Assembly: GCA_012513315.1 (NCBI GenBank)
Contig: JAAZCL010000026.1
Coordinates: 1-33,751, forward strand
DNA from: Bacteroidales bacterium
Lineage (GTDB): Bacteria; Bacteroidota; Bacteroidia; Bacteroidales; Dysgonomonadaceae
Direction of reading: 5' to 3'
Length of the DNA stretch: 33,751 nucleotides
Part shown: positions 1-33,751 of the stretch, one piece after another
Layout: the number at the start of each line of letters is the position of its first letter
Numbering within the stretch: position 1 is the stretch's first letter
Translations under genes and position numbers: made by a program
The notes under the pieces: model-generated
Seen by the model: the letters and a program-made list of their open reading frames with translations, nothing else
Database searches by the model: none
What the model was told of the DNA's origin: nothing

Positions 1-1
1 A

Positions 2-3000
2 CCAATTGACCTCTATCCTAACATCGACTTGAATATCGTGTCGGTTATGACCACCTACTCGGGTGCAGGAGCGCAGGATGTGGAAGCAAACGTTACACGC
101 CCGCTGGAGGATGTTCTTAATACTACGGAGAAGCTTAAGGAAATAACATCACAGTCGAGAGACGGGTTGTCTATGATTATGCTTGAGTTCGACTTCGGCA
201 CTGATATGAACGATGTAATGAACGATGTGCGAGATAAGGTGTCGCTGATATCTGGGTTTTTGCCCGATGGAACCGAAGACCCCATTATTCTGAAGTTCAG
301 CTCAGACATGATACCAGTTGTAGTGCTATCAGCAACAGCAGAAGAGAGCTCGGATGCATTATATAAAATACTTGATGAGCAAGTAGCTAACCCTTTGAAT
401 CGTATTTCGGGTGTTGGTACTGTTTCTGTGGGAGGGGCTCCAAAACGTGAGATTCAAATTAATGTGGTACCAGCAAGGCTAGAGGCATATAATATGTCGC
501 TTGAGCAAATTGCACAGGTAATTGCAGCTGAGAATGTGAACGTGCCTGCGGGTAACTTCGATATTGGTTCACAAACATACATGCTTAGGTTAGAAGGTGA
601 GTTCAAAAATAGTGCCGATCTCAATAATATTGTTGTTGGTAACAGTATGGGTCGCCCCGTATACTTGAGGGATGTTGCCACTGTAAGTGATACATTAGAA
701 TCTCGTATACAGGAAAACTATACAAACGGCAGACGAAGTGCAAGTATAATAGTACAGAAACAGTCGGGCGCAAACACCGTTGCCATTGCCGACGCTGTTA
801 TGGCAGAGTTACCTGTATTACAAAAAACTCTTCCGCCTGATATCAAGATAGAGAAGGTAATGGATACGTCAGACTATATTAAAACATCAATTAACAGCTT
901 GTTGGAAACAATATTGTTGGCTTTGATAATTGTGGGTATTATAGTTCTGTTTTTCCTTGGGAGGTGGCGCGCAACTATAATTATTATGGTTACCATTCCT
1001 ATCTCTCTTATTGGCTCGTTTATTTACCTATATATGACGGGGAATACAATAAATATTATATCACTCTCGGCACTCTCAATTACCATTGGTATGGTAGTGG
1101 ACGATGCTATTGTGGTACTCGAAAATATTACCTCTCATATAGAACGAGGTAGTAGGCCCAAGCAGGCGGCTGTATATGGAACCGAAGAGGTTTCACTTTC
1201 AGTAATTGCCTCAACATTAACAATTATTGCAGTGTTCTTTCCGATGACCATGGTTGGTGGATTTGCAGGTGTTATGTTTAAACAACTTGGATGGATGGTA
1301 ACTATTATCATATCTCTATCGTTGATTATTTCTCTTACGCTTACACCAATGATGAGTGCGCATATGATGCGTTCGAGCAAAAAAACAAAGGTTAATAATT
1401 TCGACAAGTGGTATAATAAGAGAATTCTACCACTACTTGATAGACTAGACAGAAATTATGGACTTCTTGTTAATTGGGTAGCCAGGAAAAGAAGAACTAC
1501 ATTCCTTGCCGTTGTTGTTGTTTTTATAATTAGCGTAATTATTAGTGTCTTTACTCTTAAAACAGGGTTTATGCCTGAGTCGGACAACAACAGTATAGCA
1601 CTTACAGTTGAAATGCCTACTGGAACACGTATGGAAGTTGCAAGAGAAGTGGGACATGAAATTGCTCAGGGCCTGAAGGATAAATATCCGGAGATTGATA
1701 TTATTTCATTTTCAGTTGGTACTGCAAGTGACGACGACACATGGTCAGCAATGCAGGATAATGCTCCAAATATTATGACTTACACCATGCGTCTTGTTGA
1801 GTCTAAGTATAGAAACAGAACTATTTTTGATATTTCTGATGAGATTCGCACAGATCTGGCGGCAATGCCTGAGCTTCATAGATTTCAGGTACAACCAGGA
1901 GGAGGTAATATGGGAATGGCGTCAGGAAACAACGTGTCAGTTGAAATATATGGTTATGATCTTGCAGAGACAGACCTTATTGCTGCCGACATAAATAGCA
2001 AGTTGGCCGAGGTTGATGGTTTGAGAGATATAGTAGTTTCTCGTAAGGACTACAGAATGGAATATCAGATTCAATTTGATCGTGAAAAGCTTGCGTTAAA
2101 CGGATTAAATATGGCTTCGGCCGCATCTGCTGTTAGAAACAGAATAAACGGTCTTGTAATGTCGCGCTATCGTGAAGATGGCGAGGAGTATAATATTCGT
2201 GTACGTTTTGAGGAGCAGTATCGTGAATCGATAGAGGATATTGAGAACATCCTGATTTATGCCCCAACCGGAGCGGGTGTTAGAGTTAGAGACCTTGGAA
2301 CGGTGGTGGAAACTTCTTCGCTTCCGCAGATCGATAGGCAAGATCGTGAACGTATTGTAACTGTTACCGGTACTATTTACGGCAGGGCACTTAGTGAAGT
2401 GGTAGAAGATGTGGATGCTATTCTTGCACAAACAGTAATTCCATCTGGTATTCAAATTGAAGTAGCAGGTACGCTTAAAGATCAGCAAGAGGCATTTGGG
2501 GAATTGGCATTGTTGCTTTTAATTGTATCTATATTGGTGTATATTGTGCTTGCATCTCAGTTTGAGTCGCTTACGTATCCTTTTATGATTATCCTAACTG
2601 TGCCGTTTGCATTTACGGGTGGACTTCTCTTACTGGCTATAATAGGTGAACCGCTTGGTCTAATGGGGTACGTGGGACTGATTATGCTTGTGGGTATGGT
2701 TGTGAAAAATGCTATTGTGCTTATCGACTATATCAACCTTAATCGTGAGAGAGGTTTATCTATTATTACGGCTGTTGTACATGGAGGACGCTCGAGGCTG
2801 AGACCAGTATTGATGACCACACTAACAACCATTTTAGGTATGATTCCACTTGCAATTGGCACTGGTCAGGGGTCTGAGATGTGGCGTGCACTTGGTATAG
2901 CTATTATTGGTGGTATGACATTCTCAACAATTATTACACTTATTCTCATACCTGCACTTTACTCTATGATGGCGGGTTATGGTGTGCGTCGTAAACGTAA

Positions 3001-3037
3001 AAAACACCATGAAGTGGTTGTGGTAAATGCTAACTAA
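2..3037 (+). CDS. RND-family efflux transporter, inner-membrane pump subunit (5' truncated by window edge)
   Basis: This is the pump subunit of a tripartite efflux system of the AcrB/HAE-1 type, which uses the proton gradient to export substrates across both membranes. The frame is already open at base 2, and its first residues, PIDLYPNIDLNIVSV, match the usual start of the first periplasmic loop. TM1 and roughly the first 40 residues are therefore missing, and the TTG at base 29 is not the true start. About 1011 residues are visible, close to a full family length of about 1050. TM4 carries the acidic pair in VVDDAIVVLEN (near base 1100), and TM10 carries the conserved lysine in VVKNAIVLIDY (near base 2705). 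Both are needed for proton relay. Two hydrophobic blocks flank two large periplasmic regions, and the C-terminus is basic. The membrane-fusion and TolC-like partners are expected upstream, outside the window. A PII-like gene follows after 28 bases. Substrate class is not evident; HAE-1 (organic compounds) fits better than heavy metals. Confidence 0.95.
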   Translation, partial: PIDLYPNIDLNIVSVMTTYSGAGAQDVEANVTRPLEDVLNTTEKLKEITSQSRDGLSMIMLEFDFGTDMNDVMNDVRDKVSLISGFLPDGTEDPIILKFSSDMIPVVVLSATAEESSDALYKILDEQVANPLNRISGVGTVSVGGAPKREIQINVVPARLEAYNMSLEQIAQVIAAENVNVPAGNFDIGSQTYMLRLEGEFKNSADLNNIVVGNSMGRPVYLRDVATVSDTLESRIQENYTNGRRSASIIVQKQSGANTVAIADAVMAELPVLQKTLPPDIKIEKVMDTSDYIKTSINSLLETILLALIIVGIIVLFFLGRWRATIIIMVTIPISLIGSFIYLYMTGNTINIISLSALSITIGMVVDDAIVVLENITSHIERGSRPKQAAVYGTEEVSLSVIASTLTIIAVFFPMTMVGGFAGVMFKQLGWMVTIIISLSLIISLTLTPMMSAHMMRSSKKTKVNNFDKWYNKRILPLLDRLDRNYGLLVNWVARKRRTTFLAVVVVFIISVIISVFTLKTGFMPESDNNSIALTVEMPTGTRMEVAREVGHEIAQGLKDKYPEIDIISFSVGTASDDDTWSAMQDNAPNIMTYTMRLVESKYRNRTIFDISDEIRTDLAAMPELHRFQVQPGGGNMGMASGNNVSVEIYGYDLAETDLIAADINSKLAEVDGLRDIVVSRKDYRMEYQIQFDREKLALNGLNMASAASAVRNRINGLVMSRYREDGEEYNIRVRFEEQYRESIEDIENILIYAPTGAGVRVRDLGTVVETSSLPQIDRQDRERIVTVTGTIYGRALSEVVEDVDAILAQTVIPSGIQIEVAGTLKDQQEAFGELALLLLIVSILVYIVLASQFESLTYPFMIILTVPFAFTGGLLLLAIIGEPLGLMGYVGLIMLVGMVVKNAIVLIDYINLNRERGLSIITAVVHGGRSRLRPVLMTTLTTILGMIPLAIGTGQGSEMWRALGIAIIGGMTFSTIITLILIPALYSMMAGYGVRRKRKKHHEVVVVNAN

Positions 3038-3065
3038 AAATGATAACTAAGAAAAAAAGATATTT

Positions 3066-3359
3066 ATGAAAGCAGTAATGATATTAATAGACCAGGCGCA
3101 CTACGATGAGATTGTAGGCGACCTGAGCTCACTAAATATACGTGGATTTACTTCTTGGAAAGAAGTGCACGGGAGAGGTAGTAAAACAGGTTTCCCACAC
3201 TACGGTTCGCATGCCTGGCCTTCGGTAAACAATGCAATCCTCACGATAGTTGAAGATGATAGAGTGCCACACTTATTGAAGTATCTTAAAGACCTCGATA
3301 ATGAGTCGCCCAACCTTGGCTTGCGTGCCTTTGTGTGGAATATTGAGGAGGCAATTTAA
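3066..3359 (+). CDS. PII-like small protein linked to RND pump
   Basis: A 97-residue soluble protein that resembles the PII / DUF3240-like superfamily of small ferredoxin-fold trimers. The pattern is an N-terminal strand MKAVMILID, a helix containing the YDEIVGDLSSL segment, a GRGSKTGF loop at the position of the PII T-loop, the strand AILTIVEDD followed by a helix, and a C-terminal strand ending LGLRAFVWNIEEAI. The canonical T-loop uridylylation tyrosine and the TGxxGDGKI motif of GlnB/GlnK are absent, so nitrogen signalling should not be assumed. It lies 28 bases after the RND pump gene and 10 bases before pncB, so it is probably co-transcribed with the pump. Similar small ferredoxin-fold proteins accompany metal RND pumps in proteobacteria, so a sensor or modulator of the efflux complex is a reasonable inference. 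The ligand is unknown. Confidence 0.75.
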   Translation: MKAVMILIDQAHYDEIVGDLSSLNIRGFTSWKEVHGRGSKTGFPHYGSHAWPSVNNAILTIVEDDRVPHLLKYLKDLDNESPNLGLRAFVWNIEEAI

Positions 3360-3369
3360 AATAACAGCT

Positions 3370-4545
3370 ATGCAAATTATAAAAAGTATTCTCGATACAG
3401 ATTTATATAAGTTTACCACAAGTTATGCATACTCTAAACTCTTCCCCAGAGCATTTGGGGAGTTTGAGTTTGTTGATAGGAGTAATGATAATTACCCGGA
3501 AGGATTTGACAAGCTGCTTAAAGATGAGTTAAACAAGATGTCGGAGTTGTCACTTACTATAGACGAAGAGAAATTTGTAAGGAAGAATATGCCATATTTA
3601 CCTCCTACATATATCGATTTCTTGAAAGGTTTTAGGTTTGATCCGTCTGAGCTTGAGATATGGATGAATAACGGAAAGTTGCATATAAAAGCAAGTGGAT
3701 TACTTTACAGAGTAACTCTTTGGGAAACTCCCATTCTGGCAACTGTTTCTGAGTTGTTTTTCAGGATTACCGGAAAGCATCCGGATAAAGAGTATATGGA
3801 GAATGCTGCTATTGAAAAGGCTGTGAAGATGAAAGAGCATGGTATTACTTTTTCTCTTTTTGGTATGAGAAGGAGGTTTAGTTTTGATGTGGAGGATAGG
3901 GTTACCGAACTGTTGAAGAAGCATGCTGGAGAGAGTCTTTATGGAACTAGTAATGTGTATATGGCATACAAGCATAATTTGAAGGTTTCGGGTACTCACC
4001 CTCATGAGTGGGTGCAGTTTCATGGATCAATTTATGGTTATAAAATGGCCAATTATATGTCGATGGAGGACTGGATAAATGTGTATGATGGCGATTTGGG
4101 TACGGTGCTTACGGACACCTATACAACTGATGTTTTCCTTCGTAATTTTAGTAAGAAGCATGCGTCACTGTTCACTAGTTTAAGGCATGATAGTGGAGAT
4201 CCGCTTGTGTTTGTCGATAAGGTTATAAAACGATATGAAGAGCTTAGAGTGGACTCAAAACTTAAGTATCTTGTATTTTCTGATAGTCTTAATGTTGATA
4301 AAGTAATACAGATAAAGGATTATTGCGGAGATCGTATTGGTGCAACTTTTGGTATTGGCACTAATTTAACCAATGATGTTGGTCATAATATCAAGAGTAT
4401 GAATATTGTAATGAAGCTCTTTAGGTGTAAGATGACTGCCAAAGAGGAGTGGCAAGAGTGTGTGAAGCTATCGGATGTGGAAGGTAAGCACACCGGAAGT
4501 GAAAGGGAGATTGCTCTTGTGAAGGAGACTTTAGGACTTAGCTAG
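3370..4545 (+). CDS. pncB: Nicotinate phosphoribosyltransferase
   Basis: Catalyses nicotinate + PRPP + ATP to nicotinate mononucleotide, the entry step of the Preiss-Handler NAD salvage route, in the cytoplasm. The start is the ATG at 3370 (MQIIKSILDTDLYKFTTSYA); the frame is open further upstream, but that part overlaps the preceding gene. The 391-residue length is normal for the PncB family. The DTDLYKFT motif at the N-terminus is typical, and GTHPHEW places the conserved phospho-accepting histidine at about His212 (E. coli GTxAHEW). The C-terminal SLRHDSGDP and VFSDSLNVDK segments form the PRPP/phosphate site. The gene is 10 bases after the PII-like gene. Its stop codon overlaps the stop codon of the convergent M23 peptidase gene by 4 bases, so no terminator fits between them. 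Confidence 0.96.
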   Translation: MQIIKSILDTDLYKFTTSYAYSKLFPRAFGEFEFVDRSNDNYPEGFDKLLKDELNKMSELSLTIDEEKFVRKNMPYLPPTYIDFLKGFRFDPSELEIWMNNGKLHIKASGLLYRVTLWETPILATVSELFFRITGKHPDKEYMENAAIEKAVKMKEHGITFSLFGMRRRFSFDVEDRVTELLKKHAGESLYGTSNVYMAYKHNLKVSGTHPHEWVQFHGSIYGYKMANYMSMEDWINVYDGDLGTVLTDTYTTDVFLRNFSKKHASLFTSLRHDSGDPLVFVDKVIKRYEELRVDSKLKYLVFSDSLNVDKVIQIKDYCGDRIGATFGIGTNLTNDVGHNIKSMNIVMKLFRCKMTAKEEWQECVKLSDVEGKHTGSEREIALVKETLGLS

Positions 4546-6239
4546 TAGTTAAACGTATAACTATACCTGCTGCTGTTTCCTGCACCATCTGTGGCGGTGA
4601 AAATGAGTGTTTGCTTTTCTCCTTTTGACAATCGTTCATCATCAAATTGATAAGTATATATTGTTGATTTTGAGTCGTGTGTAAACAGTACAAACTCACC
4701 ATTAATCTCTCCTCTGAATGATGAAATTCCACTTAGGTTATCAGAAAGCCTTACTCGTATTCTTTTTTGACTTGCCCAATTCTCAGGAGCAAGTGGTGTT
4801 ATTGTGGGAGCAACTTTATCGGCTGTAATAGCATATTTATCGCCCAGCTCTCTAACAGATAGTGACAGTCCACCTTGGTTGTATTCTCCTCCTACCCAGC
4901 TTTCAGAACCATTGCTGTTGATTCTTACAACGCCATAGTTGTTTCTGTTTTGCAATGTATCTGTGTTTATTTTAATCCAAACATTGGCGCTGTTGTGTAG
5001 TGGAATGGGACTATCATTTATTTGATGAACATCGGAGAAGTATTTGCTGTTATGTGTTTTATCATACTCGAAGCAGAAATTAGAATATAAGTTGCCTCTT
5101 GGGATTGAAAGAGTGAAGCCCCTATCTATAAATGAGTTGTTAAGGTTCCACGTCATGAAGTTGTCACATTCTGCTGGAGTGGGTATTGCTTGCTTAACAC
5201 CATTTACTTTGAAATTATATTTTAGCGTGTTGCCATAGTGATCTTCTAACTCATATCTTAAGTTATATACCCTTTCTTCATTAATATCGATAAATCCATT
5301 ATTTACGGAATCATAAAATGGTAAGGTGTTGCCTGGTTCTATAAAAGATTTCATATAAAAGGAGCGTTGTAGTTTCCAGTCCTCAAAATCTACAAATGAA
5401 TTTAGCATTCGTGTTTTATCGAAGGGATATCTTCTTATAGTGCTACTAAACACTTGTGTTTCATCTACAATGAGGCGTATGTGCTTAACTCCATATATGT
5501 TACTCTGACCATTCATGCGGTCGTATGCTTTCACTCCAACACCTATTCTGCCCCATGCATTTAAGGTTCTGCCAAGTGCAAGTGGATTGCCGTTGCCATC
5601 CTTGCTTATATTTATTCTTGTTGGATTATTGCTGCCATTTAATATGCCTTTGCCCGATTTTGGATAAAAGGCAATACCCCTTAAGTCGGGTTTTTGAGTA
5701 TCGCTAATTGGCGATAAAAATTCTAGTGCATCAAGTGGATGCTCACTTCTGGTATCTCTTATTTCGAAATGTAAGTGTGGCCCACCAGAGCTGCCGGTAT
5801 TGCCACTTAGCGCTATTTGTTCTCCACGTTTTACTGGAAGTGTACCTTCGCCAGGAAAGAGATTTACATTGAATCTCTCTTGTTCATATTGCTTCTCTTT
5901 AACCCAGTTGGCTATTTCTTTTGAGAAGCTGTTGAGGTGCGCGTATACACTGGTGTGACCGGTGGAAGGGTGTGTAACATAGAGTGCAAGTCCGTAACCT
6001 CCCGGCGCTACGCTTATTCTGGATACGTATCCATCTTCTATTGATACTATTGGTTTGTTTACCGCTTGCTGGGTTTTAAAATCGATTCCTGAGTGAAAAT
6101 GATTGCTCCGGAGTTCTCCAAACCCACCGCTAAGGGCAGGGGGTACGTTAACAGGATATCTATATGTTTGAGTATATGATGTTAAGGTTGAAAATATATG
6201 TAGTGTTATAAGCAGAAGTGGCAGTTTCAATAGTTTCAT
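4542..6239 (-). CDS. Secreted M23 family (LytM-type) metallopeptidase
   Basis: A 565-residue exported zinc peptidase, probably a cell-wall endopeptidase or a LytM-type regulator. An N-terminal signal peptide (basic MKLLK, then a hydrophobic stretch to about residue 20) precedes the peptidase domain at about residues 30-165. The zinc ligands are all present: His49 and Asp53 in HSGIDF, and His157 in GPHLHFEIRD, with His101 and His155 as the catalytic pair. It should therefore be an active enzyme, unlike degenerate LytM factors. The remaining 400 residues are rich in beta structure and contain Ig-like segments (DKVAPTITPL; LSDNLSGISSFRGEING), a common Bacteroidota arrangement. The gene follows coaBC by 32 bases on the same strand and is probably co-transcribed with it. 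No separate promoter was seen. The 3' end overlaps pncB. Confidence 0.9.
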   Translation of the reverse strand: MKLLKLPLLLITLHIFSTLTSYTQTYRYPVNVPPALSGGFGELRSNHFHSGIDFKTQQAVNKPIVSIEDGYVSRISVAPGGYGLALYVTHPSTGHTSVYAHLNSFSKEIANWVKEKQYEQERFNVNLFPGEGTLPVKRGEQIALSGNTGSSGGPHLHFEIRDTRSEHPLDALEFLSPISDTQKPDLRGIAFYPKSGKGILNGSNNPTRINISKDGNGNPLALGRTLNAWGRIGVGVKAYDRMNGQSNIYGVKHIRLIVDETQVFSSTIRRYPFDKTRMLNSFVDFEDWKLQRSFYMKSFIEPGNTLPFYDSVNNGFIDINEERVYNLRYELEDHYGNTLKYNFKVNGVKQAIPTPAECDNFMTWNLNNSFIDRGFTLSIPRGNLYSNFCFEYDKTHNSKYFSDVHQINDSPIPLHNSANVWIKINTDTLQNRNNYGVVRINSNGSESWVGGEYNQGGLSLSVRELGDKYAITADKVAPTITPLAPENWASQKRIRVRLSDNLSGISSFRGEINGEFVLFTHDSKSTIYTYQFDDERLSKGEKQTLIFTATDGAGNSSRYSYTFNY

Positions 6240-6271
6240 TATAAGTGGTTTTGTCAGTTTAATGCTTTTGT

Positions 6272-7618
6272 CTATCCCGATTTGTTGGGGTTATTAATAT
6301 CGGTTTTAACTGTTTTGTTGAATAATGTAGTGTTAATAATATCCTTGGCTACTTCAAACTTCGACTTTAAGCTAAATGTGGTTTTATCGCCCTGATTTGA
6401 TATTATTGTTATTTTGTTTGTGTCTAAACCAAACCCTGCACCGGCATCGTTTAGACTATTAAGTACGATATAGTTGAAGTTTTTCTTTTCAATCTTCTTT
6501 ATTGCATTATTCTCTTCGTCGTTGGTTTCAAGAGCAAAGCCAACTATTATTTGATTGTCTTTTTTTATTTTTCCTAAAGCAGCAGCTATATCGGGGTTGG
6601 GAGTTAGTTTTATTGTTATATCCTCATTATCATTGCGTTTAATCTTGGTGTCTTCCTGTTGTGTTGGACGATAATCTGCAACCGCAGCCGATAATATTGC
6701 AACATCCATTTGGGGGAAAGCACTAATTGAAGCGCTATACATTTCGTTTGCAGACTCCACATCAATCCTTTTTATGTTTGGATGAGTTATGTTTAATGCT
6801 GTTGGTCCTGTTACAAGTATAACTTCAGCTCCTCGATTTGCACACTCTTCGGCAATGGCAAAGCCCATCTTTCCTGATGAGTAGTTTCCTATAAACCTTA
6901 CAGGGTCTATCTTTTCATAGGTGGGACCGGCTGTGATCAGTACTTTTTTTTTAAGCAGGTTTTTTTCAGATACATTTTGATACTGCTCTGTTATAGTTTT
7001 ACCCTTTTCTATTACAGTTTGACTCCACTCCGTATTTGTTTGATCCTGCTCGGTGTTTGTTAGTTCTAGTTCTGCTTTAAAGTAAGCCTCGAGTATCTTT
7101 ACAATATTCTCTGGTTCTTCCATACGTCCTTTTCCCTCTAGATGACTTGCCAGTTCGCCTACACCAGGGTCGATAATAATTACTCCATCACTTTGCAATT
7201 GTTTGATATTGCGTTGTGTGGTTACATGCTTAAACATGTCTAAATCCATTGCAGGAGCAACAAAAACAGGTGCTTTCATTGAAAGATATGTTGTAATTAA
7301 CATATTGTCTGCTATCCCGCTTACCATCTTGCCAAGTGTTGATGCTGTTGCAGGTGCTATAAGCATTATGTCTGCCCAGAGGCCAAGGTCTACGTGACTG
7401 TGCCATGTGCCATCACCGGTAGCAAAGAATTCATTTATTACTGGTCTTCCAGATAGAGCAGAGAGTGTAACGGGTGTTATAAATTCCTTTCCTGCAGCAG
7501 TTATTACTATCTGCACTTCGGCGCCTTTTTTAATCAAAAGACGTGTAAGTATAGCCGACTTATATGCTGCTATACTGCCGGTAATACCTAAAACGATATG
7601 TTTTCCTTTTAACGACAT
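6272..7618 (-). CDS. coaBC: Bifunctional phosphopantothenoylcysteine decarboxylase / phosphopantothenate-cysteine ligase
   Basis: Performs two successive steps of coenzyme A synthesis: CTP-dependent coupling of cysteine to 4'-phosphopantothenate (CoaB), then FMN-dependent decarboxylation (CoaC). Residues 1-185 are the CoaC flavoprotein domain, with VLGITGSIAAYK, the active-site His in HSHVDLGLWADIMLIAPATA, and the APAM motif. Residues about 222-448 are CoaB, with ITAGPTYEKIDPVRFIGNYSSGKMG, SAAVADYRP and the KIKR lysine. Two oddities are visible. First, the CoaC substrate-clamp motif, LACG in the E. coli enzyme, reads ELASH here, so the usual cysteine is a serine; I believe Ser is common in Bacteroidota CoaBC. 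Second, the inter-domain linker holds five degenerate seven-residue repeats (see the repeat entry). Length is 448, slightly above the usual 400 or so because of this linker. ATG start at 7618. Confidence 0.96.
   Translation of the reverse strand: MSLKGKHIVLGITGSIAAYKSAILTRLLIKKGAEVQIVITAAGKEFITPVTLSALSGRPVINEFFATGDGTWHSHVDLGLWADIMLIAPATASTLGKMVSGIADNMLITTYLSMKAPVFVAPAMDLDMFKHVTTQRNIKQLQSDGVIIIDPGVGELASHLEGKGRMEEPENIVKILEAYFKAELELTNTEQDQTNTEWSQTVIEKGKTITEQYQNVSEKNLLKKKVLITAGPTYEKIDPVRFIGNYSSGKMGFAIAEECANRGAEVILVTGPTALNITHPNIKRIDVESANEMYSASISAFPQMDVAILSAAVADYRPTQQEDTKIKRNDNEDITIKLTPNPDIAAALGKIKKDNQIIVGFALETNDEENNAIKKIEKKNFNYIVLNSLNDAGAGFGLDTNKITIISNQGDKTTFSLKSKFEVAKDIINTTLFNKTVKTDINNPNKSG
6977..7060 (-). 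repeat. In-frame 21-bp tandem repeats in coaBC linker
   Basis: Residues 187-214 of CoaBC read TNTEQDQ, TNTEWSQ, TVIEKGK, TITEQYQ, and a fifth partial unit NVSEKNL follows. Each unit is seven codons (21 bp) long. The array lies exactly between the CoaC and CoaB domains, where it can vary without hurting either active site. Confidence 0.85.
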
Positions 7619-7637
7619 ATGTTGATTTTTACTATTA

Positions 7638-7645
7638 CAAACTTA
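7638..7645 (-). promoter_or_regulatory. Candidate -7 element for coaBC
   Basis: On the minus strand this reads TAAGTTTG, matching the Bacteroidota TAnnTTTG -7 consensus, about 20 bases before the coaBC start codon. A clear TTG/TTTG -33 partner is not evident. Two direct copies of TATGAACAT (7660-7668 and 7679-7687, 19 bases apart) lie where a regulator or the -33 contact would be. Confidence 0.45.
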
Positions 7646-7787
7646 CATAAAATTATGATTATGAACATAACTATTATTTATGAACATTCCAAAATGATGT
7701 ATACAATATAGTGGTGTGTTAACTAATGGTAATCAGGCAGTCTCAGGCATCCAAATAAGTTAAATAATGGTAAATTCAATACTTCCT

Positions 7788-7814
7788 ATGGTACTTTGCA
7801 TTGCATAATACCAT
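7788..7814 (+). promoter_or_regulatory. Imperfect palindrome, candidate PadR operator
   Basis: Half-sites ATGGTACTTTGC (7788-7799) and GCATAATACCAT (7803-7814) are inverted copies matching at 10 of 12 positions around a 3-base centre. The palindrome covers the -33 element of the padR promoter, so a bound dimer would block RNA polymerase. Two further single ATGGTA half-motifs lie upstream at 7726-7731 and 7767-7772. PadR-family repressors typically bind palindromes in their own promoter. Confidence 0.6.
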
Positions 7815-7830
7815 GCTTACTGTATATTTG
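7801..7830 (+). promoter_or_regulatory. Promoter of padR-pspC pair
   Basis: TTG at 7801-7803 and TATATTTG at 7823-7830 are separated by 19 bases, matching the Bacteroidota -33/-7 pattern. Transcription would start near 7836, about 40 bases before the padR start codon. The -33 side lies inside the palindrome at 7788-7814. Confidence 0.65.
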
Positions 7831-7876
7831 TATCGTGATGTTATTTTATAACTGTTTTTACTAATAGTAAAAGAAA

Positions 7877-8215
7877 ATGAATATAGAGAATACGCAGAGC
7901 CAAATGCGAAAAGGGGTACTGGAATATTGTATTCTTTCCATAATTAAAAAAGGTGAAGCATATCCTGGTGATATTATTGAAGAAATGAGAGGCGCCGGTT
8001 TAACTCTTCTGGAAGGAACACTTTATCCACTTCTTAATCGACTTAAAAATGCGGGTGTGCTTACCTATCAATGGGTTGAGAGCTCATCGGGACCTCCTCG
8101 CAAGTATTTTAGACTTACAGATAAGGGTAGGGATTTCTATGAACTCTTGGGAACTACATGGGATGAATTGGCAACGGGGGTAAACTTTTTGATTAAATCT
8201 GATAATTCCAAATAA
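7877..8215 (+). CDS. PadR family transcriptional repressor
   Basis: A 112-residue winged-helix regulator. The short PadR form is clear: MRKGVLEYCILSIIKKGEAY at the start, the recognition region LLEGTLYPLLNRLKNAGVL, the wing with SSSGPPRKYFRLTDKGR, and a short C-terminal helix. It has no separate ligand domain, so effectors would bind at the dimer interface, as known for small PadR proteins. It lies 8 bases before a PspC-domain membrane protein. This pairing recurs in Bacteroidota and suggests an envelope-stress or membrane-sensing circuit in which PadR controls the pair. The palindrome over its promoter supports autoregulation (inferred). The inducing signal is unknown. Confidence 0.93.
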   Translation: MNIENTQSQMRKGVLEYCILSIIKKGEAYPGDIIEEMRGAGLTLLEGTLYPLLNRLKNAGVLTYQWVESSSGPPRKYFRLTDKGRDFYELLGTTWDELATGVNFLIKSDNSK

Positions 8216-8223
8216 CATAAACA

Positions 8224-10215
8224 ATGAAAAAAGTAATCAATATTAATTTTCAGGGACAGGTAATTGCAATTGAAGAAACTGCTTACGAAATATTGAATAA
8301 ATATATTGTAAGTCTTAAAAAATACTTCTCTCATGAAGAGGGGGGTGATGAGATTGTTAATGATATTGAAAACCGTATTGCGGAATTATTCGGAAATCGT
8401 CTTAAGTTGGGTATAAATTGTATAACCGACGAGGATGTTGAGTCTATTATAAATAGTATTGGCAGACCCGAAGATTTTGATACTGAGTATGTCGAAAGTG
8501 AAAGGAAAGAGTCTGGGCCTTATGAAAATACTGCAAATGTATACTCTTCTGAAAGTACTTCATATGAATCGCAAAAGGAATCGAAATCGCTTTACAGAAA
8601 TTCTAACGATAAAATTCTAGGTGGCGTTTGTAGTGGTTTGGCCCATTATTTTAAAACTGATCCGGTTTGGTTGAGGTTGATGTTTTTAATTTTCTTTGGA
8701 TTTCTTTTCTGGGTTTACATAATTCTCTGGATAGTGCTGAAGGAAAAACAACTTGAAACTAATGTAACAAAGAAGTTATATAGAAACCCTACTGATAGGT
8801 ATATAGGTGGTGTGTGTGGAGGTATTGCTGCCTATTTTAAGATTGATTCCTGGATTCCCAGACTGATCTTCTTATTACCTCTCTTTATAAATGTATTTGG
8901 AATATTATCTTTCTTTCCATTAAATCATTTTTTTGGAAATGGCAATTTTAACTGGAATGTAAATGGTAGTGTTGTATTGCTCTATTTTGTTTTGATGGCA
9001 ATAATTCCTGAGGCTAAGAGCGTTAAGCAGAAGCTTGAAATGATGGGTGAAGAAGAGTATATCAGGTCTATTCGCGATAGAGTAAATGATAATTTAGCAA
9101 ATACAAAAAATAGAGCGGATGATAATACATCAAATTACAACAGCAACTTAAATGCTAAAGATAAAGCTCATATTGTAGACTCTTCTCATGTTGCAGACTC
9201 TTCTCATGTTGCAGATTCTTCTCTTGTTGATTCTGAAAAAATGCCTCCCGAACCTCCATATTCTGAACCCATAATTGAGAGAGCCTCTTATAAATCAGAA
9301 AGATCGGGTTGCTTTAACCTTATTGTAGTATTTATAAAAGTAGCGTTTTTCTCTATAGTAGGGATTATTGGTTTAGCCATGTTAGCTGTTTTTTCAGGTT
9401 TAATCTTTGCAGGAGCACAACTAATACCTCTTAAATCACTGTTAATTGACCAAGGGTATGAGTCGACGCTTCTTATGATATCATTAATACTGCTTATATT
9501 TATTCCTATTGTAGCTATTGTAACTTGGATTGTGCGACGTGTAATGAAAACTAAATCTCGCCCTATAATAGGAGCAGTCGCAACCACATTATGGCTTTTT
9601 GGTGTTGCATTATCTGTAATCCTTACCGTAAAGGTTGTAGATAAATTTAATGTTGAGAGCTCGAGCGAAATAAATATTCCTATAATTGCCCCAGCATCAA
9701 ATAAGCTATATGTTGAGATGGAGCCATACAAGGAAGATTATGCTGACTTTAAATATAAATCAGGCTTTGGGATTGACAATGAACTTGATAAGCTTCCTTT
9801 TACAAATATTGATGGTGACTCACTCCTATTCAGAAATGTAAATATGCATATTAGACAAAGTGTTGATTCCGTGTTTAATGTGAGACTAATATTTGCTACT
9901 AGTGGTAAAACATTGCGACAAGCTAAAAATGATACTGAAGAATTTAGTTACAATATTGTGCAGAATGACTCAATTTTATTATTACCCGAGTTTTTACTTG
10001 TGCCAGTGTCACAAGGGTTTCGTAATCAGAGTGTAACTGTTGAGATTGCAGTTCCTGCAGGTAAATCGATAGAGGTGAGCGATGCATTAAGAGAATACAG
10101 AAATAACGAACCACCGTCGGTTGCTAGAAAAAGGATAAGAAGCTACTCTAGTTCATATACACCCTACGTGCCTGCTTCATTACCTGAAACAGAAAACAAT
10201 ACAGTATTTCATTAA
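8224..10215 (+). CDS. PspC-domain membrane protein with two PspC modules
   Basis: A 663-residue multi-domain membrane protein. Residues 1-95 are a cytoplasmic helical region with an IENRIAELF segment and a SIGRPEDFD segment, typical of the Bacteroidota PspC fusion. Two PspC modules follow, at about 122-173 (LYRNSNDKILGGVCSGLAHYF) and about 185-265 (LYRNPTDRYIGGVCGGIAAYF), each with membrane helices. A repeat-rich linker spans about 310-345, then three more membrane segments at about 363-470. The C-terminal part, about 490-663, has the character of an extracytoplasmic domain. PspC in enterobacteria senses envelope damage with PspB; here no PspA/PspB partners are visible, and the neighbour is PadR, 8 bases upstream. 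Role in envelope-stress sensing is inferred. A strong terminator follows directly. Confidence 0.88.
   Translation: MKKVININFQGQVIAIEETAYEILNKYIVSLKKYFSHEEGGDEIVNDIENRIAELFGNRLKLGINCITDEDVESIINSIGRPEDFDTEYVESERKESGPYENTANVYSSESTSYESQKESKSLYRNSNDKILGGVCSGLAHYFKTDPVWLRLMFLIFFGFLFWVYIILWIVLKEKQLETNVTKKLYRNPTDRYIGGVCGGIAAYFKIDSWIPRLIFLLPLFINVFGILSFFPLNHFFGNGNFNWNVNGSVVLLYFVLMAIIPEAKSVKQKLEMMGEEEYIRSIRDRVNDNLANTKNRADDNTSNYNSNLNAKDKAHIVDSSHVADSSHVADSSLVDSEKMPPEPPYSEPIIERASYKSERSGCFNLIVVFIKVAFFSIVGIIGLAMLAVFSGLIFAGAQLIPLKSLLIDQGYESTLLMISLILLIFIPIVAIVTWIVRRVMKTKSRPIIGAVATTLWLFGVALSVILTVKVVDKFNVESSSEINIPIIAPASNKLYVEMEPYKEDYADFKYKSGFGIDNELDKLPFTNIDGDSLLFRNVNMHIRQSVDSVFNVRLIFATSGKTLRQAKNDTEEFSYNIVQNDSILLLPEFLLVPVSQGFRNQSVTVEIAVPAGKSIEVSDALREYRNNEPPSVARKRIRSYSSSYTPYVPASLPETENNTVFH
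9173..9226 (+). repeat. In-frame 18-bp tandem repeat (3 copies) in PspC protein linker
   Basis: Three 18-bp units begin at 9173, 9191 and 9209, each close to ttgcagactcttctcatg. They encode about three copies of the hexapeptide VADSSH in the soluble linker between the second PspC module and the following membrane segments. The first two units differ by one base, which points to recent duplication. Confidence 0.9.
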
Positions 10216-10242
10216 TTCTATTATAATTTTCATTGTGTGTAA

Positions 10243-10276
10243 AGGAAGCTGTCCGTGAAGGATAGCTTTCTTTTTG
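10243..10276 (+). terminator. Intrinsic terminator of padR-pspC
   Basis: A 12-bp stem with two G-U pairs is formed by AGGAAGCTGTCC (10243-10254) and GGATAGCTTTCT (10260-10271), with a 5-base loop. It is followed by a run of T. It separates the PspC gene from the tRNA promoter. Confidence 0.8.
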
Positions 10277-10296
10277 AAAAGAAAAATAAATAAATA

Positions 10297-10328
10297 TTGG
10301 GATGGGTCTGAAAAAAAAATTATCTTTG
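10297..10328 (+). promoter_or_regulatory. Promoter of tRNA-Leu
   Basis: TTG at 10297-10299 and an exact TATCTTTG at 10321-10328 are spaced by 21 bases, a close match to the Bacteroidota promoter consensus. The start would be near 10335, about 36 bases before the tRNA. Confidence 0.7.
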
Positions 10329-10370
10329 CAACTGCTAATCAAGAATATTATTAGCAAAAGAGCACAATAA

Positions 10371-10454
10371 GCGCAGGTGGTGAAATTGGTATACACGCTA
10401 CTTTGAGGGGGTAGTGCCGGTAACGGTGTGTGAGTTCGAGTCTCATTCTGCGCA
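10371..10454 (+). tRNA. tRNA-Leu (anticodon GAG)
   Basis: An 84-base tRNA. The 7-bp acceptor stem pairs GCGCAGG with TCTGCGC (one G-T pair) and is followed by discriminator A. The anticodon arm has stem CTACT/GGTAG around loop TTGAGGG, which gives anticodon GAG. A long variable arm with GCCGGTAACGGT is the class II feature expected for leucine. The T arm is GTGAG-TTCGAGT-CTCAT. CCA is not encoded. The NAD(P)HX repair gene begins 16 bases after the tRNA, and no terminator lies between them, so they are probably on one transcript. Confidence 0.95.
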
Positions 10455-10470
10455 CTTTCTTTTATTCTAC

Positions 10471-12024
10471 ATGAAAATTCTATCCTCAGAACAAATTCGT
10501 ATTGTTGATGCCGAGACAATCAACAGAGAAGATATTTCTTCTCTTGAACTGATGAAAAGGGCAGCCACAGCATTCTGCGATTGGTTTACCAAGAAATACA
10601 CAAACAAACATTCTTTAATAGTAATCTTTTCTGGTGTAGGTAATAACGGGGGCGATGGTCTTGTTATTGCTCGTATATTACATAAACGGGGGTATAATGT
10701 TGAAGTGTTCATTGTTGAGTATAAAGATAGTTACTCAGATGATTGTGCGCACAACCTGCGAAGAGTTAAGAAGGAAAAAATACATTGTAAAAAGATTCAG
10801 GATAAATTAGATATTCCTTTTATAGAAAAGTATGACATTGTTATAGATGGTGTTTTTGGTTTAGGTTTATCGCGAGAAGTAAAGGGTATTGCAGCAGATG
10901 TTATTGAAGTTATTAATGATTTTAGCAGTTTAATTGCAGGGTATTATAAAGCTCATGCTGGCTATTCTAAAGCTCATAAAAGTGTAATAAGTATTGATGT
11001 ACCTAGTGGTTTGTTTTTAGATAAAAAGACTGATTTTGCTGTAAAGGCAAATGAAACCGTTTCTTTTCATACTCCAAAACTTGCACTATATCTTCCCGAA
11101 AACTATCTGTTTGCAGGTAATGTAACAATACTTGATATTGGCTTAAACGAACAGGCTATATCTGAGATTGAATCCAATTTATTCTTCACTGAAAGGAATG
11201 ACATAAAAGCCTCTATAAAACCTTTATTAAAATTTGCTCACAAAGGAACTGAAGGACATGCATTAATTATTGGGGGTAGTATTGGAAAAATTGGCTCTGT
11301 ATCTCTTGCAACTAAAGCGGCTTTGAAAATGGGGTGTGGACTGATAACTGCTTATGTACCTAAATGCGGTGTGAACATTATTCAATCTCAATTTCCTGAA
11401 GCAATGGTAATTGAAGATAAAGGAGATAAGCATATAAGTGAAATCAATTTTGAAATAACCCCTGATGCTATAGGTATTGGAATTGGAATGGGACAACATG
11501 AAGAGACAATTACTGCTTTTTATCAGTTTACAAAAAATTACAAAGGCCCAATGGTGATTGATGCTGATGGATTAAATGTTTTATCTAAACATCAAGAATG
11601 GTTGTCGATTATTCCACCTAAAACAATTTTAACTCCTCACCCTAAAGAGCTAATGAGACTTATTGGTAATTGGAGAGATGATTTTGATAAGATAAAGAAA
11701 ACTGTAGAGATAGCACAGAGGTTTGATTTAATAATAATTATTAAAGGCGCTTATTCACTTATAATTGATTCTCAAAACATATATGTGAACAGCTCTGGTA
11801 CAGCTGCACTTGCTACCGCTGGAAGTGGCGATGTTCTTACAGGAATGATTACAAGCCTGCTTGCACAAGGGTATGATTCTATGGATGCTGCAAGGGTAGG
11901 GACTTACATACATGGAATGACAGCTGATATCACTTCTCAATATATTCATCCTCGTACTTTTATTGCCTCTGATATAATTGATAATATTGGTAAGTGCTAT
12001 ATAAACTTAGATTCTTTATTTTAA
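10471..12024 (+). CDS. nnr: Bifunctional NAD(P)H-hydrate epimerase / ADP-dependent NAD(P)H-hydrate dehydratase
   Basis: Repairs hydrated, inactive NADHX and NADPHX: the N-terminal YjeF_N domain epimerises them and the C-terminal ribokinase-like domain dehydrates them using ADP. The start is the ATG at 10471 (MKILSSEQIRIVDAETI); upstream the open frame runs into the tRNA. Length is 517, normal for the fusion. The epimerase domain (about 1-215) has GVGNNGGDGLVIARIL and VIDGVFGLGLSR. The dehydratase domain (about 240-517) has KGTEGHALIIGGS, the MVIDADGLN motif, TPHPKELMRL, and the GSGDVLTGMITSLLAQG catalytic segment. A seven-residue duplication, AGYYKAH-AGYSKAH, is inserted just before SIDVPSG (see the repeat entry). 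It follows tRNA-Leu by 16 bases. Confidence 0.95.
   Translation: MKILSSEQIRIVDAETINREDISSLELMKRAATAFCDWFTKKYTNKHSLIVIFSGVGNNGGDGLVIARILHKRGYNVEVFIVEYKDSYSDDCAHNLRRVKKEKIHCKKIQDKLDIPFIEKYDIVIDGVFGLGLSREVKGIAADVIEVINDFSSLIAGYYKAHAGYSKAHKSVISIDVPSGLFLDKKTDFAVKANETVSFHTPKLALYLPENYLFAGNVTILDIGLNEQAISEIESNLFFTERNDIKASIKPLLKFAHKGTEGHALIIGGSIGKIGSVSLATKAALKMGCGLITAYVPKCGVNIIQSQFPEAMVIEDKGDKHISEINFEITPDAIGIGIGMGQHEETITAFYQFTKNYKGPMVIDADGLNVLSKHQEWLSIIPPKTILTPHPKELMRLIGNWRDDFDKIKKTVEIAQRFDLIIIIKGAYSLIIDSQNIYVNSSGTAALATAGSGDVLTGMITSLLAQGYDSMDAARVGTYIHGMTADITSQYIHPRTFIASDIIDNIGKCYINLDSLF
10936..10977 (+). repeat. In-frame 21-bp tandem duplication within nnr
   Basis: Units 10936-10956 and 10957-10977 encode AGYYKAH and AGYSKAH. 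They lie in a surface loop of the epimerase domain before the conserved SIDVPSG strand, where most family members are shorter (from memory of the family, not a computed alignment). Confidence 0.75.
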
Positions 12025-12039
12025 AAATAGACCTAATCA

Positions 12040-12071
12040 TTTGCGAGTTACATATTTATTATCTAATTTTG
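12040..12071 (+). promoter_or_regulatory. Promoter of rplU-rpmA
   Basis: TTTG at 12040-12043 and TAATTTTG at 12064-12071 are spaced by 20 bases, fully matching the Bacteroidota -33/-7 consensus. The predicted start near 12078 leaves a leader of about 75 bases before rplU. I could not assign a known ribosomal-protein leader motif to it. Confidence 0.75.
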
Positions 12072-12152
12072 CACCTCATTTTGCCGATAGGCTCTTTAAG
12101 AAGTCGCATATAGCGCCTCGCCTCAGGTAAGTAACGTCAAGTTATTTTATAT

Positions 12153-12464
12153 ATGTACGTAATTGTAGATATTCAAGGTCAACAGTTTAAAGTTAAACAG
12201 GACCAAAGATTATTCGTCCACAGAATAAATGCCGATCAAGGTAGTGAAGTGGAGTTTGAGAAAGTAATGCTAATAGACAATGAAGGTGCTATAACAGTTG
12301 GTACACCAGTTGTTGAAGGAGCAAAAGTAGTTGTTGAAATTCTTTCTCATCTAAAAGGTGACAAAGTGTTAATCTTCAAGAAGAAAAGAAGAAAAGGGCA
12401 CAGAAAATTAAACGGTCATCGTCAACAATTTTCAGAAGTAAGAGTTAAATCAATTATTGCTTAA
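12153..12464 (+). CDS. rplU: 50S ribosomal protein L21
   Basis: A structural protein of the large ribosomal subunit that binds 23S rRNA. The 103-residue length is typical, and the sequence opens [20 protein letters not shown] and carries the basic C-terminal signature around [16 protein letters not shown]. It is followed 20 bases later by rpmA, the usual pairing across bacteria. It has its own promoter upstream and shares the terminator after rpmA. Confidence 0.98.
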
Positions 12465-12484
12465 TCAGTTAAAATTAGAAGAAA

Positions 12485-12760
12485 ATGGCACATAAAAAAG
12501 GAGTTGGAAGCTCGAAAAACGGCCGTGAATCGCATAGTAAACGATTGGGCGTTAAAATGTATGGTGGTGAATCAGTGAGAGCTGGTAATATTATAGTTCG
12601 TCAACGCGGAACACCTCACCGTGCTGGAGAGAATGTTGGTGTTGGAAAAGATCACACATTATTCGCACTAAAAGACGGAGTAGTGGTATTTCGCAAGAAA
12701 AGGAATAACCAATCATACGTATCGGTACAACCATTTGCAGAGGTTGCAGCAGAGGCTTAA
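12485..12760 (+). CDS. rpmA: 50S ribosomal protein L27
   Basis: A large-subunit protein whose N-terminal tail reaches the peptidyl-transferase centre. The protein is 91 residues and opens [20 protein letters not shown], so no Firmicutes-type N-terminal pre-sequence is present. The [22 protein letters not shown] signature is complete. It is the second gene of the rplU-rpmA pair and ends about 28 bases before a strong hairpin, behind which a group II intron remnant sits. Confidence 0.98.
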
Positions 12761-12788
12761 AATATAGAATATATTTCTATTGATTTAA

Positions 12789-12819
12789 AAGGGTGACTTC
12801 ACATTGTGGAGTCACCCTT
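12789..12819 (+). terminator. Terminator hairpin of rplU-rpmA
   Basis: AAGGGTGACT (12789-12798) and AGTCACCCTT (12810-12819) form a perfect 10-bp stem. It is extended by a T-G pair and an inner CAC/GTG, leaving a 3-base loop. The expected T-tract is short (CTTACTAT) because intron sequence begins at 12825, so the original tail may have been displaced by the insertion. Confidence 0.8.
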
Positions 12820-12824
12820 ACTAT

Positions 12825-13148
12825 GTGCGCCGTGCATGATACTTAACTTGGTGGTGAAAGTCCACTATGGGGGGATGCAGGCTGAGGGTTCACCCCAAAA
12901 GTGTAGAAAAGATGAAAGCACGAATAAGAGAGCTTACATCTCGAAACAACGGATGCTTGGTTGCGCCGAAGGCTACCCATGGTAATTTGGAAACAATAGA
13001 AACGAATAAGAAACAAGATGGCTAATCTCATTAAATTGGGTATCAACAGATACAAGGCGTATGAGTGGCCGAATACCAGAAAGGGGTGGTGTGAGAGGTC
13101 GGAAAACGAAAGTAGGAAGAAAACTACTTCGTTTTCCTCCTACTCGAT
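12825..13148 (+). mobile_element. ORF-less, internally deleted group II intron remnant
   Basis: The 5' end GTGCGCCGTGCATG fits the GUGYG start of bacterial group II introns. It is followed by the domain I-like GGTGGTGAAAGTCCACTATGG and later CGAAGGCTACCCATGG. The 3' end has a domain VI-like hairpin: GGAAAACGAA (13101-13110) pairs with TTCGTTTTCC near 13129-13138. It closes with the bulged-A and end motif CCTACTCGAT at 13139-13148, as in intron 3' ends. The reverse transcriptase/maturase gene of domain IV is absent. Domain V also appears incomplete: only a right half resembling GGTGGTGTGAGAGG can be matched, near 13084-13097. A full intron would be about 2-3 kb, and about 324 bases remain. It cannot encode its own mobility, and splicing is doubtful. 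The exact class and both ends need a covariance-model check. Confidence 0.7.
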
Positions 13149-13186
13149 TATTGGCTATTGATGAATGACAGTAGCTATTCTATTAG

Positions 13187-13774
13187 TTATTTATGACGTC
13201 CCTTTAAAATTTCTTCAATATCTTCTAACTTCTGGTTTTTAGTCTTAAGTAAAATTAAAAAGTGATAAAGAAGGTCGGCAGCTTCATTTTTAAATAAGTC
13301 GAGGTTATTATCTTTAGATTCTATAACCAGTTCAACAGCCTCTTCTCCCACCTTTTGTGCTACTTTGTTTACACCTCTGGCAAAAAGTTTTGCTGTATAC
13401 GAAGTTTCATCATTATCAGCTATTCGTTGCTCAATTATGTTTTCTAGTTTATATAAAAAGCCTTTAGGTGTCTCTTCATTAAAGCACGTAGTAGAGCCAG
13501 TGTGGCAGGTCGGACCCTGAGGAAATGCTTTTATCAATAACGTATCGTTGTCACAATCCTGCAGTATCTCATCCACCAGTAGATAGTTTCCAGACTCTTC
13601 TCCTTTTGTCCACAGTCTGTTTTTTGTGCGACTAAAAAATGTAACTTTGCCTTCAGCTATTGTTTTATCTACTGCTTCTTTATTCATGTAGCCGAGCATG
13701 AGAACCTGCATTGTATTGGCATGCTGAACTATTGCTGGTACTAATCCGTTTATTTTCTCGAAATCTAAACTCAT
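13187..13774 (-). CDS. hisIE: Bifunctional phosphoribosyl-AMP cyclohydrolase / phosphoribosyl-ATP pyrophosphatase
   Basis: Steps 2 and 3 of histidine synthesis: the C-terminal HisE domain hydrolyses PR-ATP to PR-AMP, and the N-terminal HisI domain opens the purine ring. Residues 1-110 are HisI, with the metal-binding DCDNDTLL motif and the zinc-ligand segment [13 protein letters not shown]. Residues about 112-195 are HisE, with the magnesium-binding [14 protein letters not shown] segment. Length 195 is typical of the fusion. The start codon overlaps the end of hisF by 4 bases, indicating translational coupling. It is the last gene of the operon. No clear intrinsic terminator was found between it and the convergent intron remnant. 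Confidence 0.97.
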
Positions 13775-14526
13775 CTTATTGCGATATTTTGTTCTTTTAA
13801 ATAATCTTTTAAAGCAGGTATGGCTATTTCATTAAAATGGAAAACTGATGCTCCTAGGGCTCCACTTGCTTTTGTTTTATTGAAAACCTCTGCAAAATGG
13901 CTCATATTGCCAGCTCCACCAGATGCAATTACAGGGATGTTTAGTGCTTTAGTAACTTGATCAGTTATATCAATTGCAAAACCTGATTTCATACCATCGT
14001 TATTCATGGAAGTTAACAAAATCTCACCTGCACCAAGCTTCTCTCCTTTAATTGCCCATTCCACAGTGTTGAGATGCGTAGACGTACCGCCTCCGTGAGT
14101 GTATACAATCCATTCTCCATTCGTTTCAAGTTTGGTGTCAATAGCAAGTACAACACACTGACTACCAAATTGCTCTGCTAATTCTGCGATAAGTTGAGGA
14201 CGCTCAACTGCAGAAGAGTTTATGCTAACCTTATCAGCACCAGCTTTTATTATTGCACGCGCATCTTCTACTGATTTAATTCCCCCACCAACAGTAAATG
14301 GAATATTAATCTCTTTCGCTACATGCTTTACAAGTTCAGTTAAGGTCTTTCGATTCTCAACAGTTGCAGTTATATCCAAGAAGACCAACTCATCAGCTCC
14401 CTCATTGACATACCTTTTGGCCAGTTCTACAGGGTCGCCCGCATCACGTAATCCAATAAAATTTACACCTTTCACAGTTCTGCCATCTTTTATGTCTAGA
14501 CAGGGAATTATTCTTTTTTTAAGCAT
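13771..14526 (-). CDS. hisF: Imidazole glycerol phosphate synthase, cyclase subunit
   Basis: With HisH it converts PRFAR and glutamine-derived ammonia to IGP and AICAR, the latter feeding purine synthesis. It is a 251-residue (beta/alpha)8 barrel. The catalytic aspartates are present: Asp11 in [12 protein letters not shown] and the second in VVLAIDTK. The phosphate-binding loops TVGGGI and IASGGAGN are intact. It overlaps hisIE by 4 bases and is separated from hisA by 92 bases that contain a decayed copy of a dispersed repeat. Confidence 0.98.
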
Positions 14527-14588
14527 ATTATTTCAATCTTAATTTAGAGTTCCGTAAACACATATATTATATTAAACCTTATCGAGAG

Positions 14589-14616
14589 TAAAGTTATACT
14601 ATTTCTCGCAATGTCA
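14589..14616 (-). repeat. Dispersed repeat, decayed copy C (hisA-hisF gap)
   Basis: Read on the minus strand, these 28 bases match the core of the element at 30301-30352 at 26 of 28 positions, around CATTGCGAGAAATAGT. The outer parts of the element have diverged. It fills part of the 92-base gap inside the his operon. Confidence 0.75.
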
Positions 14617-14618
14617 TT

Positions 14619-15347
14619 TTAGCTACCATTGTTTAAAATAAACCGTTCTAACTCTTTTAAGCTTATTCTACCCTCATAAATAGCCTTGCCAATAATTGCT
14701 CCTTCACAGCCAATCTGCTCAACAAGCTTTAAATCTTCAATAGAAGTTACACCACCACTTGCAATTAGTTTTACTTCTGTTTTAGAGATAATCTCCTTAT
14801 ACAATTCATTAGAAGTACCTTGCAGCATTCCATCCTTAGAGATGTCTGTACAAATAACATATGAAATGCCTTCTTTCTCGTAGTCTTTTATAAAATTGAC
14901 AACATCCATATCCGATTGCTTTTGCCATCCATGTGTTGCTATCATACGGTTATTGCTGTCGGCTCCCAATATTATTTTTTCATTGCCATACTTTGCAAGC
15001 CAGTCTAAAAAAAGCGTTCTGTTATGAACAGCAATACTTCCACCGGTTACTTGAGAGGCGCCATTCTCAAATGCAATCTCAATATCTTTATCAGATTTAA
15101 TACCACCACCAAAATCAATAATCAGTTTTGTTTTAGAGGCAATTTCATTAAGTATTCTTTGATTTACAATATTGTTTGATTTTGCACCATCTAAATCTAC
15201 CAAGTGCAAGTACTTAATACCACTAGCTTCAAACTCTTTTGCCACTTCAAGAGGATTCTCGTTGTAAATCTTTTGTGTGTTGTAATCACCTTTGGTAAGC
15301 CTCACACATTTTCCATCAATTATATCAATAGCAGGAATTATTCTCAT
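14619..15347 (-). CDS. hisA: 1-(5-phosphoribosyl)-5-[(5-phosphoribosylamino)methylideneamino]imidazole-4-carboxamide isomerase
   Basis: Isomerises ProFAR to PRFAR (step 4), a TIM barrel homologous to HisF. The ATG at 15347 ([22 protein letters not shown]) is chosen over an in-frame TTG 12 bases upstream, because it gives the normal start and leaves 8 bases after the hisH stop. Length is 242. Catalytic aspartates lie in PAIDIIDG and in the ILGADSN segment. Phosphate loops DFGGGIKSD and IASGGVTS are present. Confidence 0.97.
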
Positions 15348-15355
15348 ATTCAAAT

Positions 15356-15934
15356 TCAAAGTTCAAGAAAGTTTTTTAATATTTTGTCTCCAGCCTCACC
15401 CGACTTTTCAGGATGAAATTGGGTAGCATAAAAGTTGTCTCTACGTAATGCTGCACTAAAAGGTGTTATGTAGTTGCATTTAGCAATAGTATATTCACAA
15501 ACACCCGCATAATAACTATGAATAAAATAATAAGAATCATTCTCATTAATGCCGTGAAACAGAGGGGTGGATAGATCTGATATATTGTTCCATCCCATAT
15601 GCGGAACAATATCACTAGGTGGAAATATTTTCACATCAGTATCAAATATCCCTAGGCATTCTACATCACCTTCTTCAGTATGCTGACACATAAGTTGAAG
15701 CCCTAGGCAGATACCCAATGTTGGTTGAACAAGAGACTTAATAGTTTTGTCTAAACCTTTATTCTTTAGATGTTTAATTGCTGAGATTGCATTTCCTACT
15801 CCTGGAAATATGACATTCTCGGCACTCATTATTTCTTCGTGCCTATTCGTTAAAATTGATTCATAACCTAACCGATCGAGTGCATTTTTTACCGAAGTTA
15901 TATTACCAGCATTATAATCTATAATTGCAATCAT
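15356..15934 (-). CDS. hisH: Imidazole glycerol phosphate synthase, glutamine amidotransferase subunit
   Basis: A class I glutaminase that delivers ammonia to HisF through the barrel. It has 192 residues starting [19 protein letters not shown]. The catalytic triad is complete: nucleophile Cys76 in LGICLGLQL, and His174 and Glu176 in TQFHPEKSG. The oxyanion-strand motif FPGVGNA is intact. It is followed by hisA after 8 bases and preceded by hisB after 47 bases. In this operon hisH is separated from its partner gene hisF by hisA, the usual arrangement. Confidence 0.97.
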
Positions 15935-15981
15935 AATTACAGCATTTTAGTGTTATGATGTTTTTTTACCATCTTCTGAAA

Positions 15982-17070
15982 TTAAAAAGTGCCTTTAGTA
16001 CTCGGAATACCACCCTCCTCACCTCGTTTAACTGCCATTTTAATTGCTCTTGCAAACGCTTTGAATATAGACTCTATTTTGTGATGCTCATTTTCCCCTT
16101 CGGCCTTAATGTTAAGATTACATTTAGCATTATCACTAAAAGATTTGAAGAAATGCATAAACATGTCGGTAGGCATATCACCTATAAACTCACGTTTAAA
16201 ATCTACATCCCACATCAACCAGGGGCGACCACCAAAATCTAATGCTACCTGAGCAATGGACTCATCCATGGGCAGAAGAAAACCATATCTTTCAATCCCT
16301 TTTTTCTTACCCAACGCTCTAAGGAACGCTTCTCCAAGAGTAATACCAACATCCTCAATTGTGTGATGCTCATCTATGTGCAAATCGCCTGCAACCTTAA
16401 CTGTAAGATCGATATTACCATGTCGTGAAATCTGATCAAGCATATGGTCAAAGAAACCTAAGCCAGTTGAAATATCACTTTTACCACTACCATCTAAATT
16501 AACTTCAATCTCAATTTGAGTTTCTGAAGTATTTCTATTCACCTTAGCTCTACGTGGTTCAGACTTTAAAAAGCGATATATATCACCCCAGCTTGTAGTT
16601 GTTAGCGATGCATTAGTCTTTAATTCATTACTTAATATAATTGACTTACACCCCATATTGACAGCTAGTTGAGCATCAGTTAGTCTGTCTCCAATAACAA
16701 AAGAGTCAGATATATTATAATCACCTTTCAGATAATGCGTAAGCATTGCGGTGCCAGGCTTGCGGGTTGGCAATTTATCTTGAGGTAAAGATTTATCTAT
16801 TAATATCTCACTAAAGACTACACCCTCATTTTCGAAAGCCTTTATTATCTTGTTATGAGCAGGATGAAAAGTATCCTCAGGAAAAGAAGAAGTCCCCAAA
16901 CCATCCTGATTTGAAACCATCACCAATTCATACTCAAGTTCATTAGCAATCCGCGAGAGATATTGAAACACCCCTGGATAAAACTCAAGCTTCTCTAAGC
17001 TATCAATCTGTTCATCTTCAGGCTCAACTATAAGCGTACCGTCTCGATCAATAAAAAGTACCTTTTTCAT
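15982..17070 (-). CDS. hisB: Bifunctional histidinol-phosphatase / imidazoleglycerol-phosphate dehydratase
   Basis: Carries out two non-consecutive steps, IGP dehydration (step 6) and histidinol-phosphate dephosphorylation (step 8). Residues 1-165 are a HAD-type phosphatase with the Asp8/Asp10 pair in FIDRDGTLI and a [10 protein letters not shown] motif. Residues about 172-362 are the manganese-dependent dehydratase, with [20 protein letters not shown] and NEHHKIES metal-binding histidines. The length of 362 and the domain order match the enterobacterial fusion, which is also usual in Bacteroidota. It begins 6 bases after hisC stops. Confidence 0.98.
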
Positions 17071-17076
17071 TTTATA

Positions 17077-18096
17077 TTAATAATTTTGTAAAACTTCAAT
17101 TAATTGTGCATTCTCTTCAGGAGAACCAACAGTTATTCGTATGCACCCCGGAACCACACTGTCTCTGTTCCTTACAACTACTTTATTCATTACCAGGTAG
17201 TTGTAAACATCACCTGCATCGTTCATTTTCACTAAAAGGAAATTAGCATCAGAAGGATAAATATGTTTCACAAAAGAAAGATTAGATAGCTCCTTTACAA
17301 GTAAATTACGTTGCTCAAGAATTATATCAACTCTCTCTTCAAATATCTCTGGTTCTGAAAGCGCATTTAAAGCCTCTTGTTGATTAAAACCACTTACATT
17401 ATAAGGAGGTTTGGTATTATCCATTAAAGCAATTATATCTTTATGAGCATACGCAACACCCACACGAGCCTTTGCCATCGCCCAAGCCTTACTAAAAGTT
17501 TGCATTACAATAAGGTTTGGATACTTGTTTATCGCACTTATAAAGCCCTCTGAATCGCTAAAATCGATATATGCCTCATCCACCACTACAATTCCGTTAA
17601 ACTGATCAAGTATCTTTTCAATATTCTTTAAATTATTGCCTGTGGGATTATTAGGAGAGCAAATGAAAATACATTTTGCAGATTCAGAAAGAATAAGCTC
17701 AGTGTTCAGTTCAAACTCATCATTAAGCGGAATTCTTATGAGATTCACATTATTGATGTTGCCCGAAACCTCATACATACCGTAGGTGGGAGGACAAATT
17801 ATTACACTATCCTCCGAAGGTTCACAAAATACCCTGTACACTAAATCTATAACCTCGTCGCTACCATTACCAATAAATATATTCTCAAAAGGAATATTAT
17901 TTCTACTAGATAGCGCCTTTTTCAACTCTCTTTGGTGAGGATCAGGATATCGATTTCTTTCACCAAAAGGATTTTCGTTTGCGTCTAAAAAGATACCCTC
18001 ATTACCTGTAAACTCATCACGTGCGCTAGAGTAGGGCTTTAATTCCCAAATATTGGGTCGAACCATAGATTTCAATTCAAATTTCTTCATCTGCAT
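17077..18096 (-). CDS. hisC: Histidinol-phosphate aminotransferase
   Basis: A PLP enzyme that transaminates imidazole acetol phosphate to histidinol phosphate (step 7). It has 339 residues of fold-type I. The PLP lysine is in QTFSKAWAMAKARVG, the cofactor-phosphate contacts in GNGSDEVIDL, and the conserved CSPNNPTGN and VVDEAYIDF motifs are present. Two ATGs are possible, at 18096 and 18090. Both overlap the 3' end of hisD (14 to 20 bases), so the two genes should be translationally coupled. Confidence 0.98.
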   Translation of the reverse strand: MQMKKFELKSMVRPNIWELKPYSSARDEFTGNEGIFLDANENPFGERNRYPDPHQRELKKALSSRNNIPFENIFIGNGSDEVIDLVYRVFCEPSEDSVIICPPTYGMYEVSGNINNVNLIRIPLNDEFELNTELILSESAKCIFICSPNNPTGNNLKNIEKILDQFNGIVVVDEAYIDFSDSEGFISAINKYPNLIVMQTFSKAWAMAKARVGVAYAHKDIIALMDNTKPPYNVSGFNQQEALNALSEPEIFEERVDIILEQRNLLVKELSNLSFVKHIYPSDANFLLVKMNDAGDVYNYLVMNKVVVRNRDSVVPGCIRITVGSPEENAQLIEVLQNY

Positions 18097-19408
18097 CTAT
18101 TATGTCTGTTTGCTTTATTTGTTTATCTGTAACTGCACCTACTCTAAGCGTCATTGCATTTTTGTGTGCATATAATTGTTCCGCCTCAGCCATAGTTTCA
18201 ACTGCTCCGCCTATCGATAAAATTCCCTGTTCATCTAACTGCTGAAATGTAATCTTTTTCACAAAACTATCAAGAGATACTCCACTATAACTTTTTGCAA
18301 ATCCACTTGTAGGAAGAGTATGATTTGGTCCGCTAGCATAATCTCCGGCACTCTCACAGCTCCAGTTGCCCAGAAATACCGATCCTGCATTTGTAACATC
18401 TCTACTTACCAATGCGGGATTCTCTACGGCAAGTATAAGGTGCTCAGGCGCATAAAGATTGCTGAATTCAATACACTCACTTATGTCTCTAAAGAATATA
18501 CACCTACTGTTTTTTAATGCCTGTGCAGCAATATCCTGACGAGGCAAAGCAGCTAATTGAATATCAATTTCTCTGTTAACAGCCTTAATAACTTTTTTAG
18601 ATGTCGATAAAAGAATAACCTGACTATCAGGACCATGCTCCGCTTGTGAAAGTAAGTCGGCAGCAACAAAAGTGGAATTACAAGTTTCATCTGCAATTAC
18701 CAGCACTTCGCTGGGGCCGGCAGGCATATCTATTGCAACACCGTAATATTGTGCCGATCGTTTTGCCGCCATAACATACTGATTGCCCGGGCCAAATATC
18801 TTATCAACTTTAGGAATTGAATCAGTTCCAAAAGTCATTGCCCCAATTGCCTGAATGCCTCCCAGTGCAAATATCTTTGTGATACCAGCATACTTGGCCG
18901 AATATAGAATTGCAGGATCAATATTACCCTCGTTATCGGGAGGAGTACACAAAACAATTTCTTTACACCCCGCTATCTTGGCAGGAATTGCAAGCATTAG
19001 CACTGTTGAAAAGAGTGGGGCAGTACCACCGGGAATATATATACCTACTCGTTCTATAGCTCGTGCCTCACGCCAGCAAACAACTCCAGGGGCTGTCTCT
19101 ACCTTTCGTATCTCTTCCTCTTGCGATTTGTGAAACCTTTCAATGTTTTTGCTAGCAACATCAATAGCCTGTTTTAATCTTTCTGAAATCAGTTCAGACG
19201 ATTTCTCAATTGTCTCTTCACCAACAATAAAAGAGTCTTGATTGGGGAAATCAAACTCTTGGCTGTAGCTAAGTACTGCCTTATCACCCTTTCTGTGGAT
19301 ATTATAAAATATTTTCTCAACCGTTTTCATAAGCTTTTGTTGCTTAATCATTGGTCTAGTTGCCAGCTTCTCCCATTTAGATCTGGAGGGATTCGATATT
19401 GTTTTCAT
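18077..19408 (-). CDS. hisD: Histidinol dehydrogenase
   Basis: The last two oxidations, histidinol to histidine, with NAD and zinc. The start is the ATG at 19408 (MKTISNPSRSKWEKLATRP); the frame is open 20 codons further, but that stretch is repeat sequence and unlike the family. Length 443 is normal. Visible motifs are FGPGNQYVMAAK, DMPAGPSEVLVIAD, the zinc-ligand region QAEHGPDSQ, the catalytic Glu-His pair in YAPEHLIL, and SAGDYASGPNHTLPTSG. It is separated from hisG by 81 bases, almost filled by a copy of a dispersed repeat, and overlaps hisC. Confidence 0.98.
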   Translation of the reverse strand: MKTISNPSRSKWEKLATRPMIKQQKLMKTVEKIFYNIHRKGDKAVLSYSQEFDFPNQDSFIVGEETIEKSSELISERLKQAIDVASKNIERFHKSQEEEIRKVETAPGVVCWREARAIERVGIYIPGGTAPLFSTVLMLAIPAKIAGCKEIVLCTPPDNEGNIDPAILYSAKYAGITKIFALGGIQAIGAMTFGTDSIPKVDKIFGPGNQYVMAAKRSAQYYGVAIDMPAGPSEVLVIADETCNSTFVAADLLSQAEHGPDSQVILLSTSKKVIKAVNREIDIQLAALPRQDIAAQALKNSRCIFFRDISECIEFSNLYAPEHLILAVENPALVSRDVTNAGSVFLGNWSCESAGDYASGPNHTLPTSGFAKSYSGVSLDSFVKKITFQQLDEQGILSIGGAVETMAEAEQLYAHKNAMTLRVGAVTDKQIKQTDIIDADEEI

Positions 19409-19426
19409 ATTTATATTAACTAAATA

Positions 19427-19478
19427 GTTCACTAAAGTTAGACTATTTCTCGGTATGGCATAATTCAAGTAAACTTGT
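19427..19478 (-). repeat. Dispersed 52-bp repeat, copy A (hisG-hisD gap)
   Basis: The reverse complement matches 30301-30352 at 48 of 52 positions, including the palindrome CAAGTTTACTTG and a 26-base exact block starting CGAGAAATAGTCTAAC. On either strand AAATAGT (19422-19428) and ACTATTT (19442-19448) can form a 7-bp hairpin with a 13-base loop. It lies between hisG and hisD and would be transcribed within the operon. Confidence 0.85.
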
Positions 19479-19489
19479 TTTGTTTACTC

Positions 19490-20347
19490 TTAAAGAATCA
19501 TTTTTTCAATAGGTATTACAAGAATTCCTTCTGCACCCATTCTCTTTAGCTCATCAATAATCTCCCAAAAATCATCGTCATTAATAACAGAGTGCACACT
19601 GCTCCAGCCCTTATCGGCTAAAGGGAGTATACTAGGAGAGCGCATACCGGGCAGCAATTTAATGATATCAGGAATTACCTCATTTGGAGCATTAAGCAAA
19701 ACATACTTCTTGCCCTGTCCGTTTTTATAAGCCTTTATTCTAAAGAGCAACTCTTCAAGCAATTGTTTCTTTCTATCCGATAGGTTCTTATTGCTTATTA
19801 ATACGGCCTGACTCTTTACAACGGTTTCAACCTCTTTCAAACCATTCATTATAAGCGTACTGCCCGTACTTACAATGTCAAATATCGCATCAGCAAGTCC
19901 AATTCCCGTTGCAATCTCCACACTACCACCCAGTTCCTCAATAGATACATCAATACCCTTTTGGGTGAAAAACTTCTCTAGAATCTTTGGATAACTAGTT
20001 GCAATGCGTTTGTTTTCAAAGTACTTAAGATCATCATAAGTCTCATCCTTAGGAATTGCAAGCGAAAGGCGACAATTACTAAAACCCAATTCCTCAACAA
20101 TGTCTACATTCTTATCTTTCTCCCACACCTCATTTTGGCCAAGAATACCAATATCAGCCACCCCTTGCTCAACATATTGTGGAATATCATCATCGCGTAA
20201 AAAAAGTATCTCCATTGGGAAGTTCCCAGCCTCAGTTTTCAGTTTACGCGTACCGTTAGATATACGTATACCGCACTCCGTGAGTAGGTCAATCGACTTT
20301 TCACTTAGACGACCACTCTTTTGAATTGCTATTTTTATCTTTTCCAT
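19490..20347 (-). CDS. hisG: ATP phosphoribosyltransferase, long form
   Basis: The committed, feedback-inhibited first step: ATP + PRPP to PR-ATP. The length of 285 indicates the long hexameric form, with a C-terminal ACT-like regulatory domain that binds histidine (about 215-285, SILPLADKGWSSVHSVI onward), so no HisZ partner is needed. The catalytic part shows IAIQKSGRLSEKS, the DIGILGQNEVWE segment and the PRPP loop DIVSTGSTL. It is the first structural gene of the operon. It begins 74 bases after an attenuator-type terminator, with a His-rich leader peptide upstream. Confidence 0.98.
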   Translation of the reverse strand: MEKIKIAIQKSGRLSEKSIDLLTECGIRISNGTRKLKTEAGNFPMEILFLRDDDIPQYVEQGVADIGILGQNEVWEKDKNVDIVEELGFSNCRLSLAIPKDETYDDLKYFENKRIATSYPKILEKFFTQKGIDVSIEELGGSVEIATGIGLADAIFDIVSTGSTLIMNGLKEVETVVKSQAVLISNKNLSDRKKQLLEELLFRIKAYKNGQGKKYVLLNAPNEVIPDIIKLLPGMRSPSILPLADKGWSSVHSVINDDDFWEIIDELKRMGAEGILVIPIEKMIL

Positions 20348-20351
20348 CTTT

Positions 20352-20420
20352 CGTTTCTTTAAGAATATATAATTTAGTTCTCTAAGTATATATAATTTCG
20401 CTTCTTTAAATTTATATAAA
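20352..20420 (-). repeat. Three degenerate 22-24-bp direct repeats in hisG 5' leader
   Basis: Units at 20352-20375, 20376-20398 and 20399-20420 share a pattern of (c/t)TTCTNTAAG/A followed by TATATAA(TTT). They occupy nearly the whole space between the attenuator terminator and hisG and are very AT-rich. Confidence 0.5.
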
Positions 20421-20422
20421 AC

Positions 20423-20453
20423 AAAAAACCCGACTGATTTAATTCAGACGGGT
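20423..20453 (-). terminator. his operon attenuator terminator
   Basis: On the minus strand ACCCGTCTGA (20453-20444) pairs with TCAGTCGGGT (20437-20428), a 10-bp stem with one T-T mismatch and a 6-base loop. It runs into TTTTTT, then G and more T. It lies 36 bases after the leader-peptide stop codon and 74 bases before hisG, so it would terminate transcription before the structural genes. Confidence 0.88.
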
Positions 20454-20502
20454 GTATAAATATTTCCTACAGGATTGCACATATCTATCTCAACTCGCCT
20501 GA
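20444..20502 (-). promoter_or_regulatory. Candidate antiterminator pairing of the his attenuator
   Basis: UCAGGCG (20502-20496, the last base of the AGT codon plus the CAG and GCG codons near the leader-peptide end) can pair over 7 bp, with one G-U, with CGUCUGA (20450-20444). The latter is the left arm of the terminator, so the two structures exclude each other. A ribosome stalled on the His codons (20528-20517) would leave UCAGGCG free. A ribosome reaching the stop codon at 20490 would cover it. A competing TTGCA/TGCAA pairing (20508-20504 with 20479-20475) may act as the protector hairpin. Confidence 0.65.
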
Positions 20503-20546
20503 CTGCAAGTATCAAAATGATGATGATGGAATCTGTTTACTTTCAT
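20490..20546 (-). CDS. hisL: his operon leader peptide (four consecutive His codons)
   Basis: An 18-codon ORF, MKVNRFHHHHFDTCSQAS, with ATG at 20546 and TGA at 20490. The four adjacent CAT codons (20528-20517) are the classic signature of a regulatory leader peptide that measures charged tRNA-His, comparable in design to enterobacterial HisL with its seven His codons. It lies between a good promoter and the attenuator terminator, about 140 bases before hisG. The peptide itself needs no function; translation speed is the signal. The ORF is too short for routine gene finding. The symbol is given by functional analogy only, since sequence homology to hisL is not implied. Confidence 0.85.
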   Translation of the reverse strand: MKVNRFHHHHFDTCSQAS

Positions 20547-20565
20547 TTTTACTATTATTATACGG

Positions 20566-20592
20566 CAAAGATAATAGAATTATTTAAAACAA
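20566..20592 (-). promoter_or_regulatory. Promoter of the his operon
   Basis: On the minus strand TTG (20592-20590) and an exact TATCTTTG (20573-20566) are separated by 16 bases, slightly tighter than the usual 17-23. Initiation near 20559 gives only about a dozen bases before the leader-peptide ATG, consistent with a promoter dedicated to an attenuated leader. Confidence 0.7.
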
Positions 20593-20636
20593 CTCATAAT
20601 TGGTCTTATTTATTTTTAAATCACAGTTTGAGGATA

Positions 20637-20724
20637 AGTGAACTATTTCGTTAAATTCAGTGCACTATTTCTCTAACTTCAGTGTACCCCTTCCTTAACT
20701 TCAGTGAATCATTTCGTCTAACTA
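20637..20724 (+). repeat. Four tandem 22-bp repeats
   Basis: Units at 20637-20658, 20659-20680, 20681-20702 and 20703-20724 each start AGTG and follow a pattern near AGTGnACTATTTCnnTAACTTC. Unit 3 is the most diverged. The motif TAACTTYAGTGAACTATTT is shared with the flank of the 52-bp dispersed element at 19427-19478, so both belong to one family. The array lies between the his promoter and the divergent porin gene. Confidence 0.85.
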
Positions 20725-20785
20725 AAATTTCCCTAAAATGAATAGAAAAAATGAGTTGACTATCTGAGCTTGACGTTTTTTTATG

Positions 20786-20793
20786 TAAGTTTG
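20786..20793 (+). promoter_or_regulatory. Candidate -7 element of the porin gene
   Basis: TAAGTTTG matches TAnnTTTG but ends only 6 bases before the ATG at 20800. Transcription would start at or next to the start codon, giving a leaderless or nearly leaderless mRNA. TTG at 20770-20772 is a possible but closely spaced -33 element. Confidence 0.4.
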
Positions 20794-20799
20794 CAAACG

Positions 20800-22866
20800 A
20801 TGAAAGAAAAACTATTTATATCTCTGCTTACGTGGGCAATCTGTATAGTATTTGCCTTTCCTCAGGCTCGTATTATCATGCCTGATTCATCACAGATATC
20901 AACCAATCCCGACTCGTTATTTCGGCCTCAAACAGAAGCGGGGCAAAGTCTACAACTCAATCATCTTATTCATGATCATGGTGCAGAAGCAGATTCACTT
21001 ATTGAATTGGCTCAAATGACAACATGGACAATAAATCGGCGCACAGGTGAACGGTTTACAACAACACCCGATACGTTGCTTTATAATTATCAGCACTCTA
21101 CGCTTCCCGAGGGGCAATCGGTAGCTATGGGATTTCTTGCACCACTCGGATCACCCGCTTTCTCAAAAATATTTTTCGATCGTTCTGAGTCAGACCATTT
21201 TGTATTTAATGAGCCTTACTCTTACTATTTAAAAACCCTCGAGAATCAGCGCTTTATAAACACACGTGTACCATACTCCCGATTAGATTATCAGAGAAGC
21301 GGCAATAAGCAGATGAGAGAAGAGAGGTTTGGTGCACTGTTGACATCTAACTTTGGGCAAAGCTTAAATGTTGGGCTCGATGTAGATCTACTAAGCTCCA
21401 AGGGTTTTTACTGTTCACAAGCTGTTAAACACAACAACTTCTCGCTTTTCGGGAATTATATCAGCGATAGGCTCGAGGGGCATGCATTTATGAATATAGG
21501 CAAGATTAGTAATTTCGAGAACGGAGGAATTACAGATGAAACCTTTATAACCGATCCCGAGGCTATACAGCAAAATTTCACTTCCAGAGACATCCCTGTT
21601 AAGTTCACAGACACCTGGAATACAGTCAGGAACAACAGATTCTTTCTATCGGGAAGATATAATCTAGGATATATTGATACACCAACCGACTCGCTTCATC
21701 AGGGCAGAGGCGACTTTATACCAATTGCAAGCATAGGATTCTCATCTCATTATACCCAGCAATATCGCAGGTTCTTGTCGCACGATACAGCATACGTTAA
21801 TGTAAATGGACTGCAGATGCAAAGAATAGATCAGTTTTATCCAAATAGTTTTTATAGCACAGCAGTTGACGATAGCATTAAATATAGCTCTTTTAAAAAT
21901 ACCGTTTCGCTAAGTCTACGCGAAGGCTTTAAAGATTGGGTTAAATTTGGTCTTACAGGCTTTCTTGAGTACGACTTAAGAGATTACACTATGCGCCACT
22001 TAGAGGATTTAACTTTCAAAACGCACAAAGAGAGTGCCGTTACTCTTGGCGGGGTATTAAGTAAACAACAAGGAGAAAATCTGCTATTTAATGTTCATGC
22101 CGATATAGGTGTGCTGGGTGTGAATCTTGGAGAGTTTAGAGCAATTGGTAATGTAGAAACAGGTTTTTATATTGCCGGAAGGCGCACTTCTCTCTCTGCA
22201 GAGGCATATATCAAGAACTTAAGACCTAAATATCTGCAAAATAATTATCAATCAAAATATTTCAATTGGAATAACGACTTTGGAGATACCCGAAGGGTTT
22301 ATTTAGGTGGCAAGCTATTAATACCGTTTACCAACACCCTGTTAAGTGCCGGCGTCGAGAATCTGCAGAACTATATATATATTGATGCAGACAGAAATAT
22401 AGCACAAGAGAGCGATAACATACAGGTACTCACTGCACGTGTAGAGCAGAACATAAGTCTGGGAGTTTTCCACTGGGACAATCAAGTTGTATATCAAAAA
22501 TCCAGTAATCAAATGGCAATCCCACTTCCTGAGTTGAGCATATATTCAAATATGTATTTAAAAGCCAAAATCGTAAATGAGCTTACATTGCAGTTTGGTG
22601 TAGATGCACATTACCACACCAAATATTTTGTACCTGGATACGAACCAGCTTTGTTGCAGTTCTATAACCAACAAGAGAAAGAGATAGGCAACTATCCAAT
22701 ATCAACAGTATACCTAAATATGCATTTAAAGCAGACTCGCTTTTTCTTAATGTTTTATAATGTTGCATCTAAAGTTATTAAGCCACAAGAGTATTTCTCA
22801 ATACCAGACTATCCTGTAAACCCTTTTGGACTGAAGCTAGGCATCTCTATCAACCTTCTTAATTGA
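20800..22866 (+). CDS. Putative outer-membrane porin (Bacteroidota Porin_10-like)
   Basis: A 688-residue exported beta-barrel protein. The ATG at 20800 (MKEKLFISLLTWAICIVFAF) gives a proper signal peptide; an upstream in-frame TTG does not. After a short periplasmic N-terminus containing INRRTGERFTTTPDTLLYNYQ, the protein is dominated by alternating aromatic/polar strands, for example NFSLFGNYISDRLEGHAFM and KTRFFLMFYNVASK-like patterns. It ends in a membrane strand near LKLGISINLL. The conserved LGSPAFSKIFF and RFINTRVPYSRLDYQ segments match the family of putative porins annotated throughout Bacteroidota. The substrate is unknown. A solute-binding protein gene follows after 24 bases, suggesting shared expression. 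It is divergent from the his operon. Confidence 0.85.
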   Translation: MKEKLFISLLTWAICIVFAFPQARIIMPDSSQISTNPDSLFRPQTEAGQSLQLNHLIHDHGAEADSLIELAQMTTWTINRRTGERFTTTPDTLLYNYQHSTLPEGQSVAMGFLAPLGSPAFSKIFFDRSESDHFVFNEPYSYYLKTLENQRFINTRVPYSRLDYQRSGNKQMREERFGALLTSNFGQSLNVGLDVDLLSSKGFYCSQAVKHNNFSLFGNYISDRLEGHAFMNIGKISNFENGGITDETFITDPEAIQQNFTSRDIPVKFTDTWNTVRNNRFFLSGRYNLGYIDTPTDSLHQGRGDFIPIASIGFSSHYTQQYRRFLSHDTAYVNVNGLQMQRIDQFYPNSFYSTAVDDSIKYSSFKNTVSLSLREGFKDWVKFGLTGFLEYDLRDYTMRHLEDLTFKTHKESAVTLGGVLSKQQGENLLFNVHADIGVLGVNLGEFRAIGNVETGFYIAGRRTSLSAEAYIKNLRPKYLQNNYQSKYFNWNNDFGDTRRVYLGGKLLIPFTNTLLSAGVENLQNYIYIDADRNIAQESDNIQVLTARVEQNISLGVFHWDNQVVYQKSSNQMAIPLPELSIYSNMYLKAKIVNELTLQFGVDAHYHTKYFVPGYEPALLQFYNQQEKEIGNYPISTVYLNMHLKQTRFFLMFYNVASKVIKPQEYFSIPDYPVNPFGLKLGISINLLN

Positions 22867-22890
22867 TAATTAAAAGATTTATTGATCTCA

Positions 22891-23715
22891 ATGATTTCAA
22901 AAAAACGACTTTATATCTACGTTATTTTGCTAATTATAGTTGTAATAACTATGATTATGCTTAGAAACACCCTTACAAAAAAATCAAATCACAGAGAGAT
23001 AAACGATTATAACGAGATAATGAAACGAGGCGAGATGAACGTGGTAACCGACTATAACACAATTGGCTACTTCATTTCGGGTGATACTGTTCAAGGCTTT
23101 CAATATGAACTGATAAATGCACTAGAGGAAGAGTGGGGAATACACATAAACATATTTCTAGAGAATAATCTCCAAGACAATCTAACTGGCTTACAAGAGG
23201 GTAGGTTTGATTTAGTTGCACGAAGCATACCTGTTAACAGTGAACTTAAAGGCAACTTCAGCTTCACAGAACCATTAATACTAAATAAGCTTGTATTAGT
23301 GCAGCGTAAGTTGCAATACAACGATAGCGTCCAACCATTAAGGCAACACCTTGAGCTAGCTAAAAAAACTATTCACGTTGCCGAGGGTTCACCTTCAATT
23401 CTCAGACTTAATAATCTTTCGCACGAAATTGGAGACACCATATTTGTAGTACAAAATACAACCTACGAGGCAGAGCAACTAGTAATGATGGTTGCCTCTG
23501 GCGAAATTGAATATACTGTATCCGACGAAAAGGTGGCCTTACAACTTTCTGAAGAACTGCCCGAAATAGATATTGAAACCGATATCAGCTTCACTCAAAT
23601 TGAGTCTTGGGCCATAAGAAAAGATTCTCCCATACTTTTAGATAGCATTAACAGCTGGCTAACTCGATTTAAGGAAACCCGCGAATTTAAAAACTTAATT
23701 GCAAAATACTATTGA
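22891..23715 (+). CDS. Membrane-anchored solute-binding protein (SBP_bac_3-like)
   Basis: A 274-residue protein with one N-terminal membrane anchor (LYIYVILLIIVVITMIML, about residues 6-24) and no lipobox. A periplasmic type II binding fold follows: GEMNVVTDYNTIGYF, QGFQYELINALEEEWGIHI, LQEGRFDLVARSIPVN, the FSFTEPLILNKLVLVQ hinge segment, and a C-terminal QIESWAIRKDSPILLDSINSWL. This is the pattern of amino-acid binding proteins and of the N-terminal domain of lytic transglycosylase MltF, but the transglycosylase domain is absent and no ABC permease or ATPase is adjacent. It may be a binding or sensing protein that works with the porin 24 bases upstream. The ATG at 22891 is preferred over the TTG at 22882. 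Confidence 0.82.
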   Translation: MISKKRLYIYVILLIIVVITMIMLRNTLTKKSNHREINDYNEIMKRGEMNVVTDYNTIGYFISGDTVQGFQYELINALEEEWGIHINIFLENNLQDNLTGLQEGRFDLVARSIPVNSELKGNFSFTEPLILNKLVLVQRKLQYNDSVQPLRQHLELAKKTIHVAEGSPSILRLNNLSHEIGDTIFVVQNTTYEAEQLVMMVASGEIEYTVSDEKVALQLSEELPEIDIETDISFTQIESWAIRKDSPILLDSINSWLTRFKETREFKNLIAKYY

Positions 23716-23762
23716 CCTTAAAAATAAACACTATTAATCTTCAAATAAATACTAGCCTTAAC

Positions 23763-23799
23763 AAAAAAAAGAGCGACTGCCCCTAATTAGCAATCGCTC
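23763..23799 (-). terminator. Intrinsic terminator of the 23814-24242 gene
   Basis: On the minus strand GAGCGATTGC (23799-23790) pairs with GCAGTCGCTC (23780-23771), one G-U pair, 9-base loop, then eight T (23770-23763). It begins 15 bases after the stop codon. Confidence 0.88.
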
Positions 23800-23813
23800 A
23801 CAAACTAAAGAAT

Positions 23814-24242
23814 TTATCTTCTGTTTCCCGTAGCACGTCTTCCACTTCGATTTACATCACGAATGCTATCCTGCCTTTTTGTACGTAGCTCTTTCCATTC
23901 CTCAAGTTTTTCTTTACCAATAATAGCTTCAATTTGAGCATCATTTTCGGCAATTGCTTTAGCTCTCATGTCCTGCATTTCATTTCTGCGAGCTTCTCTG
24001 TCCGTTTGTAATTCTTCTCGCATTGCTCTGTTTGCCTCAATCTGCTTAGCTCGTTCCTCATCATTTTTTTCAAATAAAGCCTTAAGCTTTGAAGACTCTT
24101 CTGCAGAAAGCTTTAGTTCCTTTTCCATAAGCTCAGCCCTATCTTTGGCTGTCCAGCTTCTTCTGGCATTATTGTTTTGTGCAGATAATGAGAAGCTCAA
24201 TGTTAATAGGCCAATTAAAGCCAATAGTGTAAACTTTTTCAT
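23814..24242 (-). CDS. Small secreted charged helical protein (Spy/CpxP-like)
   Basis: A 142-residue protein with a clear signal peptide (MKKFTLLALIGLLTLSFSLSA, cleavage before QNNN). The mature part is entirely helical and highly charged: LMEKELKLSAEESSKLKALFEKNDEERAKQ, then repeated EANR/EARRNEM segments, ending basic (GRRATGNRR). The LKLSAEESSKL and similar spacing resembles the LTxxQ repeats of Spy/CpxP periplasmic chaperones, and related small proteins are frequent in Bacteroidota. Function as an envelope-stress chaperone is inferred only from this resemblance. The ATG at 24242 is preferred because it starts the signal peptide. It is monocistronic, with its own terminator. Confidence 0.75.
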   Translation of the reverse strand: MKKFTLLALIGLLTLSFSLSAQNNNARRSWTAKDRAELMEKELKLSAEESSKLKALFEKNDEERAKQIEANRAMREELQTDREARRNEMQDMRAKAIAENDAQIEAIIGKEKLEEWKELRTKRQDSIRDVNRSGRRATGNRR

Positions 24243-24457
24243 ACTTCTAATTTTTATGAGTAAATAAATAAACAATATCTGATAGTAAGACGACGAAATT
24301 TAGCCAATAGTTTAATCATAAAAAAATATATGTCATTGATTATCTGTATTTAATTGCTAATAATAAGGTATATGAAAGATATTTTATGCACTTTTGTAGT
24401 GAAATATGATACATTGGTCGATAAAACATCCCATTTAGTATATTATGAAATAGTTTA
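24243..24457. other. AT-rich intergenic stretch (24243-24554 is gene-free)
   Basis: The divergent gap of 312 bases between the Spy-like gene and the small membrane protein gene. I see no ORF with coding character, no RNA gene and no clear hairpin terminator in this part. The rest of the gap (24458-24520) holds the three 21-bp repeats and a -7 element. GAAATAGTTTATCTAAATTAAC near 24447-24468 faintly resembles the dispersed repeat core. Confidence 0.6.
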
Positions 24458-24520
24458 TCTAAATTAACAAACATTCTGTATAAATTAACAGACTTTCCAT
24501 ATAAATTACTATCTTTGAAA
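24458..24520 (+). repeat. Three 21-bp direct repeats ending in a promoter
   Basis: Units at 24458-24478, 24479-24499 and 24500-24520 share T(A/C)TAAATTA(A)C at their start. The third unit contains the -7 element TATCTTTG. The spacing of 21 bp is two helical turns, so the same face of DNA is presented each time, as in regulator binding sites. Confidence 0.65.
24510..24517 (+). promoter_or_regulatory. -7 element for the 24555 gene
   Basis: An exact TATCTTTG, predicting a start near 24524 and a leader of about 30 bases. No good TTG -33 element is visible at the expected distance; TTTC at 24494-24497 is the nearest. The weak -33 would be compatible with activation through the upstream repeats. 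Confidence 0.6.
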
Positions 24521-24554
24521 TGGAAAAACAGGATATAATAAATTAATAACAAAG

Positions 24555-24968
24555 GTGGACGAGAAAAAGTATAAAGCAAATAACGGTCTTAGCAATATCT
24601 TTTGGGGAATATTTATTATTATACTCCTTGTTTTTATAATAGATGGTATCATTAACTCTGAAAGAATCTGGACAAATATACTCTATATTGTGTTTGCAGT
24701 AATCTTTTCTATATCAACAACGATAAAAGAGTATGTAATCACCGAGCTTAATTTTCTGGAAGTTAGATTTATACTTAAATTCTTTGCTAAGAACAAAAGA
24801 ATAGCAATTGGTGATATTATAGGTATGAAGAAGTTGAAAAAGAATCAACTTCGCATAGATCTGGTACGGGGCTTTGAAATATTGCGAGTAAAAGAGTCAG
24901 ATATAGATGCACTTATAGCCGAGCTAAAAGATAGAAACCCAAGAATAAAAATGCCCGAAGAGGAATAG
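24555..24968 (+). CDS. Small membrane protein with possible bacterial PH-like domain
   Basis: A 137-residue protein of unknown function. The GTG at 24555 is the only plausible start, because the frame has no ATG before the first membrane segment. Two membrane helices lie at about residues 12-31 (IFWGIFIIILLVFIIDGII) and 37-55 (IWTNILYIVFAVIFSIST). The cytoplasmic part follows with EYVITELNFLEVRF, KRIAIGDIIGMKKLKK and QLRIDLVRGFEILRVKESDIDALIAELKDRNP. This strand pattern ending in a helix resembles the small bacterial PH-like domains attached to two membrane helices. It is preceded by a repeat-containing promoter and is convergent with the DUF368 gene, with 31 bases between them. Confidence 0.7.
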   Translation: MDEKKYKANNGLSNIFWGIFIIILLVFIIDGIINSERIWTNILYIVFAVIFSISTTIKEYVITELNFLEVRFILKFFAKNKRIAIGDIIGMKKLKKNQLRIDLVRGFEILRVKESDIDALIAELKDRNPRIKMPEEE

Positions 24969-24999
24969 GCTGCCTAAGAATAAATATGCTCCAATAAGA

Positions 25000-25899
25000 T
25001 TAAAGTAACTCTTCCCTCGGAAACCTCTCCTCAACCTTACTAAACAGGTACGACGCTATTGCTCCTACAATAAATAAAACCAAACTAAATAGTAGCGATG
25101 TGCCAAATCCCAGTCCGGCAGCATCCAACCCCTCGGGAGTAAAAGCAGGGAATACAACAGTTGGGAATATAGCCAGCGAAGAACCTATAACCATGCCAAG
25201 TATAAAATGATACATACCCGAATAGTACTTTCTAAACATCCATGCAGCCACTTTAGAAAAAAGTATAACACAAATTATAAAACCAACGATTAAAGGAATA
25301 ATTACACCAAAGTCGAAATCCTTAATCCCAATTGCCATCTTGTCGTAAAGTCCAAAATATATAAGGAAGTTAGAAGGGCTCATGCCAGGAATAATTAGAC
25401 CAAGCCCCATTAACAACCCCGATGCCAGCCATATAAATATATTAGGAGTAACCTCAGTAAGTTGCTGTCCACCCACAACCATAAGTGTAAAAATAGCTAC
25501 GGTAGATAATATCAGCACCCATATATCAGACGCTTTTCTTCCCTCTTTACCAGCAGTTTTATAAAGCGACGGAAACGTGCCTGCTACAAAACCCACAAAC
25601 AGGCATACAAACTGAGCAGCATATTTGCCAAATGCTTTCTCCACAACAACTGCAAACAGCACAATACCAATTGCAGCACCTATTCCAACCGGAATAAAAT
25701 AAAGAATATTCTTTAGAAAGTTCTCACGTAAGTTGGCAAGAAATTTTATTATTCTATCATATAAACCAAAAATAACCGCCAGCACACCACCCGACAGTCC
25801 GGGTAGTATAAACCCAATACCCACAAGAGCCCCTTTTATCAGACGGATAAACCAGTCGGCAACAGGACTGATTTTCTTTTGTTCCTTTATTTCTTCCAC
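25000..25899 (-). CDS. DUF368 family membrane protein, probable polyprenyl-phosphate transporter
   Basis: A 299-residue multispanning membrane protein with about eight helices. The two inverted-repeat-like signature loops are visible: GIGFILPGLSGGVLAVIFGLYD near residue 30 and GLIIPGMSPSNFLIYFGLYD near residue 175. DUF368 proteins (PopT) were reported to flip undecaprenyl phosphate back to the cytoplasmic face for reuse in cell-wall and glycan synthesis; applying this here is inference by family. The start is GTG at 25899, as no ATG is available. It lies 103 bases after the ABC ATPase gene, with a candidate promoter in between, so it may be expressed separately. Confidence 0.88.
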   Translation of the reverse strand: MEEIKEQKKISPVADWFIRLIKGALVGIGFILPGLSGGVLAVIFGLYDRIIKFLANLRENFLKNILYFIPVGIGAAIGIVLFAVVVEKAFGKYAAQFVCLFVGFVAGTFPSLYKTAGKEGRKASDIWVLILSTVAIFTLMVVGGQQLTEVTPNIFIWLASGLLMGLGLIIPGMSPSNFLIYFGLYDKMAIGIKDFDFGVIIPLIVGFIICVILFSKVAAWMFRKYYSGMYHFILGMVIGSSLAIFPTVVFPAFTPEGLDAAGLGFGTSLLFSLVLFIVGAIASYLFSKVEERFPREELL

Positions 25900-25960
25900 T
25901 TTATGTATCGTTAAGTTGTATTTATTTTATCGCTTTATCTATTTATTTTTTCGCGAAGGG

Positions 25961-25968
25961 CAAATATA
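25961..25968 (-). promoter_or_regulatory. Candidate -7 element for the DUF368 gene
   Basis: On the minus strand TATATTTG, with a TTTC about 20 bases upstream as an imperfect -33. A start near 25955 would give a leader of about 55 bases. Confidence 0.45.
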
Positions 25969-26002
25969 CAACTTTTATAAAAGCAGAAGAAAGATCTCAA
26001 CC

Positions 26003-26833
26003 TTAAACCGCAAAATACAACTCCAATTCTTTTAGTGTATTCTCACTTGTGCATATATCATTTACCACAAGCCCCTTCTCCAGTACCACAATTCTGTCGC
26101 ACACCTCCGTTACATGATTTAGATCGTGGCTAGAGATAAGCATAGTCATATTTCTAGTAGCCTTCAGTTCATTAAGCATCTTTTTTAGCCGTATTTGCGA
26201 CGTAGGGTCTAGCGCAGTAAAAGGTTCATCTAGAATAAGTATTTGCGGATCGCTAATTAGAGCAGCAGCAATACCTGTTTTCTTTTGATTCCCTTTAGAT
26301 AGGTCGCGAATAAGCTTTCCCGAACCAAGTATTTCCCCGTTAAAGAATTCTTTCATAGATTCAAGAAATGTAGAAATATCACCTTCCGATTTATTATAAA
26401 CCTTGGCAGTGAAAGCAAAATACTCTTCGGGGGTGAGGAAGTCAATCAAAAAACCTTCATCAAGAAACGATCCCACCTTCGATTTCCACTCATCTCGTTG
26501 TGCCACCGATACCCCATCAATATGTACCTCGCCCGAGGAAGCCGCTATCAGGTCTAGAATCAACCGAAATAAGGTGGTTTTACCCTCACCGTTATTACCC
26601 ACCAAACCAAAACTCTCACCCTGTTGTATCTGTAAAGAAGGTATATTTAGCACAGTTACGTCACCATATATCTTCTGTAGGTTACTGGCATTAATAATCT
26701 CATCCCGCTGTTGTTCCGTCACCGGCATTGGCAGAGGTGTACCTGTATGTGAATTTGTATCTGTATGTGAATGTGGCGGTGTATGTGTCTGTGAATCTGT
26801 GTGACTGGTAGAGCTGTCTGTATAGTCTTGCAT
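26003..26833 (-). CDS. ABC transporter ATP-binding protein with His/Thr-rich N-terminal extension
   Basis: A 276-residue ATPase subunit, the engine of an exporter whose permease is the DUF5687 protein encoded 95 bases upstream. Walker A is GNNGEGKT (residues 79-86), the signature is LSKGNQKK, Walker B is ILILDEPFTALDP, and the switch histidine is in LISSHDLNHV. The nucleotide-binding domain starts at about residue 48 (NASNLQKIYGD). The first 40 residues are unusual: a low-complexity Ser/Thr/His/Pro stretch with five histidines (11, 17, 21, 23, 29), encoded by tandem 18-bp repeats. Met36 at 26728 is a possible alternative start that would remove it. The substrate is unknown. Confidence 0.92.
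   Translation of the reverse strand: MQDYTDSSTSHTDSQTHTPPHSHTDTNSHTGTPLPMPVTEQQRDEIINASNLQKIYGDVTVLNIPSLQIQQGESFGLVGNNGEGKTTLFRLILDLIAASSGEVHIDGVSVAQRDEWKSKVGSFLDEGFLIDFLTPEEYFAFTAKVYNKSEGDISTFLESMKEFFNGEILGSGKLIRDLSKGNQKKTGIAAALISDPQILILDEPFTALDPTSQIRLKKMLNELKATRNMTMLISSHDLNHVTEVCDRIVVLEKGLVVNDICTSENTLKELELYFAV
26744..26797 (-). repeat. In-frame 18-bp tandem repeat (3 copies) in ABC ATPase N-terminus
   Basis: Units at 26744-26761, 26762-26779 and 26780-26797 (plus-strand pattern tgtatgtgaat followed by a variable part). They encode the His/Thr-rich hexapeptide-like repeats of the N-terminal extension. Confidence 0.8.
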
Positions 26834-26928
26834 ATTTTTTCTATTATTTGATTAGGTATTTAAGAAAGCGTTGCATACTTATTATGATTTTTATTCTTTC
26901 TTTCTTTCTTTTATTTTTATTATGGTCC

Positions 26929-28410
26929 TCATTCTTTCTTTCGGAATCCGTCGCATAAAGCATACTTCCTACGTAAGAACTGCTTTTCAATTACCCATAA
27001 CAGCGGTTCGCGAAACAAGATACCCAATAAACCTAGCAATGTTATGATAATTAACGCTATATAGCTGGCTGAAAATATTGCGAATAGTTGGATTAACCCT
27101 ATCGGAATTACCAGCAAAGGAATCATAACTAAGAAATTTTTATAACTCACCCCCTGCATATTCATAGAAGAACCTTTTGAAAGTTCCAACCGCTTAGTAT
27201 TCAGTGTAGCCGCAAAAATATAAATGTAAATATTAACTCCTACATTATATACAAAAGCCACCAAGTGATGTATTATGACAATCTTGCCAAACAAAAAATA
27301 AGGAGTAGTAAGAATAAAAGATACAATACATAAAGCCAGCATCAAAGTGTAATTTGCCCTTATATATGTGCGTGTGTCAATATCGCGTGTCATTATAAAA
27401 TCGAAGTGCGACCCGTCCCAGTTGATAATCCACTGCCCAAACATCAGCATGCCTGTACCAGTTACAAAAATAGCCACAAAGAGTAGCCATGCAGACTTTT
27501 CTGCGTACATTGGGTTGGTATAGAATATGAGTCCATAAAACAGAAAGAATATTGAAGTATAAAGAGTACTCTTTGTCCGTTTATGCCTAAGCACCAGTTT
27601 TATCTCAAGAGATATGATTTCACCAATCTTGCCATATCGCTCAATAAAAGTAAATCGTTGCGCACCAGTACCTCTCTTTTTACTAACTCGTTCAAACGAC
27701 TCTGGGTAGTAGTTGCGCGCAAAAAAGATCTTATTTAGGAAAAATGCAAGCAAGCTTATCAATATCACAGAAAGCCAAGCAGCGGGTGTGCTAATCAGAA
27801 ATCCAAAAACACTTTGTGAAAGCTCAAACAGCGAGAAAATCTTAAAATACTCAAGTGCATACAGAGCACCCCCAATCAACAGTAGCAAGGCAACACCAGC
27901 TAAAATATTGCTAAACTTACGTTTCATTAGCGGAGCCATCAAGGTGTTAAACCATATAAGAAAGATGACAATAAAAAGGAAGCGGAAAAAGCTTAAAACC
28001 CCAAAATCTGGTAAAACTACCTTAATAGAAAAGGGAATGACAAAGCAAAGTGCAATGTAATTCAATGGGTTAAGCAAAGGTTTTAGTAAAAGATAGTTTA
28101 CAAGCGTATCTCTTTTAACAGGCAATACCTGGTAGCTCTGCAGGTTTAACTTGCTCAGTGGCTGCATAATGAAGCGCATCATCAACATTGCAATAACAGC
28201 ATAAATTAAGCAGCCGTAAATGATATCGATAGGTTCGCTCTGAGGCGCTATTTCCATGAGAATGTTAGGAAAAAATAATCCCAGCATAACCAATATAGCA
28301 AGTAAGTAGAGCGCCATTAATCCAACAAAAATATTTACTACCAGATTTTTATAATATCCGGGTGCACGAACAGTTTGCAACCAATAGTGCCAAAATAATG
28401 TTTTGTACAT
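26929..28410 (-). CDS. DUF5687 family ABC transporter permease
   Basis: A 493-residue membrane protein with about 10-12 hydrophobic helices in two blocks separated by a basic cytoplasmic loop (FERVSKKRGTGAQRFTF; EIKLVLRHKRTKS). The N-terminus MYKTLFWHYWLQTVRAPGYYKNL and the VLPVKRDTLVNYLLLKPLLNPLN segment are characteristic of this Bacteroidota permease family. These pair with a separate ATPase, here the next gene downstream. Together they probably form an exporter; cargo is unknown. The gene starts 17 bases after the DUF853 ATPase gene, pointing to one operon. The 95 bases downstream contain (CTTT)n-type microsatellite sequence, which continues into the last codons (RKKE). Confidence 0.85.
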   Translation of the reverse strand: MYKTLFWHYWLQTVRAPGYYKNLVVNIFVGLMALYLLAILVMLGLFFPNILMEIAPQSEPIDIIYGCLIYAVIAMLMMRFIMQPLSKLNLQSYQVLPVKRDTLVNYLLLKPLLNPLNYIALCFVIPFSIKVVLPDFGVLSFFRFLFIVIFLIWFNTLMAPLMKRKFSNILAGVALLLLIGGALYALEYFKIFSLFELSQSVFGFLISTPAAWLSVILISLLAFFLNKIFFARNYYPESFERVSKKRGTGAQRFTFIERYGKIGEIISLEIKLVLRHKRTKSTLYTSIFFLFYGLIFYTNPMYAEKSAWLLFVAIFVTGTGMLMFGQWIINWDGSHFDFIMTRDIDTRTYIRANYTLMLALCIVSFILTTPYFLFGKIVIIHHLVAFVYNVGVNIYIYIFAATLNTKRLELSKGSSMNMQGVSYKNFLVMIPLLVIPIGLIQLFAIFSASYIALIIITLLGLLGILFREPLLWVIEKQFLRRKYALCDGFRKKE

Positions 28411-28427
28411 AGCGTGTCTATAAATAA

Positions 28428-29966
28428 TTACCTCTTGCCAAACAATCCGCCAAAAATCCCACGAGTTATAGTACTACCTATCCTATAACTTATCTGTCTT
28501 TTAGTACTTCTGCCCACCTGATCAAGTAAATCGCCTAAGATACCCTGCTCCTCTTTCTTTCTTCTTGCAGCAGCACGTCTAGCCCTATCCTCTTCTCGGG
28601 CAGCCTTTTCAGTCTCTTTTTGAAGTCGCACCCTTTCTCTTTCCTCGGCAGCTAATCGCCTCTCTTCCTCAAGAAGATTCTCTTTACGCGACAATATTTC
28701 GTAAGCCGACTCCCTGTCAATCAAATTTTCATAAACACCATATATTAGCGATTCACGCAGCAATTGATCTCTTTCGCCAAGAGTAATAGGGCCAATCTGT
28801 CCCTGTGGCGGAAGTATATTAGCTCTCTCTACCATTTGCGGAGCACCCTTCTCATCCAGAAACGAAACAAGCGCCTCACCAGTATTCAATTGAGTAATTG
28901 CCTCTTCAGTTTTAAACTTAGGATTAGCGCGAAACGTATTTGCAGCCACCCGCACAGCCTTCTGGTCGTTTGGCGTATAAGCCCTCAAAGCATGTTGAAC
29001 GCGGTTGCCTAGTTGCCCCAGAATACTCTCAGGTATATCAGCAGGATTTTGAGTACAAAAATAAATGCCCACGCCCTTAGATCTAATCAATCGTACAATC
29101 TGCTCCACCTTTTCAAGCAACGATTTTGGCATATCATTAAAAAGCAAATGAGCCTCATCAAAGAAAAACACCAGCTTTGGCTTGTCCAAATCACCAACCT
29201 CAGGAAGCGTTTCATACAAATCGTCAAGCAACCACAACAAGAATGTTGTATATACCCTTGGCGAGCTCATTAACTTATCGGCAGCAAGAATATTTATTAC
29301 CCCTTTGCCCTCTTCAGTCTGAATAAAATCTGTAATCTCAAGATCAGGCTCACCAAAAAATCTATCCGCACCCTCGCTCTCAATTCTCATCAACCCACGC
29401 TGAATAGCACCAATACTTGCGGGAGAGATATTTCCGTATTTAGTTGTAAAATCTTTCCTGTTATCACCAATAAACTGTAGCATCTTTTGCAGGTCTTTCA
29501 AATCAATAATGAGAAGATCATTATCATCGGCAATTTTAAAAGCCATTGTTAAAATGGCCCCTTGAGTTTCGTTAAGATTAAGCAAACGCTCAAGCAATAG
29601 CGGACCCATCGAAGAAATAGTAGTACGCACCGGATGCCCTTGCTCGCCAAATACATCCCAAAACCTCACCGGAAATGCTTTATACTCAAACCCCTTTTCC
29701 TTCAGATTATAGCCATCCACACGTTTATTTACGCTCTCTTTATTACCCCCAATGTTTGCTACACCCGACAAATCACCTTTCATATCAGCAGCAAATACGG
29801 GCACACCCATATCGCTAAATGTCTCAGAAAGAGTTTGAAGAGTAACGGTTTTTCCTGTTCCAGTAGCACCAGTAATAAGTCCATGACGGTTTGCCATTTT
29901 TGGTATTAGACAAACTTCTTTTTCATCATTAATGGCTATAAAAGCACGATGGTTGTTATCGTACAT
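28428..29966 (-). CDS. HerA-like / DUF853 family ATPase
   Basis: A 512-residue cytoplasmic ATPase of the HerA/FtsK-like class. The start is the ATG at 29966 ([18 protein letters not shown]), better than the upstream in-frame start. Walker A is GATGTGKT (residues 33-40), Walker B is [12 protein letters not shown], and a conserved [22 protein letters not shown] sensor segment follows. The last 90 residues hold a strongly charged coiled coil ([19 protein letters not shown] onward) and a basic tail. In other bacteria the family is annotated as a putative helicase, but its cellular role is not settled. It is the first gene before the ABC permease pair. Confidence 0.92.
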
Positions 29967-29995
29967 ATTAATTTGTTTTAGATTTTTAATTATAA

Positions 29996-30003
29996 CAAAG
30001 TTA
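29996..30003 (-). promoter_or_regulatory. Candidate -7 element for the DUF853-DUF5687-ABC operon
   Basis: On the minus strand TAACTTTG, matching TAnnTTTG, about 30 bases before the DUF853 start codon. The -33 region reads CTGTTTT, only a partial match. Confidence 0.5.
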
Positions 30004-30071
30004 AACAAATATTTTAAAACAGGTTGCTATATTGTTTATTATGTTAATAATTGAACTATTTATAATTTAAG

Positions 30072-30273
30072 GTTGGTTTGTTTGGTCTGGTTGCAACAAA
30101 AGTTTCGACTGTCAATGTTTTATGACCCACTTAAGTTCTCGTTCTCTAAAAGAGTAAAAACTCACTTCGTTCAAACAGTTACTCTTTTTACGTTCATCGA
30201 TAACTGTGGGGCCCCACAAAACATTTATAGGTCTCAACTTTAATTGCAACCAATACTAATCTCACAAACCAAC
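30072..30273. repeat. MITE-like imperfect palindrome of about 200 bp
   Basis: Terminal inverted repeats GTTGGTTTGT (30072-30081) and ACAAACCAAC (30264-30273) are exact. Inside them the arms match in blocks: TGGTTGCAA against TTGCAACCA, AAAGTT against AACTTT, AATGTTTT against AAAACATT, and an inner AAAAGAGTAA against TTACTCTTTT. The centre contains CACTTCGTTCAAACAG, and GTGGGGCCCCAC at about 30207-30218. There is no ORF. AACTATTT occurs at both flanks (30054-30061 and 30271-30278) and might be a target duplication, but the right copy overlaps the terminal repeat. It occupies most of the 350-base gap between the DUF853 gene and menA. Confidence 0.65.
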
Positions 30274-30300
30274 TATTTCGTTAAGCTAAATGAGCAGAAG

Positions 30301-30352
30301 ACAAGTTTACTTGTATTTTGCCATTGCGAGAAATAGTCTAACTTTAGTGAAC
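30301..30352 (+). repeat. Dispersed 52-bp repeat, copy B
   Basis: This starts with the palindrome CAAGTTTACTTG and continues to TAGTGAAC. It is 48/52 identical to the reverse complement of 19427-19478. It lies 6 bases past the menA stop codon, beside the MITE-like element. Confidence 0.85.
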
Positions 30353-30358
30353 CTTAAA

Positions 30359-31264
30359 TTATAAATTAATACAAACTACAAACGATAAAGCAATCAGCAA
30401 TCCCGACAACGAAGTTATTTTAAGATATTGGTCGAGCTCACGTCCGGATTTAAACCTGATATCTCTAAGAACCTTAAAAAGAATAAGAGAGAAGATGAGA
30501 TAGACGTAATTGAACCAATGTTGTGAAGCAAATAAGTTGCTAAAAGAAAGAAGGCCGAAAAACGATAAGAAGGTTAAAGTAAGATGATAAATTTTAGCTC
30601 TGGCTAGTCCCAATTTCACAGCAATAGTTTTTTTGCCCGATCTCTTATCATTCTCAATATCACGCATATTATTGATATTCAATATCATGGTGCTTACCAA
30701 TCCTATTGAAATAGCTGGTAGCACAGGAGTAAAATCTAGTATGTGCGTATGAAGAAAGTATGTGCCAATGATAGGAATTGGTCCGAAGAACAAAAAAGCA
30801 AACAAATCGCCCCAACCTCTATATCCATATGCATTCTTGCCCATTGTATAAAATAGAGCAGCAAGAATACATAATAATCCAATAAACAGAAGTGATATCC
30901 AAGCGGTAATACTTACAAAAGGAGCAATCTTATATACTAATAAAGAGCCCGAAAGTATGCAAATTACAACAAAAATTGAAATGGCAACCTTCATTTGTTC
31001 AGCAGAAATAGAACCCCCCTGCACAGCACGAGTAGGACCAACCCGTTTACCCGTAATATCCGTTCCTTTCTGGAAATCGCCCAAGTCATTAGCCAAATTA
31101 GCCAAAATCTGAATGGCAATTGCCAACACCATGGCGAAGGTAAATATGGTTAAATCAAATTTACCTTCATATATAGCCAGTCCACTACCCAATATTACGG
31201 TAGATACCGCCAAAAAGAGAGTTCGTAACCTAAATGCCGAAATCCAATCTTTTGCAGATGCCAT
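30359..31264 (-). CDS. menA: 1,4-dihydroxy-2-naphthoate polyprenyltransferase
   Basis: An integral membrane UbiA-family enzyme that attaches the polyprenyl chain to 1,4-dihydroxy-2-naphthoate in menaquinone synthesis. The ATG at 31264 (MASAKDWISAFRLRTLFLA) gives 301 residues, normal for MenA; the frame continues 25 codons upstream into proS. The first Asp-rich motif is NLANDLGDFQKGTD followed by GPTRAVQGG, and the second is NNMRDIENDKRSGKKT. About eight or nine membrane helices are visible. It follows proS after 17 bases, probably one transcript. No intrinsic terminator was seen beyond it. Confidence 0.95.
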   Translation of the reverse strand: MASAKDWISAFRLRTLFLAVSTVILGSGLAIYEGKFDLTIFTFAMVLAIAIQILANLANDLGDFQKGTDITGKRVGPTRAVQGGSISAEQMKVAISIFVVICILSGSLLVYKIAPFVSITAWISLLFIGLLCILAALFYTMGKNAYGYRGWGDLFAFLFFGPIPIIGTYFLHTHILDFTPVLPAISIGLVSTMILNINNMRDIENDKRSGKKTIAVKLGLARAKIYHLTLTFLSFFGLLSFSNLFASQHWFNYVYLIFSLILFKVLRDIRFKSGRELDQYLKITSLSGLLIALSFVVCINL

Positions 31265-31281
31265 TATTTCTGCCCAGTTAA

Positions 31282-32763
31282 TTAATAAGAGCGAGCAAAA
31301 ACAACTCTTTGTGCCGATGGTTTGCCTGATACCATGCACACACCTGGCGTCTTATCACCATCAAGCGGGATACAGCGAATTGTTGCTTTGGTATCATTCT
31401 TAATCTGCTCTTCAGTCTCAGGCGTTCCGTCCCAGTGGCAAAGTAAGAAACCACCTTTTTCTATCTCAACCTTAAAATCGTCGTAACTATCAACCTCTCT
31501 AGTTTGAGAAGCTCTAAAATCGAAAGCTTTCTTATAGATATTATCCTGAATCTCATCCAAAAGATTCTTTATATACTCTTCTATGCCATCGCAAGAAACA
31601 GTCTCTTTAGTTAAAGTATCACGCCTAGCCACCTCAATGGTGTTGCTCTCCAAATCGCGAGCACCAATGGCCAGCCTCACTGGCACACCTTTCAGTTCAT
31701 ACTCAGCAAATTTCCAACCTGGTTTCTTATTGTCCGATTTGTCATACTTAACACTAACACCCAGAGCTTTCAGTTTTTTAGTAATATCAGCAACCTTCTC
31801 ATTTATCTGATCAAGCTGTTCTTTATTTCTATAAATTGGAACAATAACAACCTGATATGGAGCCAATTTAGGAGGCAGCACCAATCCGTTATCATCAGAG
31901 TGAGTCATAATAAGCGCCCCAATCAAACGAGTAGAAACACCCCATGATGTAGCCCAAACATACTCAAGCTTACCATTTTGATCGGCATACTGAACATCAA
32001 ACGCTTTGGCAAAATTCTGTCCCAAGAAATGCGAAGTGCCCGATTGCAAAGCCTTACCATCCTGCATAAGAGCCTCAATTGTATACGTGTCTATGGCGCC
32101 GGCAAACCTTTCAGACGCAGACTTAAAGCCTTTAATAACAGGCATTGCCATATACTGTTCGGCAAAATCAGAGTACACATTAATCATCTGCTCGGTCTCT
32201 TCAATAGCCTCTTCTTTAGTTGCGTGAGCGGTGTGCCCCTCCTGCCAAAGAAACTCAGTAGTTCTCAAAAACAACCTTGTACGCATCTCCCAGCGCACCA
32301 CATTGGCCCATTGATTAATAAGCAGTGGTAGGTCGCGATACGACTGAATCCAGTTTTTATAAGTACTCCAAATAATTGTTTCAGAAGTTGGGCGCACCAC
32401 CAGCTCCTCTTCGAGCTTAGCGGTAGGATCAACAATTACACCCCCTCCATTAGGATCATTTTTCAACCTATAGTGTGTTACCACAGCGCACTCTTTGGCA
32501 AAACCTTCCACATGCTCGGCTTCCTTGCTAAGATAAGATTTTGGAATAAAAAGCGGGAAATATGCATTCACATGACCAGTCTCTTTAAACATATCGTCTA
32601 GCTGACGCTGCATTTTTTCCCAAATAGCATACCCATAAGGCTTTATAACCATGCAACCTCTAACGGCCGAGTTCTCAGCCATATCTGCCTTAATTACCAA
32701 ATCTTGATACCATTGCGAGAAATCTTCGCCTCTAGGAGTGAGCTCCTTCAATACCTTTGCCAT
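31282..32763 (-). CDS. proS: Prolyl-tRNA synthetase (short, archaeal/eukaryote-like type)
   Basis: Charges tRNA-Pro with proline in the cytoplasm. The start is the ATG at 32763 ([19 protein letters not shown]), giving 493 residues; the longer frame begins in untranslated leader. Class II motif 2 is in [24 protein letters not shown] and the motif 3 region in [24 protein letters not shown]. The absence of the about 180-residue editing insertion found in E. coli ProRS, and the C-terminal end with [19 protein letters not shown], mark the archaeal-type enzyme that many Bacteroidota use. It has its own promoter and is followed by menA. Confidence 0.97.
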
Positions 32764-32802
32764 TATATTATTTTGAAAAATTGATGTAATTATTTGAAGG
32801 TG

Positions 32803-32836
32803 CAAAGATAATAATTTTTCATGTATTACATTCCAA
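32803..32836 (-). promoter_or_regulatory. Promoter of proS-menA
   Basis: On the minus strand TTG (32836-32834) and an exact TATCTTTG (32810-32803), 23 bases apart. A start near 32796 would leave about 33 bases of leader. Confidence 0.65.
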
Positions 32837-32841
32837 TTATA

Positions 32842-33000
32842 TTACATATCCTCCAACGACAAACAAACCATGTCTATCTGATAGTTAGGCAGCAGTTTGT
32901 TTTTAAGATGCTCCACTTTTGATGCAAGCAACACTGGTTTGAAGTTTTTCTTTTGCCGCTTCACTTCTGCTAACTCACTTGTTCTGTTATAAAATCTCAT
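32842..33000 (-). pseudogene. Internally deleted remnant of an AAA/DUF234-type ATPase gene
   Basis: A 52-codon frame from ATG at 33000 to TAA at 32842. The first residues, MRFYNRTSELAEV, look like the N-terminus of the bacterial/archaeal ATPase family that starts M(K/R)FY(D/N)R..EL. The last ones, SKVEHLKNKLLPNYQIDMVCLSLEDM, look like the C-terminus of the same family, which ends in (S)LSLEDM. The Walker motifs and all of the middle (about 350 or more residues) are missing, and the reading frame is kept across the junction near KRQKKN. I therefore read it as a collapsed gene copy instead of a real small protein. A GTG at 33033 could extend it by 11 codons. Confidence 0.55.
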
Positions 33001-33055
33001 ACCCTTTTCAGTTACGGTTGCTACAGTTACCACGGTAACAGAGTGCTGTTAATTT

Positions 33056-33679
33056 TTAACAACAATACAAACTCTCCGAATTCATTTGCAAAGAATGAGA
33101 AGAAAAATAAATCCAGAAGTGAGTATCGTCTAATGTCCATCCTTTTAGCAAGTCTATAGATACATTGCCATCCGAACGTTTAGCAACACCCGAAAAACTA
33201 TCAACAACATTGTGCTTAGCATTAAAAACAACAATATTAATCTGATCATTGGCTTTTGCAGGGTTTTGCGAAGTTGCAATTTTCGCTTCCCACGTGAAAT
33301 TTACAGCCCTGTTTTCATCATCCAACTCCATCTTAATTTCAGCAGGCAATTGCAACTTACACTCAGCAATTTTAATCTTACTATAATCTAGGGCGAAATT
33401 AGGATATTCACCCACAATAGCTTCGCGATATGCCTTACCCACCAACGATCTATAAGCATTTGTATCGCCCCTGTGCCCCAGCTTAATAGAGCGGTTGAGT
33501 GGCGATAGACCTTTATTTACTAATGCAAACTTCATACGATGCGCCAGCTGCTTAGGAGTTTTTGGATCGTTTGGAATTGGATTTGCCCTTACAACCTGTT
33601 TGCCATTAAGGATATAGGTATTTACATTGCCAACTTTACCCGATAGCTTACTAAAAAATGAATCTTTAAAACTTGCCAT
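33056..33679 (-). CDS. DUF6266 family protein
   Basis: A 207-residue protein of unknown function found in Bacteroidota. The N-terminus FFSKLSGKVGNVNTYILNGKQVVRANPIPNDPKTPKQLAHRMKF-type pattern (visible in shorter pieces as GKVGNVNTYILNGKQVVR and PKTPKQLAHRMKFAL) is the family hallmark. The rest is a beta-rich domain with NFTWEAKIATSQNPAKANDQINIV and a final HFWIYFSSHS strand. There is no signal peptide or membrane helix. Members often occur in many copies per genome, and their function is undetermined. It is upstream of the ATPase remnant on the same strand. Only 72 bases of upstream sequence are visible, with no convincing promoter. Confidence 0.8.
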   Translation of the reverse strand: MASFKDSFFSKLSGKVGNVNTYILNGKQVVRANPIPNDPKTPKQLAHRMKFALVNKGLSPLNRSIKLGHRGDTNAYRSLVGKAYREAIVGEYPNFALDYSKIKIAECKLQLPAEIKMELDDENRAVNFTWEAKIATSQNPAKANDQINIVVFNAKHNVVDSFSGVAKRSDGNVSIDLLKGWTLDDTHFWIYFSSHSLQMNSESLYCC

Positions 33680-33751
33680 TATATTTGATTTATTAATACT
33701 TACAAGATAATGAAAATTAGTTAAATATCAAAGAGATATAGTCCCAATTTG

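Follow-up and report, generated by a model that had tools for sequence, protein, structure and literature searches.

The his operon of enterobacteria carries a leader with consecutive His codons, alternative pairings and a terminator ahead of hisG. For the phylum of the present locus, the idea of attenuation is already in print: clues to it before amino-acid operons were reported for Flavobacterium psychrophilum in 2021, together with a structured element before hisG that is conserved in Flavobacteriaceae and has no Rfam matches (PMC9723704), and leader-like small ORFs are described in Bacteroides thetaiotaomicron (PMC7366714). A paper on the his genes of the superphylum has a single mention of attenuation, which concerns Salmonella and E. 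coli, and the word "leader" is absent from it.

The element analyzed here lies in a 33,751-nucleotide stretch of Bacteroidales DNA (the window), ahead of a his operon with the order G D C B H A F IE (20347-13187, minus strand) in which all eight genes are present, as a previous reading made from the sequence only had claimed. The source assembly has 458 contigs and a completeness of 97.41%. By HisG, the closest named relatives are one Bacteroidales MAG (98%) and one Fermentimonas MAG (96%), which makes a Fermentimonas-like member of the Bacteroidales the probable source of the window. The element is very probably a ribosome-mediated transcription attenuator of this operon, similar in plan to the his and trp leaders of enterobacteria: it has a leader ORF with His codons, a terminator before the first structural gene, a competing antiterminator and, in modeling, the matching ribosome geometry.

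The promoter, the 18-codon ORF with four His codons and the terminator before hisG that the sequence-only reading had described were all located, on the minus strand between 20592 and 20423 (Table 1). The TTG and the -7 box are a promoter of the Bacteroidota type; of 115 core loci (defined below), 104 have the motif TANNTTTG in the 85 nt that precede the first His codon, compared to 7.8 expected from shuffles, and the RNA would start near 20561. The terminator, ACCCGTCTGA-ATTAAA-TCAGTCGGGT, spans 20453-20428 (-) and, T-run included, lies 75 nt before hisG; despite a T:T mismatch its stem folds with -13.4 kcal/mol (z -4.67). A sigma-70 promoter scan and a simple terminator scan of the window listed neither the promoter nor the terminator, the latter probably because of this single mismatch. 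By eye, the region upstream of the promoter (20650-20710) also holds three imperfect plus-strand copies of AACTTCAGTG, and two imperfect direct copies of AAATTATATATNCTTANAGAA lie in the interval between terminator and hisG (20352-20402), where relatives have the segment R5.

Table 1. Features of the his leader and operon in the window
Feature	Position	Strand	Remarks
Promoter, -33-like element TTG	20592-20590	(-)	Presumed Bacteroidota promoter type
-7 promoter box TATCTTTG (motif TANNTTTG)	20573-20566	(-)	Motif conserved in core loci
Leader ORF, MKVNRFHHHHFDTCSQAS*	20546-20490	(-)	18 codons + TGA
Four consecutive His codons, all CAT	20528-20517	(-)	
R1, CTTGC	20509-20505	(-)	Partner: R2
R2, TCAGGCGAG	20502-20494	(-)	Partner: R1 or R3
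R3, ACCCGTCTGA, terminator left arm	20453-20444	(-)	Partner: R2 or R4; in many relatives also R5
Terminator loop, ATTAAA	20443-20438	(-)	In many relatives, extends the R5 pairing and is similar to the hisG start
R4, TCAGTCGGGT, terminator right arm	20437-20428	(-)	One T:T mismatch with R3
Terminator T-run	20428-20423	(-)	
Stretch holding R5 in relatives	20422-20348	(-)	R5 absent from the window
hisG, first gene of the operon	20347-19490	(-)	PF01634, PF08029
hisD	19468-18077	(-)	PF00815; start codon uncertain
hisC, aminotransferase	18096-17077	(-)	PF00155; named by its place
hisB	17070-15982	(-)	PF00475
hisH, glutamine amidotransferase	15934-15356	(-)	PF00117; named by its place
hisA	15359-14619	(-)	PF00977
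hisF	14526-13771	(-)	PF00977
hisI/hisE fusion	13774-13187	(-)	PF01502, PF01503

A short upstream ORF with at least three His in seven residues is present in 71 of the 80 named loci fetched with HisG, a set skewed toward close HisG relatives; the nine without it are L002 (where the contig ends 150 nt upstream), L022, L043, L045, L049, L054, L057, L073, and L078. A phylum sample drawn evenly comprised 252 genomes with hisG, and upstream regions were taken for 82, i.e., all 67 of the same class or order plus 15 others from the better HisG matches. Such an ORF was found in 67/67 of the class-level genomes (58 with at least four His), including L182, whose three His look like chance, and in 7 of the 15 other genomes. 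Over all 82 regions, at least three His were seen in 74 and at least four in 64, compared to 47 and 0 of 820 shuffles, while in a control with 12 other residues on the same regions the maximum was reached by Ser (18/82). Leaders of the core group conserve residues beyond the His run (FHTCxQAS); in those of other families the likeness is, by eye, confined to the run. A close relative (81% HisG; L022, L110) has no recognizable His leader, indicating that loss occurs inside the clade. The exact core pattern, searched in 296 genomes of the phylum, was found at 23 places in 21 genomes, 4 of them directly before hisG; the reversed control gave 21, and the matches other than those before hisG are therefore at chance level. 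A comparative-genomics survey of attenuation by Lopatovskaya, Seliverstov and Lyubetsky from 2010 is said to cover the Bacteroidetes and may already list the his leaders of the phylum.

The leaders of 116 loci, close relatives included, share a common core: R1 CTTGC, R2 TCAGGCGAG, R3 CCCGTCTGA, and R4 TCAGRCGGG. The pairings R1:R2 and R3:R4 are mutually compatible, and R2:R3 excludes both. In the window, UCAGGCG (R2) and CGUCUGA (R3), previously proposed to pair, form seven pairs, one of them G:U, and in relatives all three competing pairings covary. In an alignment of 46 sequences, with 500 shuffles per helix, 87.4% of cells were paired for R1:R2, 95.3% for R2:R3 and 95.4% for R3:R4, with 9, 9, and 21 double-change cells, respectively; for each helix, the share of paired cells, the count of double-change cells and the covariation score all exceeded those of every one of the 500 shuffles, and slid versions of the helices were 26 to 48% paired. 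The number of pairs with a double change was matched by 13, 464, and 211 of 500 shuffles, respectively, and is thus unusual for R1:R2 only, not for R2:R3 or R3:R4. In a swap test of R2:R3, the own partner gave -9.05 kcal/mol versus -8.05 for permuted partners, a value as low being reached in 0 of 5,000 permutations. A linked change, TCAAGCG / CGTTTGA / TCAAACG, is seen in L071, L075, and L076 at positions where most loci have TCAGGCG / CGTCTGA / TCAGACG or TCAGGCG, and families outside the core have different sequences in equivalent places (e.g., L171, GGTAAGC with GGCTTACC). Hence, the His-codon run and both stems for which the sequence-only reading had turned to relatives are kept there, with compensatory changes. 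That reading did not include the R1:R2 pairing within the leader ORF, the spread across the class, the R5 of many relatives or the clues already published for the phylum.

The proposed working begins with a ribosome translating the leader ORF. When histidyl-tRNA is scarce, it would halt on the CAT codons, leaving R2 free for R3 before R4 is made; with R2:R3 formed, the terminator would come too late and RNA polymerase would continue into hisG. When histidyl-tRNA is plentiful, the ribosome would reach the stop codon and cover R2, so that R3:R4 would form and transcription would end at the T-run. With no ribosome, R1:R2 would form in most relatives, again leaving R3 to the terminator. We infer stalling, termination and a response to charged tRNA-His from this arrangement. 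In equilibrium folding up to the T-run, the terminator was favored in 116/116 loci whatever the ribosome position, and the switch therefore needs cotranscriptional timing. Since attenuators decide during RNA synthesis, the RNA was folded as it is at the moment before R4 exists, with the ribosome modeled as covering 14 nt from the A-site codon on, in 104 loci (12 of the 116, with no recognized R2, were left out). The fold switched with the modeled ribosome position: R2:R3 exceeded 0.5 in 104/104 loci with the ribosome on the first or last His codon and in 0/104 with the ribosome at the stop codon, in line with the earlier proposal that a stall at the His codons frees R2 and a ribosome at the stop codon covers it. 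Without a ribosome, R2:R3 exceeded 0.5 in 30 and R1:R2 in 75 of the 104 loci. In the window, R1:R2 was weak under these conditions (0.03) and R2:R3 reached 0.95, i.e., its ribosome-free RNA would antiterminate, unlike that of most relatives.

Many relatives have a fifth segment, R5, downstream of the T-run and complementary to R3 plus the terminator loop, e.g., CCGTCTGAGTAAA with TTTACTCAGAC. In tests that, like the others of R5 reported here, are inflated by kinship among the loci, R5 was detected against shuffles (p <0.01) in 30 of the 45 loci whose HisG is less than 78% identical and in 2 of 34 close relatives. A fixed criterion (score cutoff, 7) gave R5 in 36 of the 46 named core loci below this identity, with 4.0 expected, in 28 of the 36 core loci from the phylum sample, with 8.6 expected, and in 11 of the 34 close relatives, with 3.1 expected. 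The window scores 6.4, below the cutoff, and its pairing with the hisG start is not in excess (p 0.83); its copy is an ordinary four-segment member. In a swap test with 55 R3 haplotypes, the own R5 partner gave -11.2 kcal/mol and permuted partners -8.06 (sd 0.30), with 0 of 5,000 as low. R3:R5 was paired in 81.6% of cells on alignment A1 (33 double-change cells) and in 94.7% on alignment A2 (31 double-change cells), the latter consisting of 36 loci chosen mostly for having R5. On both alignments, paired percentage and covariation score each exceeded those of all 500 shuffles; 104 (A1) and 101 (A2) of the 500 reached the number of double-change pairs. The distance from R5 to the start codon is 11 to 20 nt in 54 of 74 loci and greater, up to 36 nt, in the other 20; in 73/74, the R5 base opposite the next C of the terminator stem is unpaired with that C.

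R5 covaries not only with R3 (terminator arm plus loop) but also with the hisG start codon (R6). It pairs there as TTTACTCA with ATGAGTAAA where HisG begins Met-Ser-Lys and as TGTACTCA with ATGAGTACN where HisG begins Met-Ser-Thr. Because R5 pairs with both, there is a likeness between the hisG start and the terminator arm plus loop (CTGAGTAAA); over 83 distinct pairs of the core set, this similarity was 5.51 of 8 for the own start and 5.07 for permuted ones (sd 0.08; 0/5,000). On A2, 89.6% of R5:R6 cells were paired, with 12 double-change cells (0/500 shuffles for both), and the number of double-change pairs was reached by 58 of 500 shuffles; slid versions were 30 to 41% paired. Swapping among 49 R5 haplotypes gave -7.16 kcal/mol for the own partner and -5.19 for permuted ones (sd 0.27; 0/5,000). 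Tested against shuffles of the upstream stretch, with 10 of the 116 loci skipped, pairing with the start was significant (p <0.05) for loci with R5 in 27/35 of the named loci below 78%, 19/24 of the sample and 1/11 of the close relatives, and for loci without R5 in 0/8, 1/6, and 1/22, respectively. The two pairings sometimes disagree: in the L055 group R5 tracks R3 more than hisG, and in L131, L050, and L051 it tracks hisG more than R3.

In a first gate test on 71 loci, R3:R5 beat R3:R4 in 2, with median accessibilities from -20 to +12 of 0.61, 0.60, and 0.62. R3:R5 won in 35/71 without hisG codons, 4/71 with 15 nt and 2/71 with 30 nt of hisG, losing once these codons are included because the hisG start competes for R5. 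As the -20 to +12 stretch contained R5 itself, the measurement was redone on the start codon alone. When R4 was barred from pairing, leaving R3 available to R5, accessibility of the hisG start was higher than in the terminator fold in 64 of 70 R5 loci, by >0.1 in only 29 (medians, 0.52 versus 0.42); for loci without R5, the same comparison gave 28/36, by >0.1 in 6 (medians, 0.61 and 0.58). In these models, the pairing of R3 with R5 brings only a modest opening of the hisG start. With R3 merely held by R2, the start remains closed (0.39), and a second level of control therefore needs R5 to take R3 from R2. The displacement would use the free terminator loop as a toehold.

In many relatives, R5 most likely masks the hisG start as long as the terminator holds R3, and releases it once R3 takes R5. 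With histidine plentiful, R5 would cover the start codon in those transcripts that slip through; with histidine scarce, R2 would hold R3 off R4 until R5 is made, and R5 would then take R3 via the free loop, leaving the hisG start open. For many relatives, though not for the window, sequence comparison suggests that transcription and hisG translation answer to one sensor; if true, a single tRNA sensor would set both the transcription of the operon and the translation of hisG. That many Bacteroidia have a two-level his switch on one RNA strand, in which R3 imitates the hisG start, and that the clade of the window has lost the second level, is in our judgment an evenly balanced proposition. Structure around the start codon is reported to tune initiation in Flavobacterium johnsoniae (PMC6847099), and flavobacterial ribosomes do not use Shine-Dalgarno sequences (PMC9976891).

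The R5:hisG start pairing of many relatives, and the existence of families with His leaders lacking a strong terminator, would also fit a leader that acts on hisG translation initiation via hairpins, the T-run being incidental; this is very unlikely, however, given that the terminator stem and T-run are kept and covarying and that the window has no R5. R3, R5, and R6 might instead be DNA sites of a regulator and not RNA partners, and R3/R5 as well as R5/R6 do form inverted repeats, but changes at terminator-loop positions are matched by changes in R5 even at the level of one genome (L200, GCACAT with TTGTGC). R5 as a DNA operator was rejected in view of this covariation, and we give the regulator-site explanation next to no probability. 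It is likewise extremely improbable that the ORF encodes a conserved His-rich small protein with a function of its own, followed by an ordinary terminator. The residues conserved outside the His run in the core group (FHTCxQAS) would speak for such a protein, yet they coincide with R1 and R2, which pair with compensatory changes, the leaders of other families are alike in the His run only (by eye), and the promoter lies directly 5' of the leader ORF.

Other leaders were noticed in the course of the analysis. L204 to L209 (L203 is similar) form a His-leader family without a strong intrinsic terminator, in which the His codons are one arm of a hairpin and the end of the ORF is the other, e.g., CACCAC with GTGGTG in L208; in L114, L115, L117, and L121, again with no strong terminator, a hairpin lies over the leader stop codon (ATTCCTC with GAGGAAT). 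Among trpE-family loci, 10 of 30 have a WWW leader and a terminator-like hairpin (L221, L226 to L228, L230 to L233, L236, and L237). By eye, a Phe/Tyr-rich leader with a terminator-like hairpin precedes pheA in 6 of 16 loci (L267, L269, L272, L273, L276, and L280), and Ile/Val leaders precede ilvD in at least 2 of 19 (L250 and L252). Across 18 such trp, phe, and ilv leaders, R5-like pairing was found in one (L276, p 0.02), the others having p ≥0.06.

As the sequence-only reading had anticipated, the His_leader family (RF00514) misses the leader of the window, which scores 19.9 bits (E 0.37) where the gathering threshold requires 49; alignment to the model runs from end to end but stays below threshold, reaching 30 to 35 bits in L197, L028, and L053 among 16 relatives searched. 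At the Rfam gathering thresholds, the window gives only a tRNA, and the leader matches no family in the window or the 16 relatives. Compared with RF00514, the Bacteroidia leaders have different pairing sequences, a promoter of presumed Bacteroidota type and, in many relatives, R5. The textbook enterobacterial device appears usual before hisG in the class Bacteroidia, though below threshold for Rfam (window and 16 relatives). The two reports from the same phylum cited above describe, in the parts available to us, no His-leader anatomy, pairings or R5 (PMC9723704, PMC7366714), and, among the titles and abstract openings listed from an open-access library, none names an R5-like segment in a his leader; R5 pairing alternatively with R3 or the hisG start in his leaders is new to us. 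The Bacteroid-trp RNA (RF01692), a Bacteroidetes cis-regulatory motif in Rfam (PMC2864571), concerns trp, not his, and 0 of 10 trp leaders of the class have R5-like pairing at p <0.05 (terminator chosen automatically). The covariation of R5 with both the terminator and the hisG start points to a combined transcription/translation switch. In Bacillus subtilis tlrB (yxjB), a ribosome stalled on a leader peptide relieves both a terminator and a hairpin hiding the start region of the gene (PMC6851288). There, the signal is an antibiotic and not an amino acid, and, in the part of that report available to us, no overlapping antiterminator is identified; unlike tlrB as described there, the Bacteroidia his leaders share one strand, R3, among terminator, antiterminator and R5.
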